A stretch of 64,000 bases of DNA from Rhizobium sp. BT03 (GTDB lineage Bacteria > Pseudomonadota > Alphaproteobacteria > Rhizobiales > Rhizobiaceae). The stretch lies in contig NZ_CP125640.1 in assembly GCF_030053155.1 (NCBI RefSeq), forward strand, positions 186,001 through 250,000. The letters run 5' to 3'. Below the pieces are notes generated by a model. The model saw only the letters and a program-made list of their open reading frames with translations. It was not told the DNA's origin and searched no databases. Shown here piece by piece: positions 1-64,000 of the stretch. Every line of letters begins with the position of its first letter. Position 1 is the first letter of the stretch. The position numbers were made by a program, and so were the translations under genes.

Positions 1-100
1 GGGGTGGTCAGGCATCATCATAAAGCCTCACACAACCCTTCTGAAATAGGCATTGGCCATACGATGGGGAAATCGATGCCGAATATGCCTGTAATTTTAG

Positions 101-403
101 CTATGCGACTCCGTATGCAAATAGTTCTTGTACTGATGCTTTGCTTTCCAGGTATGGCAGCGGCAACGGCCCTACACGTCGCCTGAAGTAGAATAGCAAT
201 GGAATCCCCAACACAGCAGTTGGCGGATACGCACCAATGAGCGCGACTCCCTGAGTTGTTCGGATAGCGCGCTCGGTCATTTCCGGCAGGCCCTGATACA
301 GTGGGCTGTAAAGAGCGTATGCGAAGGACGCGATTAAGGGAACCACGATCAACGCAATCGCTACTCTCCACCAAGGTGGAGACGGAAGAGTTTCTACAGG
401 CAT
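101..403 (-). CDS. small membrane protein of unknown function
   Basis: This 100-residue protein is not assigned to a known family. Two hydrophobic stretches (about residues 13-33 and 48-72) suggest two membrane spans, and the tail after RRRV is polar. The ATG is preceded by AGGTGA at short spacing. Two overlapping frames in the same stretch lack any protein-like features, so this frame is preferred. It is isolated at the window edge with no operon partner visible. Confidence 0.45.
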   Translation of the reverse strand: MPVETLPSPPWWRVAIALIVVPLIASFAYALYSPLYQGLPEMTERAIRTTQGVALIGAYPPTAVLGIPLLFYFRRRVGPLPLPYLESKASVQELFAYGVA

Positions 404-410
404 GCGTCAC

Positions 411-754
411 CTATCGAAAAGCTTATTCGGCAGAATTGCACGTCAAAGTGTGCGTGACAACGTCGCGCCAAACCTCATCTTCTAATTGCTGATGCGCACG
501 CTTTTGAGAGGTGGGTGATTGGGGGACTGCCAAGGTTTGATTGCAGCAGCTGCCTCCGGTTCCGTGCACCTCGCCGAAGCGGACGGGGTATTCTATTTCA
601 GGATGAGCTGTGGCATTTATTCATCTTCTTAATTGTGGGGAAATATTGTGACCTGAATATCAGTGCTATTCCGGCTGGTAACGACTGGTCGCCCACTGCT
701 CCAACCAGCTCTTTTGGCATCCGCAAACATGAAGATGAACCTGGAGTTATAGAC
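411..754. other. intergenic stretch without supported gene
   Basis: Nothing convincing is seen. A weak extension of the downstream reading frame covers 515-754 but has poor start signals and biased composition. It probably holds the promoters of the two divergent flanking genes. Confidence 0.4.
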
Positions 755-1321
755 TTGCTGGCTGTCTTGAGATGCGCGTGGACGCTGCGTGGTTTGACGA
801 TCGCCGGCTCCGTGGTGGCAATGGGTTTCACGCTCGCAGGATGTTCATATCTTTTTGTCCGTAGTGTCGAGGGAAGCTACCTCGCAACGGGTACTCCGGT
901 GCTCGGAAAGGTGATCGCAAGTAACGAGAGTGAGCAGATGGGGGGAACGATTGAGATCGGCTCGGCCGAAAGGCAGCAATGCAAGGGTCGCTACAGCGTG
1001 TCGCAGGTGAAGACAAATTTCTGGAAGCTGGAGACCGGCGAGCGAACCTATCGCGGGAAGATCTACTGTCTGGATGGTCGAGCAGGCGCGTTTGAACTCA
1101 TATCGAAGGATAAGGGGAAAACCGGCTCGATCACCGGCGAAATCAATGGCGAGGCATTTCAACTCGATATGTTCGAATCGAAAAGCCGTGAGTGCATGAC
1201 GGACGAATGCAGATGGGGCTTGAAGTGGACTTACGAAAAAGAGCGCGACGACATGCGTACCTATTACAGGGTCGCGACTGAACACGAGCGCGATTCAGTG
1301 AATCCATGGCTGCTCTTTTAA
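755..1321 (+). CDS. putative lipoprotein of unknown function
   Basis: The predicted protein has 188 residues with an N-terminal Arg-containing hydrophobic leader ending in the lipobox LAGC (Cys about residue 30), so it is probably exported and lipid-anchored. The TTG at 755 is chosen because GGAG lies 8 bases upstream; the frame is open back to a GTG at 515, but the extra 80 residues are low quality. The mature part is rich in charged residues and has four or five cysteines (QQCKG, YCLDG, SRECMTDECRW), which could form disulfides. It resembles small secreted proteins with a repeated Gly-Arg-Tyr beta pattern, but no family is recognised. Confidence 0.5.
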   Translation: MLAVLRCAWTLRGLTIAGSVVAMGFTLAGCSYLFVRSVEGSYLATGTPVLGKVIASNESEQMGGTIEIGSAERQQCKGRYSVSQVKTNFWKLETGERTYRGKIYCLDGRAGAFELISKDKGKTGSITGEINGEAFQLDMFESKSRECMTDECRWGLKWTYEKERDDMRTYYRVATEHERDSVNPWLLF

Positions 1322-1491
1322 ATCTGCTCCTATTCCGCGTGCTGGTGGCCCAGTGCTCCACCCATAGCGGCGTGGCGGCGGGTTGGTAGCCCCAGGTTGC
1401 TCGTAGCAGCTTTCAAATCGGAACTTGGATCGATCATCCGGGCGTGAGTTATGAAGCCGGATCCGGTCGGCGTAGCCGTGAGATAACCGGG

Positions 1492-1526
1492 TTGACCCCC
1501 ACCGCCCTGTTGGGCGGCGGGTGTCT
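1492..1526 (-). terminator. hairpin downstream of aroG
   Basis: ACCCCCACCGCCC and GGGCGGCGGGTGT form a GC-rich stem around a short loop just past the aroG stop, read on the minus strand. There is no strong T-run. The 1322-1491 stretch upstream holds nothing else recognisable. Confidence 0.45.
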
Positions 1527-1550
1527 GCCCGCCGCGCTTGATGCTGTCTA

Positions 1551-2618
1551 TCAGGCCGCGACGGCTGCCTTGCGCCGTTCGCGGGCGGATTTCGCCAAGT
1601 CTTCCAGTACGGCTACCGACATGTCCCAGTCGATGCAGCCGTCGGTGATGGACTGGCCGTAGACCAGCGGCTTGCCGGGGACGAGATCCTGGCGGCCGGC
1701 GACGAGGTTGCTCTCGATCATCATGCCCTTGATGTGGCGATTGCCGGCGGCGATCTGCGAGGCCACGGATTTGACGACGCGCGGCTGGTTCATCGGATCC
1801 TTGCTGCTGTTGGCATGGCTGGCATCGATCAGGATGCGCGGGGGCACGCCAAGCTTGACGGCTTCGCCGACCACAGCTTCGACATCGGTCGCTTCATAGT
1901 TCGGCTGTTTGCCACCGCGCAGGATGATGTGGCAGTCCTCATTGCCCCTCGTCGAAGCGATGGCCGCCTGTCCGTCTTTGGTGACGGCGGGGAAGTGATG
2001 CGGCTGCGAGGCGGCGAGGATAGCGTCGAGCGCGACGCGGACGCCGCCGTCGGTGCCGTTCTTGAAGCCGATCGGGCAGGAGAGGCCGGAGGCGAGCTGG
2101 CGATGGATCTGGCTTTCGGTCGTGCGCGCGCCGATCGCGCCCCAGCTGACGAGATCGGTAATGTATTGCGGCGTGATCGTTTCGAGGAATTCGACACCGG
2201 CGGGCAGGCCCATCGCATTGACGTCGAGCAGCAGGCGCCTGGCAATCCGAAGTCCTTCCTCGATGCGGTAGCTGCCATCGAGATGCGGGTCGTTCATCAA
2301 GCCCTTCCAGCCGACCGTGGTGCGGGGCTTTTCGAAATAGACGCGCATGACGATTTCGAGATCGCCGGAGAAGCGCTGCCGCTGTTCCGCCAGCCGCTCG
2401 GCATATTCGCATGCCGCAGCAGGATCATGGATGGAGCAAGGGCCGATGACGACGATCAGGCGGTCGTCTTCTCCCTCGAGAATCTTGTGAATCGCATGGC
2501 GGTTGCTGGTCACCGTCTCGCTGACGGCAACGGTTCGGGGAATTTCCGCGATGATATCGGCGGGTTTGGTCAGCGGGGTGATCTCGAGGATACGGAGATC
2601 GTCAATGGTATCGGGCAC
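1551..2618 (-). CDS. aroG: 3-deoxy-7-phosphoheptulonate synthase (DAHP synthase, class I)
   Basis: It catalyses the first step of the shikimate pathway, condensing phosphoenolpyruvate and erythrose 4-phosphate to DAHP in the cytoplasm. The 355-residue length and the motifs GPCSIHDP (59-66) and KPRTTVGWKG (97-106), with a late DASHANSSKD, mark the AroF/G/H type I enzyme, unlike the plant-like type II enzyme also found in many rhizobia. The start is GTG at 2618 with AGGAG 7 bases upstream. Expression is probably controlled by an attenuator in its 160-base leader (see separate entries), and the start codon itself lies in one arm of a 10-bp inverted repeat. It is transcribed alone; a terminator separates it from the upstream gene. 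Confidence 0.95.
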   Translation of the reverse strand: MPDTIDDLRILEITPLTKPADIIAEIPRTVAVSETVTSNRHAIHKILEGEDDRLIVVIGPCSIHDPAAACEYAERLAEQRQRFSGDLEIVMRVYFEKPRTTVGWKGLMNDPHLDGSYRIEEGLRIARRLLLDVNAMGLPAGVEFLETITPQYITDLVSWGAIGARTTESQIHRQLASGLSCPIGFKNGTDGGVRVALDAILAASQPHHFPAVTKDGQAAIASTRGNEDCHIILRGGKQPNYEATDVEAVVGEAVKLGVPPRILIDASHANSSKDPMNQPRVVKSVASQIAAGNRHIKGMMIESNLVAGRQDLVPGKPLVYGQSITDGCIDWDMSVAVLEDLAKSARERRKAAVAA

Positions 2619-2653
2619 GGTATGGCTCCTGTTTGGTCATACCGTGCGGAACG

Positions 2654-2680
2654 AAAAAGCCGCCAGGTAGACTAGCGGCT
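2654..2680 (-). terminator. attenuator terminator upstream of aroG
   Basis: On the minus strand AGCCGC (2680-2675) pairs with GCGGCT (2663-2658) and runs into a five-U tract, a typical Rho-independent terminator placed between the leader peptide and aroG. The 3-side competitor AGCGG at 2731-2727 can pair with CCGCT at 2678-2674 instead, which would block the terminator. Confidence 0.7.
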
Positions 2681-2708
2681 GTTCGGGTTGTCGTCGCGTC
2701 GACTTCAG

Positions 2709-2783
2709 TTACGCATAGACCCGCATCCGCTGGGAGCAGCGGTACCAATAAAATCGCGAGGCGTAGATCGAAGTGGTCGACAT
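2709..2783 (-). CDS. putative aroG leader peptide (aromatic-rich)
   Basis: The 24-residue ORF contains the run Phe-Tyr-Trp-Tyr at residues 11-14, plus further Tyr at 7 and 23, an unusual cluster of exactly the amino acids made by the pathway. No Shine-Dalgarno is present. The ATG lies 7 bases past a -10 box, so the message would be leaderless, as is known for the S. meliloti trpL leader. The codons after the aromatic run overlap hairpin segment 1 (CCGCTG, 2742-2737), which pairs with segment 2 (CAGCGG, 2732-2727). Stalling at FYWY would free segment 2 to pair with segment 3 and prevent termination. The structure is seen in the sequence; the regulation is inferred. Confidence 0.7.
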   Translation of the reverse strand: MSTTSIYASRFYWYRCSQRMRVYA

Positions 2784-2789
2784 CGGGCG

Positions 2790-2818
2790 TATGTAGCGTC
2801 GCGGCAGCCCATTGTCAC
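2790..2818 (-). promoter_or_regulatory. aroG leader promoter
   Basis: GTGACA (-35, 2818-2813) and TACATA (-10, 2795-2790) are spaced by 17 bases on the minus strand, a good housekeeping-sigma match. The predicted start site falls on or next to the A of the leader ATG at 2783. Confidence 0.6.
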
Positions 2819-2889
2819 GCAGAATTTTGCGGCTGAAAGCCAGGCGCTCGGGCGCGGCGAAACCGTTCCTGCGGAGGGCTTAATTCAAT

Positions 2890-2916
2890 CGCCCAGAAGC
2901 TCGCTGCTTCTGGGCG
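2890..2916 (-). terminator. terminator hairpin after the Cache protein gene
   Basis: CGCCCAGAAGC, a 5-base loop and GCTTCTGGGCG form a perfect 11-bp stem 31 bases past the stop of the periplasmic Cache protein gene. There is no uninterrupted T-run, only an AT-rich flank. It isolates aroG from the chemoreceptor unit. Confidence 0.65.
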
Positions 2917-2946
2917 AGAGATACGAACTTAACGAAGGTCTTGAGA

Positions 2947-3528
2947 TCAGAGCGCGTCGACGTTCACGCCGACGGTGATGGCGCCGATCGGCGTTCCCTT
3001 GTCGTCTGATATCGTGACGCTTGCCTGCGACTGCAGCGTCTGGGTCGATTCGTCCTTTTCGATCTCATCGACGAAGACGGCATCCTTGCCGGCACCGAAG
3101 GACTTCTGGAACTTGCCCTCGTCACCCTGCCAATAGTCGGATGTGGGATCGCTTTGGCCGACATTCAGCCCCTTTGCATCCATGACGAAGATCTCCGAAA
3201 TCTTGCCGTTGGAAGCAGCCTTCTTTTCCTGAAGGAATTTCGACAACGCATTGCCGAGCACGCCGTCGATCATCGAGTGGTCGGAGCCATCGACTTCGGC
3301 ACGCCACTTCTTGTCGAGAGCGTCGATATCGCCCTGGCTCAGATTGGCGTTTGCGGCGTTCTGCGCCTTGACCGCCTCGATGATGGCGGGGTCGTTAAGC
3401 CAGGGTTTTACGTCGCTGGTCACGTAGTCGGAGATCGGGGCGAGCTTCGCATCCTGCGCCATGGATACGCCCATAGGCACGGCGACTGCGGTGCAGGCCA
3501 AAAGAAATGCGGTCACAACTTTCTTCAT
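2947..3528 (-). CDS. periplasmic Cache-like sensory protein
   Basis: The 193-residue protein has a cleavable signal peptide (residues 1-24, ending SMA-QD) and no other membrane segment, so it should be periplasmic. The C-terminal half (PTSDYWQGDEGKFQKSF, QSQASVTISDDKGTPIGAITVGVNV) has the layout of single Cache/PDC ligand-binding domains, which normally form the sensor part of chemoreceptors. AAGGGAAC precedes the ATG. It lies 60 bases downstream of a chemoreceptor gene on the same strand and probably shares its transcript, suggesting that it binds a ligand and docks to that receptor. This function is inferred; the ligand is unknown. Confidence 0.7.
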   Translation of the reverse strand: MKKVVTAFLLACTAVAVPMGVSMAQDAKLAPISDYVTSDVKPWLNDPAIIEAVKAQNAANANLSQGDIDALDKKWRAEVDGSDHSMIDGVLGNALSKFLQEKKAASNGKISEIFVMDAKGLNVGQSDPTSDYWQGDEGKFQKSFGAGKDAVFVDEIEKDESTQTLQSQASVTISDDKGTPIGAITVGVNVDAL

Positions 3529-3588
3529 AACTGTTCCCTTCCCGATTTTGGGTGTTGAGGATTAAAAGTCTATCGAATGAAGACGAGG

Positions 3589-5463
3589 TCAGAACTCCTC
3601 CCAGGCACCGGGAGCAGCGGCAACGGCGGCATTTCCGGCGTGCCGCTGCACGAAGGCTCTGGGTTCAGGGCGAGATTGACGAACGGGTTGAGCGGCTCTG
3701 GGCTGACTGGCGGCAGCGGCGCCGACGGTGAACCGGCCGGCGGAATCCTGCAGAAGGCGTCCCTGCGTGCGCAGCTCCTGGCAGGCGGCGTTGGTCTCCT
3801 CGACCATTGCCGCGTTCTGCTGTGTCGCGTGATCCATCTGGTTGATGGCGCCGTTGATTTCCTGCAGGCCCGTGGCCTGTTCGCGATAGGATTGGACGAT
3901 GGAAGCGATGCTGTCGCTGATGCGGTTGATCTGCTCCTCGATCTTCAAAAGGGCATCGCCGGTTTCGTTGACCAGCCCGACGCCGGCCGCCACTTCCTGG
4001 CCGGAGACGTTGATCAGGTTCTTGATTTCCTTGGCCGCGTTGGCGGAGCGCTGGGCGAGTTCCCGCACTTCCTGCGCGACGACCGCAAAACCCTTGCCGG
4101 CTTCGCCGGCGCGCGCCGCCTCGACGCCGGCGTTCAACGCCAGCAGGTTCGTCTGGAAAGCGATTTCATCGATGACGCCGATAATGCGGCCGATCTGGCT
4201 CGATGATGTCTGGATCCGGTCCATCGCCCCGATCGCATCGCGTACCACAGTCGCCGAGACATGGGCGCTGCGCTTCGTTTCCTCGACCAGCTTCCCGGCA
4301 TCTTCGGCCCGCTGCGACGATGTTCTGACCGTGGTGGTCACCTCATCCAGTGCTGCGGCGGTCTGTTCCAAGGCCGCGGCCTGTTGCTCGGTACGCTTGG
4401 CGAGCTGATCGGCGGAGGAAGCAAGCTCGCTTGAGCCGCCTTCAACCGCAACGGAAGCGATCTTGATCTCGGTCAGCGCTGCCGCGACTGCTTCGACCAT
4501 GTTGTTGAAATCCTGCCGCAGTTTATCGAATTCGGGACCGAGATCGGCCAGGCGTATCGAAAAGTCGCCGGCGGCGAGCTTTTCCAGTTCATTTGCCAGC
4601 GCTGTCATGACCAGCCGCTGAGCGTTGCTGGCCTCTTCCGTCAGGGATGCGTTACGCGCCCGTTCGGCGTCGAACGAGGCGCTCTGCTCGGCCGCGGCCT
4701 GCTCTCTTTCGATCTTGGCAATTGCCTCGTTACGGAAAACTTCCAGGGCACGCGCCAGAAAGCCGATTTCGTCGCCATTTTCCCTGTAGGTGACGGGGGA
4801 GGCCAGATCGCCTTTCTGCAAGGCGCTGATCCGCTCGCTGAGAATTCTGAGAGGGCGGCCGACGAGGCTGCGCATGGCGAGAAGAAAAGCGACAACGGCC
4901 ATGGCGGTGATCACAAACTGGGTCAGCAGCGAAATCAACACCTTCTGCTTGACTTCGGCAGCGATTTTTTCGACCGACCAGTTGGTGACGACGTAGCCGG
5001 TCGCCTTGCCTGATTTATCCAGCGGAAGCGGCGCGATGATCGTCACAACGCCGGCAGATATTCCGCTGTCATCGATCGTGGTTTTCTCAGGCTTGGCACT
5101 GAGGCGCTTCGCCAGATCGGCCGGCGAGGGCAAACCGTCAACGCCGTCGCGCGTCCATGTATCGATGGCCGCGGGTTCGGCGTTGAAGGCGGCAAACTGA
5201 ACAAGGTCAAGCGAGGGATCGTCGCGGTACAGCGAATAGGCCTCGCGAACGGCATTCGCCTTGCCCCATTTCACGCCGCCGGCGGCCAGAGAGGCGAACT
5301 GCTCCACATCCTTGGACCAGTTCGCCTTGGCGCCATCGATCAACGCCTTGGTTTCGTACATCCACGTATAGGTGGCAAAGGCGGAGATGCCGCAAAGGTT
5401 GACGGTCACGATAATCGCCGCCAGCTTGGCTGTCAGGGGCATCGTTTTTAAAAAATGGAACAT
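3589..5463 (-). CDS. methyl-accepting chemotaxis protein
   Basis: A 624-residue transmembrane chemoreceptor. TM1 is at about residues 11-32, a periplasmic sensor region of about 130 residues follows, and TM2 is near 170-195. One or two HAMP segments and the long signalling hairpin come next; its tip contains DEIAFQTNLLALNAGVEAAR and the downstream GFAVVAQEVRELAQRS. The protein ends in AWEEF, resembling the C-terminal pentapeptide that tethers CheR/CheB in E. coli receptors. ATG 5463 is preferred; an upstream GTG at 5556 would add 31 Pro/Arg-rich residues before TM1. The Cache-domain gene directly downstream is a likely partner. Confidence 0.93.
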   Translation of the reverse strand: MFHFLKTMPLTAKLAAIIVTVNLCGISAFATYTWMYETKALIDGAKANWSKDVEQFASLAAGGVKWGKANAVREAYSLYRDDPSLDLVQFAAFNAEPAAIDTWTRDGVDGLPSPADLAKRLSAKPEKTTIDDSGISAGVVTIIAPLPLDKSGKATGYVVTNWSVEKIAAEVKQKVLISLLTQFVITAMAVVAFLLAMRSLVGRPLRILSERISALQKGDLASPVTYRENGDEIGFLARALEVFRNEAIAKIEREQAAAEQSASFDAERARNASLTEEASNAQRLVMTALANELEKLAAGDFSIRLADLGPEFDKLRQDFNNMVEAVAAALTEIKIASVAVEGGSSELASSADQLAKRTEQQAAALEQTAAALDEVTTTVRTSSQRAEDAGKLVEETKRSAHVSATVVRDAIGAMDRIQTSSSQIGRIIGVIDEIAFQTNLLALNAGVEAARAGEAGKGFAVVAQEVRELAQRSANAAKEIKNLINVSGQEVAAGVGLVNETGDALLKIEEQINRISDSIASIVQSYREQATGLQEINGAINQMDHATQQNAAMVEETNAACQELRTQGRLLQDSAGRFTVGAAAASQPRAAQPVRQSRPEPRAFVQRHAGNAAVAAAPGAWEEF

Positions 5464-5664
5464 GCCGCGGGGGCCTCGAAACGCGAGCTCAGTCGGATAT
5501 GGTCCCGACCAGCCTATCAATACGGGCATCCACGCCGGCGGTCGCAGCATGAGCACTCATGCCCATGTCCCCCTGTGCGACCCAAAACGCGCAAACGCAG
5601 TCTGTCTTCGATGTGTGAAGAAATCATAAAGTGGAATGGGATACCGGACCGGCGGTCGGCGGGA

Positions 5665-7125
5665 TCAAGGGCTGTTTTCCGCCAAGGCCTCTTCGGGCTC
5701 GGCCTGGCGGTGCTTAAGGCGGCGTGTCGTCAGTTCCGCGCCGGCATCGCGCGGCAGGCGCAGGAAGGTGATGCAGGCGAGCGCCGAGATTGCCGAGACG
5801 CTGAAGAAGGCAGTGTGAAAATCCGAGACCAGCAGCCTGCCGCCATGGAAACTGCTCGAAATTTCGAGGATGCCGCCGGCGATCGCCACACCCATCGCCA
5901 TGGAGATACGCTGGGCGACGGCATTGATTGCGGTCGCCTGGCTGCTGTCGGCATCGTCGACATCGCCGAAGGCCATGGCATTGACGCCCGAAAAGGCCAT
6001 GGAGCGGAACAGGCCGCCGATCAGCAGGCAGGCCATGATCAGCGGCAGCGGCGTTGCAGCGGTGAAGAACCCGTTGATGCCGAGGAAGATCGCCGCCAGC
6101 AAGGTGGTGATCGATATGACGGTGCGGAAACCGAAGGTATTGAAGGTGCGCGAAGCGGCAAATTTCGACCCCATCGAGCCGAGCGCGCTGACGAAGGTCA
6201 CCGAGCCCGATTGCAGCGGCGTCAGGCCGAAGCCGAGCTGCAGCATCAGCGGCATCAGAAAAGGCAGGGCGCCGAGCCCCATGCGGAAATTGGAGGCGCC
6301 GAGGATTGCCGCCCGGAACATCGGGTAGCGGAACATTTTCGGATCGAGAAGCGGATAGGACGCGCGGCGGGCATGCAGGAGATAGAAGAGGCCGGCAAGG
6401 ATGCCAATTGCCACGGTGACGTAACCGTAGACGACGGGCACGGCGGGAAGGCTGATGACCGAGAGGCCGAAGACGAAGCCGGAAAAGCCGATGCCGCAAA
6501 GGAAGAAACCCGGAAAATCCATCGGCCGCGGGCTGCGCGGCTCGACCGCCGGCAGGAAGCGCGTGACGAGGATGATGCCGGCGACGCCGATCGGGACATT
6601 GATCCAGAAGATCCAGTGCCAGGTGAGATAGGTGGTGAGGAAGCCGCCGATCGGCGGCCCCATGATCGGGCCGATCAGCGCCGGAATGGTGAGCCAGGCC
6701 ATGGCATCGACGAGTTCGTGGCGCGGCGTTCCCCGGACCAACAGCAGGCGGCTGACCGGCGTCATCATCGAGCCGCCGGCGCCCTGGATCAGCCGCGAGA
6801 CGACGAAGGCTGCGATCGAATTGGAAAAGGCGCAGGCGACCGAACCGATCATGAAGACGAAGATCGCCATGCGGAAGATGTTGCGCGCGCCGAAACGATC
6901 CGACATCCAGCCGCTGATCGGGATGAAGATCGCCAGTGCCACGAGATAGCTGGTGACGGCAAGCTTCAGCGCGATCGGCGAGGTGCCGATATCGGCTGCT
7001 ATCGCCGGCAGGCTGGTGGCAATCACGGTCGAATCCATCTGTTCCATGAACAGGGCGACCGCGAGGATCATGGGCGTGAGGCGGGGCACGGGCAACCGGG
7101 GTGCTGGTATGGATTGTTCAGCCAT
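5665..7125 (-). CDS. MFS drug efflux transporter, DHA2 (EmrB/QacA-like) family
   Basis: This 486-residue inner-membrane protein has about 14 hydrophobic segments and the DHA2 hallmarks: MDSTVIATSLPAIAADIG in TM1, GWMSDRFGARNIF (motif A, loop 2-3), LIQGAGGSMMTPVSRLLL, and the motif C-like GPIMGPPIGG. The family exports toxic compounds by proton antiport. The usual EmrA membrane-fusion partner is absent, so it may act alone or with another adaptor. It stands as a single gene, divergent from bluB with a repeat-rich gap between. The substrate cannot be told from sequence. Confidence 0.9.
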   Translation of the reverse strand: MAEQSIPAPRLPVPRLTPMILAVALFMEQMDSTVIATSLPAIAADIGTSPIALKLAVTSYLVALAIFIPISGWMSDRFGARNIFRMAIFVFMIGSVACAFSNSIAAFVVSRLIQGAGGSMMTPVSRLLLVRGTPRHELVDAMAWLTIPALIGPIMGPPIGGFLTTYLTWHWIFWINVPIGVAGIILVTRFLPAVEPRSPRPMDFPGFFLCGIGFSGFVFGLSVISLPAVPVVYGYVTVAIGILAGLFYLLHARRASYPLLDPKMFRYPMFRAAILGASNFRMGLGALPFLMPLMLQLGFGLTPLQSGSVTFVSALGSMGSKFAASRTFNTFGFRTVISITTLLAAIFLGINGFFTAATPLPLIMACLLIGGLFRSMAFSGVNAMAFGDVDDADSSQATAINAVAQRISMAMGVAIAGGILEISSSFHGGRLLVSDFHTAFFSVSAISALACITFLRLPRDAGAELTTRRLKHRQAEPEEALAENSP

Positions 7126-7273
7126 ACGCTTTCATCAGCGGCTAGGCTATAGAAACAATCGACGCTGCGGCCTGCCGTGCCGCTTCAAACCGACGCGGGC
7201 GGTCAAATGAGATGGGCCTCTCGTTTCTTGCTGTTTTGGAGAGGGTTGAGGTAGGATCGAGACTTGGCCAGCT

Positions 7274-7438
7274 CCCTCTTCTCCCCAGCGGGGAGAAGGT
7301 GCCGGCAGGCGGATGAGGGGGCTGCACGGCACGCCTTTCATGTTGCCCCTCGCTTGCGCTCAGTGCATTCGCAGTTTCACTGCTCACCCCCTCATCCGAC
7401 CCTTCGGGCCACCTTCTCCCCGCTGGGGAGAAGAGGAC
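7274..7438. repeat. RIME-like inverted repeat pair
   Basis: Two ~55-bp copies of a rhizobial intergenic element face each other: CTTCTCCCCAGCGGGGAGAAGG...GGATGAGGGGG at 7274-7322 and its reverse complement form at 7384-7438. Each copy has its own small hairpin and the pair could form one long stem. These match what is known as Rhizobium-specific intergenic mosaic elements. They lie between the efflux gene and the cobalamin riboswitch. Confidence 0.7.
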
Positions 7439-7479
7439 TCCCGGCTTGCAGTGGCGCTGCTTTCCTGAAATAGATGCGC

Positions 7480-7645
7480 CGTCAGGTGCCCGCCATCCAG
7501 GCGGGAGAATCGGGAATCCGGTGCAAGACCGGAACGTGCCCAACGCTGTAAGGCCGACGCCTGCCGCTTCATCATGCCACTGGCTTTTGCCGGGAAGGCT
7601 GCGGCAGACGGGTGACGCCAAGTCAGAAGACCGGCCTGGCAAGAT
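7480..7645 (+). promoter_or_regulatory. cobalamin (AdoCbl) riboswitch
   Basis: Conserved blocks appear in order: GGTGCCCGC, GGGAGAATCGGGAATCCGGTG, ACCGG, CGCTGTAA, GCCACTGG, GGGAAGGC and the B12 box GCCAAGTCAGAAGACCGGCC. Downstream, CCAACCC (about 7650-7656) can pair with GTTGGGG (7681-7687), which contains the presumed Shine-Dalgarno of bluB, suggesting translational control: cobalamin bound, bluB off. Confidence 0.9.
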
Positions 7646-7647
7646 AG

Positions 7648-8385
<738 letters not shown>

Positions 8386-8390
8386 CCAAT

Positions 8391-9485
8391 TCACTGCTGC
8401 TGCGGCTGCGGGCCAGGCGCGGCAGGATTGGCAAGATCGATCGAGCCCTGGTCGCCGGCCAGAAACTGCGGGCCGACCTGGCGGACCTTGTTCTGCGTGG
8501 GGTCGTAGGGGCGCTCCGGCACCGATGGCTGCGGCGCGGCTGATGTCGCGGCGGCCTTCACTGGCGGATTGGTGCGGATGGTGGTGATCGAGCCCTGCTG
8601 CGGCGGTTGGCTTACCGCCTGCTTGCCGCGCATCTCGTCGTAATAGGCGGTGAGATTGCAGGCGCAGGCGTTCTTTTCACCGGGCGCGCGGTTTTTGTAG
8701 GCGAAGGCGTTCTTCATGGCGCTGTAGGGCGTGCCGGTTGCGACCGAGATCATGTTCGAGGCTTCCGTGCTCGTCACCTCGCGATAGAAGAGTTCGGTCT
8801 CGATGCCGGGGCACATCTTGGCACAGGTCTCAGCGTCGCGGCCGAAATCGACCGAGGTGGCGTTCGAGCTGATCGGGAAGAAACCGCCATCGCAGCTGCG
8901 CACGCACATGGTGCTGACCGGCGACAGCATCTCGGCCCGCGGCAGGCCGTAGCGCGGATCGGCCTCCTCACCGCCGCCGAGCGGAATGAAGGTATCGGAA
9001 CGCATTGCCTGCTCCTCGACGCTCGGGGCAGGCTCGTCGGCGCTGCGATCGCTCGGCGCATAGAAATTCTCGCTGTTGCAGCCGTTGCTGTCGAGCGCGG
9101 CCATCAGTTCGCGGCGGTCGCCATCGGCGCCGTTCCGGCCGGTCAGCTCGTTGCGGCGGTCCTGGAGATAAGCCATATTGTCGATCATCCGGCCTTCGGC
9201 CTGCGAGAGCTCGGCGCAATAATCGGCATTCTCGCCGCCGATCACCACCATGCTGCCCGAGGTGCAGCCGTAACTGCGCAGGTCGTTGCGAACCTTGCGC
9301 AGCTCGAGGTTCTGCTCGGCCATGGCGCTGGCATATTGGCGCGCTTCCGGGCCGTTGCCATTGCCGATCGATCGCGGCAGGTCGGCGAGACGGCCGCGCA
9401 GGTCCTCGCAGATGGCACTGGTCTGCGCGGCTGCGGGCGCTGCGAAGGCGAGGAGAAGGGCGAGAGACAGGTTTCGGCGTTTCAC
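8391..9485 (-). CDS. secreted DUF2865 domain protein
   Basis: The 364-residue protein starts with a signal peptide (VKRRNLSLALLLAFAAPAAAQ). The start is the GTG at 9485 preceded by CGGGACG; upstream in-frame sequence is not protein-like. A Cys-rich middle (CVRSCDGGFFPISSN, CAKMCPG, ACACNLTAYY) matches the DUF2865 family found in rhizobia, where CxRxCDGxxFP is the hallmark. The C-terminus is Pro/Gln-rich and ends in a QQQ tail. The N-terminal third is helical and resembles other periplasmic coiled-coil proteins. The function is unknown; a cell-envelope role is only a guess. It converges on bluB with 5 bases between. Confidence 0.8.
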   Translation of the reverse strand: MKRRNLSLALLLAFAAPAAAQTSAICEDLRGRLADLPRSIGNGNGPEARQYASAMAEQNLELRKVRNDLRSYGCTSGSMVVIGGENADYCAELSQAEGRMIDNMAYLQDRRNELTGRNGADGDRRELMAALDSNGCNSENFYAPSDRSADEPAPSVEEQAMRSDTFIPLGGGEEADPRYGLPRAEMLSPVSTMCVRSCDGGFFPISSNATSVDFGRDAETCAKMCPGIETELFYREVTSTEASNMISVATGTPYSAMKNAFAYKNRAPGEKNACACNLTAYYDEMRGKQAVSQPPQQGSITTIRTNPPVKAAATSAAPQPSVPERPYDPTQNKVRQVGPQFLAGDQGSIDLANPAAPGPQPQQQ

Positions 9486-9639
9486 GGCGTCGTCCCGGAA
9501 TGAGCAAACGGTCGGTGGGTCGAATGCGACTTCAATCGGCCGCGCGTTTTCCCTTAACGGATTTCTCTTAATAAGCTCAGAGAAAATATTAGCGTATTTT
9601 CGTGATCTTATCCAGCAATCGCCAGAGACGCGGGTGAAA

Positions 9640-10170
9640 ATGACAGGCATCCCCGACGAGATCCGATCCTTTGCGCCGACACTAGGCGTAGCGGAAGCGC
9701 GACATGGCCTTCACCTCTTCACAGACGGTTGTTATGAGCCCGTTTCCGGGCATGGAGGCTGGTCGTTTGTCGTTTATCGCGATGGGGTGGAAATCGCCTC
9801 CGACTTCGGTGGCGTCGACGATTCCAGCAATAATTCCATGGAATTGACCGCCGTTCTCAGGGCCGCGATGTGGGTCAACAGCCAACCGACCGGCGAACCC
9901 GCGACCATCTGGTCCGACTCCGTCTATGCCGTCAAAGGCTGCAACGGCAGGCGACATATCTGGAGAAACAACGGCTGGAAGAAAAGCAGCCCGAATGGGC
10001 AGGGGCGAAGGCGAATGATCGACAATGCGGACCTCTGGAAAGCCGTCGATCTTCAGCTGTCTCAAAACGCCCAGATGACCATTGCCTGGTGCAAGGGGCA
10101 TTCGGGGATTGCCGGCAACGAGCGCGCGGACGCGCTCGCCGATAGAGGACGCCTGTCGATCCGGGGCTGA
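9640..10170 (+). CDS. rnhA: ribonuclease HI
   Basis: It cleaves the RNA strand of RNA-DNA hybrids (primer removal, R-loops). The 176-residue protein carries the catalytic set Asp29 (FTDG), Glu68 (MELTA), Asp93 (WSDS) and Asp164 (NERAD) with His154 (KGHSG), and a basic protrusion around residues 103-125. The ATG at 9640 is preceded by a weak purine stretch; a GTG two codons upstream is possible. Residues 1-24 before the RNase H fold are a short extension. It converges on maeB. Many rhizobia also have a canonical rnhA elsewhere, so this may be a paralogue. Confidence 0.9.
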   Translation: MTGIPDEIRSFAPTLGVAEARHGLHLFTDGCYEPVSGHGGWSFVVYRDGVEIASDFGGVDDSSNNSMELTAVLRAAMWVNSQPTGEPATIWSDSVYAVKGCNGRRHIWRNNGWKKSSPNGQGRRRMIDNADLWKAVDLQLSQNAQMTIAWCKGHSGIAGNERADALADRGRLSIRG

Positions 10171-10216
10171 TACGGCGCTGGCCGGTTTCCGGCGTCGTTG
10201 CTCGGCCGCAACCGGC

Positions 10217-12529
10217 TTACGCCGGCTGCGATGCCTCGACGACGGCGAGGGCCGCCATGTTGACGACGCCCCGGGACGTGACCGAGGGGGCGAGGATATG
10301 GGCGGGCAGGGCGGTGCCGAGCAGGATCGGGCCGACATGCAGGCCGTCGGTCATCGATTTGACCACACCGAGCGTGATGTTGGCGGCGTCGAGGTTCGGG
10401 AAGACCAGCAGGTTCGCCTCGTCATGCAGTGTCGTATCCGGCATGACGCGTTTGCGCAGCGCTTCGGTGATGGCGCTTTCGCCGTGCATTTCGCCGTCGA
10501 CTTCGAGATCGGGGGCAGTCTCGCGCACGAGCTGCAGGGCATTGCGCATCTTCGTCGCGCTCTCGGATTCGCGCGAGCCGAAGTTGGAATGCGAGACGAG
10601 GGCAGCGCGCGGGGTGATGCCGAAACGGCGAATTTCCTCGGCCGCCAGCACCGTTGCCTCGGCAACCTCCTCGGCGCTCGGATTGAAGGTGACGTAGGTG
10701 TCGGTGAAGAAGGTGGCGCCGCGCTGCGAGATCATCAGGCTGAGGGCGGAGAAATCGCGGACATTCTTGCGCTTGCCGATGATCTGGCGGACGTCGCGCA
10801 GATGCTTTTCATAGCGGCCTTCCAGACCGCAGATCAGCGCATCGGCCTCGCCGCGGCGCAGCGCCAGCGCGCCGATGACGGTGGTATTGGTACGCACGAT
10901 GGTGCGGGCAGCTTCCGGGATGACGCCGCGGCGGCCGACGAGGGAAAAATAGAGATCGACATATTCGCGGAAGCGCGGATCGTCCTCAGGATTGATGACC
11001 TCGAAATCCTGCAGCGGCCGGATACGCAGGCCGTAGCGTTTGAGGCGCGTCTCGATGACCTGCGGGCGGCCGATCAGGATCGGGTCGGCAAGGCCTTCCT
11101 CCAGCAGCACCTGGGCGGCGCGCAGCACACGTTCGTCTTCGCCTTCGGAGAAGATGACGCGCTTGCGCTCTGCTGCCTTGGCCGCAGCGAAGATCGGCTT
11201 CATGACGAAGCCGGAGCGGAAGACGAAGCGGTTCAACTGGTCGAGATAGGCGTCGAAATCCTGGATCGGGCGGCGCGCCACGCCGCTCTGTTCGGCGGCC
11301 CTGGCAACGGCAGGTGCGATACGCAGGATGAGGCGCGGATCGAAGGGCGAGGGGATCAGGTAATCCGGGCCGAAGACCGGGGTTTCGCCGGAATAGGCGC
11401 GGGCGGCGACATCGGACGGTTCTTCGCGGGCAAGCGAGGCAATGGCGCGCACCGCGGCCATCTTCATTTCCTCATTGATCGTCTCGGCGCCGCAATCGAG
11501 CGCGCCGCGGAAGATATAGGGGAAGCAGAGGACGTTGTTGACCTGGTTGGCGAAATCCGAACGGCCGGTGCAGATCATCGCGTCGGGGCGGGCGGCACGG
11601 GCGAGATCCGGCATGATTTCGGGCGTCGGATTGGCGAGCGCCATGATCAGCGGCTTGTCGGCCATCTGGGCCAGCAGCTCCGGCTTCAGCACGCCGGCGG
11701 CCGACAGGCCGAGGAAGACATCGGCGCCGCCGATATTTTCGGCGAGCGTGCGCGTGTCGCTCTTCTGGGCATAGACGGATTTCCATTCGTCCATCAGCTC
11801 GGTGCGGCCCTCATAAACGAGGCCTTCGAGATCGTGGACCCAGATATTTTCGCGTTTTGCTCCGAGCGTCACCAGCAGGTTGAGGCAGGCAAGGGCGGCC
11901 GCCCCCGCGCCGGAGGCGACGATCTTGACGTTCTCGATCGCTTTGCCTGCGAGTTCCAGCCCGTTCAGGATCGCGGCGGCGACGATGATCGCCGTGCCGT
12001 GCTGGTCGTCGTGAAAAACCGGGATCTTCATCTTCTCGCGCAGGCGCCGCTCGACCTCGAAACATTCCGGCGCCTTGATGTCTTCGAGATTGATGCCGCC
12101 GAAGGTCGGCTCCAGCGAGCTGACGGTCGAGACCATCTGCTCGACGCTTGCCGCGTCGATCTCGATATCGAAGACATCGATGCCGGCAAATTTCTTGAAG
12201 AGCACGGCCTTGCCCTCCATCACCGGCTTCGAGGCCAGCGGGCCGATATTGCCGAGGCCGAGCACGGCGGTGCCGTTGGAGATGACGGCGACGAGATTGG
12301 CGCGCGAGGTATATTCAGCCGCCATCTCAGGATTGTCGCGGATGGCAAGGCAAGGGGCGGCAACGCCTGGCGAATAGGCGAGCGCCAGGTCGCGCTGGTT
12401 GCCGAGCGGCTTGGTTGCCTGGATCTCCAGCTTGCCGGGGCGGGGATAGCGGTGGAAGAACAGCGCCTGTTCGTCGAGATCGCCGCTCGTCAGGTTCTTT
12501 TCCGTCTTGGATTTATCCTGGTGATCCAT
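10217..12529 (-). CDS. maeB: NADP-dependent malic enzyme (malic/phosphotransacetylase fusion)
   Basis: It decarboxylates malate to pyruvate with NADP. The 770-residue length fits the two-domain rhizobial Tme/MaeB type. The N-terminal malic enzyme part (about 1-430) has SPGVAAPC, the metal/substrate segment [11 protein letters not shown] and the nucleotide-binding GAGAAALAC; the C-terminal part (about 440-770) is phosphotransacetylase-like ([19 protein letters not shown]) and is thought to be regulatory. ATG 12529 has GGAGG 6 bases upstream. It is monocistronic and divergent from an FAD oxidase across a repeat-containing gap. The DME (NAD) paralogue is not in the window. Confidence 0.96.
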
Positions 12530-12633
12530 TGCCGCCTCCGTGCACGTCTTTTTCTGGAGTTCCCTCCATACATCAATCGGATACGGGCGACAGTATGGAA
12601 ATGGGGGATGGGCGAAGTTTTCGCGAGGACTAG

Positions 12634-12840
12634 ATTGTGCCGTGGGGTTACCCCCCCTCTGCCCTGCCGGGCATCTCCCCCACAAGGAGGGAGATCGGCA
12701 GGAGGCTCGATCATCGCTCCCTCTCTACTGGATCGGCGTATTTGTGTGGTCGTTGTTTGAGCGAGCCATCGCGCCCCATCCAATCTCCCCACCTGTGGGG
12801 GAGATGCCCGGCAGGGCAGAGGGGGTATCCACGGCACACC
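12634..12840. repeat. inverted pair of a second RIME-like element
   Basis: Two ~65-bp copies in opposite orientation: GTGCCGTGGGGTTACC...CCCTGCCGGGCATCTCCCCC at 12637-12700 and GGGGGAGATGCCCGGCAGGGCAGAGGGGG...CACGGCAC at about 12780-12838. The same element occurs as a pair at 49269-49470. Each unit holds an internal GGGGGAGAT/ATCTCCCC hairpin. It fills most of the 445-bp gap between maeB and the oxidase gene. Confidence 0.75.
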
Positions 12841-12974
12841 CAATGCGTTCCTTGCGTGGAGTCTCATCGCGGCGGAAGCAACTAGCTAATCCTTTTGGAA
12901 AACTTGTTTGGCGATCATCGCAGGCGCAATATGCCGCCGCGACGGTGCGGGGCGCCGGTCATATGGAGGAAATC

Positions 12975-14414
12975 ATGGACAATTTGAACCTGACGACCCT
13001 GCAAAAGGGGCAGACGATGGTCAATGACGTGGCCATCGATGCGTTTGCCGCCGGATTTCGCGGCAGTCTCCTGACCAGCACAGATATGGACTATAACGAG
13101 GCGCGGGCGATCTGGAATGCGATGATCGACCGCCGGCCCGGGCTTATCGCGCGTTGTGCCGGTGCTGCCGATGTCGTGCGCGCCGTGCGGTTTGCGCGCG
13201 ACAACAATCTGCTCGTTTCGGTGCGCGGCGGCGGCCACGGCATTGCCGGCAACGCCGTCTGCGAGGGCGGCGTCGTCATCGACCTGTCGGCGATGAAATC
13301 GGTGCGGGTCGATCCGGAGACGCGCCGCGCCAGGATCGAGCCGGGCGCAACGCTTGCCGATATCGACCAGGAAACGCTGGCCTTCGGTCTGGTGCTGCCG
13401 ACCGGCATCAATTCCACGACCGGCATCGCCGGCCTGACGCTCGGCGGCGGCTTCGGCTGGCTGACCCGCAAATTCGGGTTGACGCTCGACAATCTGGTCT
13501 CGGTCGATGTGGTGACGGCCGATGGCGAGCTGGTCAAGGCGAGCGAGACGGAAAGGCCGGACCTCTTCTGGGCATTGCGCGGCGGCGGCGGCAATTTCGG
13601 CGTCGTCACCTCCTTCGAGTTCCAGCTCAACCCGCTCAAGACAGAGGTTCTCGCCGGGCTGGTGGTGCATCCCTTTGCCGATGCGGAGAAAGTGCTGCAG
13701 GAATATCGGCAGGCGCTGGAAGCGGCACCCGATGAACTGACCTGCTGGGTGGTGATGCGCCAGGCGCCGCCGCTGCCGTTCCTGCCGGCCGAGTGGCACG
13801 GCAAGGAGGTCGTGGTGCTTGCCATGTGCTATTGCGGAGACATTGCGGCCGGGGAAAAAGCGACGGAAAGATTGCGGGCGATCGGAAAACCGATTGCCGA
13901 TGTCGTCGGCCCGGTGCCGTTTACCGGCTGGCAGCAGGCATTCGATCCGCTGCTGACGCCCGGTGCGCGCAATTACTGGAAGAGCCAGGATTTCGCCTCG
14001 CTCTCGGATGCGACGATCGAGGTGCTGCTCAACGCCGTGCGCAAGCTGCCGGGACCGGAATGCGAGATATTCGTCGGCCATGTCGGCGGTGCGGCCGGCC
14101 GTATTCCCACCGAAGCCACCGCATTTCCGCAGCGCAGTTCGCATTTCGTCATGAACGTGCATGCGCGCTGGCGGGAGGCCGGGATGGATGCAAATTGCAC
14201 CGGCTGGGCGCGCGAACTTTTCGAGGCAACCAAGCCGCATGCCGTGGGAACCGCCTATATCAACTTCATGCCTGATGACGAGGCCGATCGGGTGGAAATG
14301 GCCTATGGCGCCAATTACGCCCGGCTTGCCGAAATCAAGCGGCGTTATGATCCTGACAATCTGTTCCGGATGAATCAGAACGTCAAACCGATGGCGGCTG
14401 TGCGGGCTGCGTGA
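12975..14414 (+). CDS. FAD-linked oxidoreductase, berberine-bridge-enzyme-like
   Basis: The 479-residue flavoprotein has an N-terminal FAD_binding_4 domain (about 45-215) and a C-terminal BBE motif (MAYGANYARLAEIKRRYDPDNLFRMNQN). RGGGHGIAGNAV holds the histidine that normally attaches FAD through the 8-alpha position. The second Cys of bicovalent members is not seen at LPTGINSTTGIAG, so attachment is probably through His only. Family members oxidise sugars, alcohols or alkaloid-like compounds; the substrate here is unknown. GGAGG precedes ATG 12975; another ATG at 12963 overlaps that ribosome site and is less likely. No signal peptide is seen. Confidence 0.88.
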   Translation: MDNLNLTTLQKGQTMVNDVAIDAFAAGFRGSLLTSTDMDYNEARAIWNAMIDRRPGLIARCAGAADVVRAVRFARDNNLLVSVRGGGHGIAGNAVCEGGVVIDLSAMKSVRVDPETRRARIEPGATLADIDQETLAFGLVLPTGINSTTGIAGLTLGGGFGWLTRKFGLTLDNLVSVDVVTADGELVKASETERPDLFWALRGGGGNFGVVTSFEFQLNPLKTEVLAGLVVHPFADAEKVLQEYRQALEAAPDELTCWVVMRQAPPLPFLPAEWHGKEVVVLAMCYCGDIAAGEKATERLRAIGKPIADVVGPVPFTGWQQAFDPLLTPGARNYWKSQDFASLSDATIEVLLNAVRKLPGPECEIFVGHVGGAAGRIPTEATAFPQRSSHFVMNVHARWREAGMDANCTGWARELFEATKPHAVGTAYINFMPDDEADRVEMAYGANYARLAEIKRRYDPDNLFRMNQNVKPMAAVRAA

Positions 14415-14435
14415 GGGGACCGAAACGGAACTTGG

Positions 14436-14464
14436 CTGCACCCCTCCCGACAAGGGAGGGGCTT
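14436..14464. terminator. hairpin between convergent genes
   Basis: CCCCTCCC (14440-14447) pairs with GGGAGGGG (14454-14461) between the oxidase gene and the convergent histidine phosphatase gene, a possible bidirectional terminator. It is also similar to short rhizobial palindromes. Confidence 0.5.
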
Positions 14465-14505
14465 GATGCTGCTGACGATGCTTTGCATTCGTCCCTTTGT
14501 GGGGT

Positions 14506-15255
14506 CTATCCCTCAGGCTTCGGCGTGATCGTCACGTCGGCGCCATAGGCATCGCGAAGTTCATTTTCCTGTCCCGGCTGCCGGTCGGCCGCCTGATGCA
14601 GCAGGATCGACTCGTATCCTTGCGAGCGCGACCCCTCGATCAGTGTGATATCGGCATTGCCGGGATTGTCGGAACGTTCGAACCATTCGACGGGGCGGTG
14701 CAGAAAATTCATTTCGACCGCCCGGTTGGTGACGCCGTGGCCGACGATGACGACGTTGTGGCTGCTGTTTTCGGCGTCGCGCATGACGGTCTGCAGGAAG
14801 AGGCGCACCCGCTGGGCCACATCCGCCCGGCTCTCGCCATCCGGCGGCCGTGCGTAGAACTTGCCGCTATTGCTGCGCAGCCTCGCCCATTTTTCGAATT
14901 CCTCGGGAAACTTCTGCTTCTGTTCGGCGTGGTCATAAATTTCGGTGAAGAGGCCGAAATCCTGCTCGCGCAGCAGGTAATCCTCCCTGATATCGCCGAC
15001 AACACCTTCCGGCAGGGCTGTGAGCAACGCATCCTTGCTCTGCCGTGTCCTGAGGAATGGTGAGTACCAGATCTGCAGCTTGCCGAAATCGGCGCTTGGC
15101 AATGCCTTCAGATAGGCGGCGATGGCGCCGCCGGCTTCGACCGCCTGGCGGTGGCCCCACTCAGTCAGCGGCACGTTGTGATCGCCGAATTGGCGATAGG
15201 CCTGTTCGTTGAGGTTGCCGAGAGATTCGCCGTGGCGAACGAGAAAGAGGCGCAT
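14506..15255 (-). CDS. histidine phosphatase family protein (phosphoglycerate mutase-like)
   Basis: The 249-residue protein begins MRLFLVRHGESLGN, the RHG motif with the phospho-accepting His8. It continues with the family pattern LTEWGHRQA, YSPFLRTRQS and the second His in VIVGHGVTNRAV. The insert RPPDGESRADVAQRV contains the proton-donor Glu region. It is longer than SixA-type phosphatases and lacks features of glycolytic dPGM, so a broad-specificity or sugar-phosphate phosphatase is more likely. ATG 15255 was chosen because upstream in-frame sequence precedes the RHG motif unusually far. It is divergent from the metallophosphoesterase gene. Confidence 0.85.
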   Translation of the reverse strand: MRLFLVRHGESLGNLNEQAYRQFGDHNVPLTEWGHRQAVEAGGAIAAYLKALPSADFGKLQIWYSPFLRTRQSKDALLTALPEGVVGDIREDYLLREQDFGLFTEIYDHAEQKQKFPEEFEKWARLRSNSGKFYARPPDGESRADVAQRVRLFLQTVMRDAENSSHNVVIVGHGVTNRAVEMNFLHRPVEWFERSDNPGNADITLIEGSRSQGYESILLHQAADRQPGQENELRDAYGADVTITPKPEG

Positions 15256-15398
15256 CAGCCATCCCGCAGTGTCGGATCTGGAATCGCCGCCATCATGAAC
15301 GTGCCCAATGGAGAGGGCAACATCGCCACCGCGCCGGCTTTTCCCCGGTTTGTCATCTTCCTGAAACACGAGTCTGGTTTTGGAAGGTGAGATGAAAG

Positions 15399-16241
15399 AT
15401 GGGGCATGAGCGAAAGCTCGTGATAGACATGATGGAACCCAGACATTTCCGCACGCTCTTCATTTCCGATGTCCATCTCGGCTCGAAGGCCGCGAAGGCT
15501 GATTTTCTCCTGGATTTCCTGCGCCACCACGAGGCCGATACGATCGTGCTGGTCGGCGACATCGTCGACGGCTGGCGCCTGAAGCGCAGCTGGTACTGGC
15601 CGCAGGTCTGCAACGACGTGGTCCAGAAGCTGTTGCGCAAGGCGCGTAAAGGCACGCGCGTCGTTTATATTCCCGGCAATCACGACGAATTCCTGCGCGA
15701 CTTTCCGGGCATGCATTTCGGCGGTATCGAGGTGGTCGACCGCATGATGCATGACGGCGCCGACGGCAAGAAATATCTGATCCTGCACGGCGACGAATTC
15801 GACGTCGTCGTCCGCAACGCCCGTCTGCTCGCCTATCTCGGCGACTGGGCCTACGATACGGCGATCCGCATCAACATCCTGCTGGCGGCCGTGCGCCGCC
15901 GCCTCGGCATGCCATACTGGTCGTTCTCGGCCTGGGCAAAGCTGCAGGTCAAACATGCCGTCAACTTCATCGGCGAGTTCGAGCGCGTCGTGGCAGAGGA
16001 AGCCCGCAAAAGCGGCGCCGACGGCGTGATCTGCGGACACATCCACCATGCCATCATCCAGGACATGGACGGCATCCGCTACATCAATACGGGCGATTGG
16101 GTGGAAAGCTGCACGGCGGTCGCCGAGCATGAGGACGGCACTTTCGAACTGATCACCTGGCGGGCGCTCGCCAGCAGCGTGCCGGCGCTTGCCGCCATCG
16201 AAATGCGCGACGAAGGCGAACTGGCTCCGCAAGCGGCCTGA
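15399..16241 (+). CDS. metallophosphoesterase, UDP-2,3-diacylglucosamine diphosphatase-like
   Basis: The 280-residue protein shows the calcineurin-like metal motifs SDVHLG (D24, H26), GDIVDG (54-59), GNHD (93-96), LHGDEFD and GHIHHA. The spacing, and a helical insert between LHGDEFD and GHIHHA (YDTAIRINILLAAVRRRLG), match LpxH-like UDP-2,3-diacylglucosamine hydrolases of lipid A synthesis. Alphaproteobacteria usually use LpxI for that step, so a different lipid or nucleotide substrate is possible. ATG 15399 has GGAAGG upstream; an internal ATG at 15429 is an alternative start. It stands alone between divergent and tandem neighbours. Confidence 0.85.
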   Translation: MGHERKLVIDMMEPRHFRTLFISDVHLGSKAAKADFLLDFLRHHEADTIVLVGDIVDGWRLKRSWYWPQVCNDVVQKLLRKARKGTRVVYIPGNHDEFLRDFPGMHFGGIEVVDRMMHDGADGKKYLILHGDEFDVVVRNARLLAYLGDWAYDTAIRINILLAAVRRRLGMPYWSFSAWAKLQVKHAVNFIGEFERVVAEEARKSGADGVICGHIHHAIIQDMDGIRYINTGDWVESCTAVAEHEDGTFELITWRALASSVPALAAIEMRDEGELAPQAA

Positions 16242-16406
16242 TTTCGGCGTCGGCGCGTCGGCGCCGGCGCTCCCATTGATTTAGCCGTTACCGTCAGGCG
16301 ACAGGCCCTATTTATTTTCTAAAACGTTTCAGGAGGGCTATTTCTCGCAATAGTCGCCTCCAGGGTGGTGTGTTAGGACAACGACCAGTTTCCTTCAGGT
16401 CCACCG

Positions 16407-17624
16407 ATGATTCCCGCTCAACATTCCCCGAGTGAGGGAGCGCCGCCGCGCTTCCGGTTGCTCAGCGCGCTTTCTTATTGCGCGCCGCTGCTCGTCAACG
16501 GCATCGTTCTGCCGTTCTTTCCCGTCTGGCTCGCGACCCACAGCTTCAGCGACCACGAGATCGGCATTATCCTTGCCATACCGATGGTGGTTCGCGTGCT
16601 GGTGGCGCCTGTCGTCGCCATGATCGCCGACCGTCTGAAGGAGCGCGCCGACGTGCTGCTCTGGTCGGGCGGCCTGTCGCTGCTGACGGCGATCGCGCTC
16701 TTCTGGACGACGAGTTTCTGGCCGGTGACGATCGTCTATGCGCTGCAGGGCGCCACCTTCGCGCCCTATGTGCCCGTCGTCGAATCGATCGTCATCTCGG
16801 GCGTGCGCCGCTGGGGGCTCGATTACGGCTCGATGCGCGTCTGGGGCTCGATTGCCTTCATCGTCTCGACACTGGTCGGCGGCCAGCTGATCAGCCGGTG
16901 GGGCGGCGGCATGGTGCTTGATATCATGGTGTTCGGCTTTGCCATGACCGTTGTCATGGCGATTTTCTGCCCGCGCATCGGGCCGACACGGCGGCGCGGC
17001 CAGCCGATCAATATTCCGGCCGCCACCGGCAGCGGGCTGCGCGAGCCGCATTTGCTGCTGCTCTTGATCGGTGTCGCCATCCAGCAGTCGAGCCATGCGG
17101 TGCTCAACGCGTTTTCATCGATCTACTGGCATCATCTCGGTTTTTCCGGCACCGAGGTCGGCCTGCTCTGGAGCGCCGGCGTCGCTTCGGAGGTGACGGT
17201 GTTCTTCCTGTCGAAGCGTCTCAACCGGCGCTTCAACGCCTGGACCCTGATCCGCTTCGGCTGTGCCGTCAGCGTCTGCCGCTGGATCCTGTTCCCGATG
17301 AATACGGGTTTTGCCGGGTTTTTCCTGCTGCAATGTTTTCATGGCTTCACCTATGCCTTCGTGCACACAGGGGTGCAGCGGCGGATCATGGCGACGGTGC
17401 AGGAGACGCAGGAATCCTCGGCGCAGGGCGCCTATTTCTTCTATGTCGGCATGGCGATGGCGCTGATGACCCTGACGTCGGGTTATCTCTATGCCTGGCT
17501 CGGCGTCGTCAGCTACTACGTCATGGCGCTGGTCGCGTTCTGTGGCCTCGGCCTCGTCATCTCAGCCTATTACCTTCAGCCCCAGAGCATGCTTTCGGGC
17601 GGAAAGACCAGGGAAGCGGCATAG
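16407..17624 (+). CDS. MFS transporter (MFS_1-like, HcaT/LacY-type)
   Basis: The 405-residue membrane protein has about 12 hydrophobic segments. The N-terminal segment SALSYCAPLLVNGIVLPFFPVWLATHSFSDHEIGIILA resembles the family of 3-phenylpropionate/maltose-type symporters (MFS_1_like/PPP). RLNRRFNAWTLIRFGC marks the central repeat. The substrate is unknown. The start ATG at 16407 follows GGTCCACCG, a weak ribosome site. Its last 49 bases overlap the convergent epimerase gene, an arrangement that could couple their expression through antisense transcription. Confidence 0.85.
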   Translation: MIPAQHSPSEGAPPRFRLLSALSYCAPLLVNGIVLPFFPVWLATHSFSDHEIGIILAIPMVVRVLVAPVVAMIADRLKERADVLLWSGGLSLLTAIALFWTTSFWPVTIVYALQGATFAPYVPVVESIVISGVRRWGLDYGSMRVWGSIAFIVSTLVGGQLISRWGGGMVLDIMVFGFAMTVVMAIFCPRIGPTRRRGQPINIPAATGSGLREPHLLLLLIGVAIQQSSHAVLNAFSSIYWHHLGFSGTEVGLLWSAGVASEVTVFFLSKRLNRRFNAWTLIRFGCAVSVCRWILFPMNTGFAGFFLLQCFHGFTYAFVHTGVQRRIMATVQETQESSAQGAYFFYVGMAMALMTLTSGYLYAWLGVVSYYVMALVAFCGLGLVISAYYLQPQSMLSGGKTREAA

Positions 17625-18559
17625 CGCAGGCCGGGTTCGCGGTCGCGGGCAAGCAGCAGCGGGCCGTCGAGATCGACAAAATCGGCATTCTGGGCGAGCA
17701 GCACGGCGGGCGCCATGGCAAGCGAGGTGCCGACCATGCAGCCGATCATGATGGAAAAGCCAAGCCGTTCAGCCTCGGCCTTCATCACCAGCGCCTCCGT
17801 CAGGCCACCGGTCTTGTCGAGCTTGATGTTGATGGCGTCGTAGCGGTCGGCAAGGCTTGCGAGATCGCCGGTATGGTGGACGCTTTCGTCGGCGCAGACG
17901 AGCAGCGGCCGGCGGATTTCGGCGAGCAGAGCGTCGCGGCCGGCCGGCAACGGCTGCTCGACAAGAGCCACGCCTGCTTGTGCGGCGATATGAAGATGGC
18001 GTTCCAGCACCGCTTCCGGCCAGCCTTCATTGGCATCGAGGATGATTGTTGCATCGGGTGCGGCGGCGCGAACGGCGCGGATACGGCTTTCATCGTCGCC
18101 GGTTCCGACCTTGACCTTGAGCAGCGCGCGGCCGGCATGTTCGCGCGCCTGGGCGGCCATCACCTCCGGTTCGCCAAGCGAGATGGTGTAAGCGGTGGTG
18201 AGCGGCTTCAGTTCGGCAAGGCCGAGACGAGCCGCCACGCTTTCACCGGTGCGTTTCGCTTCCAGGTCCCAGAGGGCGCAATCGACGGCGTTGCGGGCAG
18301 CGCCGGGCGGCATCGCCGAGAGCAGGTCGCCGCGCGAGATGCCGGCCTCGATCAGCGGGCGGGCGGCCTCGATCTGGGCGAAAACGCTCTCCATGGTCTC
18401 GCCATAACGGCGATAGGGCACGCATTCGCCATGCCCTCGCGCACCGCATTCGGTGAGCGTGCAGCTGATCACCTCGGCCTCGGTCTTAGCGCCGCGCGAG
18501 ATGGTGAAGGTCCCGGCAATCGGAAAGGAATTCATCTGGATATCAAGGGTGCGCGGCAT
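17576..18559 (-). CDS. dipeptide epimerase (L-Ala-D/L-Glu epimerase-like, enolase superfamily)
   Basis: The 327-residue protein belongs to the muconate cycloisomerase group. LKVKVG (Lys-x-Lys catalytic pair), IILDANEGW (Asp metal ligand), VEQPLP (Glu) and CADES (Asp) precede the final INIKLDKTGG (Lys). These fit L-Ala-D/L-Glu epimerase, which recycles murein peptides, or the related DgcA racemase of rhizobia that acts on N-acetyl-glutamate; a DgcN partner is not adjacent, which slightly favours the former. ATG 18559 starts the conserved MPRTLDI. The 3' end overlaps the MFS gene by 49 bases. Confidence 0.85.
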   Translation of the reverse strand: MPRTLDIQMNSFPIAGTFTISRGAKTEAEVISCTLTECGARGHGECVPYRRYGETMESVFAQIEAARPLIEAGISRGDLLSAMPPGAARNAVDCALWDLEAKRTGESVAARLGLAELKPLTTAYTISLGEPEVMAAQAREHAGRALLKVKVGTGDDESRIRAVRAAAPDATIILDANEGWPEAVLERHLHIAAQAGVALVEQPLPAGRDALLAEIRRPLLVCADESVHHTGDLASLADRYDAINIKLDKTGGLTEALVMKAEAERLGFSIMIGCMVGTSLAMAPAVLLAQNADFVDLDGPLLLARDREPGLRYAASLVFPPESMLWG

Positions 18560-18644
18560 TATTGCTGTCCTGCGAGCATGGAAATTGCAGCTTGCTTCTG
18601 TATATTGACGCGCCGGTCGTCGAACGGTCGTTCGCGATTCGGCA

Positions 18645-19829
18645 ATGTCGCTGCAAGCCTTGAAAGACATAAGTATCTTGAACGCCGAGAATCGCAACGC
18701 TGCCTCGCTTGACGTGGACGACCATGCCGATGGCTCGGGGCAGCATGTGCGTCTCCGCGGCAACTGGCGCAGCGCCTACATCCATCTCGTGCTGCGCGAT
18801 TTCGAAAAGCTCCTTCATCAGAAGGCCGGCGACCTGACGATCGACCTCTGTGATATTTCGGATATCGATACCGCCGGAATTTGGCTGCTGTGCCGGCTGA
18901 AGAAGGAAGAGGAGGCGGCTGGACGGACGGTTCGCTTCGAAGGCACCAATCCGCATATCGACGAAATGCTGGCGATGTTTTCCGAGGAACCGGCCAAACC
19001 CGAGCCGGAGCAGCAGGAGAAGGTCTCGCTTGTCGCGCGCATTTTCGCGCCTGTGGGCAAGATGACCTATGACCTCTGGGATAATTTCGCCGCCTCCATG
19101 TATATCCTCGGCTCGGCGGTGCGCGGAGCGCAGATGAAGTTCGGTCGCGGCAGCGGCGTTTCGCCGGCCTCGATCGTCAACCAGATCGACCATATGGGCG
19201 TTCGCGCCGTTCCGATCATCCTGCTGATGTCGTTTCTGATCGGGGCGATCATTGCCCAGCAGGGCGCCTTCCAGCTGCGCTACTTCGGCGCCGAGGTCTT
19301 CGTCGTCGATCTCGTCGGCATTTTGCAATTGCGCGAAATCGGCGTGCTGCTGACGTCGATCATGATCGCCGGCCGGTCAGGCAGCGCGATCACAGCCGAA
19401 ATCGGCTCGATGAAGATGCGCGAGGAGATCGACGCGCTGAAAGTGATGGGGCTGAACCCGATCGGCGTGCTGATCTTCCCGCGGCTGGTGGCGCTGACCA
19501 TTGCGCTGCCGCTTTTGACGGTGCTGGCGAATTTCGCCTCGCTCGCCGGTGCGGCGGCCGTCGCCTGGGGTTATTCGGGCATCACCTTCTCCAACTTCCT
19601 GTCGCGCCTGCACGAGGCGGTGACGCTGTCGACGGTACTCTCCGGCATGATCAAGGCGCCGTTCATGGCGCTGGTCATCGGCATCGTCGCCGCCGTCGAA
19701 GGGCTGAAGGTCGGCGGCAGTGCGGAATCGCTCGGCCAGCATGTGACCGCCGCGGTGGTGAAGGCGATTTTCGTGGTCATCCTGATGGACGGGCTTTTTG
19801 CGATGTTCTATGCAGCGATCGACTTTTAG
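18645..19829 (+). CDS. mlaE: MlaE-type ABC permease with N-terminal STAS domain
   Basis: This is the membrane subunit of a phospholipid ABC transporter that maintains outer-membrane lipid asymmetry. Residues about 20-110 form a STAS-like domain (DLTIDLCDISDIDTAGIWLL). In E. coli the STAS function is a separate protein (MlaB); here it is fused. The permease part (130-394) contains the MlaE signature GRSGSAITAEIGSMKMREEIDALKVMG. It is the first gene of a four-gene operon with MlaF, MlaD and an auxiliary lipoprotein, all close or touching. The ATG at 18645 has no clear ribosome site. It is divergent from the epimerase gene. Confidence 0.93.
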   Translation: MSLQALKDISILNAENRNAASLDVDDHADGSGQHVRLRGNWRSAYIHLVLRDFEKLLHQKAGDLTIDLCDISDIDTAGIWLLCRLKKEEEAAGRTVRFEGTNPHIDEMLAMFSEEPAKPEPEQQEKVSLVARIFAPVGKMTYDLWDNFAASMYILGSAVRGAQMKFGRGSGVSPASIVNQIDHMGVRAVPIILLMSFLIGAIIAQQGAFQLRYFGAEVFVVDLVGILQLREIGVLLTSIMIAGRSGSAITAEIGSMKMREEIDALKVMGLNPIGVLIFPRLVALTIALPLLTVLANFASLAGAAAVAWGYSGITFSNFLSRLHEAVTLSTVLSGMIKAPFMALVIGIVAAVEGLKVGGSAESLGQHVTAAVVKAIFVVILMDGLFAMFYAAIDF

Positions 19830-19830
19830 C

Positions 19831-20670
19831 ATGGCGAATCGCGTGGAAAAACCGATCGAAACGGAAGACCGGAACGAGAGGGACATCGTGCTCTCGGCGC
19901 GCGACGTCACCGTCGGCTTCGGCTCCAAGGTCGTTCTCGACAATCTCAACCTCGATATCTATCGCGGCGAGATCCTCGGCTTCGTCGGCGCATCGGGCAC
20001 CGGCAAATCGGTGCTGATGCGCACCGTGCTCCGGCTGCTGCCGCGCCGCTCCGGCACGATCAAGATCCTCGGCCAGGATTTCGACGAGCTCGACGAACCG
20101 CAGCGCAACGCGCTCGACATGCGGCTCGGTGTGCTGTTTCAGCAGGGGGCGCTGTTTTCGTCGCTGACGGTCAAGGAAAACATCCAGGTGCCGATGCGCG
20201 AATATCTCGACCTGCCGCGCTCGCTGATGGACGAACTGGCGCATCTGAAGATCCGCATGGTGGGTCTGGCCGCCGATGCCGCCGACAAATACCCGTCCGA
20301 ATTGTCCGGCGGCATGATCAAGCGCGCCGCCCTTGCCCGGGCGCTGGCACTCGATCCCGAACTCGTCTTCCTGGACGAACCGACCTCTGGTCTCGACCCG
20401 ATCGGCGCGGCCGAATTCGATGAACTGATCGCCAACCTGCGCGATAGTCTGGGACTGACCGTGTATATGGTCACGCATGACCTCGACAGCCTGTTCTCGG
20501 TCTGCGACCGTATTGCCGTGCTCGGAAAGAAACGGGTAATGGTGGAAGGCACGATCGACGACATGCTGGCCTATGACGATCCGTGGGTGCAGGCCTATTT
20601 CAAAGGTAAGCGGGCACGCTCGATCGTGCCGCAGAATGATGGCGCGCGGCACGGCAGCAGCGGGAAGTGA
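19831..20670 (+). CDS. mlaF: MlaF-type ABC ATPase
   Basis: This is the nucleotide-binding subunit of the Mla-type lipid transporter. The 279-residue protein has Walker A GASGTGKS (53-60), a Q-loop FQQGALFSSLTVKEN, the signature LSGGM, Walker B LVFLDEPTSGLDP and the H-loop VTHDLDS. It begins one base after the permease stop, so translation is probably coupled. An earlier in-frame ATG at 19798 would overlap the permease and is less likely. The N-terminal 20 residues are charged and variable. Confidence 0.95.
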   Translation: MANRVEKPIETEDRNERDIVLSARDVTVGFGSKVVLDNLNLDIYRGEILGFVGASGTGKSVLMRTVLRLLPRRSGTIKILGQDFDELDEPQRNALDMRLGVLFQQGALFSSLTVKENIQVPMREYLDLPRSLMDELAHLKIRMVGLAADAADKYPSELSGGMIKRAALARALALDPELVFLDEPTSGLDPIGAAEFDELIANLRDSLGLTVYMVTHDLDSLFSVCDRIAVLGKKRVMVEGTIDDMLAYDDPWVQAYFKGKRARSIVPQNDGARHGSSGK

Positions 20671-20678
20671 CCGGATAA

Positions 20679-22049
20679 ATGGAAACCAAAGCCAATTACA
20701 CGATTGTCGGTTTTTTCACGGTGCTGGTGATCGCGGCGGCCTTCGGCTTCGTCTACTGGATGGCCGAATATGGCCGCGGCGGCCCGATGACCGAGCTGAT
20801 CGTGCGTATTCCGGGTTCGGCCAACGGCCTCAGTGTCGGCTCGCCGGTGCGTTTCAACGGCATTCAGATCGGCTCGGTGCAGACGCTGTCGATCGATGCG
20901 GACGATCCGCAATATTCGCTGGCCTTCACCCAGGTGCGCACCGACGCGCCGATCTACCCCTCAACCAAGGCCGCCCTTGAAATTCAGGGCCTGACGGGGG
21001 CCGCCTATATCGAACTTTCCGGCGGCCGCAAGGGCGAGGAAAGCATCCTCCAGCACGCGATCGACAACGGCAAACGCGCCGTCATCGTCGCCGACCAGTC
21101 GAGCGTCACCAATCTTCTCGCCACCGCCGACAAGATCCTCGATCGCGCCAACGACGCGGTCGGCGAACTTCAGGGATTCATCGAAGATTCACGCGCGCCC
21201 CTGACCCAGACGTTCAAGAATGCCGAGACCTTCTCGGATGCGCTTGCCAAGAATTCCGGCAATATCGATGCCTTCCTGCAGAGCGTCGGTGAGCTTTCGA
21301 ATACGGTGAAGGCGGTTTCGGGCCGTGTCGATTCGACGCTTCAAGCGGTGGAATCGCTGGTCAAGGCGGTCGACGCGCAGAAGATCGACAACATCGTCTC
21401 CAACGCCGAGAAGATCACCGCCAATGTCGCCGATGCCTCCGGCGACCTGAAGGGGGCGATTCAGAAGTTCGACCAGACGGCCACCACCTTCAACGATTTC
21501 GGCAAGCAGGCCCAGGCGACGCTCGACCGCGTCGATACGCTCGTCGCCCAGATCGACCCGGCCAAGGTGAAGGGCTCTGTCGACGACATTGCGCAGGCGA
21601 CCAAGGATGCACGTGCTGCGGTCGCCTCGATCCGCGATGTCGCCAACACGGTTTCGTCGCGCCAGAAAGATATCGACCAGACGATTCAGGACGTCTCGCA
21701 GCTTGCCAACAAGCTGAATTCGGCCTCGACCCGCATCGACGGCATCCTCATCAAAGTCGATGCGCTGCTCGGAACAGACAATACGCAATCGATGTTCGCG
21801 CAAGCGCGCGAGACGCTGGAATCCTTCAAGAAGGTTGCCGACAACCTGAATGCGCGCATCGGGCCGATCGCCGACAATCTGCAGAAATTCTCCAGTGGCG
21901 GCTTGCGCGACGTGCAGACGCTCGTCAACGACATGCGCGGAACCGTGAATAATCTGAACGATACGATCACCAACTTCGACCGCAATCCGCAACGCCTGAT
22001 CTTCGGCGGGGACACGGTCAAGCAATATGACGGCCGGACGCGGCGTTAA
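20679..22049 (+). CDS. mlaD: MlaD/MCE-domain substrate-binding protein
   Basis: The 456-residue protein is anchored by one N-terminal membrane helix (residues 9-29). It carries an MCE domain (about 40-120: IPGSANGLSVGSPVRFNGIQIGSV) that forms the periplasmic hexameric lipid channel. The long C-terminal part (150-440) is helical and repetitive with many Asn/Gln/Ala/Val heptads, so the protein is larger than E. coli MlaD (about 180 residues) and closer to the rhizobial and mycobacterial extended types. It lies 8 bases downstream of the ATPase gene. Confidence 0.93.
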   Translation: METKANYTIVGFFTVLVIAAAFGFVYWMAEYGRGGPMTELIVRIPGSANGLSVGSPVRFNGIQIGSVQTLSIDADDPQYSLAFTQVRTDAPIYPSTKAALEIQGLTGAAYIELSGGRKGEESILQHAIDNGKRAVIVADQSSVTNLLATADKILDRANDAVGELQGFIEDSRAPLTQTFKNAETFSDALAKNSGNIDAFLQSVGELSNTVKAVSGRVDSTLQAVESLVKAVDAQKIDNIVSNAEKITANVADASGDLKGAIQKFDQTATTFNDFGKQAQATLDRVDTLVAQIDPAKVKGSVDDIAQATKDARAAVASIRDVANTVSSRQKDIDQTIQDVSQLANKLNSASTRIDGILIKVDALLGTDNTQSMFAQARETLESFKKVADNLNARIGPIADNLQKFSSGGLRDVQTLVNDMRGTVNNLNDTITNFDRNPQRLIFGGDTVKQYDGRTRR

Positions 22050-22073
22050 CTGGGAAGTCAGGGGTAGCCTAAT

Positions 22074-22685
22074 ATGGTCGCATCGCATCTGTTGTCGCGC
22101 CGTTCTTGGATCAGGGGAACGGTGATCGCGCTGCCGCTGACGGCGCTGATCCTTTCCGGGTGCGGCACCGCGGCCAAGAACGATACCTATGATCTGTCGG
22201 CCACCGTCGACGGCGACGGACCGGCGGCCAAATCCCGCCAGATCCTCATCGCACCGCCAACGGCGCTGAGTGCGCTCGGCAGCGAGCAAATCGTCATCCG
22301 TGTTGGACCTTCGGAAATCCAGTATCTCTCGCGGGCGCAATGGGGCGACAAGCTGCCGCGCATGGTGCAGTCGAAGCTGGTGGAAGCCTTCGAGAACTCG
22401 GGCAAGCTCGGCGGCGTCGGCATGCCGGGCCAGGGACTGGCGATCGACTATCAGGTCGTCACCGATATCCGTTCCTTCGAGATCGATGCTTCGAACGGCA
22501 ACCAGGCGGTGGTCGAAATCTCCGCCAAGATCCTCAACGACCGCAACGGCTCGGTGCGCGCCCAGAAGGTGTTCCGCGCCACGGCCCCGGCCGGCGGCGA
22601 CAATGACGGGTTCGTCAAGAGCCTGGACCGCGCCTTCTCGACGGTTGCCTCCGAGATCGTCAGTTGGACGCTGCGTTCAATCTGA
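22074..22685 (+). CDS. ABC-type transport auxiliary lipoprotein (PqiC/LPS-assembly-like)
   Basis: The 203-residue lipoprotein has a twin-Arg-flanked leader ending in the lipobox LSGC and a mature domain of the ABC_trans_aux family (formerly DUF330; IVIRVGPSEIQYLSRAQWGDKLPRMVQSKLVEAFENSG). It likely sits in the outer membrane and completes the lipid bridge begun by the Mla proteins. It is the last gene of the operon, 24 bases after the MCE gene. In E. coli the comparable protein is PqiC, associated with PqiAB. Confidence 0.88.
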   Translation: MVASHLLSRRSWIRGTVIALPLTALILSGCGTAAKNDTYDLSATVDGDGPAAKSRQILIAPPTALSALGSEQIVIRVGPSEIQYLSRAQWGDKLPRMVQSKLVEAFENSGKLGGVGMPGQGLAIDYQVVTDIRSFEIDASNGNQAVVEISAKILNDRNGSVRAQKVFRATAPAGGDNDGFVKSLDRAFSTVASEIVSWTLRSI

Positions 22686-22832
22686 GATGGCGTTGCGCGG
22701 CCGCTGCGCCGACATCGAGGGTTGCCGATTCTGAAAAATATTCAGACCCATGAGGCCGGGGCTGCCATCGTATTCAATTTCTTCACGAATTTGTGGAACG
22801 CATCATGTTATCGCTGTCAGGAGGCATGCTGC

Positions 22833-24086
22833 ATGGTGGTCGCACGCGTATTCGGAAAGTCGTCGTCGGAAGCGATCCAGCGCGATAACGAGCGCCTGGC
22901 TGCGCTGCAGCAGCTCGATCTCCTCGACACGCCGAGGGACGAAGGCTTCGAGCGGATCGTCCGCCTGATAAAGCAGATCTTTTCCATCGACATCGGCATC
23001 GTCTCCCTGATCGATGGGCATCGGCAGTGGTACAAGGCCTGTTCCGGCCTGTCGGCCGATGAGGTATCGCTCGAGGACACGTTCTGCCGCTGCGTCGTAG
23101 ACTGTGACGAGCCTGTTATCGTACAGGATGCCACCAAGGACGCGCGCTTTTCAAAACATTCCGCGGTGACGGGCGAGGACCATATCCGCTTTTATGCCGG
23201 CGTGCCGTTGAGAACGAAGGCCGGGCATATGATCGGAACGGTCTGCGCGATCGATCGCCGGCCGAGATCGTTCGGCAGCAGAGACCTTGGCATTCTCGAG
23301 GAACTGGCGGGAGCGGCGATGGACCGTCTCGAACTCGTGCAGTCGGCCGCCACCGACAGTCTGACGGAGGCGATGACGCGGCGCGCTTTCAAGCAGGAAG
23401 CGGATCAACTCATTTCGATTGCTTTGCGGCACCAGCATGACCTGTCCTGCATCGCTTTCGATATCGACCATTTCAAGCAGGTGAACGATACCTATGGGCA
23501 TGCCGCGGGAGATGCGGTTCTCAAGGCGGTAGCCTCGATTTGCAAAGCGACCCTTCGCGCCGGCGATCTGTTCGGGCGTATCGGCGGCGAGGAATTTGCC
23601 GTTATCCTGCCGCATGTCGATCGGGAAGGGGCTGTTGCCGTCGCCGAGAAACTCAGAGCCGCCATCGCCGCGCAGCCCATTCGCGGCGATCACGGCGCCT
23701 TGAACGTGACGGCGAGCTTCGGAACCTCGGCGCTCTCGATGGTCAGCAAGGAGATCGAGACCCTGCTAGCGCAGGCGGATGCTGCGATGTATCAGGCCAA
23801 ACATGGCGGCCGGAACCGCTGCGTGTCATGGAGTTCTATCCATGCCGATCACGCCATCGGCGCGCGGCGGCGGGTGCTGAAGGCAGGTTCGATCCTCTTC
23901 AACGATCGGCGCTCGACCATCGACTGCACCGTCAAATCCATCGGCTCGGAAAGCGCCGGCATTTCGGTCTCCAATTCGGCCGGCATTCCTTCGGAATTCA
24001 TCCTTGCCATCAAAGGTGAAGGGTTCGAAACGAACTGCCGGGTGATTGCGCAAGACCGGCAGCACCTGGAAGTGGCGTTCAGATAG
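22833..24086 (+). CDS. GAF-GGDEF-PilZ diguanylate cyclase
   Basis: The 417-residue cytoplasmic protein combines three domains. A GAF domain (about 20-165) follows the rhizobial opening NERLAALQQLDLLDTPRDEGFERI. The diguanylate cyclase domain (about 175-330) has the active-site GGEEF and an allosteric I-site (RAGD, five residues before it), so it should be active and product-inhibited. A C-terminal PilZ-like domain (about 345-417: RRRVLKAGSILFNDRRSTIDC) probably binds c-di-GMP but has a Gly in place of the usual Asp/Asn in its second motif. AGGAGG 8 bases upstream fixes ATG 22833. No membrane segment is seen; the GAF ligand is unknown. Confidence 0.9.
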   Translation: MVVARVFGKSSSEAIQRDNERLAALQQLDLLDTPRDEGFERIVRLIKQIFSIDIGIVSLIDGHRQWYKACSGLSADEVSLEDTFCRCVVDCDEPVIVQDATKDARFSKHSAVTGEDHIRFYAGVPLRTKAGHMIGTVCAIDRRPRSFGSRDLGILEELAGAAMDRLELVQSAATDSLTEAMTRRAFKQEADQLISIALRHQHDLSCIAFDIDHFKQVNDTYGHAAGDAVLKAVASICKATLRAGDLFGRIGGEEFAVILPHVDREGAVAVAEKLRAAIAAQPIRGDHGALNVTASFGTSALSMVSKEIETLLAQADAAMYQAKHGGRNRCVSWSSIHADHAIGARRRVLKAGSILFNDRRSTIDCTVKSIGSESAGISVSNSAGIPSEFILAIKGEGFETNCRVIAQDRQHLEVAFR

Positions 24087-24087
24087 C

Positions 24088-24195
24088 TGGAGCAATTTCC
24101 AGGAAAAGTGCGAAGCGGTTTTCCGTCCGGAATTGCGTAAAAACAAAAAGCGAGAGCGGTTCTGCGCTTCCATTAAAAGCTGAACCGCTCTCGGA
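24088..24195. repeat. dispersed rhizobial palindromic repeat acting as terminator region
   Basis: The unit GCAATTTCCAGGAAAA...TTTTCCGTCCGGAATTGC is an imperfect inverted repeat (about 24093-24137), followed by a hairpin CGAGAGCGGTTC (24151-24162) / GAACCGCTCTCG (24182-24193). This unit is, from memory, a very common intergenic repeat in Rhizobium genomes. It lies between convergent genes and can stop transcription from both sides. Confidence 0.6.
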
Positions 24196-24202
24196 CAGCA
24201 GC

Positions 24203-25078
24203 CTACTTCGTCGGCTGCGTATCCGTCATCATCGCTCCCGGCTGGTTGCTCGGCGTTGTCGAAGCTGTCGCGCTCGATGAGGAAGACAGGGTGCTGTCGA
24301 GCAGGCCTGCCATCTTGTCGTCGCGCAGGCTCGCTGTCTTTTCGCCCATGACCACGCCGACGACGCGGCGGCCATCCTTCAGCGCCGACGTCACGACATT
24401 ATAGCCGGATGCATCGGTATAGCCGGTCTTGATGCCGTCGACGCCGTCATAGCGATACATCAGATTGTTGTGACCGCGCAGCTTCATGCCGCGGAACTGA
24501 AAGCCGCGCATGGAGAAGAGCTTGAACTCCTCGGGGAAATCCCGCATCAGCGAGAGGCCGAGGGTTGCCATATCCCGCGCCGTGGTGACCTGCTCCGGAT
24601 CGGGGAGGCCCGAGGGATTCTTGAAGACCGTATCCTTCATGCCGAGCTGGTGCGCCTTGTCCGTCATCGCTTTTGCGAAAGCCAGCTCGGAGCCGCCGAG
24701 CTGCTCGGCGATCGCCACGGCAGAGTCGTTGGCAGACAAAACGACGATGCTTTCGACCGCTTCGCGCAGCGTCACCTGGCGCCCGGCGCCGACGGCGAGC
24801 TTGAAGGGCTCCTTGCTCTCGGCATTTTCCGACATGGTCAGCTTCTGGTCCCAGTTGAGGCGCCCCTCATGCAGGGCCTCGAAGGCGAGATAGAGCGTCA
24901 TCATCTTGGTCAGTGACGCCGGATAGTTCAGATCGTCCTGATTGGAGGCTTCGAGAACCTGGCCGGACTGCGCATCGACGACGAAGCTTGCCTGGCCGGC
25001 TTGAGCCTGGGTGAATGCGCCCATCAGTACGGCGGAAGAGAGCGCGGTGGCAAGGAGCCGGGAGGTCGTCTTGGTCAT
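24203..25078 (-). CDS. D-alanyl-D-alanine carboxypeptidase (penicillin-binding protein, DacA-like)
   Basis: The 291-residue periplasmic enzyme trims the terminal D-Ala of peptidoglycan stem peptides. It has a signal peptide (1-27, ending AQA), the serine active site SLTK (55-58), SAN (115-117) and KTG (217-219), the three canonical peptidase S11 motifs. It lacks the C-terminal domain and amphipathic anchor of E. coli DacA (about 400 residues) and ends in a Ser/Thr-rich tail, so it is probably soluble. ATG 25078 is chosen because the signal peptide starts there; no strong ribosome site is seen. Single gene, convergent with the cyclase. Confidence 0.92.
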   Translation of the reverse strand: MTKTTSRLLATALSSAVLMGAFTQAQAGQASFVVDAQSGQVLEASNQDDLNYPASLTKMMTLYLAFEALHEGRLNWDQKLTMSENAESKEPFKLAVGAGRQVTLREAVESIVVLSANDSAVAIAEQLGGSELAFAKAMTDKAHQLGMKDTVFKNPSGLPDPEQVTTARDMATLGLSLMRDFPEEFKLFSMRGFQFRGMKLRGHNNLMYRYDGVDGIKTGYTDASGYNVVTSALKDGRRVVGVVMGEKTASLRDDKMAGLLDSTLSSSSSATASTTPSNQPGAMMTDTQPTK

Positions 25079-25224
25079 CGATGTTACTGTCTCTGTCGTT
25101 GAACGGAGGGGGAGCCGTTGGCTAAACGCAAGGCGATCGAGAAAGTTTGTGACGAAATGAAGGACAGGCGGCAATAAAAAAGCCCCATCCACAGCTGATT
25201 CATTTTGTCTCACCGTCCTGGGTT

Positions 25225-25253
25225 TTGACAATGGCGCGCGCGGCCCGTAGAAA
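25225..25253 (+). promoter_or_regulatory. predicted sigma70 promoter for the GlyRS-like gene
   Basis: TTGACA (25225-25230) and TAGAAA (25248-25253) lie 17 bases apart. The predicted +1 coincides with an ATG at 25261 that opens a 33-codon ORF ending at 25362, so the transcript may begin with a leaderless small ORF. The rest of the 25079-25446 gap holds nothing else recognised. Confidence 0.45.
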
Positions 25254-25446
25254 ATTCACCATGAGCATGAAGCGCACGCCTTTCTCCGGCCATTTCAGCA
25301 CCTGCCTGCAGGTCGCGATCGCGCGCGCTTTCGACGGACGAGGTCTCCGCGTCCTGCCGTGACGTTGGGCGCTCCGGGCGTCCGGCGCACGGCTGGACGT
25401 AAAGCCCCTCATCACGTCGATCCAGGCTGCCAGGGAGACAGGCACC

Positions 25447-26196
25447 GTGCTCAATCTTTATCATGTCAATTCGCTCGTCCATTGGGAGGAGCGCGAAATT
25501 CATCTGCGCGATCATATGATCGGCTTCTTCTCGCAGGAGGTCCGCAGCTTTCTCAGATCGGTCAATCCCGCCTGGGATGTCAGGAGGGTCGAGGCGCCGG
25601 CGCTGATGCCGCGGGCGCTGGTTTCCAACGCCTATTCGAATGCCGATATCTGGGTCCAGGAACAGCTTTCCGCCGGCGATACCGCGCTGGTGCTGAGGCC
25701 TGAGACCACGCCATCGACCTATGCCTATATGCAGCATATTCTCGGCAATCACTCGAAGACGCGGCTGCCGCTTTGCGTCTGGCAGGCCGGCCGGTCCTAT
25801 CGCCGCGAGCAGGAGCAGGCGACCAAACACATGCGGCTGAAAGAGTTCTGGCAGCTCGAATTCCAATGCGCCTTCACGGCCGACAGCGGCAACGACTATC
25901 ACGCCGCCTGCCTCGAACCGGTGCGCCGCATGATTGCCTCGCTCATCCATCTGCCGACGCGAGTCGTGCCTTCCGACCGGTTGCCCGCCTACTCCGAGGT
26001 GACGATGGATATCGAGGTCGACAATGGCGACAAGTGGATGGAGGTCTGCTCGATTTCGCGGCGCACCGATTTTCCGCAGCGTTACCGGTCGCAACCGAAG
26101 AAGGGAGCGGCCATCGATCACGACGTCCTCGTGCTGGAAATCGCGATCGGCCTCGATCGATGCGTCTACAATTGGGGCATAGCGGCCGATCGGTGA
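25447..26196 (+). CDS. stand-alone class II aminoacyl-tRNA synthetase-like protein (GlyRS type)
   Basis: The 249-residue protein looks like a class II synthetase catalytic core without an anticodon-binding domain. Seen are motif 1-like VRRVEAPALMPRAL, the RPETTPSTYAYMQ segment, motif 2 GRSYRREQEQATKHMRLKEF, a glycyl-tRNA-synthetase-like WMEVCSISRRTDFPQRY, and motif 3 GLDRCVYNWG. The GlyRS-like part suggests glycine activation, but tRNA charging is doubtful without the recognition domain; such proteins may acylate a carrier or peptide, or be inactive paralogues. The GTG start has GGGAG 8 bases upstream. The true GlyRS of rhizobia (alpha2beta2) is unrelated and not here. Confidence 0.75.
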   Translation: MLNLYHVNSLVHWEEREIHLRDHMIGFFSQEVRSFLRSVNPAWDVRRVEAPALMPRALVSNAYSNADIWVQEQLSAGDTALVLRPETTPSTYAYMQHILGNHSKTRLPLCVWQAGRSYRREQEQATKHMRLKEFWQLEFQCAFTADSGNDYHAACLEPVRRMIASLIHLPTRVVPSDRLPAYSEVTMDIEVDNGDKWMEVCSISRRTDFPQRYRSQPKKGAAIDHDVLVLEIAIGLDRCVYNWGIAADR

Positions 26197-26340
26197 GAAT
26201 GGGGGCCGGGATCGCGTTGCGGTCCCGGCTTCGCTGCCGCTGTTCACGGATTTTCCGCAGCCCTTTGAATTGCTGCATAATTCCGATTTAAGAGATTATA
26301 CAGTAGGAGACAGCGTTATGCTGCGAGGGGTGGGATTTCT

Positions 26341-27003
26341 ATGATGCGTTCGGCAATGGTTTTGGTCGTTGGCATATGTGTGCTCGTGCTCTCAGCTTTT
26401 TCCGTCTTTGCAGGACGCTCCGTCCCGCGTTCGCTGGTTCCTCAAATGTTTCTGTATGAAGAGAAACCGAAGATGGCACAGCCGACGACGGTTCCCGGTT
26501 CTGTTAAGTGGTCAATCGATATGCGCACCGACGCCAAAGGGCGCTCCGATCCTGTTATCCAAGCGCACATTGCCGTGCCGACGCGTCACCTGACTGCAGT
26601 CCTGACACTGGAACGCAATGCAGATACCTCCGTTTCTGCAAGCCACCTCATTGAATTGTCGTTTCAGATCGCGCCAGGATTTAAGGGAGGTGGAATTTAC
26701 AGTCTCCAGCGCATGTCAATGAAGGCGACGGAAAGCGATCGCGGCGACCCATTGATAGCCGTGCCTGCCAAGGTCACGGACAATCTTTACATGCTGGCGC
26801 TCAATGATCTGCCTGAAGCTCGTGCCAGGAACCTTGAACTGCTTGAACGCCAATGGATCGATTTGCCGATTTTCTATCAGGACGGCAAACGAGCACTCCT
26901 GACGCTTGAAAAGGGCGCCGATGGTGAACGCATGTTCAATCAGGGCATCCAGGCTTGGGCGGCAAATGATCTTGCCGGGACTGCTGCCGGCAACGCACAA
27001 TAG
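26341..27003 (+). CDS. secreted protein of unknown function
   Basis: The 220-residue protein has an N-terminal signal sequence (VLVVGICVLVLSAFSVFAG) and no further membrane segments. A conserved-looking core (VPGSVKWSIDMRTDAKGRSDPVIQAHIAVP, ELSFQIAPGFKGGGI) resembles beta-rich periplasmic proteins. No family is recognised. Its base composition is lower in GC than the neighbours, consistent with a recently acquired or orphan gene. GGGGTGGGATTTCT precedes the ATG. Confidence 0.6.
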   Translation: MMRSAMVLVVGICVLVLSAFSVFAGRSVPRSLVPQMFLYEEKPKMAQPTTVPGSVKWSIDMRTDAKGRSDPVIQAHIAVPTRHLTAVLTLERNADTSVSASHLIELSFQIAPGFKGGGIYSLQRMSMKATESDRGDPLIAVPAKVTDNLYMLALNDLPEARARNLELLERQWIDLPIFYQDGKRALLTLEKGADGERMFNQGIQAWAANDLAGTAAGNAQ

Positions 27004-27096
27004 AAGATATCTGCGGTAAATTTGGTCTGCGAACCGCTGGCGGTTCTGTACCTCCTTCGCCTGCCGTGCATTCCTTGAGCAACAGTAGGAGAAACC

Positions 27097-27597
27097 ATGC
27101 TGATTATCTTTGGCGGTCTGCCGGGGTGCGGAAAAACGACTCTTGCCCGCGCGCTCGCGAAACGGCTGGGAGCCGTACATGTGAGGGTCGACACGATCGA
27201 GCAGGCGATCAGAGCCTCGGGTGACCCTTCAAGAGACGTCGGCCCGGCAGGTTATGTCGTCGCCTATGGGGTTGCCGAGGACAACCTGACGCTCGGCAGC
27301 GTGGTGATCGCGGACTCGGTCAATCCGCTTGACATAACCCGCGACGCCTGGCTGGCGGTGGCAGCACGGTCTGGAGTGACCGCGGTCGAGGTCGAGGTGA
27401 TCTGCTCCGACAAGATCGAGCACCGCCGCCGGGCCGAGACGCGTAAGACCGATGTCGAAGGTCTTGTCAAACCGACATGGCAGCAAATCGTCGAGCACGT
27501 CTATGAAGACTGGGGGCAGGGGCCGATCGTTGTCGATACGGCCGCGAAGAACGTGCAAGAGATCGTCGATGCGCTGATCGTCAGGCTGGGGAATTGA
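27097..27597 (+). CDS. P-loop kinase / AAA_33 ATPase
   Basis: The 166-residue protein begins with a perfect Walker A (GLPGCGKT, 7-14) and the AAA_33 pattern of small-molecule or zeta-toxin-type kinases, with an Asp (RVDTIEQAI) in the position of the catalytic acid and a lid-like RRRAETR. It lacks a Walker B D-E pair, as expected for the kinase group. It may phosphorylate a sugar, nucleoside or aminoglycoside-like substrate; none can be named. The ATG has AGGAGA 7 bases upstream. Neighbours give no clue. Confidence 0.8.
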   Translation: MLIIFGGLPGCGKTTLARALAKRLGAVHVRVDTIEQAIRASGDPSRDVGPAGYVVAYGVAEDNLTLGSVVIADSVNPLDITRDAWLAVAARSGVTAVEVEVICSDKIEHRRRAETRKTDVEGLVKPTWQQIVEHVYEDWGQGPIVVDTAAKNVQEIVDALIVRLGN

Positions 27598-27639
27598 TCG
27601 TCCGCTTCCGATTTGATTTCAGGTCGGGATTGCAGAGCT

Positions 27640-28200
27640 TTAAGAAAAGGCAATGTCGGCGGCGGGGCGGATCTGCACCGTCGCCTTGCCCGCATCGAAA
27701 CCGTCGAGCGTTTCATTGTGATGGGCGACAATCTCGGAGAAGGTGAGGGTCGCCGTATCGCCGGTGGTATGACCGTCGGCAATCAGCGTCACGTCAAATC
27801 CGAGCGACACGGCGCGCCTGACCGTCGTGTCGACGCAGAATTGCGACATGCAGCCGCCGATGACGAGGTGGGTGACCGAGCGTTCGTTCAGGCGTTCGGC
27901 AAGGTCGGTTTCGAAGAAGGAGTCGGCGCTTTTCTTGCGCACGACGACCTCGCCTGGTTCCGGCGCAATCTCCTGGCGTAGCGCCCATCCCGGCGTGCCG
28001 ACGGCCAGTCGATGGCCGCTATCGCCGTCATGTTGAACCAGCACGACCGGCGCGCCCGCCTGCCGGGCTTTTTCTTGAAGCGCGGCCAGCCGCGCGACGG
28101 TCTCGTCGAGTGCGCTATCAATCCGAGGCTGCCGCTCCGGTGAGGCTTTTCCGGAGAGGATCGCATTCTGCACGTCGATGATCAGAAGCGCCTGGGTCAT
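27640..28200 (-). CDS. cysteine hydrolase, isochorismatase family
   Basis: The 186-residue enzyme shows the isochorismatase catalytic triad Asp9 (LLIIDVQN), Lys90 (VVRKKSADSF) and Cys122 (SQFCVDTT), plus the family's GGCMSQFC turn. Members hydrolyse nicotinamide, N-carbamoyl compounds or isochorismate; the substrate is unknown here. A long in-frame upstream extension to 28275 is possible, but ATG 28200 starts directly at the conserved MTQALLIIDV. It converges on the P-loop kinase with 42 bases between. Confidence 0.85.
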   Translation of the reverse strand: MTQALLIIDVQNAILSGKASPERQPRIDSALDETVARLAALQEKARQAGAPVVLVQHDGDSGHRLAVGTPGWALRQEIAPEPGEVVVRKKSADSFFETDLAERLNERSVTHLVIGGCMSQFCVDTTVRRAVSLGFDVTLIADGHTTGDTATLTFSEIVAHHNETLDGFDAGKATVQIRPAADIAFS

Positions 28201-28319
28201 TCGGGGGAAGTTTCCTTGCTTGTCGGCAGAGTGATTTAGTCGCATTGGTATAATACGAGAAAAGCCGCCTGACACATGTTCAATCGGCTTTCCCTCAACT
28301 TCAGTTCAGATCGGCAAAC

Positions 28320-31300
28320 TCAGCTGAGCCTGCCGGCGGCATGGGCGAGCATGGTGTAGACCTTGCCCGTATCCGAGGTCAGGTAGGACTGTGTGACAGT
28401 CTGGTTCGGGTCGGTGCGGGCGACGTCGGCGAGCAGCTTTTCGAAATCGCCGATATAGCGGTCGACGGCGGTGCGGAATTCCGGTTCGCGATCATATTTG
28501 CGCTTGATTTCGTCGAAAGTCTGCTGGCCCTTCAGCGTGTAGAGGCGGCGGGTGAAGACATCGCGCTCGCCGCGCTGGTAACGGCGCCAGAGATCGACCG
28601 AGGCGTCGTGGTCGATGGCGCGGGCGATATCGACCGAGAGCGAGTTCAGCGATTCGACGACGTGGCGCGGATTGCGGCTGTCATTGCTGCGCGCGGCCGG
28701 TGCGGCGGTTTCCGCCGGGCGGGCCGGGGTACGGGCAGACGCCTCGTCGGCGGCCTCCTCACGCGATGCACCGCGCAGGAGATCGCTGATCCAGCCGCCG
28801 CTTTCAGGGCGGGCCGGTTCCTGGCGGCCTACTTCCTGACGGCTTGGCTCTTGACGGGTGGGGGCAGGCTGCGGAGCGGCGCGCTGGGGGGCGGCAGCCG
28901 GTGCAGACGGGGCGATCGTTCCGCGCAGACCCGTGGCTTCGATCGGCGGACGCGCGGCCGGTTGCTGCGGCTGGGCTGCGACCGGCTGGCTTGCGGCTGG
29001 CTGGCTTGCGGGGGGCTGGGCGGGACGCGGGGCCGGCTGCGCCTGGGCGAGCGTGCGGGCGACGGGCTCGGAGATCTCAAGCTGCTGGCTGGAGCGGCCG
29101 ACGAGCTGGGAGATGTCCTGCAGCGCCTTGATCTGCTCGGCGACGGCCCGGCGCATGGCCGAAGCGCTTTCCTTGGCTTCCTCGGGAAGGTCGAAGGCGC
29201 CGCGCTTCAATTCGGCGCGGGTGGCGTCGAGCTCGTTGCGGATGTCGGCGGCGGAGCGGCGGATGTCATCGGTGGCGCCGGAGAAGCGGCCGACGGCATC
29301 ATCGATCGCCTCGCGCAACGCTTCGCGCATGTTCTGGGCGGCACCGTCGGAGGCGCGGCCGGCTTCGCCGAGCATGCGCTCGACTTCCGACAGCGAGGCC
29401 GTCAGACCGCCGCGAATACGGTTGGAGAGATCGCCGGAGCGGCGCTCGACATTGGCGAAGGTGCCGTCGATCGTCGTATTGGCCTCCTCGCCGGCACGGG
29501 TGATCGCCTCGCGCATCGTCTCGGCGGCTTCCTGGGCGCGCTTCTCGGTTTCGGTGAGAATACGGCCGATATCGGCGAAGGAGGATTGCACGCCCTGGCG
29601 CAGGTTGCCGGTGACCTGGTTGGAGCGCTGCTCCGCCCGCTCGAACACACTCTCGATCATGCCGCCGAGGCCGCGCATGGTGTTTTCGATCTCGTCGGAG
29701 CGCTGGACCAGGCTGACGGAGAGCGTCTGCAGCGCGCCTTCGCGCTCCTCGAGCGTCGAGGCGAGGTTGGACTGGGCGGCGCCGAGAAGCTGCGAGGCCT
29801 GGGTCAGGACCTTGGAGTGTTCGTCGAAGCGGCCGATGATACCGCCGACCTGCGAGAGCGTCTGGCCCGAAATGTCGGAAAGACGATCGACCTTGCCTTC
29901 GAGAAGCCGGGTCGAGGCGTTGACCATCTCGGCAGCCTTGGTGGCGGAGTCGGCAAAGCGCGTCGTGGTTTCGCCGAGACGCCCGTCGACGCTGGCCAGC
30001 TGCTCGGCGGCGCGGTTCATCATCATCGCCATCGCCGCACTGCTTTCCGACATGCGCTCGACGAGGCCGTTGACGTTGCCGACCAGGCTGTTCTCGATGG
30101 CGCTGACGGCATTGGCGACATTCTCGGTGCGGGCGGCAACGGCGCTGGCGAGCGCTTCGTTTTCGGCGCGCAGACGATCGGCGCTGAGGTTGGCCGCGGC
30201 GGTGATGCGGGCGGCGGCCTGCTCGCCGGCATCGGTGTAGCGGTCGATGATCGGACGGGCGGTTTCGTCGAGGATGCGCGTCAGTTCGACCGAACGGCCC
30301 GCCAGCATCGAGTTGAGGTCGCGGGTGCGCTCGTCCAGCGTCGCGCGGATCGAATTGCCGCGCGCTTCGAGCGCCCGGTCGATCTCGGAGAAGGTCGTAT
30401 CGATCTCGCGGGCACGCTCTTCGAGATTGGAGCGGATAGCGCTGCTGCGGGCTTCGAGCGCCCGATCGACATCCGCCATGGTCGCCGAAATCTCGCTGCC
30501 GGCCCCCGACAGCGTCGAGCGGATGGCGTCGCCGCGCGTCTCCAGAGACTGGCCGGCATCCGACAGCGCCTTGGAGATGGCATTGACCTGTGTGCCGACG
30601 ATGGTCTCGGCCTCGGCAACCTTGTTGACGATGGCGTTGCCGGCTTCCGAGAAGGTCTGGGCGACTGCAGCGGCCTGGCTTGCGAGCCTGCTCTGGGCCT
30701 CAGCGACGCGGGTGACGATCTGCGACGAGCGCTCATCCATGGTGCGGGTGAATTCGTCGCTCTTGGCATTGAGATCCAGGGCGAATTGCTGGCCGGTCTT
30801 GCCGAGCAGTTCGGTGGTTCTGGTCGCTTCGCCTTCCATTCCCTGAGCCGCTTCGGCAACCGCGCTGCGCAGCGTCGAGGCGAGGCCGGCGGCCTTGCCT
30901 TCGATGGTGCGGTTGACGGCATCGAGGCCGACGGTCAACGCACGGTCCATGGTGGAGAGACGTTCCTCGATGCGTTCATTGCCGCGGTCGAGGGTTTCGC
31001 CAAGGCTGGCGGTGCGGCCGTCGATGGCGCCGGTCAGGGTTGTAGCGCGGCTGTCGAGCGTCTCGGCCAGATTGGCGGCGCGGCTGTCGATCGCCTGGGT
31101 GAGGTTTGCGGCGCTGCCTTCGAGCGTCGCGGTGATACGCCGGTTGGCGTCGTCGCTAAGCGCGCTGATACGGGAGATGCCGTCGGCAAGCACGCCGGAG
31201 AGCTGGCCGCTGGCGGCTTCGACCCTTTCGGCGACACCGCCGACGCCGTTGCTGATGCGGGTCTCGATCGCCGCAAGACCGGATTCCACCCGCGATCCGG

Positions 31301-34300
31301 TTTCTTCAAAACGGCCGGTCAGGCTTTCGACAGACTGATCGAGTTGGGCGGAGAAATTCTGCGTGGAGGTGGAAATCGCATTTGCCGCCTCCTGGAAGCG
31401 GCCGGCGATCTGGCCGGCGCCGGCATGCATGCGCTCTTCCAACGTCTGGGCGCTGGCATCGATAGCCTGGCGGATCGAGGCTTCACGGTCCTCCAGCGAC
31501 ATTTCGAGCATGCTGACGCTCGTCGCCACCGAGGTGCCGATGCTGGTCGCGTGTTCCGTCAGCGTATCGTTGATAAGCGCATGGGCCTGGTTCAGCGACA
31601 GGTCGATGGCATTGGCGCGATCTTCAAGCGTCGTGCGGATGCGCTCATGGGCAGAGGTGAGCCCGCCTTCGATACGCGCCGCGGCCTCGTCGGCGAGGCC
31701 TCCGAGCCGCGCATGGGCATCGCTCAGACGACCTTCGATGCGGCCGGTCAGGCCGCCGACGAGATCCTCGAAGCGAGCGCCGCCGGCATTGAGAACGCCG
31801 GAAAGGGCGGCACTATGCTCGGAAAGCGCATTTTCGAGCCGTTGCTGATTGTCGGTGTAAGCGGCGCGGATAGCATCGGTCTTGTCGGTGAAGGCGCCGG
31901 CGACGCGCGACTCGGCGCCGGAGACGGCCTCCATGATGGCGTTGCTGCGCGCTTCGAGCACGCTGTCGAAGCGGCTCTGGTTGTCGTCGAGCGAAATGGC
32001 GAGCGCCATGGTCTTTTCGTCGAGCGTGTCGGTCAGCCTGTCGTGCGTTGCCGTTACGGCACCGATGATCGCGGCGGTGCGGTGCACCAGGGCTTCCTCG
32101 AGGCGGGCCTGGCCCTCATTCAGCGAGGAGGCGATGGCCGCAGCTTTCCGGTCGAGCACACCGTTCAGGCCGTCATGCGTGCCGGAGACCGCCTGGGTGA
32201 TGGCATCGGCGCCTGAGGTGAGGGTTTCCTCGAGGCGGCTCTGGCTCTCGTTCAGCGAAATGGCAAGCGCCATTGCCCGGTCGTCGAGTGTCTCGGACAG
32301 GCGGTCGTGGGTAGTGGAGACCGCACTGAGGAAGGATTCCGAGCGGCTGTCAAGCGTGTCCTGCAGGCGGCTCTGACCTTCGTTAAGCGAGGCGGCGAGG
32401 GCTGCCGACTTTTCATCGAGCGTTTCCGAAAGCCGCTCATGCGTGCCGGACACGGCCTTGAGGAAGGCTTCGGAGCGCGCTTCGAGCGTGTCTTCGATCC
32501 GTGACTGGCTCTCATTCAGCGAGATGGCGAGCGTCATCGCCTTTTCGTCCAGCGTTTCGGACAGGCGGTCATGGGTGCCGGAGACGGCGTTCAGCAGGGC
32601 TGCGGAGCGGCTTTCGAGCGTCTCGTCGATGCGGGCCTGGCCTTCGTTCAGCGCGGTGGCGAAAGCTGCCACCTTGCCTTCCAGCGTCTCGGACAGGCGG
32701 TCATGGGTGCCGGAGACGGCGTTCAGCAGAGCCGCCGAGCGGGTCTGGAGCGTGTCTTCGATGCGGGCCTGGCTCTCGTTCAAGGAGATGGCGAAGGCCG
32801 CCGCCTTTTCGTCGAGGGTCTCGGCAAGACGGTCGCGCGTGCCGGACACGGTGTTCAGCAGCGCCTCGGCACGCGATCCCAGCGCATCCTCGATGCGGGC
32901 ATGCCGCTCGTCGAGCGAGGTCGTAAGGGCGGTCGCCTTGCTGTCCAGTGTTTCGGACAGGCGATCATGGGTGCCGGAGACGGCATTCAGCAGGGCCGCG
33001 GAGCCGGTCTCGAGCGTATCTTCGATGCGGGCCTGGTTTTCGTTGAGCGAAATGGCGAGCGCCATTGCCTTTTCATCGAGCGTTTCGGACAGGCGATCAT
33101 GCGTGCCGGAGACGGCGCTCAGCAGGGCCGCGGAGCGGGTCTCAAGCGTATCCTCGATGCGGGCCTGGCTCTCGTTCAGGGAGATGGCGAGCGCCATCGC
33201 CCTCTCGTCGAGCGTCTCGGCAAGCCGGTCATGGGTGCCGGAGACCGCGTCGATGATGGCGTCGGCGCGTGATGTCAACGCTTCTTCGAAGCGGCCGTGA
33301 TGGGTGGTGAGCGCCTCGACCAGTGCACCGCCACGCTCTGCCATGACGCTGTCGATGCGGCCGTGAGCCGTGCCGAGCGCCTCGGTGATCTCTGCCGCGC
33401 GCGCCGCAAGCACGCCGCTCAGTTCCTCGGCGCGGCCGCCGAAGGCTGCGGTCACTTGTTCGGTACCGGCGGCAACGGCGGTCGTCAGGTCGGTGGTGGT
33501 GGTGCGCAGCGTGTCGCGGAATTCGGCCGAGCGGGCCTGAAGATTGTTCTGCAGATCGGAGGTGCCTGAGGCAAGCGCCAGCGCGAGGTCTGAGGTGGCG
33601 CTCTGCAGCGCCGAGGTCAATTCGCCGGTGCGGCTGCTGAGCACGGTGGTGATTTCGTCCGCCCGGGTGCCGAGCGAGCTTTCCAGCATTTCATGGCCGG
33701 TGGCCAGCGCGGTCGCGAGCGCCAGCGACTGGTCGGTCATCGAGGAGCCGAGCCGGTCGATGCTGGAACTCAGGATGCCGTCGATCGATTCCGAGCCGCC
33801 GGTCAGCGTCTCGTTGATGCGGGCGAGGCTTTCCATCAGCTTGGTGTCGAGCGAACCGGTGCGTTTGTCGAAGGCGCTGGTGAATTCGGCGACGCGTTCG
33901 TCGAAGGCGGTGGACAGCTGGGCAACGGTCGTCTGCAGCCGCTCTTCGAAGAAACCGGAACGGACGTCGAGATCCATGACGGCGTCGTCAGCGGTGCTCT
34001 GCAGGCTCTGGCGGAAGCTCGCGCCCTTTTCATCGAGTGCGCTGTTCAGCTTCGACAGCACGTCGTCGAGCGTACCGCCGATGGTGCGTTCGCCCGATGT
34101 CAGGCTCTCATTGATCTCGCGGGTGCGGGCGATCAGGATCTCGCTGAGCTGCTGCGTGCGCTCGTGCAGCGCGGCATTCAGCTTCTCGGTGCTGCTGTCC
34201 ATGGTCGAGGCGCGCGTCTCGAACTGGCTGAGCAGCTTTTCGCCATGGTCGTTGAGGTTGACGGAGAGCGCTTCGAGGCGGTTGTCGAATTCGGTGGCGA

Positions 34301-35342
34301 GCGCGAAGCCCGACGCGTTCAACGTCTGCAACAGGCTGTCGGTCTTGGCGGCGAGCAGGCTGCCTATCGACTGCAGGGCGTTGTCGGATTTTTCCAGAAT
34401 CGTCGCAGCGCGCGTATCGATCAGCGAGGCAAAGGCTTCGCCCGATGTGGAGAGCCGTACCGCGATCTCTTCGGTCGCAAGCGACAGCTCTTCCTTCAAC
34501 TGGTCGTGGACGCTGCCGATCGAGGTGCGGATGCGGTCGGCATGGTTGACGATCGCCTCGCGCTCGGAGCCGAGTTCATGGACGAGACCGCGGACGCGCA
34601 GCTCGTTGTCGGCATAGGAGCGTTCAAGTGCATTGACTTCGGAATGGACGAGGGTTTCCAGCTCGGAGGCACGCGCGATGGTGCGCTCGATGCCTTCATT
34701 CATGGCCGAGACCTCACGGCGGACGGCCTGGCCGACGGTCATGATGCGCTCGGAGGCAATGGTTTCCGGCTCCGCCAGGCGCAATGCCACCTCCGCCATG
34801 GAACGGGCGGCATTGCGCATGTCCTGGGCGCGGGCGATCATGATGGCGAAAGCATAGAACATCATCACCGGGATAATGATGCCGACGAGGCCGGCGATGA
34901 CGCCGGGCAGGGCGACGAGATCGGCGAGCGAACGGATCTGCCAGATCTGCGGCCCATAAAGCAGCGACATCAGGCCGAGGCCGCCCATGACCCAGAGCAC
35001 CGAGAACAGCGTGGCGGTGCGCACCGCCGAGCGGCTGGAGGCGCCGTCGAAGGATTTCAGGATCGAGGCGGGCGTGTTGCGGCTGGCATCGTTGGCGGGC
35101 GTGAAGGCCGGCCCCCTGGAAGCCTGCTCGGCCCCGGCGCTGCGGCGGTTGCGGCGCTGCGCTTCTTCCTGGGCCTGCTGGTTACGCGCATTCGATGGAT
35201 CAGACACATTAGCCTCCGGGGCCTCAGGCGCGTCGCCGCGGCGAGACGGCACGTTATCTTTGCCGAAGTCGATCTGGAGCGCCTCGTCCAATGCCTTGAA
35301 CGCCTTGTCCTCAATCGACTCGTTATATTTGTTGTTCGCCAT
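28320..35342 (-). CDS. gpr: giant membrane-anchored coiled-coil protein (growth pole ring protein, GPR/RgsE-like)
   Basis: The 2340-residue protein matches the description of Agrobacterium GPR and S. meliloti RgsE, which form a ring at the growing pole and are needed for unipolar growth. Two membrane helices (109-129 and 144-170) follow a charged N-terminus. Residues 180-2050 are almost entirely helical and built from 11-residue apolipoprotein-like units, including at least ten 44-residue repeats of the type GTHDRLSETLDEK (DNA about 31.9-33.3 kb). A Pro/Gln/Ala-rich linker and a conserved helical end (SRNPRHVVESLNSLSVDIARAID) close it. ATG 35342 has GAGG 8 bases upstream. It is divergent from an Hpt gene across CtrA-type sites. 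Length varies with repeat number; identity rests on architecture. Confidence 0.8.
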   Translation of the reverse strand: MANNKYNESIEDKAFKALDEALQIDFGKDNVPSRRGDAPEAPEANVSDPSNARNQQAQEEAQRRNRRSAGAEQASRGPAFTPANDASRNTPASILKSFDGASSRSAVRTATLFSVLWVMGGLGLMSLLYGPQIWQIRSLADLVALPGVIAGLVGIIIPVMMFYAFAIMIARAQDMRNAARSMAEVALRLAEPETIASERIMTVGQAVRREVSAMNEGIERTIARASELETLVHSEVNALERSYADNELRVRGLVHELGSEREAIVNHADRIRTSIGSVHDQLKEELSLATEEIAVRLSTSGEAFASLIDTRAATILEKSDNALQSIGSLLAAKTDSLLQTLNASGFALATEFDNRLEALSVNLNDHGEKLLSQFETRASTMDSSTEKLNAALHERTQQLSEILIARTREINESLTSGERTIGGTLDDVLSKLNSALDEKGASFRQSLQSTADDAVMDLDVRSGFFEERLQTTVAQLSTAFDERVAEFTSAFDKRTGSLDTKLMESLARINETLTGGSESIDGILSSSIDRLGSSMTDQSLALATALATGHEMLESSLGTRADEITTVLSSRTGELTSALQSATSDLALALASGTSDLQNNLQARSAEFRDTLRTTTTDLTTAVAAGTEQVTAAFGGRAEELSGVLAARAAEITEALGTAHGRIDSVMAERGGALVEALTTHHGRFEEALTSRADAIIDAVSGTHDRLAETLDERAMALAISLNESQARIEDTLETRSAALLSAVSGTHDRLSETLDEKAMALAISLNENQARIEDTLETGSAALLNAVSGTHDRLSETLDSKATALTTSLDERHARIEDALGSRAEALLNTVSGTRDRLAETLDEKAAAFAISLNESQARIEDTLQTRSAALLNAVSGTHDRLSETLEGKVAAFATALNEGQARIDETLESRSAALLNAVSGTHDRLSETLDEKAMTLAISLNESQSRIEDTLEARSEAFLKAVSGTHERLSETLDEKSAALAASLNEGQSRLQDTLDSRSESFLSAVSTTHDRLSETLDDRAMALAISLNESQSRLEETLTSGADAITQAVSGTHDGLNGVLDRKAAAIASSLNEGQARLEEALVHRTAAIIGAVTATHDRLTDTLDEKTMALAISLDDNQSRFDSVLEARSNAIMEAVSGAESRVAGAFTDKTDAIRAAYTDNQQRLENALSEHSAALSGVLNAGGARFEDLVGGLTGRIEGRLSDAHARLGGLADEAAARIEGGLTSAHERIRTTLEDRANAIDLSLNQAHALINDTLTEHATSIGTSVATSVSMLEMSLEDREASIRQAIDASAQTLEERMHAGAGQIAGRFQEAANAISTSTQNFSAQLDQSVESLTGRFEETGSRVESGLAAIETRISNGVGGVAERVEAASGQLSGVLADGISRISALSDDANRRITATLEGSAANLTQAIDSRAANLAETLDSRATTLTGAIDGRTASLGETLDRGNERIEERLSTMDRALTVGLDAVNRTIEGKAAGLASTLRSAVAEAAQGMEGEATRTTELLGKTGQQFALDLNAKSDEFTRTMDERSSQIVTRVAEAQSRLASQAAAVAQTFSEAGNAIVNKVAEAETIVGTQVNAISKALSDAGQSLETRGDAIRSTLSGAGSEISATMADVDRALEARSSAIRSNLEERAREIDTTFSEIDRALEARGNSIRATLDERTRDLNSMLAGRSVELTRILDETARPIIDRYTDAGEQAAARITAAANLSADRLRAENEALASAVAARTENVANAVSAIENSLVGNVNGLVERMSESSAAMAMMMNRAAEQLASVDGRLGETTTRFADSATKAAEMVNASTRLLEGKVDRLSDISGQTLSQVGGIIGRFDEHSKVLTQASQLLGAAQSNLASTLEEREGALQTLSVSLVQRSDEIENTMRGLGGMIESVFERAEQRSNQVTGNLRQGVQSSFADIGRILTETEKRAQEAAETMREAITRAGEEANTTIDGTFANVERRSGDLSNRIRGGLTASLSEVERMLGEAGRASDGAAQNMREALREAIDDAVGRFSGATDDIRRSAADIRNELDATRAELKRGAFDLPEEAKESASAMRRAVAEQIKALQDISQLVGRSSQQLEISEPVARTLAQAQPAPRPAQPPASQPAASQPVAAQPQQPAARPPIEATGLRGTIAPSAPAAAPQRAAPQPAPTRQEPSRQEVGRQEPARPESGGWISDLLRGASREEAADEASARTPARPAETAAPAARSNDSRNPRHVVESLNSLSVDIARAIDHDASVDLWRRYQRGERDVFTRRLYTLKGQQTFDEIKRKYDREPEFRTAVDRYIGDFEKLLADVARTDPNQTVTQSYLTSDTGKVYTMLAHAAGRLS
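31900..33370 (-). repeat. 132-bp tandem coding repeats within gpr
   Basis: Ten to eleven imperfect copies of a 132-bp unit encode 44 residues (four 11-mers). The phase of TCATGGGTGCCGGAGAC-like segments recurs at 32043, 32175, 32307, 32439, 32571, 32703, 32835, 32967, 33099 and 33231, exactly 132 bases apart, and more degenerate copies extend to both sides. High identity between adjacent units makes slippage and length variation likely. Confidence 0.9.
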
Positions 35343-35621
35343 TGGTTATGCCTCATTACTGTCGGCCGGTCCGGCAGCGCAATCCCGGGCTTCCGCCTCA
35401 CCCGGGGAACAACTTTGCCGTTCCAGCCTTCCATCCCAACGACGGACGGATAAGCATGTCATTTCAGAGTAGATAGCCGCTTTTTCAAACGGAAGGTATC
35501 AAAACACTACCATTATCCACTCGCTCGGCAAAGGCGCGTACCATAAACCCGCTCCACCAGTATCGTAGTGACACATCTGGGCTCTTCACACAATTAATGA
35601 AGGTTTGAGATTCAAGGCTCG

Positions 35622-35702
35622 TTAACCTGTTGTTAACATCTTTAAATCCGCGGCACCGCTTAAAAACCAATAATTTAGGGATATTTAACGGATGTTAACC
35701 AT
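35622..35702. promoter_or_regulatory. CtrA-type binding sites between gpr and hpt
   Basis: TTAA-N7-TTAAC lies at 35622-35637, TTAA-N6-TTAA at 35685-35698, and the rhizobial CtrA consensus TTAACCAT at 35695-35702. The region separates gpr (minus) from the Hpt gene (plus), so CtrA could control either or both. The remainder of 35343-35621 is AT-rich promoter sequence without other recognised sites. Confidence 0.6.
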
Positions 35703-35806
35703 ATGGCGAGATTTCCGCCCCGACTGTGCCGGAATTTAACGTGATGGCCACCCTCCCGGCGCAGAACTGTTGCAACTGCGCACGACACGAGACGGGAGAA
35801 TTGGCA

Positions 35807-36190
35807 ATGGCAGCTCAGATGGCAGCATTGAACATCGTATTCGAGGCGCCGGATAATGCAAAGGGACCCTGTCCCTCGAAGGTTCGGCCGATCGATCTCG
35901 TCCATCTCGCCAAGCAGACGATGGGCGACAAGTCGCTGGAAATCGAAGTCCTTCAGATGTTTGCGCGCCAGGCTCGCGCATGTCTGCAGGATATTGCCAG
36001 CGGCGAAACCATCCGCGTCGGCGCGGCCGCGCACCGCCTGAAGGGCGCGGCAAGCTCGGTCGGCGCCTTCCGCGTGTCGCAGACGGCCGAGGCCGTCGAG
36101 GAAACCGGCGGTGACGCCGGGTCAACGGCTGCGCTCGGTGCCGCCGTCATCGACGCCGAGAATTTCATCCTGAAACTCTGCCGCGGCTGA
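35807..36190 (+). CDS. Hpt domain phosphotransfer protein
   Basis: The 127-residue protein is a single histidine phosphotransfer domain (four-helix bundle) with the phospho-accepting His76 in AAHRLKGAASSVGA. It is too short for a ChpT and has no kinase domain, so it must shuttle phosphate between a hybrid kinase and a response regulator not identified here. GGGAG 8 bases upstream supports ATG 35807. CtrA-type sites in the promoter suggest cell-cycle timing, and the divergent polar-growth gene makes a role at the pole plausible. This link is inference. Confidence 0.85.
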   Translation: MAAQMAALNIVFEAPDNAKGPCPSKVRPIDLVHLAKQTMGDKSLEIEVLQMFARQARACLQDIASGETIRVGAAAHRLKGAASSVGAFRVSQTAEAVEETGGDAGSTAALGAAVIDAENFILKLCRG

Positions 36191-36215
36191 TCCCGGTTTG
36201 AGATGTGTTCGAATG

Positions 36216-36252
36216 AGACCCGTTGTTCCATTGCGGAACCTCGGGTCTTTTT
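36216..36252 (+). terminator. Rho-independent terminator after hpt
   Basis: AGACCCG and CGGGTCTTTTT enclose an inner GTTCC/GGAAC stem, followed by a five-T run, 25 bases past the hpt stop. Confidence 0.85.
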
Positions 36253-36391
36253 GCGACGTCCTGCATGACGCTTTGAAGACGGCGGGCGAAGGCCCGATCT
36301 GCAAGGTTAGGGCGACTTTCCCGATGTTGACTGACGCGTCGAATTGTCGGAAGAAAATCCGCCCATCATTTGAAGACCGGAAATAGTCCTG

Positions 36392-36712
36392 ATGCCCAAA
36401 CTTACCATCGTCGCCTTCGACGGCACGCGCTTCGACCTCGACGTCGACCAAGGCTCCACCGTCATGGAGAATGCCGTGCGCAATTCGGTGCCCGGCATCG
36501 AGGCTGAATGCGGCGGCGCCTGCGCCTGCGCGACCTGTCATGTCTACGTCGACGAGGCATGGACCGAGCAGGTCGGCCAGCCGGAAGCGATGGAAGAGGA
36601 TATGCTCGACTTCGCCTTCGACGTGCGCCCGAACTCGCGGCTGTCCTGTCAGATCCGCATGAAGGCTGTCTATGACGGCCTCGTGGTGCACGTGCCGGAA
36701 CGCCAGGCTTAA
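36392..36712 (+). CDS. 2Fe-2S ferredoxin (adrenodoxin/putidaredoxin type)
   Basis: The 106-residue electron carrier binds a [2Fe-2S] cluster through Cys40, Cys46, Cys49 and Cys86 (C-X5-C-X2-C-X36-C), the adrenodoxin-type spacing. The context [15 protein letters not shown] and the end RLSCQIRM are standard for rhizobial FdxB/FdxE-like proteins that serve cytochromes P450 or hydroxylases. The partner reductase is not nearby. The ATG follows a weak ribosome site; its transcript probably comes from its own promoter in the 36253-36391 gap. Confidence 0.94.
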
Positions 36713-37023
36713 GCGCCTGCGCTTCACCTTCGCCGGAATAGGGTCCAGAAAAAGACGCCTCGCGCGCTGGTGCGAGCGAGGCGAGGCGGGCGCATTACCT
36801 ACGGATGAGGGAGGAACATCCGCGGCTTCGGAACGCGCCAGGAGAACCCAGCGATGAAAGAGCAGATGCCGTAGCTGCACTTTCGAATGTGTTCATATTA
36901 ACGCGTTCCGGTTGAGTCTGCCAGGATGAAAAATGACCATTAAATCACTGGGGAGGGTGCAAGTTTCGCACAAGTTTCGTTGTGCAGCTAAGGTTTTCCG
37001 CTCGCAACCAGACTGAAAAAGCC
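36713..37023. other. intergenic region with hairpins, no supported gene
   Basis: AAGCGC-CT-GCGCTT (36713-36726) and CGCCTCGC/GCGAGGCG (36756-36783) could stop ferredoxin transcription. A possible 27-codon ORF at 36933-37016 has AGGA 7 bases upstream but no recognisable features. The region sits between convergent genes and could hide a small RNA. Confidence 0.4.
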
Positions 37024-37650
37024 TTATTTTGCGCCGGCTCGGCCGTTGATTCGATTGTTCAGCAATCTCAGCATGCGCTTCTGGAAATTGACCGCCTCGA
37101 CACGGTCGAATCGCGCCTGCTGCCGATCGTGCTCCTCTATACCGCGAGCTGATTCGCCCGAGACGAGTTCCTGCATGGCCTCGCAGCTGCGCTGCTGCGG
37201 CAGGGCGCGGATGGCGCGTTCCATGGCGCGGGCCTGATCGCGGGCGATTTCGGCATGGCGTTCCTCGTGGCGCTTGATATCGCTCGACAGGGCGTCCCAG
37301 ATCACCGACAGCTCCCTGCTGGCGCCCTTGCGGCTGTTCCAGCGCGGCAGGATGATCTGGGTGTGGACCGTGACCTTGACGTTGCCGACGCGGCAGCGGC
37401 CGTTATCCTGGATATAGGTGGCTTCACCACCGAAGCGGATCTTCGTTGCGCCGGGATGGCGCGCCGAGGAACCGCTCGACGTCGGGCCGCGACGGCTGAG
37501 TTCGCGGTCGAGCTCATCCGCGGTTTTGCCGCGAATGTCGAAATAGGAATAGCTTTTCGATGCAATCACTTCTGCTTGCACTGGGCTGCAGACCGAAAGA
37601 GCAATGGAAAAGGCGAGAGGAAGGACCATATAACGCACTGCAAGCGGCAT
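37024..37650 (-). CDS. DUF922 domain protein (putative periplasmic Zn-dependent protease)
   Basis: The 208-residue protein has a signal peptide (ending PVQA) and the DUF922 domain with the metal-like motif HEERHAEIAR, and conserved YFDIRGKTADELDREL, LPRW and QARFDRVEA segments. A protease role has been suggested for this family, but not shown to my knowledge. Start ATG 37650 is chosen over ATG 37629 because it keeps a basic N-region. It is divergent from folP, whose assumed start lies about 100 bases away. No operon partner. Confidence 0.85.
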   Translation of the reverse strand: MPLAVRYMVLPLAFSIALSVCSPVQAEVIASKSYSYFDIRGKTADELDRELSRRGPTSSGSSARHPGATKIRFGGEATYIQDNGRCRVGNVKVTVHTQIILPRWNSRKGASRELSVIWDALSSDIKRHEERHAEIARDQARAMERAIRALPQQRSCEAMQELVSGESARGIEEHDRQQARFDRVEAVNFQKRMLRLLNNRINGRAGAK

Positions 37651-37751
37651 TCTGAACGCAACCCGTGTTGAAATCGACCGGAGCTTGGGGCATAGCCACC
37701 GCAAGCGCAATATCGGATGGCGCTTTTTTCGCGATCGATGGGATAAGTCTG

Positions 37752-38621
37752 GTGACAGGGTTCGAAGGCAGTTTATGGCGTGTGGGCCATGGCCGGGAGA
37801 TCGAACTCGGCCGCCGTTCTCTCATCATGGCGATCATCAACGTGACGCCGGACTCTTTTTCCGACGGCGGACGCTTCGAAACCTTCGATGCGGCGGTCGA
37901 ACATGCGCTTCGGGCCGTGAGCGAGGGTGCCGGGATTATCGATATCGGCGGCGAATCGACCCGGCCGAACGCCGCTGCCGTCAGCCCTTCCGAGGAGCAG
38001 GCGCGTGTGCTGCCGGTCATCGAGGCGCTGCGCGGGCGCACCCAGGCGCTGATCTCGATCGATACTTATCGCGCCGAGACGGCGCGGCTTGCGGTCAGCG
38101 CCGGCGCCCATATCGTCAACGACGTCTTCGGGCTGCAGAGGGAGCCCGATATCGCCGACATCGCGGCGGCGACCGGGGCCGGGCTCTGCATCATGCATAC
38201 CGGCCGCGACCGGGCGAAGCTTCCCGACGTGATTGCCGATCAGGTGCATTTTCTCAAACGATCGCTCGAGATCGCCCAGGCAGCCGGCGTCGACAGCGAG
38301 CGCATCGTGCTCGATCCGGGCTTCGGCTTCGCCAAGGAGACGGCGGAGGAGAACCTCGAACTGATGGCGCGGTTTTCCGAACTTTCCCGCTTCGGCCTGC
38401 CGCTGCTTGCCGGGACGTCGCGCAAGCGCTTCCTCGGCGCGGTGACGGGGCGTGAGGCGGCAGACAGGGATGCGGCGACGGCTGCGACCAGCGCCCTGCT
38501 CAGGCTTCAAGGGGCTGCGATTTTCCGGGTGCACAATGTCGCAATCAACAGGGATGCGCTCGATATCGCCGATGCTATGCTGAATGCGCGCCAGGAATTC
38601 GAGAGGAAGCGGCCGACATGA
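37752..38621 (+). CDS. folP: dihydropteroate synthase
   Basis: It joins p-aminobenzoate to the pterin pyrophosphate in folate synthesis and is the sulfonamide target. About 289 residues from the GTG at 37752, with the DHPS motifs NVTPDSFSDGG, DIGGESTRPNA, the VND segment, DPGFGFAK and GTSRKRFLG. An upstream GTG at 37665 gives 318 residues but leaves only 14 bases to the divergent DUF922 gene; GGGATA before 37752 and the usual family length favour the shorter form. First gene of a folP-folB-folK operon with overlapping ends. Confidence 0.95.
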   Translation: MTGFEGSLWRVGHGREIELGRRSLIMAIINVTPDSFSDGGRFETFDAAVEHALRAVSEGAGIIDIGGESTRPNAAAVSPSEEQARVLPVIEALRGRTQALISIDTYRAETARLAVSAGAHIVNDVFGLQREPDIADIAAATGAGLCIMHTGRDRAKLPDVIADQVHFLKRSLEIAQAAGVDSERIVLDPGFGFAKETAEENLELMARFSELSRFGLPLLAGTSRKRFLGAVTGREAADRDAATAATSALLRLQGAAIFRVHNVAINRDALDIADAMLNARQEFERKRPT

Positions 38622-38983
38622 CCACCTACACGATCACGCTGCAGAACTGCGCCTTCTTCGCGCGCCACGGCGTGCATGACGAGGAGGAATTCCTCGGCCA
38701 GCGCTTCTTCGTCGATGCCGAGCTCGATGTCGTCGCCGGCGAGGCACTGAAAAGCGATTCGATCGACGATACCGTCAATTACGGCATCGCCTTCACGGTG
38801 ATCGAGCAGATCGTCACCGGCAAGCGCCGCTACCTGATCGAGGCCTTGGCGCTCGATATTGCCAAAGGGCTCTGCGAGACATTCCCGCAGGTTCGGCGAG
38901 CGAAGATCACGGTGCGCAAGCCGAACGCGCCGGTGCCCGGCGTGCTCGATTTCGTGCAGGTGAGCGTTGAGCACTTTGCCTGA
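38618..38983 (+). CDS. folB: dihydroneopterin aldolase
   Basis: It converts dihydroneopterin to 6-hydroxymethyl-dihydropterin, the substrate of FolK. The 121-residue protein has the family ends (ITLQNCAFFARHGVHDEEEFLGQRFFVDAEL, KPNAPVPGVLDFVQV). Its ATG overlaps the folP stop by 4 bases, so translation is coupled. Glu and Lys residues of the active site (ARHGVHDEE, VRKPNAP) are present. Confidence 0.95.
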   Translation: MTTYTITLQNCAFFARHGVHDEEEFLGQRFFVDAELDVVAGEALKSDSIDDTVNYGIAFTVIEQIVTGKRRYLIEALALDIAKGLCETFPQVRRAKITVRKPNAPVPGVLDFVQVSVEHFA

Positions 38984-39494
38984 GACCGCATGGCAATCCG
39001 CCACACTCGGGCTCGGCGGCAATATCGGCGATCCCGTGAAGGCGATGGCCGCCGCACTGCAGCGGCTGGACGCACGTGACGACTGCCGGGTTAGGGCGGT
39101 CTCGCGGCTCTATCGCACGCCGCCCTGGGGCAAGACCGACCAATCCTTCTTCTTCAACGCCTGCGCCGCCGTCGAAACCAGGCTGGAGCCCGAGGCTTTG
39201 CTCGATGTCTGCCTGTCGATCGAGCGGGAGATGAAACGCGAACGTATCGAGCGCTGGGGGCCGCGCACACTCGATATCGACGTGCTGACCTATGGCAACG
39301 TCATCCAGGAGGCGCCGCGGCTGGAACTGCCGCATCCGCGCATGACCGATCGCGGTTTCGTGCTGATGCCGCTTGCCGATATCGCGCCGGACCTTTTCGT
39401 CAAGGGCAGGGCGATCAGCGCCTGGCTGTCGGGTGCGGAGGTGGCGGGCATCGAAGTCGCCGATAACAGCCGCGACTGGTGGCTCCAGAGCTGA
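38967..39494 (+). CDS. folK: 2-amino-4-hydroxy-6-hydroxymethyldihydropteridine pyrophosphokinase
   Basis: It transfers pyrophosphate from ATP to hydroxymethyl-dihydropterin, giving the FolP substrate. The 175-residue protein has LGGNIGD, SRLYRTPPWG, the FFFNACA segment and the signature RWGPRTLDIDVL. The start is TTG at 38967, overlapping folB by 17 bases; no in-frame ATG lies near. Together the three genes make a compact folate operon in reverse pathway order, closed by a GGCGGG/CCCGCC hairpin at 39519-39533. Confidence 0.93.
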   Translation: MSTLPETAWQSATLGLGGNIGDPVKAMAAALQRLDARDDCRVRAVSRLYRTPPWGKTDQSFFFNACAAVETRLEPEALLDVCLSIEREMKRERIERWGPRTLDIDVLTYGNVIQEAPRLELPHPRMTDRGFVLMPLADIAPDLFVKGRAISAWLSGAEVAGIEVADNSRDWWLQS

Positions 39495-39512
39495 GGCGGA
39501 GATTCTGAAACG

Positions 39513-39540
39513 GAAAACGGCGGGAAACCCGCCGCTTCAG
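39513..39540 (+). terminator. hairpin after the fol operon
   Basis: AACGGCGGG-AAA-CCCGCCGCTT forms a tight GC stem between the fol operon and the convergent secreted-protein gene. Confidence 0.6.
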
Positions 39541-39562
39541 GAGAATCCATGGTGCGATTTAT

Positions 39563-40114
39563 CTACTGGATGGAACCGACGGCCATCTCATCGACCTGGC
39601 GGGTCAGCGTCAGGCCGATGACCGGGATCATCTGGCTTTCGACCTTGACCGAAACGGTGACGTTCATCGTCTTGTCGTCACGCACGCGGGCGATCATCGC
39701 GCCGTTCAGCTTGGCGCGGTTGATGCCGACGACGACGGTATCCTCGCTGACGGCGCCGGAGACGACGTCAAGACCCTTGCCGGCGGCGCCGTCGAGGAAC
39801 TTGCCCTTGTAGGTCGAGCCCGACTGCGAGATGACCGCGGTCATCGGCTGCTTGAAGACGCCGACGCGGCAGGTCCCGTCGAGCTTGATGCCGGCGCCAC
39901 TGTCGCCTGTCGGCTCGCCGATCAGGTTGCAGGTGAATTTCGTCCCCTTGTACTTGCCGGCGACGATTTCGCCCGGGCCCTTCCAGGAGCCGGCGACGGA
40001 ATCGAAGAAGGCCTTGTCACGGGTTGCAGCGGTGGCTGCCGGAGCGACGTCTGCGACGGGAGACAATGCAGCGGCGGCCAGACCGCATATAATGAGAAAC
40101 TTGCGCGAATACAT
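39563..40114 (-). CDS. secreted protein of unknown function
   Basis: The 183-residue protein has a signal peptide (MYSRKFLIICGLAAAALSP) and a predicted beta-rich mature domain with KAFFDSVAGSWKGPGEIVAGKYKG and GFxxP-like turns (KLDGTCRVGVFKQPM). The SWKGPGEI segment resembles rhizobial lipocalin-like DUF proteins. ATG 40114 is chosen because the signal peptide begins there; an upstream start at 40141 adds nine residues. A single gene with no visible partner. Confidence 0.65.
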   Translation of the reverse strand: MYSRKFLIICGLAAAALSPVADVAPAATAATRDKAFFDSVAGSWKGPGEIVAGKYKGTKFTCNLIGEPTGDSGAGIKLDGTCRVGVFKQPMTAVISQSGSTYKGKFLDGAAGKGLDVVSGAVSEDTVVVGINRAKLNGAMIARVRDDKTMNVTVSVKVESQMIPVIGLTLTRQVDEMAVGSIQ

Positions 40115-40324
40115 GGATTTTCCTTGGCAAACACCACTCACGAACTGGCTGCAAGTCTTGCCGAAGAATGGTTAATCCTTCCTTTCAATCGTGCCGAAAT
40201 GCGCTGGAATACAGGGGTTTCGCGCGGTCCGGATTTTAGCTTGTCGCCATTAGAGCCTTGAATCTGCTGCAATTTCGCCAACATTCCGTTAGGGGTGGCA
40301 AAGTGTGCGGAATTGCTTCGACTC

Positions 40325-41404
40325 TCAGGGAGTGTTGCCGCGCGGCGACATGGAGGGCGTGAGGTCGCCGATGAAATCGCCGATTCCCGGCCGCTTCAGG
40401 GCATGGAAGGCGAGCGGGCGGCAGAGATCCATCGCCGCGATTCCAATGCGGGCGGTCATCAGGCCGTTGATCACGCCTTCGCCCAATCGGGCCGAGAGCT
40501 TGGAGGCCAGCCCATGGCCGAGCACCTGCTGCACGAGGCTGTCGCCGACGGCGATCGATCCGGTGACCGCCAGATGCGCCAGCACGTCGCGCAGCAGACG
40601 GAACATGCCGAGCGTGCCGGGGCGGCCGCCATAAAGCTCGGCCATGGCGCGGATGAGGCGCACGGACTCATAGAGCACATAGAGCAGGTCGACCACGGCG
40701 CGCGGGCTGACGGCGGTGACGATCGAGACGCGCTTGGAGGCGTTGACGATCAGGGCGCGGGCCTTGCGGTCGAGCGGCGCGAGCAATTCCCGTTCGGCGA
40801 GCGCAATCAGATGCGGGGGATCGATGACCTCGCCTTCCGTCGCCTTCAGCGTGGCACGGCCCTTCGATGTCTCGGGATTGGCCGAAAGCAGCGTGGTCAG
40901 GCGGGCGACGACGGCGCGCGCCTTTGCCGGCCGGGTTTCGACCATCGCGGCTTCCGCTTCGGCCTTGATCGCCTGGACGGCGGCAAGGCGCATCATCCCT
41001 GATGCCTCGCGGATGACGAGGGCAAGCACGGCGAGGAGGCCGACCGCGAGCACGGCAAGCGCCGCATAACCCAACCAGTCGGCGCGGGTGAAGAGATCGC
41101 GAACCAGGCTATCGGTCCAGAGGCCGATGCCAAGTGACAGCAGGATGCCGAAGGCACCGGCGGCGATCTTGCCGAAAGAGGTCCGGCGTCTCAGCGGCGT
41201 TGCCACGGGCACTGCGCTCAGATCCTTGTCGGGATTGAGGAAGGGATCGTCCTCATCCGCCGTCACGACGATGTTTTCGGAGAAGCTTTCCGGCCTGCGC
41301 CGCTGTTCTCCCCGGCGGCCGTTGTCATGGCGCTCGGTGGCCTCGTCCTCATAGGTAAAGACGGCGGGCGGGCGGCGTGGCGGCTCGGAGGGGGGCTTGC
41401 TCAT
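40325..41404 (-). CDS. ycjF: YcjF-type (UPF0283/TIGR01620) membrane protein
   Basis: The 359-residue protein has a charged, disordered N-terminus (1-75), two membrane segments (about 78-98 and 105-130), and a C-terminal DUF697 domain ending in LMTARIGIAAMDLCRPLAF. The E. coli YcjF family is described as stress-related and of unknown function. It overlaps the ycjX-like gene upstream by 4 bases, as in many proteobacteria, which suggests the two act together. Confidence 0.85.
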   Translation of the reverse strand: MSKPPSEPPRRPPAVFTYEDEATERHDNGRRGEQRRRPESFSENIVVTADEDDPFLNPDKDLSAVPVATPLRRRTSFGKIAAGAFGILLSLGIGLWTDSLVRDLFTRADWLGYAALAVLAVGLLAVLALVIREASGMMRLAAVQAIKAEAEAAMVETRPAKARAVVARLTTLLSANPETSKGRATLKATEGEVIDPPHLIALAERELLAPLDRKARALIVNASKRVSIVTAVSPRAVVDLLYVLYESVRLIRAMAELYGGRPGTLGMFRLLRDVLAHLAVTGSIAVGDSLVQQVLGHGLASKLSARLGEGVINGLMTARIGIAAMDLCRPLAFHALKRPGIGDFIGDLTPSMSPRGNTP

Positions 41405-42906
41405 GCGAGACGGTCTCCGAACAGGAACTGCATGACGCGGTCGAGGCGGATATGCGGCACCGACAGCTTGATGCCGCCGCCGGTTTCCTCGAGCTGCGGC
41501 GGGCGGAACCTGACGACATTGACATCGGGCAGCCGCAGGCCTGTTACACCCGAGGCGATACGGTCAAACAGGCTCTCCGGATCCTCCGGCAGGTCGCCGG
41601 GAAAGATCGCGGTCTTTCTCTGGCCGTCGAAACGCTCGCCGGCGATGGTTTCGCCCTCCATCGGCGTACCGACGATGACAGGCAGTTCATGACCGTCGCG
41701 CTTGACCGATGCCTCGCGGGTGGCGCGCACGGAGGCGAGCGCCATGACATCGATGCCCGCGCCCGCCATGCCGATGCGGTCGATGGCGCGATCCACCAGT
41801 CGGCGGGTGAGCGCATCCAGCCGGTCGTGGCTTTCATGGTGGAGATGATCGGCCTTGGTGGCGGCGACCAGCACGCGGTCGATGCGGCGCCCGAGCAGCG
41901 AGGACAGCAGCGAATTGGTGCCGGGGCGGAAACAGGCGAGCACATCGGTCAGTGCGCGTTCCAGATCCTGGACCGCTTCGGGGCCGCGGTTCATCGCCTG
42001 CAGCGCATCCACCAGCACGATCTGCCGGTCGATGCGGGCGAAATGCTCGCGGAAGAAAGGTTTGACGACGACCGATTTATAGGCCTCGTAACGCCGCTCC
42101 ATCATCGTCCAGAGCGAGTTGCGCCCCGGACGGCCGTCCGCCGGCAAGGCCAGCGGCGCGAAGGTCAGTGCCGGCGAACCGTCGAGATCGCCGGGCAGCA
42201 GCAGGCGGCCGGGCGGCAGGGTGGAGAGCGAGCGTTCGTCGGCCTTGCAGGCCTTGAGATAATCGGCAAAGGCGGTGGCGAGGTCGCGGGCGACCATCTC
42301 GTCGGCGCCGGCCTGGATATCGGCCGCATGCGTCAGCGCCAGCCAGCCGCGCGACAGCTCGGAGCGGATGCCGGTTTTCGCCAGTGCGATCGTTTCCTCG
42401 CTGAAGGTGCGGTAATCCTTGCCGAGCAGCGGCAGGTCGAGCAGCCATTCGCCGGGATAATCGACGATGTCGATCGACAGGCGGCCGGGCGAAAACAGCC
42501 GGTTCCAGCCGCTGGCGCTCTGATAATCCAGCGTGATGCGCAGCTCCGAGATGGCGCGGGTCGAATCCGGCCAGATACGGTCCTTCACCAGCGCACGGAT
42601 ATGGTCCTCATACTGAAAGCGCGGCACGGCATCGTCGGGCTGCGGCTCCAGACGCACCGCCGAGACGCGGCCCGACTGCACCGGCTCGAACAGCGGCAGG
42701 CGGCCGCCATGCAGGAGATTGTGAACCAGTGAGGAGATGAAGACCGTCTTGCCGGAGCGCGAGAGGCCGGTGACGCCGAGCCGCAGGGTCGGATTGACGA
42801 GGCCGCTCGCCCGGTCGGCGAGATTGTCGAGGGCGATGCGGGCGTCATCGGCAAAGGATGTCAGGCGTGGCGGCAAGGCGCAATTCCGGTTGGTGACTGC
42901 CGGCAA
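41401..42906 (-). CDS. ycjX: YcjX-type GTPase-like protein (DUF463)
   Basis: The 501-residue protein has the P-loop GLSRSGKT (47-54) and the DUF463/YcjX pattern VDYPGEWLLDLPLL (switch-like), VDAL and ATKADH (the likely NKxD-like specificity element). It is a dynamin-like or P-loop NTPase of unknown role, induced by heat and phage shock in other bacteria. It starts the ycjX-ycjF pair and lies just downstream of a sixA-like phosphatase on the same strand, which may be part of the same transcript (gap 45 bases). Confidence 0.85.
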   Translation of the reverse strand: MPAVTNRNCALPPRLTSFADDARIALDNLADRASGLVNPTLRLGVTGLSRSGKTVFISSLVHNLLHGGRLPLFEPVQSGRVSAVRLEPQPDDAVPRFQYEDHIRALVKDRIWPDSTRAISELRITLDYQSASGWNRLFSPGRLSIDIVDYPGEWLLDLPLLGKDYRTFSEETIALAKTGIRSELSRGWLALTHAADIQAGADEMVARDLATAFADYLKACKADERSLSTLPPGRLLLPGDLDGSPALTFAPLALPADGRPGRNSLWTMMERRYEAYKSVVVKPFFREHFARIDRQIVLVDALQAMNRGPEAVQDLERALTDVLACFRPGTNSLLSSLLGRRIDRVLVAATKADHLHHESHDRLDALTRRLVDRAIDRIGMAGAGIDVMALASVRATREASVKRDGHELPVIVGTPMEGETIAGERFDGQRKTAIFPGDLPEDPESLFDRIASGVTGLRLPDVNVVRFRPPQLEETGGGIKLSVPHIRLDRVMQFLFGDRLA

Positions 42907-42951
42907 TATAGGAAGGGCGCGTCGCCTGAAAAAGACGCGGCGCGAAAGCTT

Positions 42952-43446
42952 TCAGACGACCACGAAATCGGTGAGGCGCCAGCCGGCGGCGACAGCGTCG
43001 TAATCGACGACGGCAAGGCCCGCCGTCGGGAAGCCGCCGGGAAGGGCGCTTGCCATCGCCTCATGGCCGATCAGCGCCTCCAGCGCCTGCTCCATGGTCG
43101 GATTGTGGCCGACCAGCATGACGGCTGCCTCATCCTGCGCATCGACGATTTCGAGATAGGTGTCGACCGTGGCGTTGTAGAGCGCATCGACATAACGCAC
43201 GTCGAGGGCAACGCCGATTGCCCGGTGCACGGCGCCGGCGGTGTCGCGGCAGCGCAGCGCCGTCGAGCTGATCAGAAGATCGGGGCGGTAGCCCTTGTCG
43301 GCGGCCTTGTCGGCGATGATCTCCGCATCGCCGAAGCCCTTTTCGTTGAGCGGCCGGTCGAAATCGCGCTGCCCGGGTTCGGCCCAGGCGGCCTCGGCAT
43401 GACGCAGGAGATAGATGCGGTTCGGCGGAGGCAGCGGTACGGTCAT
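42952..43446 (-). CDS. SixA-type phosphohistidine phosphatase
   Basis: The 164-residue protein has the RHG-type motif YLLRHAEAAW with His16 as phospho-acceptor and a second His in VMLVGHNPTME. Its short length and domain match SixA, which dephosphorylates Hpt domains such as that of ArcB; a target here could be the Hpt protein or hybrid kinases in the window, but that is speculative. ATG 43446 begins the conserved part; the 50-residue N-terminal extension to 43596 is not protein-like. Confidence 0.85.
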   Translation of the reverse strand: MTVPLPPPNRIYLLRHAEAAWAEPGQRDFDRPLNEKGFGDAEIIADKAADKGYRPDLLISSTALRCRDTAGAVHRAIGVALDVRYVDALYNATVDTYLEIVDAQDEAAVMLVGHNPTMEQALEALIGHEAMASALPGGFPTAGLAVVDYDAVAAGWRLTDFVVV

Positions 43447-43620
43447 GGGCAAAATCCAGGATCGGGCGGGTCTTTTCAGTAGCGGTTGCAATCGGCCGCC
43501 GTCAATCGCCAGCCATGCCGCAATGGCGCAAAACGTGGCTGACAACCGGCGTTTTGAAGGCGAAGAGAAAATTGGCGGCCGGAATAACCATGACAAAATA
43601 GGTCGTTAGCCTAAAATTGT

Positions 43621-43640
43621 AACAGATTTAAAAATCTGTT
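43621..43640. promoter_or_regulatory. perfect 20-bp palindrome upstream of dksA
   Basis: AACAGATTT-AA-AAATCTGTT is a perfect inverted repeat 18 bases upstream of a likely -35 element (TTGAAC, 43658-43663) with -10 GATATA at 43680-43685. It could be a regulator site for dksA. Confidence 0.5.
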
Positions 43641-43722
43641 TACCTGTCGTATTTGGCTTGAACCGCGGCTAGCGCTTGGGATATACACCCGCCCAGATGA
43701 GATGTTCTTCAGGAGAATCGCG

Positions 43723-44142
<420 letters not shown>

Positions 44143-44169
44143 TGGTTTTCATGCAGACATGAGAGCAGA

Positions 44170-44200
44170 CAAGCGCCGCGATCGGATCGCGGCGCTTGTT
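44170..44200 (+). terminator. Rho-independent terminator after dksA
   Basis: CAAGCGCCGCGATC and GATCGCGGCGCTTG form a perfect 14-bp stem with a minimal loop (44170-44198) between dksA and the convergent DUF1062 gene. Confidence 0.75.
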
Positions 44201-44206
44201 CGTCGA

Positions 44207-44851
44207 TCACTGCTCCACTGCATAATTACCTGTCGCCAGTGGTTTCCACCATCGCTCTCGCTCGGCCTCCATGGAGAGATCGATCGTGACGAGGGTGCCG
44301 TTCCTCAGTCGTCGGCGCAGGATGTCTGCCTTCTCAGGATCCGTCCGAACCATGCCTTCCGCGTGAAGAGCCTGCAGCTTCGCGCGTGAAAGCTTCAGCT
44401 CGGACGCCAGCAGGCGGTCGAGGCGTGTGCTGGTTGGGACGGGAACCGTCAGTTCGATGGCCAATCCCGTCCAATTCGCAGTTTCGTGCTGTATCTCCTT
44501 GGCGATTTCAAATTCGGCAAACTCATCCACACGCAGCGATTTGCGCCGGAGAGCGTCGAGATTGAAGGTCTCGGTCCGGATCCAGTGGGGATCGTTGGAC
44601 TGCAGCGCCTCAAGGACGGCAGGATCGATGTCGCTGACATTGCGGCGCTCGAGGATCGGCCGGTTCCACGTTCTTTCACAGGCCAGGCATTTATAGATCA
44701 GCCAGGCATCCAGCTTGCGGCCGTTGGCGTTGAGCCGGATCTTGCCGCTGGATTGGAAGGCTCTCAGGCCGCCGCATCCGCCGCATGCAATCCAAGGCTG
44801 GGGCGCCGTCTTGGGAATAATGGTCCATCGGACCCGAAGGGTCTTGCACAT
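44207..44851 (-). CDS. DUF1062 protein with Zn ribbon and S4-like domain
   Basis: The 214-residue protein begins with a zinc-ribbon-like CGGCG...CLACERTW (about 23-60). It has an apparent S4 RNA-binding-like end (about 155-210: TRLDRLLASELKLSRAKLQALHAEGMVRT). Members of the DUF1062 family are of unknown function; the layout suggests RNA or ribosome binding. ATG 44851 is chosen as it starts MCKTLRVRWTI, the family opening, although two upstream ATGs are in frame. It converges on dksA. Confidence 0.75.
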   Translation of the reverse strand: MCKTLRVRWTIIPKTAPQPWIACGGCGGLRAFQSSGKIRLNANGRKLDAWLIYKCLACERTWNRPILERRNVSDIDPAVLEALQSNDPHWIRTETFNLDALRRKSLRVDEFAEFEIAKEIQHETANWTGLAIELTVPVPTSTRLDRLLASELKLSRAKLQALHAEGMVRTDPEKADILRRRLRNGTLVTIDLSMEAERERWWKPLATGNYAVEQ

Positions 44852-44987
44852 ATCGTCTTGGTCTTCCGTTCGGAAGTCCATCGAGATGGTGCATGAGAAA
44901 ACCCTTGCGGGCGCGGTATGGCGATGTTGCGGGTGGCTGAAGAGCTGAGACAGCGGCGCCTGCCGTGGCACATTATAACAATGCCAA

Positions 44988-45079
44988 ACCGGTCTCTCGC
45001 CACCACCCGATGAACATGTTCGCATGCCGCCAGCGCGTCGCTGGGCGGCAGTACGGGTGAAACTGGAGTGAGACCGGTG
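44988..45079. ncRNA. possible structured intergenic element
   Basis: ACCGGTCTC (44988-44996) pairs with GAGACCGGT (45071-45079), and inside it TGCCGCCAGCG pairs with CGCTGGGCGGCA, with a perfect GAACATGTTC palindrome nearby. No ORF fills the region. It may be a small RNA or a protein-binding site; strand is undetermined. Confidence 0.3.
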
Positions 45080-45178
45080 TTTACTTAGGCAAAGTGCAAC
45101 CTCGGATGCGCCAACGCTCTTCACCCGATCGATACCAAATGATCAGCATGAAGGGGAGAGCTGAGGCATTCGCAATCT

Positions 45179-45207
45179 GAAAAAGCCGCGGCATTGCGGC
45201 TTTTGTG
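45179..45207. terminator. bidirectional terminator
   Basis: AAAAGCCGC-GGCATT-GCGGCTTTT with T-runs on both strands, downstream of the FliO-domain gene. Confidence 0.75.
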
Positions 45208-45264
45208 CAACTTCATAGCGAGGGAGAAGGTGCGGCAACCCGGCGTGACGCGGGCGTCTTGCCT

Positions 45265-46344
45265 TCATTTGTCGCGATTGACGCTCATTTCGCCGAAGAT
45301 GCGGGCGACTTCCTTCTGCAGCTCAGTATCGGCGCCGGTGATCGGGGCAAGATCGGGATCGCGGCGCGGCAGGTTGCCCGGCTGCGGCTGCGGTATGGCT
45401 TGGCGGGGGGGCTGGTTTGCCGGCACCGGGACGATGCGCTCGGCCGTCAGATTGTTCGACATCTCCTCTTCCAGCACGCGCTGGAAATCACCGCGGATCG
45501 CCGCTGCCGGCTGCGCGGCCGCATCGTCCTCGGCTGCGCCGGGTGCTGCGCGGGCGGCGGCCGGCGTGCCCTGGAAAGATGGAGCAGAGATTTCGGGTTC
45601 GATGCGCTGCTGCGGCAGCACGCGCTGGCGGGCGGCATCGAGGATCTCGGCCGCACTTGCAGTATCGTGGAACGGTGCGGGCTGCGCGATCGGGGAAGCG
45701 ACGGGACGCTCCGGCGGGCGCGGCTGAGGCGGGGGAGGCGGAGGAATGTCGCGTTCGGCCGACAGCGGCGCTGTCACGGGATTTGCCGGAAGAGGGCTCG
45801 TCGCCACCGGCGGCGCCACGGCCGGCGGGGCTGGCGGTTCGGGGCGCGGGCGCGGCTCCGGCGAAACCGGCGCGGAGAAGGAAGGCTCCGGCTCGATGCG
45901 GGCTGCGGCAGGAGCGGCGACTGGGACTGCAACCGGGGCTGCAACTGGGGCGCGGGGCGGAGAAACCGGTGGGGTTTCCGGGCGCGCCGCGGATATTGGG
46001 CGCTGCTCGACGGGGTGCGGACGGTCGGCGCTTTCCGGCTGTTGCGCCGCTGCGGGCAGGATACGGCTTTCGATGACGATATCGCTCGGGCCGCCGATCA
46101 TGATCAGATGCTCGACGTCGTCGCGGCGCACCAGCACCAGCCGGCGGCGGGTATCGACAGCTGCGGCATCCAGAACCTGCAGGCGGGGCTGGCGGTTGCG
46201 GCCGCCGCGCACGAAGGGCGAGGGCGCCCGTCTGCGGATCACCCAGAGCACCAGGATGAGCAGGAGAAGCGCCAGGCCGACGCCACCGGCGGCAAGCAGA
46301 AAACGGCTGCCATAAGCTCCGACAACATCATCCAACATAATCAC
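45265..46344 (-). CDS. membrane protein with FliO-like domain
   Basis: The 359-residue protein has one N-terminal membrane helix (about 16-36), then a FliO-type small domain (RRRLVLVRRDDVEHLIMIGGPSDIVIES, about 66-93) like that of the flagellar export protein FliO. A very long Pro/Ala-rich disordered region (about 100-330) and a short helical tail (LQKEVARIFGEMSV) follow. No flagellar genes are near; instead it is divergent from cckA. The protein may work at the cell envelope in signalling or division, but no function is established here. Confidence 0.75.
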   Translation of the reverse strand: MIMLDDVVGAYGSRFLLAAGGVGLALLLLILVLWVIRRRAPSPFVRGGRNRQPRLQVLDAAAVDTRRRLVLVRRDDVEHLIMIGGPSDIVIESRILPAAAQQPESADRPHPVEQRPISAARPETPPVSPPRAPVAAPVAVPVAAPAAARIEPEPSFSAPVSPEPRPRPEPPAPPAVAPPVATSPLPANPVTAPLSAERDIPPPPPPQPRPPERPVASPIAQPAPFHDTASAAEILDAARQRVLPQQRIEPEISAPSFQGTPAAARAAPGAAEDDAAAQPAAAIRGDFQRVLEEEMSNNLTAERIVPVPANQPPRQAIPQPQPGNLPRRDPDLAPITGADTELQKEVARIFGEMSVNRDK

Positions 46345-46645
46345 TTACTCCCTTTCACATTCGGCACATATTGACGACTTTTCCGTTCCTTAGGCAAGGG
46401 CCGCCGGTGCTGTCCAGTCACGGGAGAACGCGATTTCGTGTTCCGCTGCCGGGGCGCCCGGCGATCTTGCGCACGGGCGGCCGCATCAGGGTTCAGGGGC
46501 AGATGGCGCTGTTGCCTGTGAATTCAAGCAGTCTTGCCGGCGACCGGTGTTTTTGCCGACGCGGCAAATTGCTAAGAAGGAAAGAGTGCCTGATTCCCGC
46601 TTCGTGTTCGTGCTACGAAGCTGAAGGGGCTTATGTGAGGAATAG
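46345..46645. other. divergent promoter region of fliO-like gene and cckA
   Basis: No gene is supported in this 301-base gap. It is GC-rich and lacks TTAA half-sites, so CtrA feedback on cckA is not evident. GAGGAATAG provides the cckA ribosome site. A 92-codon open frame on the plus strand spans it, but its composition (Arg/Cys/Leu-rich) is not protein-like. Confidence 0.4.
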
Positions 46646-49249
46646 ATGACGAAACCGCGTCAGGCCGACGATTATAACGCACCGCTTGTGGATCGTGGGG
46701 GGCGTTCTGGCACGGTCTTGCGCATTCTTCTGCTGGCTCTCGTGCTGATCGCAGCCGCCGGCGGCTTTGTCGTCTTCAAGAGGTCGCTCGACAATGAGGT
46801 CGTGCTGGGCGGTCTCGGCGTGCTCGCCATGGTCGGCATCTTCTTCCTGGTATCCTCGGTCATCGGCTTCATCGAGGTGATGCCGCAGCGTCAGTCCGAC
46901 AGCCTGGCGCGCGCCTTCCTCAACAGTCATCCCGACGGCACGCTGATCACCGACGAAAAGGGCCGGATCATCTATGCCAACGCCGCCTATGGCGCTCTGA
47001 CCGGCGCGCGCAAGGCGACCGAGGTGCAGACGCTGGAAACCCTGCTGTCGCGCCACCGCGAATCGAACGAGGCGCTCTACAGGCTGGTCAACGGCCTGCG
47101 CGAAGGCAAGGAAGGCCGCGAGGAGTTCCGCCTGCTGCGCGCCGTCGGCCCCGGCAGCAACAGCTCCGGCGCCCATTGGTACCGGCTGAAGGCGCGGCTG
47201 CTGCATCAGGAGGAGAGCGGCGGCAAGCCGCTGCAGATCTGGCAGATCACCGACATCACCACCGAGCGCGACGACCAGGAGCGCTTCTTCAAGGAGTTGC
47301 AGAACGCGATCGACTATCTCGACCATGCGCCGGCCGGTTTCTTCTCCGCCGGCAGGAAGGGCGAGATCTTCTATCTCAATGCAACGCTTGCCGAGTGGCT
47401 GGGGCTCGACCTCACCAAATTCGTGCCGGGCTCGATGACGATCGGCGACGTGGTGGCGGGCGAGGGGCTGGCGCTGATCCAGTCGGTGCAGGCCGAGCCC
47501 GGCCTGAAAAAGACGGTGACGCTCGATCTCGACCTGCGCAAGACCAACGGCCAGAGCCTGCCGGTGCAGATCATTCACAGCGTCACCTCGATGCGCGACG
47601 GCGCACCCGGCGAAAGCCGGACGATCGTGCTGGGGCGTGAAAAGAGCGAAGCCGGCGGCCAGTCCGCTTCGGCCGCCGCCATGCGCTTCACCCGCTTCTT
47701 CAACAACACTCCGATGGCGATCGCCTCGGTGGACGGCGACGGGCGCATCCTGCGGACCAACGCGCCGTTCCTCAAGCTGTTCTCCGGCGTCGTCTCGCGC
47801 GACGATCTCGAAAAGGCGCCGCATCTCGAAACCATCGTGCAGGAAAGCGACCGGCCGCAGCTTGCCGAGGCGCTGGCGGCGGCCAAGGACCGGCAGGGCG
47901 ACATCGCGCCGCTCGATACCCGCACGCCCACCGACGAGGCGCGCTATTTCCGTTTCTACGTCAACGCCGTCATCGACCAGAGCGACGAGGCGCCCGAGGA
48001 GGCGGCGATCGTCTATGCCGTCGAGGTGACCGAGCAGAAGGCGCTGGAAGCGCAGATGGCGCAGACGCAGAAGATGAATGCTGTCGGCACGCTCGCCGGC
48101 GGCATCGCGCATGACTTCAACAATGTGCTGACGGCGATCCTGCTTTCCTCCGACCATCTGCTGCTGCAGGCGCGACCGGCCGATGCGAGCTTCGCCGACT
48201 TGATGGAAATCAAGCGCAACGCCAACCGCGCCGCGGTGCTGGTGCGCCAGCTGCTCGCCTTCTCGCGCAAGCAGACGATGCGGCCCTCGGTGCTGAACCT
48301 GACGGATGTCGTCGGCGACCTGCGCATGCTGGTCGACCGGCTGCTTTCCGGCACTAACGTCAAGCTCGACGTGCAATATGGCCGCGATCTCTGGCCCGTC
48401 AAAACCGACCTTTCGCAATTCGAACAGGTGCTGATCAATCTCTGTGTCAATGCGCGCGATGCCATGCCCGAGGGCGGCACGCTGACGCTGCGCACCCGAA
48501 ACCTGACAGCGTCGGAGGTCTCCGCCTTCAACTATTCCTACATGCCGGCCGAGGACATGGTGCTGATCGAAGTCGCCGATAACGGCACCGGCATCGCGCC
48601 CGAGATCATGGACAAGATCTTCGAGCCGTTCTTCACCACCAAGGATGTCGGCAAGGGCACGGGACTCGGCCTCGCCATGGTCTACGGCATCGTCAAGCAA
48701 TCGGGCGGTTACATCCAGCCGGAATCCGAAGTCGGCAAAGGCACGACCTTCCGGGTCTTCCTGCCGCGCCACATCCCGGAGCCGGCGGTTGCCGCCGAAG
48801 CAGGCGCGATCGATAGCGCCGTTGCCGAGATCGGCATGCGGCCGGAGGCGCCAGCGGCGCAGCAGCCGGAGGATCTGACGGGATCGGCGGTCATTCTTCT
48901 CGTCGAAGACGAAGAGGCGGTGCGCCGTGGCGGCAAGCGCATGCTGGAAACGCGCGGCTACACCGTGCACGAGGCGGGCTCGGGCGTCGAGGCGCTCAGC
49001 ATCATGGAAGAGCTCGAAGGCAAGGTCGATATCGTCGTTTCCGACGTGGTCATGCCGGAGATGGACGGCCCGACGCTGCTGCGCGAGCTGCGCAAGTCCT
49101 ATCCCGACATGAAATTCATCTTCGTCTCGGGCTACGCCGAAGATGCCTTCGCCCGCAACCTGCCGCCGGAGTCAAAATTCGGGTTTTTGCCGAAGCCGTT
49201 TTCGCTGAAGCAGCTTGCTGTGGTGGTGAAGGAAACGTTGGACGGGTGA
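46646..49249 (+). CDS. cckA: cell cycle hybrid histidine kinase CckA
   Basis: CckA feeds phosphate through ChpT to CtrA and CpdR, or drains it, and so times cell division. The 867-residue protein has two membrane helices (about 24-44 and 54-76), two or three PAS-like segments (about 90-440), a HisKA dimerisation domain with phospho-His489 (GIAHDFNN), an ATPase domain (N-box [45 protein letters not shown]) and a receiver with Asp800 ([12 protein letters not shown]). This whole architecture is the CckA hallmark. GAGGA precedes the ATG. Two repeats follow it before the convergent psuG. Confidence 0.96.
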
Positions 49250-49268
49250 AGGGGGCCGTCAGAGAGGT

Positions 49269-49470
49269 CGTGCCGTGTGGTACCCCCCTCTGCCCTGCCG
49301 GGCATCTCCCCCACAGGTGGGGAGATCGACAAGAGGCGTGCTCCTCCCGCCTCTCTACCGTTTCGCCGGATTGCAACGCTGACTGTTGAGGAAAGCCGGT
49401 GCGCCCAGCCCATCTCCCCACCTATGGGGGAGATGCCCGGCAGGGCAGAGGGGGGCTTGCACGGCACGCC
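49269..49470. repeat. second inverted pair of the RIME-like element
   Basis: The same ~65-bp unit as at 12634-12840: GTGCCGTGTGGTACCCCCC...CCCTGCCGGGCATCTCCCCC at 49269-49330 and its inverted copy with CATCTCCCCACC...GGGGGAGATGCCCGG...CACGGCAC at 49410-49468. It sits in the convergent gap between cckA and psuG. Confidence 0.75.
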
Positions 49471-49506
49471 CTATCTGCCAGGGCATTCTTGCCCTCCCAC
49501 TATCTC

Positions 49507-50433
49507 TTACTCGCCCAGCGCCACCGCAATCTCAGCCGCCAGCCGCGCATTGTTCTCCACCAGCGCAATATTCGTCTTCAGGCTCTGGCCATCCGTGAGG
49601 TCGAAAATGGTCGAGAGCAGATAGGGCGTCACCGCCTTGCCGGTGACTTCGTCGCGCTCGGCGCTATCAAGCGCCCGCTCGATATAGATTTCCATCTCTT
49701 CGCGGGCGATCTCGTCGGCCTCGGGCACCGGGTTGGCGATGAGCATGCCGCCGTCGATGCCGAGCTGTTCGCGCACCGTCTGGAAATTGGCGATGGCGGC
49801 CGGGCTGTTCAGCGACAGCGGGCTTGATATGCCCGAGGAGCGCGACCAGAAGGCAGGGAATTCTTCGCTCTCGTAGGTGACGACGGGCACGCCGCGGGTT
49901 TCCAGCACTTCCAGCGTCTTCGGAATGTCGAGGATCGCCTTGGCGCCGGCGCAGACGACGATGACGCCGGTGCGCGCCAGTTCCTCGAGATCGGCCGATA
50001 TGTCGAAGCTTTCCTCAGCGCCGCGGTGTACGCCGCCGATGCCGCCCGTGGCAAAGACGCGAATGCCGGCGCGGGCGGCGGCAATCATCGTCGCGGCGAC
50101 TGTGGTGGCGCCCGTGCGGCGCTCGGCGATCGCGAAGGCGAGATCGGCGCGCGACACCTTCATCACATCGGTCGCCTTGGCGAGCTGCTCCAGTTCGCCG
50201 GCTTCAAGGCCGATATGCAGCGTGCCGTGAATGACGGCGATCGTGGCCGGCACCGCACCCTGTTCGCGAATGATCGTCTCGACGCTGCGCGCCATCTCGA
50301 TATTGCCGGGATAGGGCATGCCATGGGTGATGATGGTCGATTCCAGCGCCACCAGCGGCGCGCCGCGCTGCTTGGCGCTGGCGACCTCCTTCGAATAGGC
50401 GATCGGCAAAAGGGGCGAAATGGGCTTGGTCAT
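49507..50433 (-). CDS. psuG: pseudouridine-5'-phosphate glycosidase
   Basis: It splits pseudouridine 5'-phosphate to uracil and ribose 5-phosphate, using a lysine-based ring opening. The 308-residue protein carries the PsuG signature VALESTIITHGMPYP, TTVAATMIAAA and the late VSRADLA segment. It follows 84 bases after a PfkB-family kinase on the same strand, an operon that would first phosphorylate pseudouridine and then cleave it. ATG 50433 is preferred over an upstream start at 50460. Confidence 0.95.
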   Translation of the reverse strand: MTKPISPLLPIAYSKEVASAKQRGAPLVALESTIITHGMPYPGNIEMARSVETIIREQGAVPATIAVIHGTLHIGLEAGELEQLAKATDVMKVSRADLAFAIAERRTGATTVAATMIAAARAGIRVFATGGIGGVHRGAEESFDISADLEELARTGVIVVCAGAKAILDIPKTLEVLETRGVPVVTYESEEFPAFWSRSSGISSPLSLNSPAAIANFQTVREQLGIDGGMLIANPVPEADEIAREEMEIYIERALDSAERDEVTGKAVTPYLLSTIFDLTDGQSLKTNIALVENNARLAAEIAVALGE

Positions 50434-50517
50434 GATCTTGTCCTGTCGTCGATAGAGCATGATGCCGAAAGGGGTCAGCGGTTTTCGGGCGACGTCATGC
50501 TCGATTATATAATCGCT

Positions 50518-51462
50518 TCAATGCAGAATTCTGACCTTGGGAACAAGGGCAAGCGCCGCATTCAAGAGATCCGGTGTCAGATTTTCGTTGACGGCATGCC
50601 GCGACTGCACGGTCAGCGTGGCGGCTGCTGTGCCGTGGCGCACGGCCTCTTCGAGCGGCAGGCCTGATATCAAGGCGGAGAGCGTGCCGGCCGCAAGAGA
50701 ATCGCCGGCACCGGTGACGTCGGCGACAGTGTCGGAGACCGGCGGCTGCAGCGTCACGGCGCGGCCCTCGCAAAGTGCGACGAGCTCGCGGCGGCCGCGG
50801 GTGACGACGGCGTTCCTGATGCCGATCCCGTTGAGAAGCGGCGGCCAGCCGGCGGCGTCTTCGGGCTGTTCGCCGGCAAGGGCGGCGGCCTCGGCCTCAT
50901 TCAGGAACAGATAGTCGATATCCCCGATGCAGGGTTTCAGCCTGACGACCTTGGCAGGCGAGATGGCAATTGCCGCGACCGGCTTTGCCAGACAATGCGC
51001 CTTGGCAACGATCGCCGCGATCGTCTCCTCCGGCAGGTTGGCGTCGAAAAGAATGAGATCATGGGCGGCGAAGGCCTCGCGGACCCAGCGGATGGAGAGA
51101 CGCCGCGGCACGAAGAAGCGGTAGAGATCCATGTCGGCAAGGGCGATCACCAGGTTGCCGTCCTTCTCGATGATCGCCGTATAACTTGGGGTCTTGCGGT
51201 CGAGGAAGACGAAGGGCCGGTCGTCGATGCCGGCGAAATCGGCGGCTTCGCCGACCATCTCGCCGATGGGATCGCCGCCGCGCGGCGAAATCATCGTCAC
51301 CTGAAAACCCAGCCTCGCAAGGTTGCGCGCCGCATTGAAACCGCCGCCGCCCGGCTCCTCGAACCACGTGCCGGGATTGCTGGCGCCCGGCGCCGTTTCG
51401 CCGGAGATGCGGCCGCGCCGGTCGATATGGGCGCCGCCGAGAACAAGAATCTTTTTCTTCAT
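50518..51462 (-). CDS. psuK: PfkB-family sugar/nucleoside kinase, probable pseudouridine kinase
   Basis: The 314-residue kinase has the PfkB N-terminal GGGGFNAARNLARLG and the C-terminal DVTGAGDSLAAGTLSALISG with the catalytic Asp (GAGD). Placed directly upstream of psuG on one transcript, it is most likely the pseudouridine kinase that supplies PsuG, giving a complete route for pseudouridine from RNA turnover. Specificity is inferred from the operon; ribokinase-type activity cannot be excluded. Its start lies next to the recA promoter region and is divergent from recA. Confidence 0.85.
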   Translation of the reverse strand: MKKKILVLGGAHIDRRGRISGETAPGASNPGTWFEEPGGGGFNAARNLARLGFQVTMISPRGGDPIGEMVGEAADFAGIDDRPFVFLDRKTPSYTAIIEKDGNLVIALADMDLYRFFVPRRLSIRWVREAFAAHDLILFDANLPEETIAAIVAKAHCLAKPVAAIAISPAKVVRLKPCIGDIDYLFLNEAEAAALAGEQPEDAAGWPPLLNGIGIRNAVVTRGRRELVALCEGRAVTLQPPVSDTVADVTGAGDSLAAGTLSALISGLPLEEAVRHGTAAATLTVQSRHAVNENLTPDLLNAALALVPKVRILH

Positions 51463-51629
51463 TTCAACCGCCTTCCGATGCCCGAAGCGCGAATCGAGCC
51501 GGTGCTTTCCTGCCGCGGCAAAGCCGCCGCATATGGCCTAAGCCGTTGCTTTGCATTGATAAAACAAATATAGAACACGGGCTGTTTTACCTTTTTCTTT
51601 CAATCGTTTGATCGCCTATTGCGGGAATG

Positions 51630-51644
51630 GAACAAATAGGGTAC
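51630..51644 (+). promoter_or_regulatory. SOS box (LexA operator) of recA
   Basis: GAAC-AAATAGG-GTAC matches the GAAC-N7-GTAC operator reported for the R. etli recA gene. It lies 48 bases before the recA ATG, over the likely -10 of a TTGATC-N17 promoter (51608-51636). Confidence 0.85.
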
Positions 51645-51691
51645 AAACTCGACATTGCTTGGGCGGCTTCAATAACCTAAAGGTGGATCGG

Positions 51692-52780
51692 ATGTCTCAG
51701 AATTCATTGCGGCTGGTAGAGGACAAATCGGTGGACAAAAGCAAAGCGCTTGAAGCGGCACTCTCACAGATAGAGCGGTCGTTCGGCAAGGGCTCGATCA
51801 TGAAGCTCGGCTCCAACGAGAACGTTATCGAGATCGAGACGGTTTCGACAGGCTCGCTCAGCCTCGATATCGCGCTCGGCATCGGCGGTTTACCGAAGGG
51901 CCGCATCGTCGAGATCTACGGTCCGGAAAGTTCCGGTAAGACGACGCTTGCGTTGCAGACCATTGCCGAAGCGCAGAAGAAGGGCGGCATCTGCGCCTTC
52001 GTCGACGCCGAACATGCGCTTGATCCCGTCTATGCCCGCAAACTTGGCGTCGATCTGCAGAACCTGCTGATCTCGCAGCCCGATACCGGCGAGCAGGCGC
52101 TCGAAATCACCGATACGCTGGTGCGCTCCGGCGCCGTCGACGTTCTCGTTGTCGACTCGGTCGCCGCACTGACGCCGCGCGCCGAAATCGAAGGCGAGAT
52201 GGGCGACAGCCTTCCCGGCCTGCAGGCGCGCTTGATGAGCCAGGCATTGCGCAAGCTCACGGCTTCGATTTCCAAGTCGAACACCATGGTGATCTTCATC
52301 AACCAGATCCGCATGAAGATCGGCGTCATGTTCGGTTCGCCTGAGACAACGACCGGCGGCAATGCGCTGAAGTTCTACGCCTCCGTGCGCCTTGACATCC
52401 GCCGCATCGGCGCGGTCAAGGAGCGCGAAGAAGTGATCGGCAACCAGACCCGCGTCAAGGTCGTCAAGAACAAGATGGCGCCGCCCTTCAAGCAGGTCGA
52501 GTTCGACATCATGTATGGCGAGGGCGTTTCCAAGACCGGCGAACTGGTCGATCTCGGCGTCAAGGCCGGCATCGTCGAGAAATCCGGTGCCTGGTTCTCC
52601 TATAACAGCCAGCGTCTCGGCCAGGGTCGCGAAAACGCCAAGACCTTCCTGCGCGACAATCCGGATCTGGCTCGCGAGATCGAACTGTCGCTGCGCCAGA
52701 ATGCCGGCCTGATCGCCGACCGATTCTTGCAGAACGGCGGACCGGATGCCGATGATGGCGATGGCGCCGCGGAAATGTGA
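51692..52780 (+). CDS. recA: recombinase RecA
   Basis: RecA forms filaments on single-stranded DNA, drives homologous recombination and stimulates LexA cleavage in the SOS response. The 362-residue protein has Walker A GPESSGKT (77-84), Walker [11 protein letters not shown], the L2 loop [24 protein letters not shown] and the acidic C-terminal tail ([12 protein letters not shown]). ATG 51692 is used; AGGTGG lies 6 bases upstream. Regulation is by the LexA operator just upstream. A strong terminator separates it from alaS. Confidence 0.98.
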
Positions 52781-52810
52781 TTTTCGCGCTTGAGCGCATC
52801 GGACAATTCC

Positions 52811-52850
52811 AACCGGCCGCATTCCCTGATCAGAATGCGGCCGGTTTTGT
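52811..52850 (+). terminator. Rho-independent terminator after recA
   Basis: AACCGGCCGCATTC (52811-52824) and GAATGCGGCCGGTT (52833-52846) form a perfect 14-bp stem ahead of TTTGTTT. Confidence 0.9.
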
Positions 52851-52935
52851 TTGTCTGCTGGACAGTGGCGGAGGCGAACGTTAAAAGCCGATGGATTTAG
52901 ATTTACCTGCCTCCGGCAGCATTGAAGGGCATAGC

Positions 52936-55590
<2,655 letters not shown>

Positions 55591-55624
55591 ATACCGTCTG
55601 ACGGACATTTCGACATGTTGAGAG

Positions 55625-55658
55625 CGGCTGCGAGATCAGGGATTTCGCAGCCGTTTTT
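55625..55658 (+). terminator. Rho-independent terminator after alaS
   Basis: CGGCTGCGA (55625-55633) and TCGCAGCCG (55645-55653) are followed by TTTTT, between alaS and the convergent LysE gene. Confidence 0.85.
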
Positions 55659-55681
55659 GTTTCGGGCGCTGGCAGTGGCGG

Positions 55682-56314
55682 TCAGTTCCGCGTCTGCAGC
55701 GCGAGACGGCAGGCAAGGCCGGTGAAGACCGTCGCCAACATATACTGTGGCAGCTTCGGGAAACGGCGGAGCGAAGCGAGCCGTGAGCGGATCTTGCTTC
55801 CGAGGATGATGACGGCGCCGTTGACGATGAGGCCGATGCCGTTGAGCACGGTCGCAAAGATAAGCATCTGCACCATGATAGGGCCGCTCTGCACATTCAC
55901 GAATTGCGGAAAGAGAGCCACGACGAAGAGTGCCATTTTTGGATTGAGCAGATTGGTGGTGAGACCGGCAAAGAAGATGCGTTTGGCCGACAGTCGCTGC
56001 AGCGTCGATGCCGGCGCGAAGGCGGCGCCTTCAGAACGAATCGTCTTGTAAGCGAGGTAAAGCAGATAGCCGCAGCCGGCCCAGCGCACAGCTTCATAAG
56101 CGGCCGGCACCGCCATGACGAGTTGCGAAAGTCCGAACGCGGCGGCGAGAGCGTGGCAATAGGTGCCAAGCGCAATGCCGCCGTAGGTGAAAAATCCGGC
56201 CGCACGCCCCTGGCTGATGCTGCGAGAGGCGATCAGCAGCATGTCGGGACCGGGCGTGGCTGTAAGCACCAGCGCCGCGGCGGCAAAGAGCATCAATGTT
56301 GGAAAATCCGGCAT
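55682..56314 (-). CDS. LysE/RhtB family amino acid exporter
   Basis: The 210-residue protein has five to six hydrophobic segments and the RhtB/LysE opening TATPGPDMLLIASRSISQGRAAGF, with LLNPKMALFVVALFPQFV in the middle. Family members export basic or neutral amino acids, homoserine lactone or threonine. ATG 56314 is preceded by AGAGGAATG; a TTG directly upstream is possible. It is divergent from an AraC-type regulator whose start lies about 125 bases away, so that regulator may control it. Confidence 0.88.
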   Translation of the reverse strand: MPDFPTLMLFAAAALVLTATPGPDMLLIASRSISQGRAAGFFTYGGIALGTYCHALAAAFGLSQLVMAVPAAYEAVRWAGCGYLLYLAYKTIRSEGAAFAPASTLQRLSAKRIFFAGLTTNLLNPKMALFVVALFPQFVNVQSGPIMVQMLIFATVLNGIGLIVNGAVIILGSKIRSRLASLRRFPKLPQYMLATVFTGLACRLALQTRN

Positions 56315-56440
56315 CAAGCATTCCTCTTGGTTCGAGCCGGAATTCCGGTCTACGCAAGATTCGCCGAAGGTTCAAGTCAGCAAGATTTGTCAAATCGGGA
56401 TATGGTTCTCTGTAGCCGATCGATTTGCACGAGGTTTGAC

Positions 56441-57292
56441 ATGAATGGCGATACGGCATGGGCACTCTATGAAAACCGTCTGAGACGGGTTTCGGCCTAT
56501 ATTCACGACCACCTCGACGAGGAGCTGGATATGGGGCGCCTGGCCGAGATCGCCTGCATGTCCAGCTATCACTGGCACAGGATCTATCGGGCTATTTACG
56601 GCGAGACGCTGGCGGCCACCGTCAAGCGGCTGCGGCTGCATCGCGCGGCGGGCGAGATCGTCCGCACGGAGCTTGCCGTCCGTGAGATTGCGAAGCGATC
56701 AGGCTATCCCAATCTCCAATCCTTCAACCGCATTTTCAAGTCGGCCTACGGCATGCCGCCGGCACGCTACCGGAAGGAGGGAAGCCACACAGCCTTCCAA
56801 CCCTCACCTAACGGAAAGACCAAAGCCATGTTCGACGTTACCATACGTGAGATCGCTCCGACGGAACTGATCGGTGTCGCCCATACCGGCTCCTATATGG
56901 AGATCGGCAAAGCCTTCGAAACATTGTTCGGCACGCTTTACGCGCGCGGCCTCGCCAAGCCCGACATGCGGATGATCGGTGTTTATCTCGACGATCCCGA
57001 TATCGTGCCCGCCGAACAGCTGCGCTCGATCGCCTGCGTCGCCGGCGTTTCCGCGGGGCCGGCCGAAGTGCCGTTCGAGCGGCGCACGATCGACGGCGGC
57101 GACTATGCCGTGCTGCGCCACAAGGGCCCCTATGCCGACATGCACAAGGCCTACCAGTGGCTTTATGCGGAATGGCTGCCGAAATCAGGGCGGCAGTTGA
57201 AGGACAGCGTCATGTTCGAGGAATATCTCAACAACCCGCGCGAGGTGCCGCCGACCGGGCTGATGACGGATATCCATATGCCGCTTGCCTGA
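56441..57292 (+). CDS. AraC-family regulator with GyrI-like effector domain
   Basis: The 283-residue protein has an N-terminal AraC-type helix-turn-helix (about 10-110: LAEIACMSSYHWHRIYRAIYGETL and REIAKRSGYPNLQSFNRIFKSAYGMPPARYRK) and a C-terminal GyrI/BmrR-like effector-binding domain (about 125-283). The layout fits Rob/SoxS-type regulators that sense lipophilic compounds. An alternative ATG at 56402 adds 13 residues. GAGG before the ATG supports 56441. It probably regulates the divergent exporter. Confidence 0.88.
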   Translation: MNGDTAWALYENRLRRVSAYIHDHLDEELDMGRLAEIACMSSYHWHRIYRAIYGETLAATVKRLRLHRAAGEIVRTELAVREIAKRSGYPNLQSFNRIFKSAYGMPPARYRKEGSHTAFQPSPNGKTKAMFDVTIREIAPTELIGVAHTGSYMEIGKAFETLFGTLYARGLAKPDMRMIGVYLDDPDIVPAEQLRSIACVAGVSAGPAEVPFERRTIDGGDYAVLRHKGPYADMHKAYQWLYAEWLPKSGRQLKDSVMFEEYLNNPREVPPTGLMTDIHMPLA

Positions 57293-57343
57293 GGGCGATA
57301 TCCGAGCAACCGTGTGCTGTCATTGAAGAGAATATTCCCAATT

Positions 57344-57377
57344 GCCACATGTGTAGTCTATAAGCTACACATGTGGC
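57344..57377. promoter_or_regulatory. perfect palindrome at the toxin start, likely TA operator
   Basis: GCCACATGTGTAG (57344-57356) and CTACACATGTGGC (57365-57377) flank TCTATAAG, which contains a -10-like TATAAG. The toxin ATG follows directly at 57378, so the transcript is nearly leaderless and the site fits autorepression by the antitoxin or complex. Confidence 0.7.
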
Positions 57378-57659
57378 ATGAAGCGGTATGAAATCGAGGC
57401 CTATGTCGACGAAACCGGTAAATCTCCAGTGCAGGAGTGGCTGGCGGAGATAAAGGATAAAACCGCTCGAACCAAACTTTATGCCCGCATTGATCGTGCA
57501 AGCTTCGGAAATTTTGGCGACTGGAAGAGCCTTCAGGGCGTCAAAGAAGTCTTTGAGATGCGAGAGCATTACGGCCAAGGATATCGCCTCTATTACACTA
57601 TCGTCGGCCAGAAAATAGTTCTGCTGCTGGCGGGCTCGGCGAAGCAGGACCAAAAATAG
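57378..57659 (+). CDS. RelE/HigB-type toxin (addiction module killer protein)
   Basis: The 93-residue protein belongs to the phage-derived Gp49-like HigB/RelE group: VQEWLAEIKDKTARTKLYARIDR, WKSLQGVKEVFEMREHYGQGYRLYYTI and LLLAGSAKQDQK. Such toxins cleave mRNA on the ribosome. It precedes its antitoxin in the order typical of HigBA modules, with 54 bases between. No ribosome site is visible and its ATG abuts a 13-bp-arm palindrome. GC content is lower than in the surroundings. Confidence 0.85.
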   Translation: MKRYEIEAYVDETGKSPVQEWLAEIKDKTARTKLYARIDRASFGNFGDWKSLQGVKEVFEMREHYGQGYRLYYTIVGQKIVLLLAGSAKQDQK

Positions 57660-57713
57660 GGTGATAGCGAAAGCGGCGGCGTATCTGGCTGATTACAATC
57701 GGAGGGTAAAACT

Positions 57714-58019
57714 ATGACCGCACCCAGCAAGGCTTTCGATTTTCAGGATCGCGACAACCTTCTGCGCGATCCCGAACAAGCCTCCCTCTATTTGGCTGAG
57801 TGCCTTGAAGATGGAGATATGGAGCTTTTTCAAGAGACCTTGCGCAATGTAGCCAAGGCGCAGGAGGGTGGCGTTCGCGCCGTGGCGGAGCAGGCTCACT
57901 TGAGCCGTGAAAACCTATACCGAGCCCTTTCGAAGAACGGCAAGCCTCAATTCGAGACCATTTCAAAGATGCTCTCAGCCCTGGGGCTGAAATTCACGGT
58001 CACACCTGCGCATCGTTAA
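57714..58019 (+). CDS. HigA-like antitoxin (addiction module antidote, HTH)
   Basis: The 101-residue protein has a Xre-like helix-turn-helix (VRAVAEQAHLSRENLYRALSKNGKPQFETISKMLSALGLK), which would both bind the toxin and repress the palindromic operator upstream. GGAGG 8 bases upstream gives a good ribosome site, unlike the toxin, so antitoxin may be made in excess. The family is the addiction module antidote TIGR02684-type paired with RelE-like toxins. Confidence 0.85.
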   Translation: MTAPSKAFDFQDRDNLLRDPEQASLYLAECLEDGDMELFQETLRNVAKAQEGGVRAVAEQAHLSRENLYRALSKNGKPQFETISKMLSALGLKFTVTPAHR

Positions 58020-58055
58020 GAGAAGAAACCGTGAATATCGCATCCTTTGTTCAAT

Positions 58056-58682
58056 TCAGGCCGCCTGCATCGTCTTTCCGGCCTCATCATCAAGAGCGCT
58101 GGCGCGCTTATAGGCCTCACGTTCGCTGATGCGGCCGAAGTAATCGACGAAGGCCTGGCGTTTTTCGATGCTGCCGAAGCCGAGGCCCCAGCCGACATGC
58201 GCGCCGACATAGACGTCGGCGGCGGTGAAGCGCTCGCCGGCGACGTAGGTCGATCCGGAGACCGCCATTTCAAGCGTGTTCATGACGTCGCCGAAACCGC
58301 CGCAGCCGGCCATACGTAGGCGCTCCGCAGGAATTTCGAAGCCGAGCGCCTTCATCGTCACGGCCGATTCCAACGGGCCGGCGGCAAAGAACATCCAGCG
58401 GTAATAGCGGGCGCGCTCTTCCGGCTTGGGGGCCAGCCCCTTTTCCGGGAAGGTTTCGGCGAGATAGGCGCAGATCGCCGCGCATTCAGTGACGACGGTG
58501 TCGCCATGGCGGATCGCCGGCACCTTGCCCATCGGATTGACGGAGAGATATTCCGGCGCCTTCATGGTTTCGCCGAAGGTCAGAAGTTCGGTGCGATAGG
58601 GCTGACCAATTTCCTCCAGCATCCAGCGCGCGATGCGGCCGCGTGACATCGGGTTCGTGTAGAATACCAATTCTTCGGTCAT
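58056..58682 (-). CDS. glutathione S-transferase family protein
   Basis: The 208-residue protein has the thioredoxin-like N-terminal domain (YTNPMSRGRIARWMLEEIG, NPMGKVPAIRHGDTVVTECAAIC) and an all-alpha C-terminal domain with FTAADVYVGAHVGWG. It may conjugate glutathione to electrophiles or act as a thiol isomerase. AGGAGGAGGATGTC precedes the ATG at 58682. It lies next to a GNAT gene on the same strand; whether they share a transcript is unclear (gap 68 bases). Confidence 0.88.
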   Translation of the reverse strand: MTEELVFYTNPMSRGRIARWMLEEIGQPYRTELLTFGETMKAPEYLSVNPMGKVPAIRHGDTVVTECAAICAYLAETFPEKGLAPKPEERARYYRWMFFAAGPLESAVTMKALGFEIPAERLRMAGCGGFGDVMNTLEMAVSGSTYVAGERFTAADVYVGAHVGWGLGFGSIEKRQAFVDYFGRISEREAYKRASALDDEAGKTMQAA

Positions 58683-58750
58683 GACATCCTCCTCCTGTTG
58701 CGTCGCCCGGAATCAATAGCGCGGCGAGGTCTTTCTGCAACCCCCGATCT

Positions 58751-59197
58751 TCAGAGAGCCTTGCGGTACTGGATGAAGCCTGAGCGCTCGGCGATCTTGT
58801 CGTAGAGCCGCCTCGCCGTGGCATTCGTTTCATGCGTCATCCAATAAAGCCTGCCTGCGCCGTTTTGACGGGCAAGATCGGCGACCGCATCGATCAGCGC
58901 GGCGCCGGTACCGAGCCCGCGCTGGCTGTTTTCGACATAGAGATCCTGCAGGTAGCAGGTCCATTGCGGCAGCAAGCAGGAGCGGTGAAAGATGGCATGG
59001 ACGATGCCGACGAGGCGGCCGTCTCCATCGAAGGCGCCGAGCGCATGCATCGGTTCGCTGGGATCATGGAAGCGGCCCCAGGTGAGATCGGTGGTTTCGG
59101 GTGGGATGACCACTTCGTAGAAGCGCTGATACGCCTCCCACAGGGTTTCCCAAGCGGCGCGGTCGGATGGTTCCAGCGGGCGTACGGTCGCCGTCAT
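58751..59197 (-). CDS. GNAT family N-acetyltransferase
   Basis: The 148-residue enzyme has the GNAT acetyl-CoA loop SQRGLGTGAALIDAVADLARQNGAGRLYW and the end TNATARRLYDKIAERSGFIQYRKAL. The substrate is unknown; relatives acetylate polyamines, amino acids or ribosomal proteins. GGGAGAAC precedes ATG 59197; a further ATG at 59212 is in frame. Confidence 0.85.
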   Translation of the reverse strand: MTATVRPLEPSDRAAWETLWEAYQRFYEVVIPPETTDLTWGRFHDPSEPMHALGAFDGDGRLVGIVHAIFHRSCLLPQWTCYLQDLYVENSQRGLGTGAALIDAVADLARQNGAGRLYWMTHETNATARRLYDKIAERSGFIQYRKAL

Positions 59198-59216
59198 CAG
59201 CTGTTCTCCCAAAATG

Positions 59217-59245
59217 AAAACGGCGGGGAAATCCCCGCCGTTTCG
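59217..59245 (-). terminator. hairpin after icd
   Basis: AAAACGGCGGGG-AAAT-CCCCGCCGTTT forms a GC stem with flanking A/T tracts, just past the icd stop on the minus strand. Confidence 0.8.
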
Positions 59246-59267
59246 ATGCTATCCCGAAAGAGGAGGC

Positions 59268-60479
59268 TTACGCCATCGCCTTCTGCAGGTTCTGGTCGAT
59301 CTTGTCGAGGAAGGCGGTGGTCGACAGCCACGGCTGGTCGGGGCCGATCAAGAGCGCCAGGTCCTTGGTCATGAAGCCGGATTCGACGGTATCGACGCAG
59401 ACCTTTTCGAGCGTCGAGGCGAAGCGGGCCAGCTCGGCGTTGTCGTCGAGCTTGGCGCGATGGGCGAGGCCGCGGGTCCAGGCGAAGATCGAGGCGATCG
59501 AGTTCGTCGAGGTTTCCTGGCCCTTCTGGTGCTGGCGGTAATGGCGGGTAACCGTGCCGTGGGCGGCTTCGGCTTCGACCGTCTTGCCATCCGGCGTCAG
59601 CAGCACCGAGGTCATCAGGCCGAGCGAGCCGAAGCCCTGGGCAACCGTGTCAGACTGGACGTCGCCGTCATAGTTCTTGCAGGCCCAGACATAACCGCCC
59701 GACCACTTGAGCGCCGAGGCGACCATGTCGTCGATCAGACGGTGTTCATAGGTGATGCCGGCTTCCTTGAACTGATCCTTGAATTCTGTCTCGTAGACTT
59801 CCTCGAAGATGTCCTTGAAGCGGCCGTCATAGGCTTTGAGGATGGTGTTCTTGGTCGACAGGTAGACCGGCCATTTGCGCATCAGGCCGTACATCATCGA
59901 GGCGCGGGCGAATTCGCGGATCGATTCATCGAGATTGTACATGGCCATGGCGACGCCGGCGCCCGGCGCGTTGAAGACTTCCTTCTCGATGACGGTGCCG
60001 TCTTCGCCGACGAACTTGATCGTCAGCTTGCCCTTACCGGGGAACTTGAAGTCGGTGGCGCGGTACTGGTCGCCGAAGGCGTGGCGGCCGACGACGATCG
60101 GCTGGGTCCAGCCGGGAACCAGGCGCGGCACGTTCTTGCAGATGATCGGCTCGCGGAAGATGACGCCGCCGAGGATGTTGCGGATCGTGCCGTTCGGGCT
60201 CTTCCACATTTCCTTGAGGTTGAATTCCTTGACGCGGGCCTCATCCGGCGTGATCGTCGCGCACTTGATGCCGACGCCGTACTTCTTGATGGCATTGGCG
60301 GCGTCGACGGTCACCTGGTCGTTGGTGGCGTCGCGGTTTTCGACGGAGAGGTCGAAATAGTCGATATCGAGGTCGAGATACGGATGGATCAGCTTATCCT
60401 TGATGAGCTGCCAGATGATGCGCGTCATTTCATCGCCGTCGAGATCGGCGACGGGATTGGCGACCTTGATCTTGTTCAT
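59268..60479 (-). CDS. icd: NADP-dependent isocitrate dehydrogenase
   Basis: It oxidises isocitrate to 2-oxoglutarate in the TCA cycle. The 403-residue length and the motifs [29 protein letters not shown] and [15 protein letters not shown] mark the eukaryote-like homodimeric NADP type used by rhizobia, not the E. coli type. Single gene with its own terminator. The ATG at 60479 starts the family sequence [10 protein letters not shown]. Confidence 0.97.
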
Positions 60480-60667
60480 GTATCTGCCTCGTTCGAGCTT
60501 GAAGGGGACAAGCGTCCCGGGTGGTTGACCTGATGAGGAGCGCTATAGCACTGTGAACCGGGAACGCAAAGCTGCAACGGGTTTCACAATGCGTTTTTGC
60601 CGCCATTGCCAAGCGCTGAAATCTGGCTAGTGTCCGCCTTGATTTGCCCGCCCCGGAACATTCGATC

Positions 60668-61195
60668 ATGAAGACAATCGCCGTTGTTATCGCAAGCCTT
60701 ATCGCCTTTTCAGGCGCCGCCCACGCGGCCGATGCCACCGCTCCCGTGAAGGAGATCATGGACGCAACCAGGAGCAACTGGGCCGACAACAATAGTGACT
60801 GGACCGACATCTTCGATGCGAGCCGGCTTGACCATCTCTACAGCAAGGACTTCATCGCGAAATACCAGGCGGCCGCGCAATTTCCCGCCGGCGACGACGA
60901 CGGTATATCGCCCTTCGATTACGACGTCATCGTCAACGGCCAGGACTCATGCCCACTGGAGGATCTGGCGATGGCGGCGGCGCCCCCGGTCAACGGGACG
61001 ACCGAGGTCACGGTGCGCTTCAAGAAATCCGCCTGCGCGGACACTCCTGACGCCAAGGACTATACGACCGTTCGCTTCGAGGTGGTCGAGCAGGCTGGCC
61101 AAGCCGTCATCGATGATATCGTCACCGAGAATATCGAAACGCAGGGCCGCGATTCCCTGAAGGCGACGATGGCGCTGATTGCCAAGGGCCAATAG
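60668..61195 (+). CDS. secreted protein of unknown function
   Basis: The 175-residue protein has a signal peptide (MKTIAVVIASLIAFSGAAHA) and a mature domain rich in Asp/Ala with KEIMDATRSNWADNNSDWTDIFDASRLDHLYSKDF and VNGQDSCPLEDL, which resembles the DUF3828-like family of periplasmic proteins, though the match is weak. Two cysteines may form a disulfide. ATG 60668 is preferred as the signal peptide starts there. Confidence 0.65.
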   Translation: MKTIAVVIASLIAFSGAAHAADATAPVKEIMDATRSNWADNNSDWTDIFDASRLDHLYSKDFIAKYQAAAQFPAGDDDGISPFDYDVIVNGQDSCPLEDLAMAAAPPVNGTTEVTVRFKKSACADTPDAKDYTTVRFEVVEQAGQAVIDDIVTENIETQGRDSLKATMALIAKGQ

Positions 61196-61296
61196 GCGCG
61201 CGACAGTCGCGAGCGTCGAGATTCGATCGCGGGCGATTTGCTTCGCCCGGCATGGCATTATCTGTCGATCCTTCCGCGGCATGAGGAGGCCTGCAT

Positions 61297-63330
61297 TTGT
61301 TTTCCGGTTTTCAGGCTCGCGACTGGCTGCTTGCCAATGATCCGGCGCTTTCGCGTCTGCGCATGGCCCTGCGGGTGACGCTGACGATCGTTTTCTCCTT
61401 TTTGGTCCTTCTTGCCATCCACATGCTCATCCTGCCGTTGCCGACCGCGGCCTTTGGCCTCGGCATTGTGCTGTCGATCGAAGGCGGCGTGGCGGTGCGC
61501 GACAAGGGCAATTCCCGCCAGCTGGTGACGCGGCTCTTCGGCTGTGTGGCAAGCCTCGCCGTCGTCGGCATCGCGGCGGGGCTCGAGGATCGCCGCTTTC
61601 TCTCCGATCTCGTCTTCCTGGTGGTGATCGCGCTCGCATCGGCGGGACGGGTGTTCGGGCCGCGCGGTTTTGCCATCGGCATGTTCGCCTTCACCTCCTA
61701 TTTCATGGGCGCCTATTTCCGGCCGCCGTTTGCCGAGCTGCCTGAAGTGGCGATCGGCCCTGTCGTCGCGGTGCTCGTCGGCCATCTGGTCCGGGCGGTT
61801 CTGCTGCCCGACGATTGGCGGCGCGATCTGTTGCGTTCGCTCGAAAGCGTCAGGGGCCGGATCAACCAGATCCTCTTCAAGCTCGCCGCCATCGCCGGCG
61901 GCGCCGAGATCGGCGAAGCCGACCGGCAGGAACTGCGCCAGCTGGAAGACCGGCTGAAGGAAGTGGTGCTGATGGCGGAGACCTTCATCCCGCGCCCGCC
62001 GGCCGGCGTCTTCGACGGCGCCGCCGACCCTGCAGCCGAGCTGGCGATCCGGCTCTTCGATGCCCATCTTGCCGCCGAGAGCACGATCGTGCTGAGCTTC
62101 CAGAGCCCGCCGCCTTTTGCGCTCGTTCATACGGTGATCGAGGCGGATGCGGCTGAACTTGCAAGATTTGAGGGGATGGCCGAGACCATCCAGGATCAGC
62201 CGCAGGGCGAAACGGTGCGGGCGCTTCTCTGGCTCGGCGAGGCGCGGCAGCAGTTGACGCAGGCGATCGGCCAGGGGCAAGCCTCCGGTTTCTCCGAGAT
62301 CGATGCGGTCAAGGATACGGCGCAATCCCCGGCAATCGACTTTTCGCTTGCCAATCCGCTGCTGCGTTCGGCGCTGCAGATCACCATCGCATCGGCGATT
62401 GCCATGAGCTTCGGTCTGCTCTTGTCGCGCGAACGCTGGTTCTGGGCGGTGCTTGCTTCCTTCCTCGTCTTCACCAACACCAATTCGCGCGGCGACACCG
62501 CGATGAGGGCGCTGTCGCGGTCGCTCGGGACCGTGTTCGGGATCGGGATCGGCCTTGTGCTCGCCACGCTGATTTCAGGCGAACCTGATATCGCCATTCC
62601 CGTTGCCGCCGTCTGTATCTTCCTCGCCTTCTATTTCCTGCAGGTTTCCTATGCGACGATGACCTTCTTCATCTCGATCGTGCTCTGCCTGGTCTACGGC
62701 ATGACCGGTGTGCTGACGCTCGATCTCTTGAAGCTGCGCATCGGCGAGACCATGATCGGCGCCGTGGCTGGAACGGTGGTCGCCTTCATCGTCTTTCCCA
62801 CACGCACACGCGGAGCGCTTGATTCAGCGCTTGCCCGCTGGTTCCAGGCGCTGCGCGACCTGCTCGGCGCGCTCGGCGAGGGGAAGAGCGGTTTCCAGCT
62901 GATGGCGCTGTCACAGAAGATCGATGCCTGTTACCGCGACGTGACGGTGGCGGCGCGGCCGTTCGGCTCCTCCTGGTCGGTGGTGACGCGGCCGGGCCAG
63001 ATCCGCCAGACGCTGGCGATCTTCCTGTCCTGCACCTATTGGGCGCGTATCCTGGCGAAGAGCTATGAAGCGCCGGCCGCCGCCGACACGCTGAACAGGC
63101 TGATCGCGGCGGATCTGGCGCTGATCGACGATGCCGCCCCGCGTGGATCCAGCTGCTTCCTGATCAAGCGCAAGGCGTCGCGTACGACAGGGCGACACCT
63201 GCCGCTGTCGCGCGAAGGCGCCAGGCTGGGGCTCGAAATGATCGGTTCGGCGCTGGAAAGGCTCTATCCGCCGGCCGACGTCTTGCCGTTTGCAGCGGGC
63301 GAGGCTATTGCGCGCTCGAAACAGGGATAA
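61297..63330 (+). CDS. FUSC-family membrane protein (aromatic acid/fusaric acid exporter-like)
   Basis: The 677-residue protein has two clusters of about six hydrophobic segments (about 22-175 and 355-500), separated by a soluble part and ended by a cytoplasmic tail, the layout of the FUSC/AaeB-like exporters that remove aromatic carboxylates. No membrane-fusion partner is adjacent. The start is TTG at 61297 with AGGAGG 8 bases upstream. It is followed after 4 bases by a methyltransferase gene. Confidence 0.88.
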   Translation: MFSGFQARDWLLANDPALSRLRMALRVTLTIVFSFLVLLAIHMLILPLPTAAFGLGIVLSIEGGVAVRDKGNSRQLVTRLFGCVASLAVVGIAAGLEDRRFLSDLVFLVVIALASAGRVFGPRGFAIGMFAFTSYFMGAYFRPPFAELPEVAIGPVVAVLVGHLVRAVLLPDDWRRDLLRSLESVRGRINQILFKLAAIAGGAEIGEADRQELRQLEDRLKEVVLMAETFIPRPPAGVFDGAADPAAELAIRLFDAHLAAESTIVLSFQSPPPFALVHTVIEADAAELARFEGMAETIQDQPQGETVRALLWLGEARQQLTQAIGQGQASGFSEIDAVKDTAQSPAIDFSLANPLLRSALQITIASAIAMSFGLLLSRERWFWAVLASFLVFTNTNSRGDTAMRALSRSLGTVFGIGIGLVLATLISGEPDIAIPVAAVCIFLAFYFLQVSYATMTFFISIVLCLVYGMTGVLTLDLLKLRIGETMIGAVAGTVVAFIVFPTRTRGALDSALARWFQALRDLLGALGEGKSGFQLMALSQKIDACYRDVTVAARPFGSSWSVVTRPGQIRQTLAIFLSCTYWARILAKSYEAPAAADTLNRLIAADLALIDDAAPRGSSCFLIKRKASRTTGRHLPLSREGARLGLEMIGSALERLYPPADVLPFAAGEAIARSKQG

Positions 63331-63334
63331 GACC

Positions 63335-64000
63335 ATGGCAGGCACGAACAGCGAGCGTCAACTTCTGGCCGAAGGGCCGGCCATTATTCTGGTCGAGCCG
63401 CAGATGGGCGAGAATATCGGCATGGTGGCGCGCGCCATGGCGAATTTCGGTCTTGCCGAACTACGCCTCGTCAATCCGCGTGACGGCTGGCCGAACGAGA
63501 AGGCGCTGGCGACCGCCTCCAAAGCCGATCATGTGATCGCGGCAACGAAGGTCTACGACACGCTGGAGCAAGCGGTCGCCGATCTCAACTTCGTCTATGC
63601 GACGACGGCGCGCAGCCGCGACAATTACAAGCCGGTGCGCTCGCCGGTCTTTGCCGCTGAAACGCTGCGCACGAAATTCCGGTCAGGTGAGGCGACCGGC
63701 ATCCTCTTCGGTCGCGAGCGCTGGGGCTTGACCAATGAGGAAGTGGCGCTTGCCGACGAGATCGTCACTTTCCCGGTCAATCCGGCCTTCGCCTCGCTCA
63801 ACATCGCCCAGGCCGTGCTGCTCATGTCCTATGAGTGGATGAAATCGGGCATGGAGGATCTGGAAGCCGTGCCGTTCCAGGCGCTCGAGCAGCGCCCGTC
63901 CACCAAGGAGCAGCTCTTCGGTCTGTTCGAGCAGCTGGAAGAGGCGCTCGATTCGCGCAACTATTTTCATCCGCCCTCGAAAAAGCCGAAAATGGTCGAC
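63335..64000 (+). CDS. TrmJ-like RNA methyltransferase (SpoU family, partial)
   Basis: The frame is open from ATG 63335 to the window edge (222 codons) with no stop. The N-terminus IILVEPQMGENIGMVARAMANFGLAELRLVNPRDGW and GILFGRERWGLTNEEVALAD with NPAFASLNIAQAVLLMSYEW are typical of the SPOUT/TrmJ family, which 2'-O-methylates tRNA position 32 or rRNA. The C-terminus is missing. It lies 4 bases after the FUSC gene and is probably co-transcribed. Confidence 0.9.
   Translation, partial: MAGTNSERQLLAEGPAIILVEPQMGENIGMVARAMANFGLAELRLVNPRDGWPNEKALATASKADHVIAATKVYDTLEQAVADLNFVYATTARSRDNYKPVRSPVFAAETLRTKFRSGEATGILFGRERWGLTNEEVALADEIVTFPVNPAFASLNIAQAVLLMSYEWMKSGMEDLEAVPFQALEQRPSTKEQLFGLFEQLEEALDSRNYFHPPSKKPKMVD

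Follow-up and report, generated by a model that had tools for sequence, protein, structure and literature searches.

A probable leaderless leader-peptide attenuator upstream of the class I DAHP synthase gene aroG in Rhizobium and its relatives

The window analyzed here, a stretch of 64,000 nucleotides from Rhizobium sp. BT03, carries on its minus strand the gene aroG (1551-2618), which starts with GTG and encodes a class I DAHP synthase of 355 amino acids. The product scores 523 bits against the NCBIfam model TIGR00034 aroFGH (cut-off 173) and 525 bits against the narrower NCBIfam AroG model, under the cut-off of 568. In a genome search, aroG was the sole match for a class I DAHP synthase. The second DAHP synthase of this genome belongs to class II and is encoded outside the window (G000:C1:177862-179172); no aromatic leader was found in the sequence examined upstream of its gene. 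Judged by AroG, Rhizobium lentis is the nearest named relative (96%) in the best 80 of the matches listed. The gene upstream of aroG occupies 2947-3528, and an inverted repeat (GCCCAGAAGC...GCTTCTGGGC, about 2889-2913, minus strand) without a T tract lies 3' of its stop codon. Elsewhere in the window, Rfam identifies a cobalamin riboswitch (7467-7653, plus strand, 115.8 bits) and the Rhizobiales small RNA Atu_C7 (36752-36891, minus strand, 52.8 bits).

Upstream of aroG on the same strand, to which all leader features below belong, lies an open reading frame of 24 codons (MSTTSIYASRFYWYRCSQRMRVYA, 2783-2709). Its sequence confirms the consecutive Phe-Tyr-Trp-Tyr codons reported in the initial annotation, namely TTT TAT TGG TAC at 2753-2742. 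The promoter GTGACA-N17-TACATA described there is likewise present, exact to the base: the -35 element GTGACA occupies 2818-2813 and the -10 element TACATA 2795-2790, with six bases from the latter to the ATG at 2783. In the alphaproteobacterial register, these elements read CGTGAC (2819-2814) and CTACAT (2796-2791). Since the -10 element ends 6-7 nt before the ATG, the transcript is expected to start at or next to the leader start codon.

The RNA contains four segments that can pair in alternative ways. Segment 1 has a local arm, CCGCTG (2742-2737), which pairs with CAGCGG (2732-2727), and an outer arm (2765-2755), which in the minimum free energy fold pairs with 2725-2720 and 2714-2710 and masks the rest of segment 2. 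Segment 2 (AGCGGATGCGGG, 2731-2720) pairs with its antiterminator partner, segment 3 (CCCGAACAGCCGCT, 2687-2674), through 11 pairs, interrupted by one mismatch and a bulge of two bases; in constrained folds this helix forms with the control codons occupied. Positions 2680-2672 of segment 3 also serve as the 5' arm of an intrinsic terminator, forming 9 pairs with segment 4 (CTGGCGGCT, 2666-2658), which runs into a T tract at 2658-2654. All pairings listed in the initial annotation were verified (CCGCTG 2742-2737 with CAGCGG 2732-2727, AGCGG 2731-2727 with CCGCT 2678-2674, and AGCCGC 2680-2675 with GCGGCT 2663-2658), but their extent had been drawn too short, given the 11 pairs of 2:3 and the 9 pairs of 3:4. 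The U5 tract noted with them corresponds to T5 at 2658-2654, which includes base 2658, paired with A2680; a T6 run is present in 77 of 93 genus leaders. The hairpin 3:4 is the sole terminator-like site listed in 1400-3600; shuffles of this region average 2.2 such sites, so that the presence of a terminator is by itself no proof. Folded as a whole, the leader gives modest z-scores (-2.27 and -1.90). Part of segment 1 in Rhizobium forms a local hairpin directly after the control codons, whereas in most other leaders folded the segment precedes them, at the 5' end of the open reading frame.

To follow this arrangement across genomes, we collected the regions upstream of class I aroG genes from 80 loci (the best of the matches listed, in named genomes) and from draws of genomes within the family, the order, and the genus, sources that overlap in some genomes. 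We scored an ATG-initiated open reading frame of 16-32 codons in which three or more residues out of six are aromatic, together with a T5 run 95-190 nt further on. This combination occurs at 205 of 211 alphaproteobacterial loci and at 24 of 27 others, nearly all of the latter betaproteobacterial, versus 3 of 676 control stretches from the window and 5 of 1402 from the flanks of the loci. When a terminator hairpin is required as well, the counts are 204/211 and 24/27, versus 0/676 and 0/1402. As judged from these sequences, an aromatic leader with a terminator precedes aroG far more often than chance would allow. Broken down by draw, the leader is found in 93 of the 96 genus genomes with class I aroG, in all 54 aroG genomes from other genera of the order, and in 6 of 7 further family members, as well as in one additional member of the genus (G250).

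The loci missed by the first form of the search (L032, L089, L135, L185, L186, and L187) differ among themselves, and L133 fails the hairpin rule alone. At L032 the leader has Phe-Tyr only and the terminator is present, and L135 has a T4 run. Three genomes, G703 (L187), G710 (L185), and G730 (L186), possess a class I aroG without a leader, and their AroG is just 69% identical to that of the window. In the family member G272 (L089), a remnant leader frame with YWYF codons survives but no terminator follows it; the attenuator has probably been lost naturally there.

We then built a covariance model (R1) from 92 distinct Rhizobium leaders and ran it on 120 genomes of the genus, with stricter filters that may lose weak matches. 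In 93 genomes it produced a single match apiece, its own training sequences matching by construction, and in 93 of 93 coordinate comparisons the match lies just upstream of class I aroG. Independently of that construction, R1 found nothing in the 24 genus genomes that lack aroG or in G703, G710, and G730. Its single match in the 64-kb window is at 2783-2653. Searched at the gathering score in the window and in 20 of the 80 related loci, Rfam placed no family in the leader and returned only cobalamin riboswitches and Atu_C7; the leader is thus a conserved RNA family without an entry in the Rfam version searched.

The control codons are conserved unequally. Among the 93 genus leaders, Phe is always encoded by TTT and the first Tyr by TAT (93/93 for each), the third codon varies (Ser 50, Trp 34, Tyr 8, Cys 1), and the fourth is Tyr in 86 and Phe in 7. 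The resulting patterns are FYSY in 50 genomes, FYWY in 34, FYYF in 7, and FYYY and FYCY in 1 each. Across 32 long open frames in the window, TTC is preferred to TTT (459 versus 125) but TAT to TAC (120 versus 66), so that of the two invariant codons only TTT is a minority codon. Outside the genus, Phe, Tyr, and Trp are all present in 79 of 79 distinct leaders from other alphaproteobacteria (alignment A2), mostly around a WYF core. The conservation of aromatic codons that the initial annotation had proposed as a check therefore holds for Phe and Tyr but not, within Rhizobium, for Trp. Because the Trp codon is optional there, the Rhizobium leader is probably a sensor of Phe and Tyr rather than of Phe, Tyr, and Trp.

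The spacing between promoter and leader ATG is conserved as well, in line with the leaderless arrangement originally proposed. The alphaproteobacterial promoter consensus is CTTGAC-N17-CTATAT, against which the window leader has a combined score of 10/12, and the GACA core of the -35 element can be aligned in most of the relatives displayed. With this consensus, the gap from the best promoter to the ATG is 7 nt in 80 of 92 distinct Rhizobium-type leaders. In the other alphaproteobacterial leaders it is 7-8 nt in 70 of 79, and four of the nine exceptions arise because the script chose the second of two ATGs. A gap of 6-8 nt was obtained for 12% of 855 mononucleotide-shuffled upstream sequences. 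A Shine-Dalgarno-like core 5' of the leader ATG is absent from 104 of 171 leaders, limited to three bases in 59, and reaches four or five bases in 8; its absence is general, not strict. A simple sigma-70 scan listed no promoter at the leader. We had expected betaproteobacteria to provide a clean contrast, with an ordinary 5' UTR, and dropped this expectation on finding mixed promoter distances in their 24 leaders: 22-27 nt in 11, 30-33 nt in 4, 13-15 nt in 2, and 3-9 nt in 7. For the alphaproteobacterial leaders, the conserved spacing predicts a leaderless start, with the RNA beginning at the leader ATG.

The pairing of the segments leaves traces in the alignments. In the 92 Rhizobium leaders, the 1:2 and 3:4 helices together are paired in 99.2% of cells, and 23 cells are double-changed versus 2.7 after shuffling; these figures count cells, not events, and within the genus most double changes belong to a single clade of eight. 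Taken separately, the local arm of 1:2 is paired in 98.2% of cells, with double changes in two of its six pairs (mostly in one clade), and the terminator helix 3:4 in 99.9% (9 pairs, 92 sequences). The number of 1:2 and 3:4 pairs with a double change (3 versus 1.8 shuffled, reached in 112 of 500 shuffles) is not above chance, nor are further pair types above shuffles in the genus leaders (175/500) or in the 79 other leaders (240/500). For 3:4 in these 79, we counted 13 double-changed cells versus 1.8 shuffled; six of the 13 reflect a single pair that has gone from G-C to A-U in L037, L233, and a group of four. The antiterminator 2:3 is paired in 93.4% of cells within the genus, a percentage reached by 102 of 500 shuffles, and has one double-changed pair.

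Since the genus varies too little for covariation in 2:3 to be informative, we exchanged segments between 21 clade representatives and asked how well natural partners pair compared with swapped ones. Natural partners pair better for 1:2 (p = 0.0014), 2:3 (p = 0.0019), and 3:4 (p = 0.0002), p values that are not exact because the representatives are related; L030 was kept among them with its segment 2 cut at the wrong place. The control pairings in the same test gave no such signal (1:3, p = 0.53; 1:4, p = 0.34). Compensatory changes in the stems of related genomes, the second check proposed at the outset, are thus borne out by the double-changed cells (23 versus 2.7 and 13 versus 1.8) and by the swaps between clades.

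We also folded 13 chosen leaders, five of them Rhizobium-type, under constraints representing the position of a ribosome. With the ribosome on the last control codon and the RNA ending at segment 3, 8-14 pairs of 2:3 form in 13/13 leaders; with the ribosome at the stop codon, 7-9 pairs of 3:4 form and the terminator is present in 13/13. When no ribosome is placed, 2:3 is absent from 8/13, including all five Rhizobium-type leaders, and forms before segment 4 is made in 5/13, all outside Rhizobium. At full-length equilibrium the terminator is still the more stable structure in 11/13 stalled folds; therefore 2:3 would have to form first, during transcription, with the order of synthesis deciding the outcome as in the trp model. 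Pair counts, swap test, and constrained folds agree on a plan in which 1:2, 2:3, and 3:4 exclude one another.

We therefore consider the leader to be a ribosome-mediated transcription attenuator whose leader-peptide mRNA is leaderless, a reading to which we assign a probability of roughly 0.88. The trp-style, leaderless attenuator ahead of a DAHP synthase gene that the initial annotation had recognized remains the best reading, given the conserved codons, stems, and spacing. From the sequence elements, their conservation and covariation, and the association with aroG, we infer a start site, a termination event, and an amino-acid response as follows. Transcription would begin on the leader ATG or no more than one or two bases away from it, as the spacing predicts. 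When Phe- and Tyr-tRNA are charged, the ribosome would reach the stop codon, segment 2 would be covered or re-paired with segment 1, and segments 3 and 4 would then form the terminator, giving a short transcript of about 130 nt that stops ahead of aroG. Under a shortage of Phe- or Tyr-tRNA, the ribosome would stall on TTT-TAT-x-TAC and cover segment 1; segment 2 would pair with segment 3 once the latter is made, the terminator would be blocked, and aroG would be transcribed. If the leader is not translated, 1:2 should form and the terminator follow, a prediction for Rhizobium that does not extend to all other clades. The charging of Phe- and Tyr-tRNA would in this way set the read-through into aroG, which very probably is turned up when Phe or Tyr is short.

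Other explanations of the leader have to be weighed against this attenuator. The open reading frame could encode an arrest peptide, whose nascent chain would itself detect free Phe or Tyr inside the ribosome and halt there, in place of codons that respond to charged tRNA. Within the genus the peptide does have a conserved core, RFY.[YF]R; however, residues 3-8 vary widely, and across clades only the aromatic run is common (e.g., RFYSYR, YFWYFSY, FFFGWYFGY), the rest of the peptide being different. Variable N-terminal residues next to constant aromatic codons fit control codons rather than an arrest peptide. Conservation extends moreover to a synonymous position, with Phe encoded by TTT in 93/93 leaders, and we regard the arrest peptide as highly unlikely.

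We judge it similarly improbable that an independent small mRNA or sRNA is constitutively terminated, or processed, at the hairpin, with aroG driven from elsewhere. The terminator is strong, and rnTrpL of Sinorhizobium meliloti illustrates that leader RNAs of this kind can act in trans (PMC7298713). A constitutive terminator would nevertheless have no need of the 2:3 alternative, which covaries between clades (p = 0.0019). The leader adjoins aroG in 93 of 93 matches across 120 genus genomes; its invariant columns, moreover, are nearly all in the ATG, the control codons, the stems, the end of the reading frame, and the T tract. Conserved RNA stems ahead of an amino-acid gene might also bring to mind a metabolite-binding riboswitch or a T-box in place of ribosome stalling. 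This we consider extremely unlikely: no Rfam family reaches the gathering score in the leader (window and 20 related loci), the aromatic reading frame is conserved, and the stems obey the 1:2/2:3/3:4 plan of an attenuator.

Between the terminator and aroG lies a second hairpin (2647-2615), a perfect 10-bp inverted repeat of GCACGGTATG (2647-2638) and CATACCGTGC (2624-2615), with the GTG of aroG in its stem and the Shine-Dalgarno sequence AGGAG (2630-2626) in its loop. Its fold has an energy of -18.0 kcal/mol and a z-score of -4.9. In 145 of 167 relatives the pairing takes in 2 nt or more of the aroG start codon, and in many relatives it is retained despite different sequences. Of 30 chosen representatives, 21 have a z-score below -1 (the mean is -1.66, and two values exceed zero), and an arm pairs better with its own partner than with a swapped one (p = 1e-4); relatedness may inflate these values. 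This start-codon hairpin may add a translational layer to the control of aroG.

A second model (R2), built from the leaders of the other genera, was run over 397 genomes of the order. It matches the aroG leader in 54 of 54 non-genus aroG genomes (E <= 2.8e-20) and in five of the genus (E 3e-7 or better). Some match at E <= 0.01 occurs in 197 of 397 genomes, many of the weak ones spanning the terminator part only. We inspected 13 secondary places in other genomes and one in the BT03 genome, the latter being a trpL-like leader, MIKSLNIAVWWWAR (L255, G000:C1:3932374-3932488; E = 5e-4). Four of the 13 (L258, L259, L260, and L263, in G587, G409, G560, and G659), all in family f41, are VYFYY leaders, with the frame MIKTAATFVYFYYVTSIPAAA and variants and a terminator AAAAGCCGCC...GGCGGCTTTTT, upstream of tyrS-like frames. 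The next frame resembles tyrosyl-tRNA synthetase in 4/4 of these loci and was confirmed as such at L259 (TIGR00234, 353 bits); by its sequence, the f41 leader is a probable attenuator of tyrosyl-tRNA synthetase. In family f35, L257 (G636:C48:62504-62632) is a second leader copy whose aromatic codons are partly lost (RRFWHFTH), and a tblastn comparison over 1.85 kb from this place gave no match to aroG. A simple search for open reading frames revealed no convincing leader at the other eight places. We offer as a speculative, rather doubtful generalization that Rhizobiales share a layer of leaderless attenuators, comprising trpL (Trp), aroG (Phe/Tyr, with Trp outside Rhizobium), and the FVYFYY leader of tyrS, which would re-use one segment code, the aroG member also having a start-codon hairpin and possibly releasing a trans-acting sRNA like rnTrpL.

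The aroG leader provides a testable account of how Rhizobium, Bradyrhizobium, and their relatives may control the entry to aromatic amino-acid synthesis via the class I enzyme, and its distribution suggests that a leaderless attenuator at aroG is the rule rather than an oddity in this order. The Trp codon, the layout of segment 1, and, in betaproteobacteria, the distance to the promoter vary among relatives, which makes these a natural set of variants on which the role of each part can be tested. Among the literature matches listed, none describes an aroG attenuator in rhizobia, though it may have been predicted earlier, for instance in the survey of proteobacterial attenuators by Vitreschak et al. 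(2004). In their main texts, a paper on Bradyrhizobium start sites (PMC4842269) contains neither aroG nor attenuation, and a tiling-array paper on R. etli (PMC2881028) nothing on aroG. The initial remark that no described aroG example of this type was known stands for rhizobia in the literature searched, but an attenuator ahead of a DAHP synthase gene, aroR-aroF of Corynebacterium glutamicum, has already been described. The aroG leader is of a kind already well known, of which the Rhizobium member is well supported and new.

The Escherichia coli trpL and pheL attenuators share the plan of segments 1-4 with the aroG leader, in front of other target genes and behind an ordinary 5' UTR with a Shine-Dalgarno sequence. 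The aroR-aroF transcript of C. glutamicum, the subject of work by Neshat et al. in 2014, is reportedly leaderless. According to passages of PMC11802643, which also names trpL and pheL of E. coli, this attenuator places a Phe-Tyr-Phe leader ahead of a DAHP synthase gene; limitation of Phe raises transcription, whereas the availability of Tyr is without effect on aroR; Tyr sensing by the aroG leader is for this reason less sure than Phe sensing. The same attenuator is also covered in PMC4046766. Both systems have consecutive aromatic codons in a leader peptide ahead of a DAHP synthase gene; the aroG leader differs from the actinobacterial one in its occurrence in Rhizobiales, its FY[S/W]Y codons, its other segments, and its start-codon hairpin. 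The uORFC-13-1 motif before Acholeplasma aroF, a computational candidate in the excerpt available (PMC8632094), similarly joins a Phe-codon uORF and a terminator to a DAHP synthase gene, but belongs to another phylum and has an RBS. A gammaproteobacterial leader RNA before the DAHP synthase gene aroF is predicted for Shewanella and E. coli and termed an "attenuator sensing tyr-tRNA", with credit to a 1980 E. coli paper, in the available portion of PMC2659441; the likeness is by description only. With S. meliloti trpL-trpE(G), whose leaderless rnTrpL/peTrpL products act in trans according to PMC7298713 and PMC10117765, the aroG leader shares a leaderless reading frame (here predicted), aromatic control codons, and a terminator before a biosynthetic gene. 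The S. meliloti leader senses Trp, controls trpE(G), and has demonstrated functions in trans, whereas the aroG leader would read Phe and Tyr and control a class I aroG.
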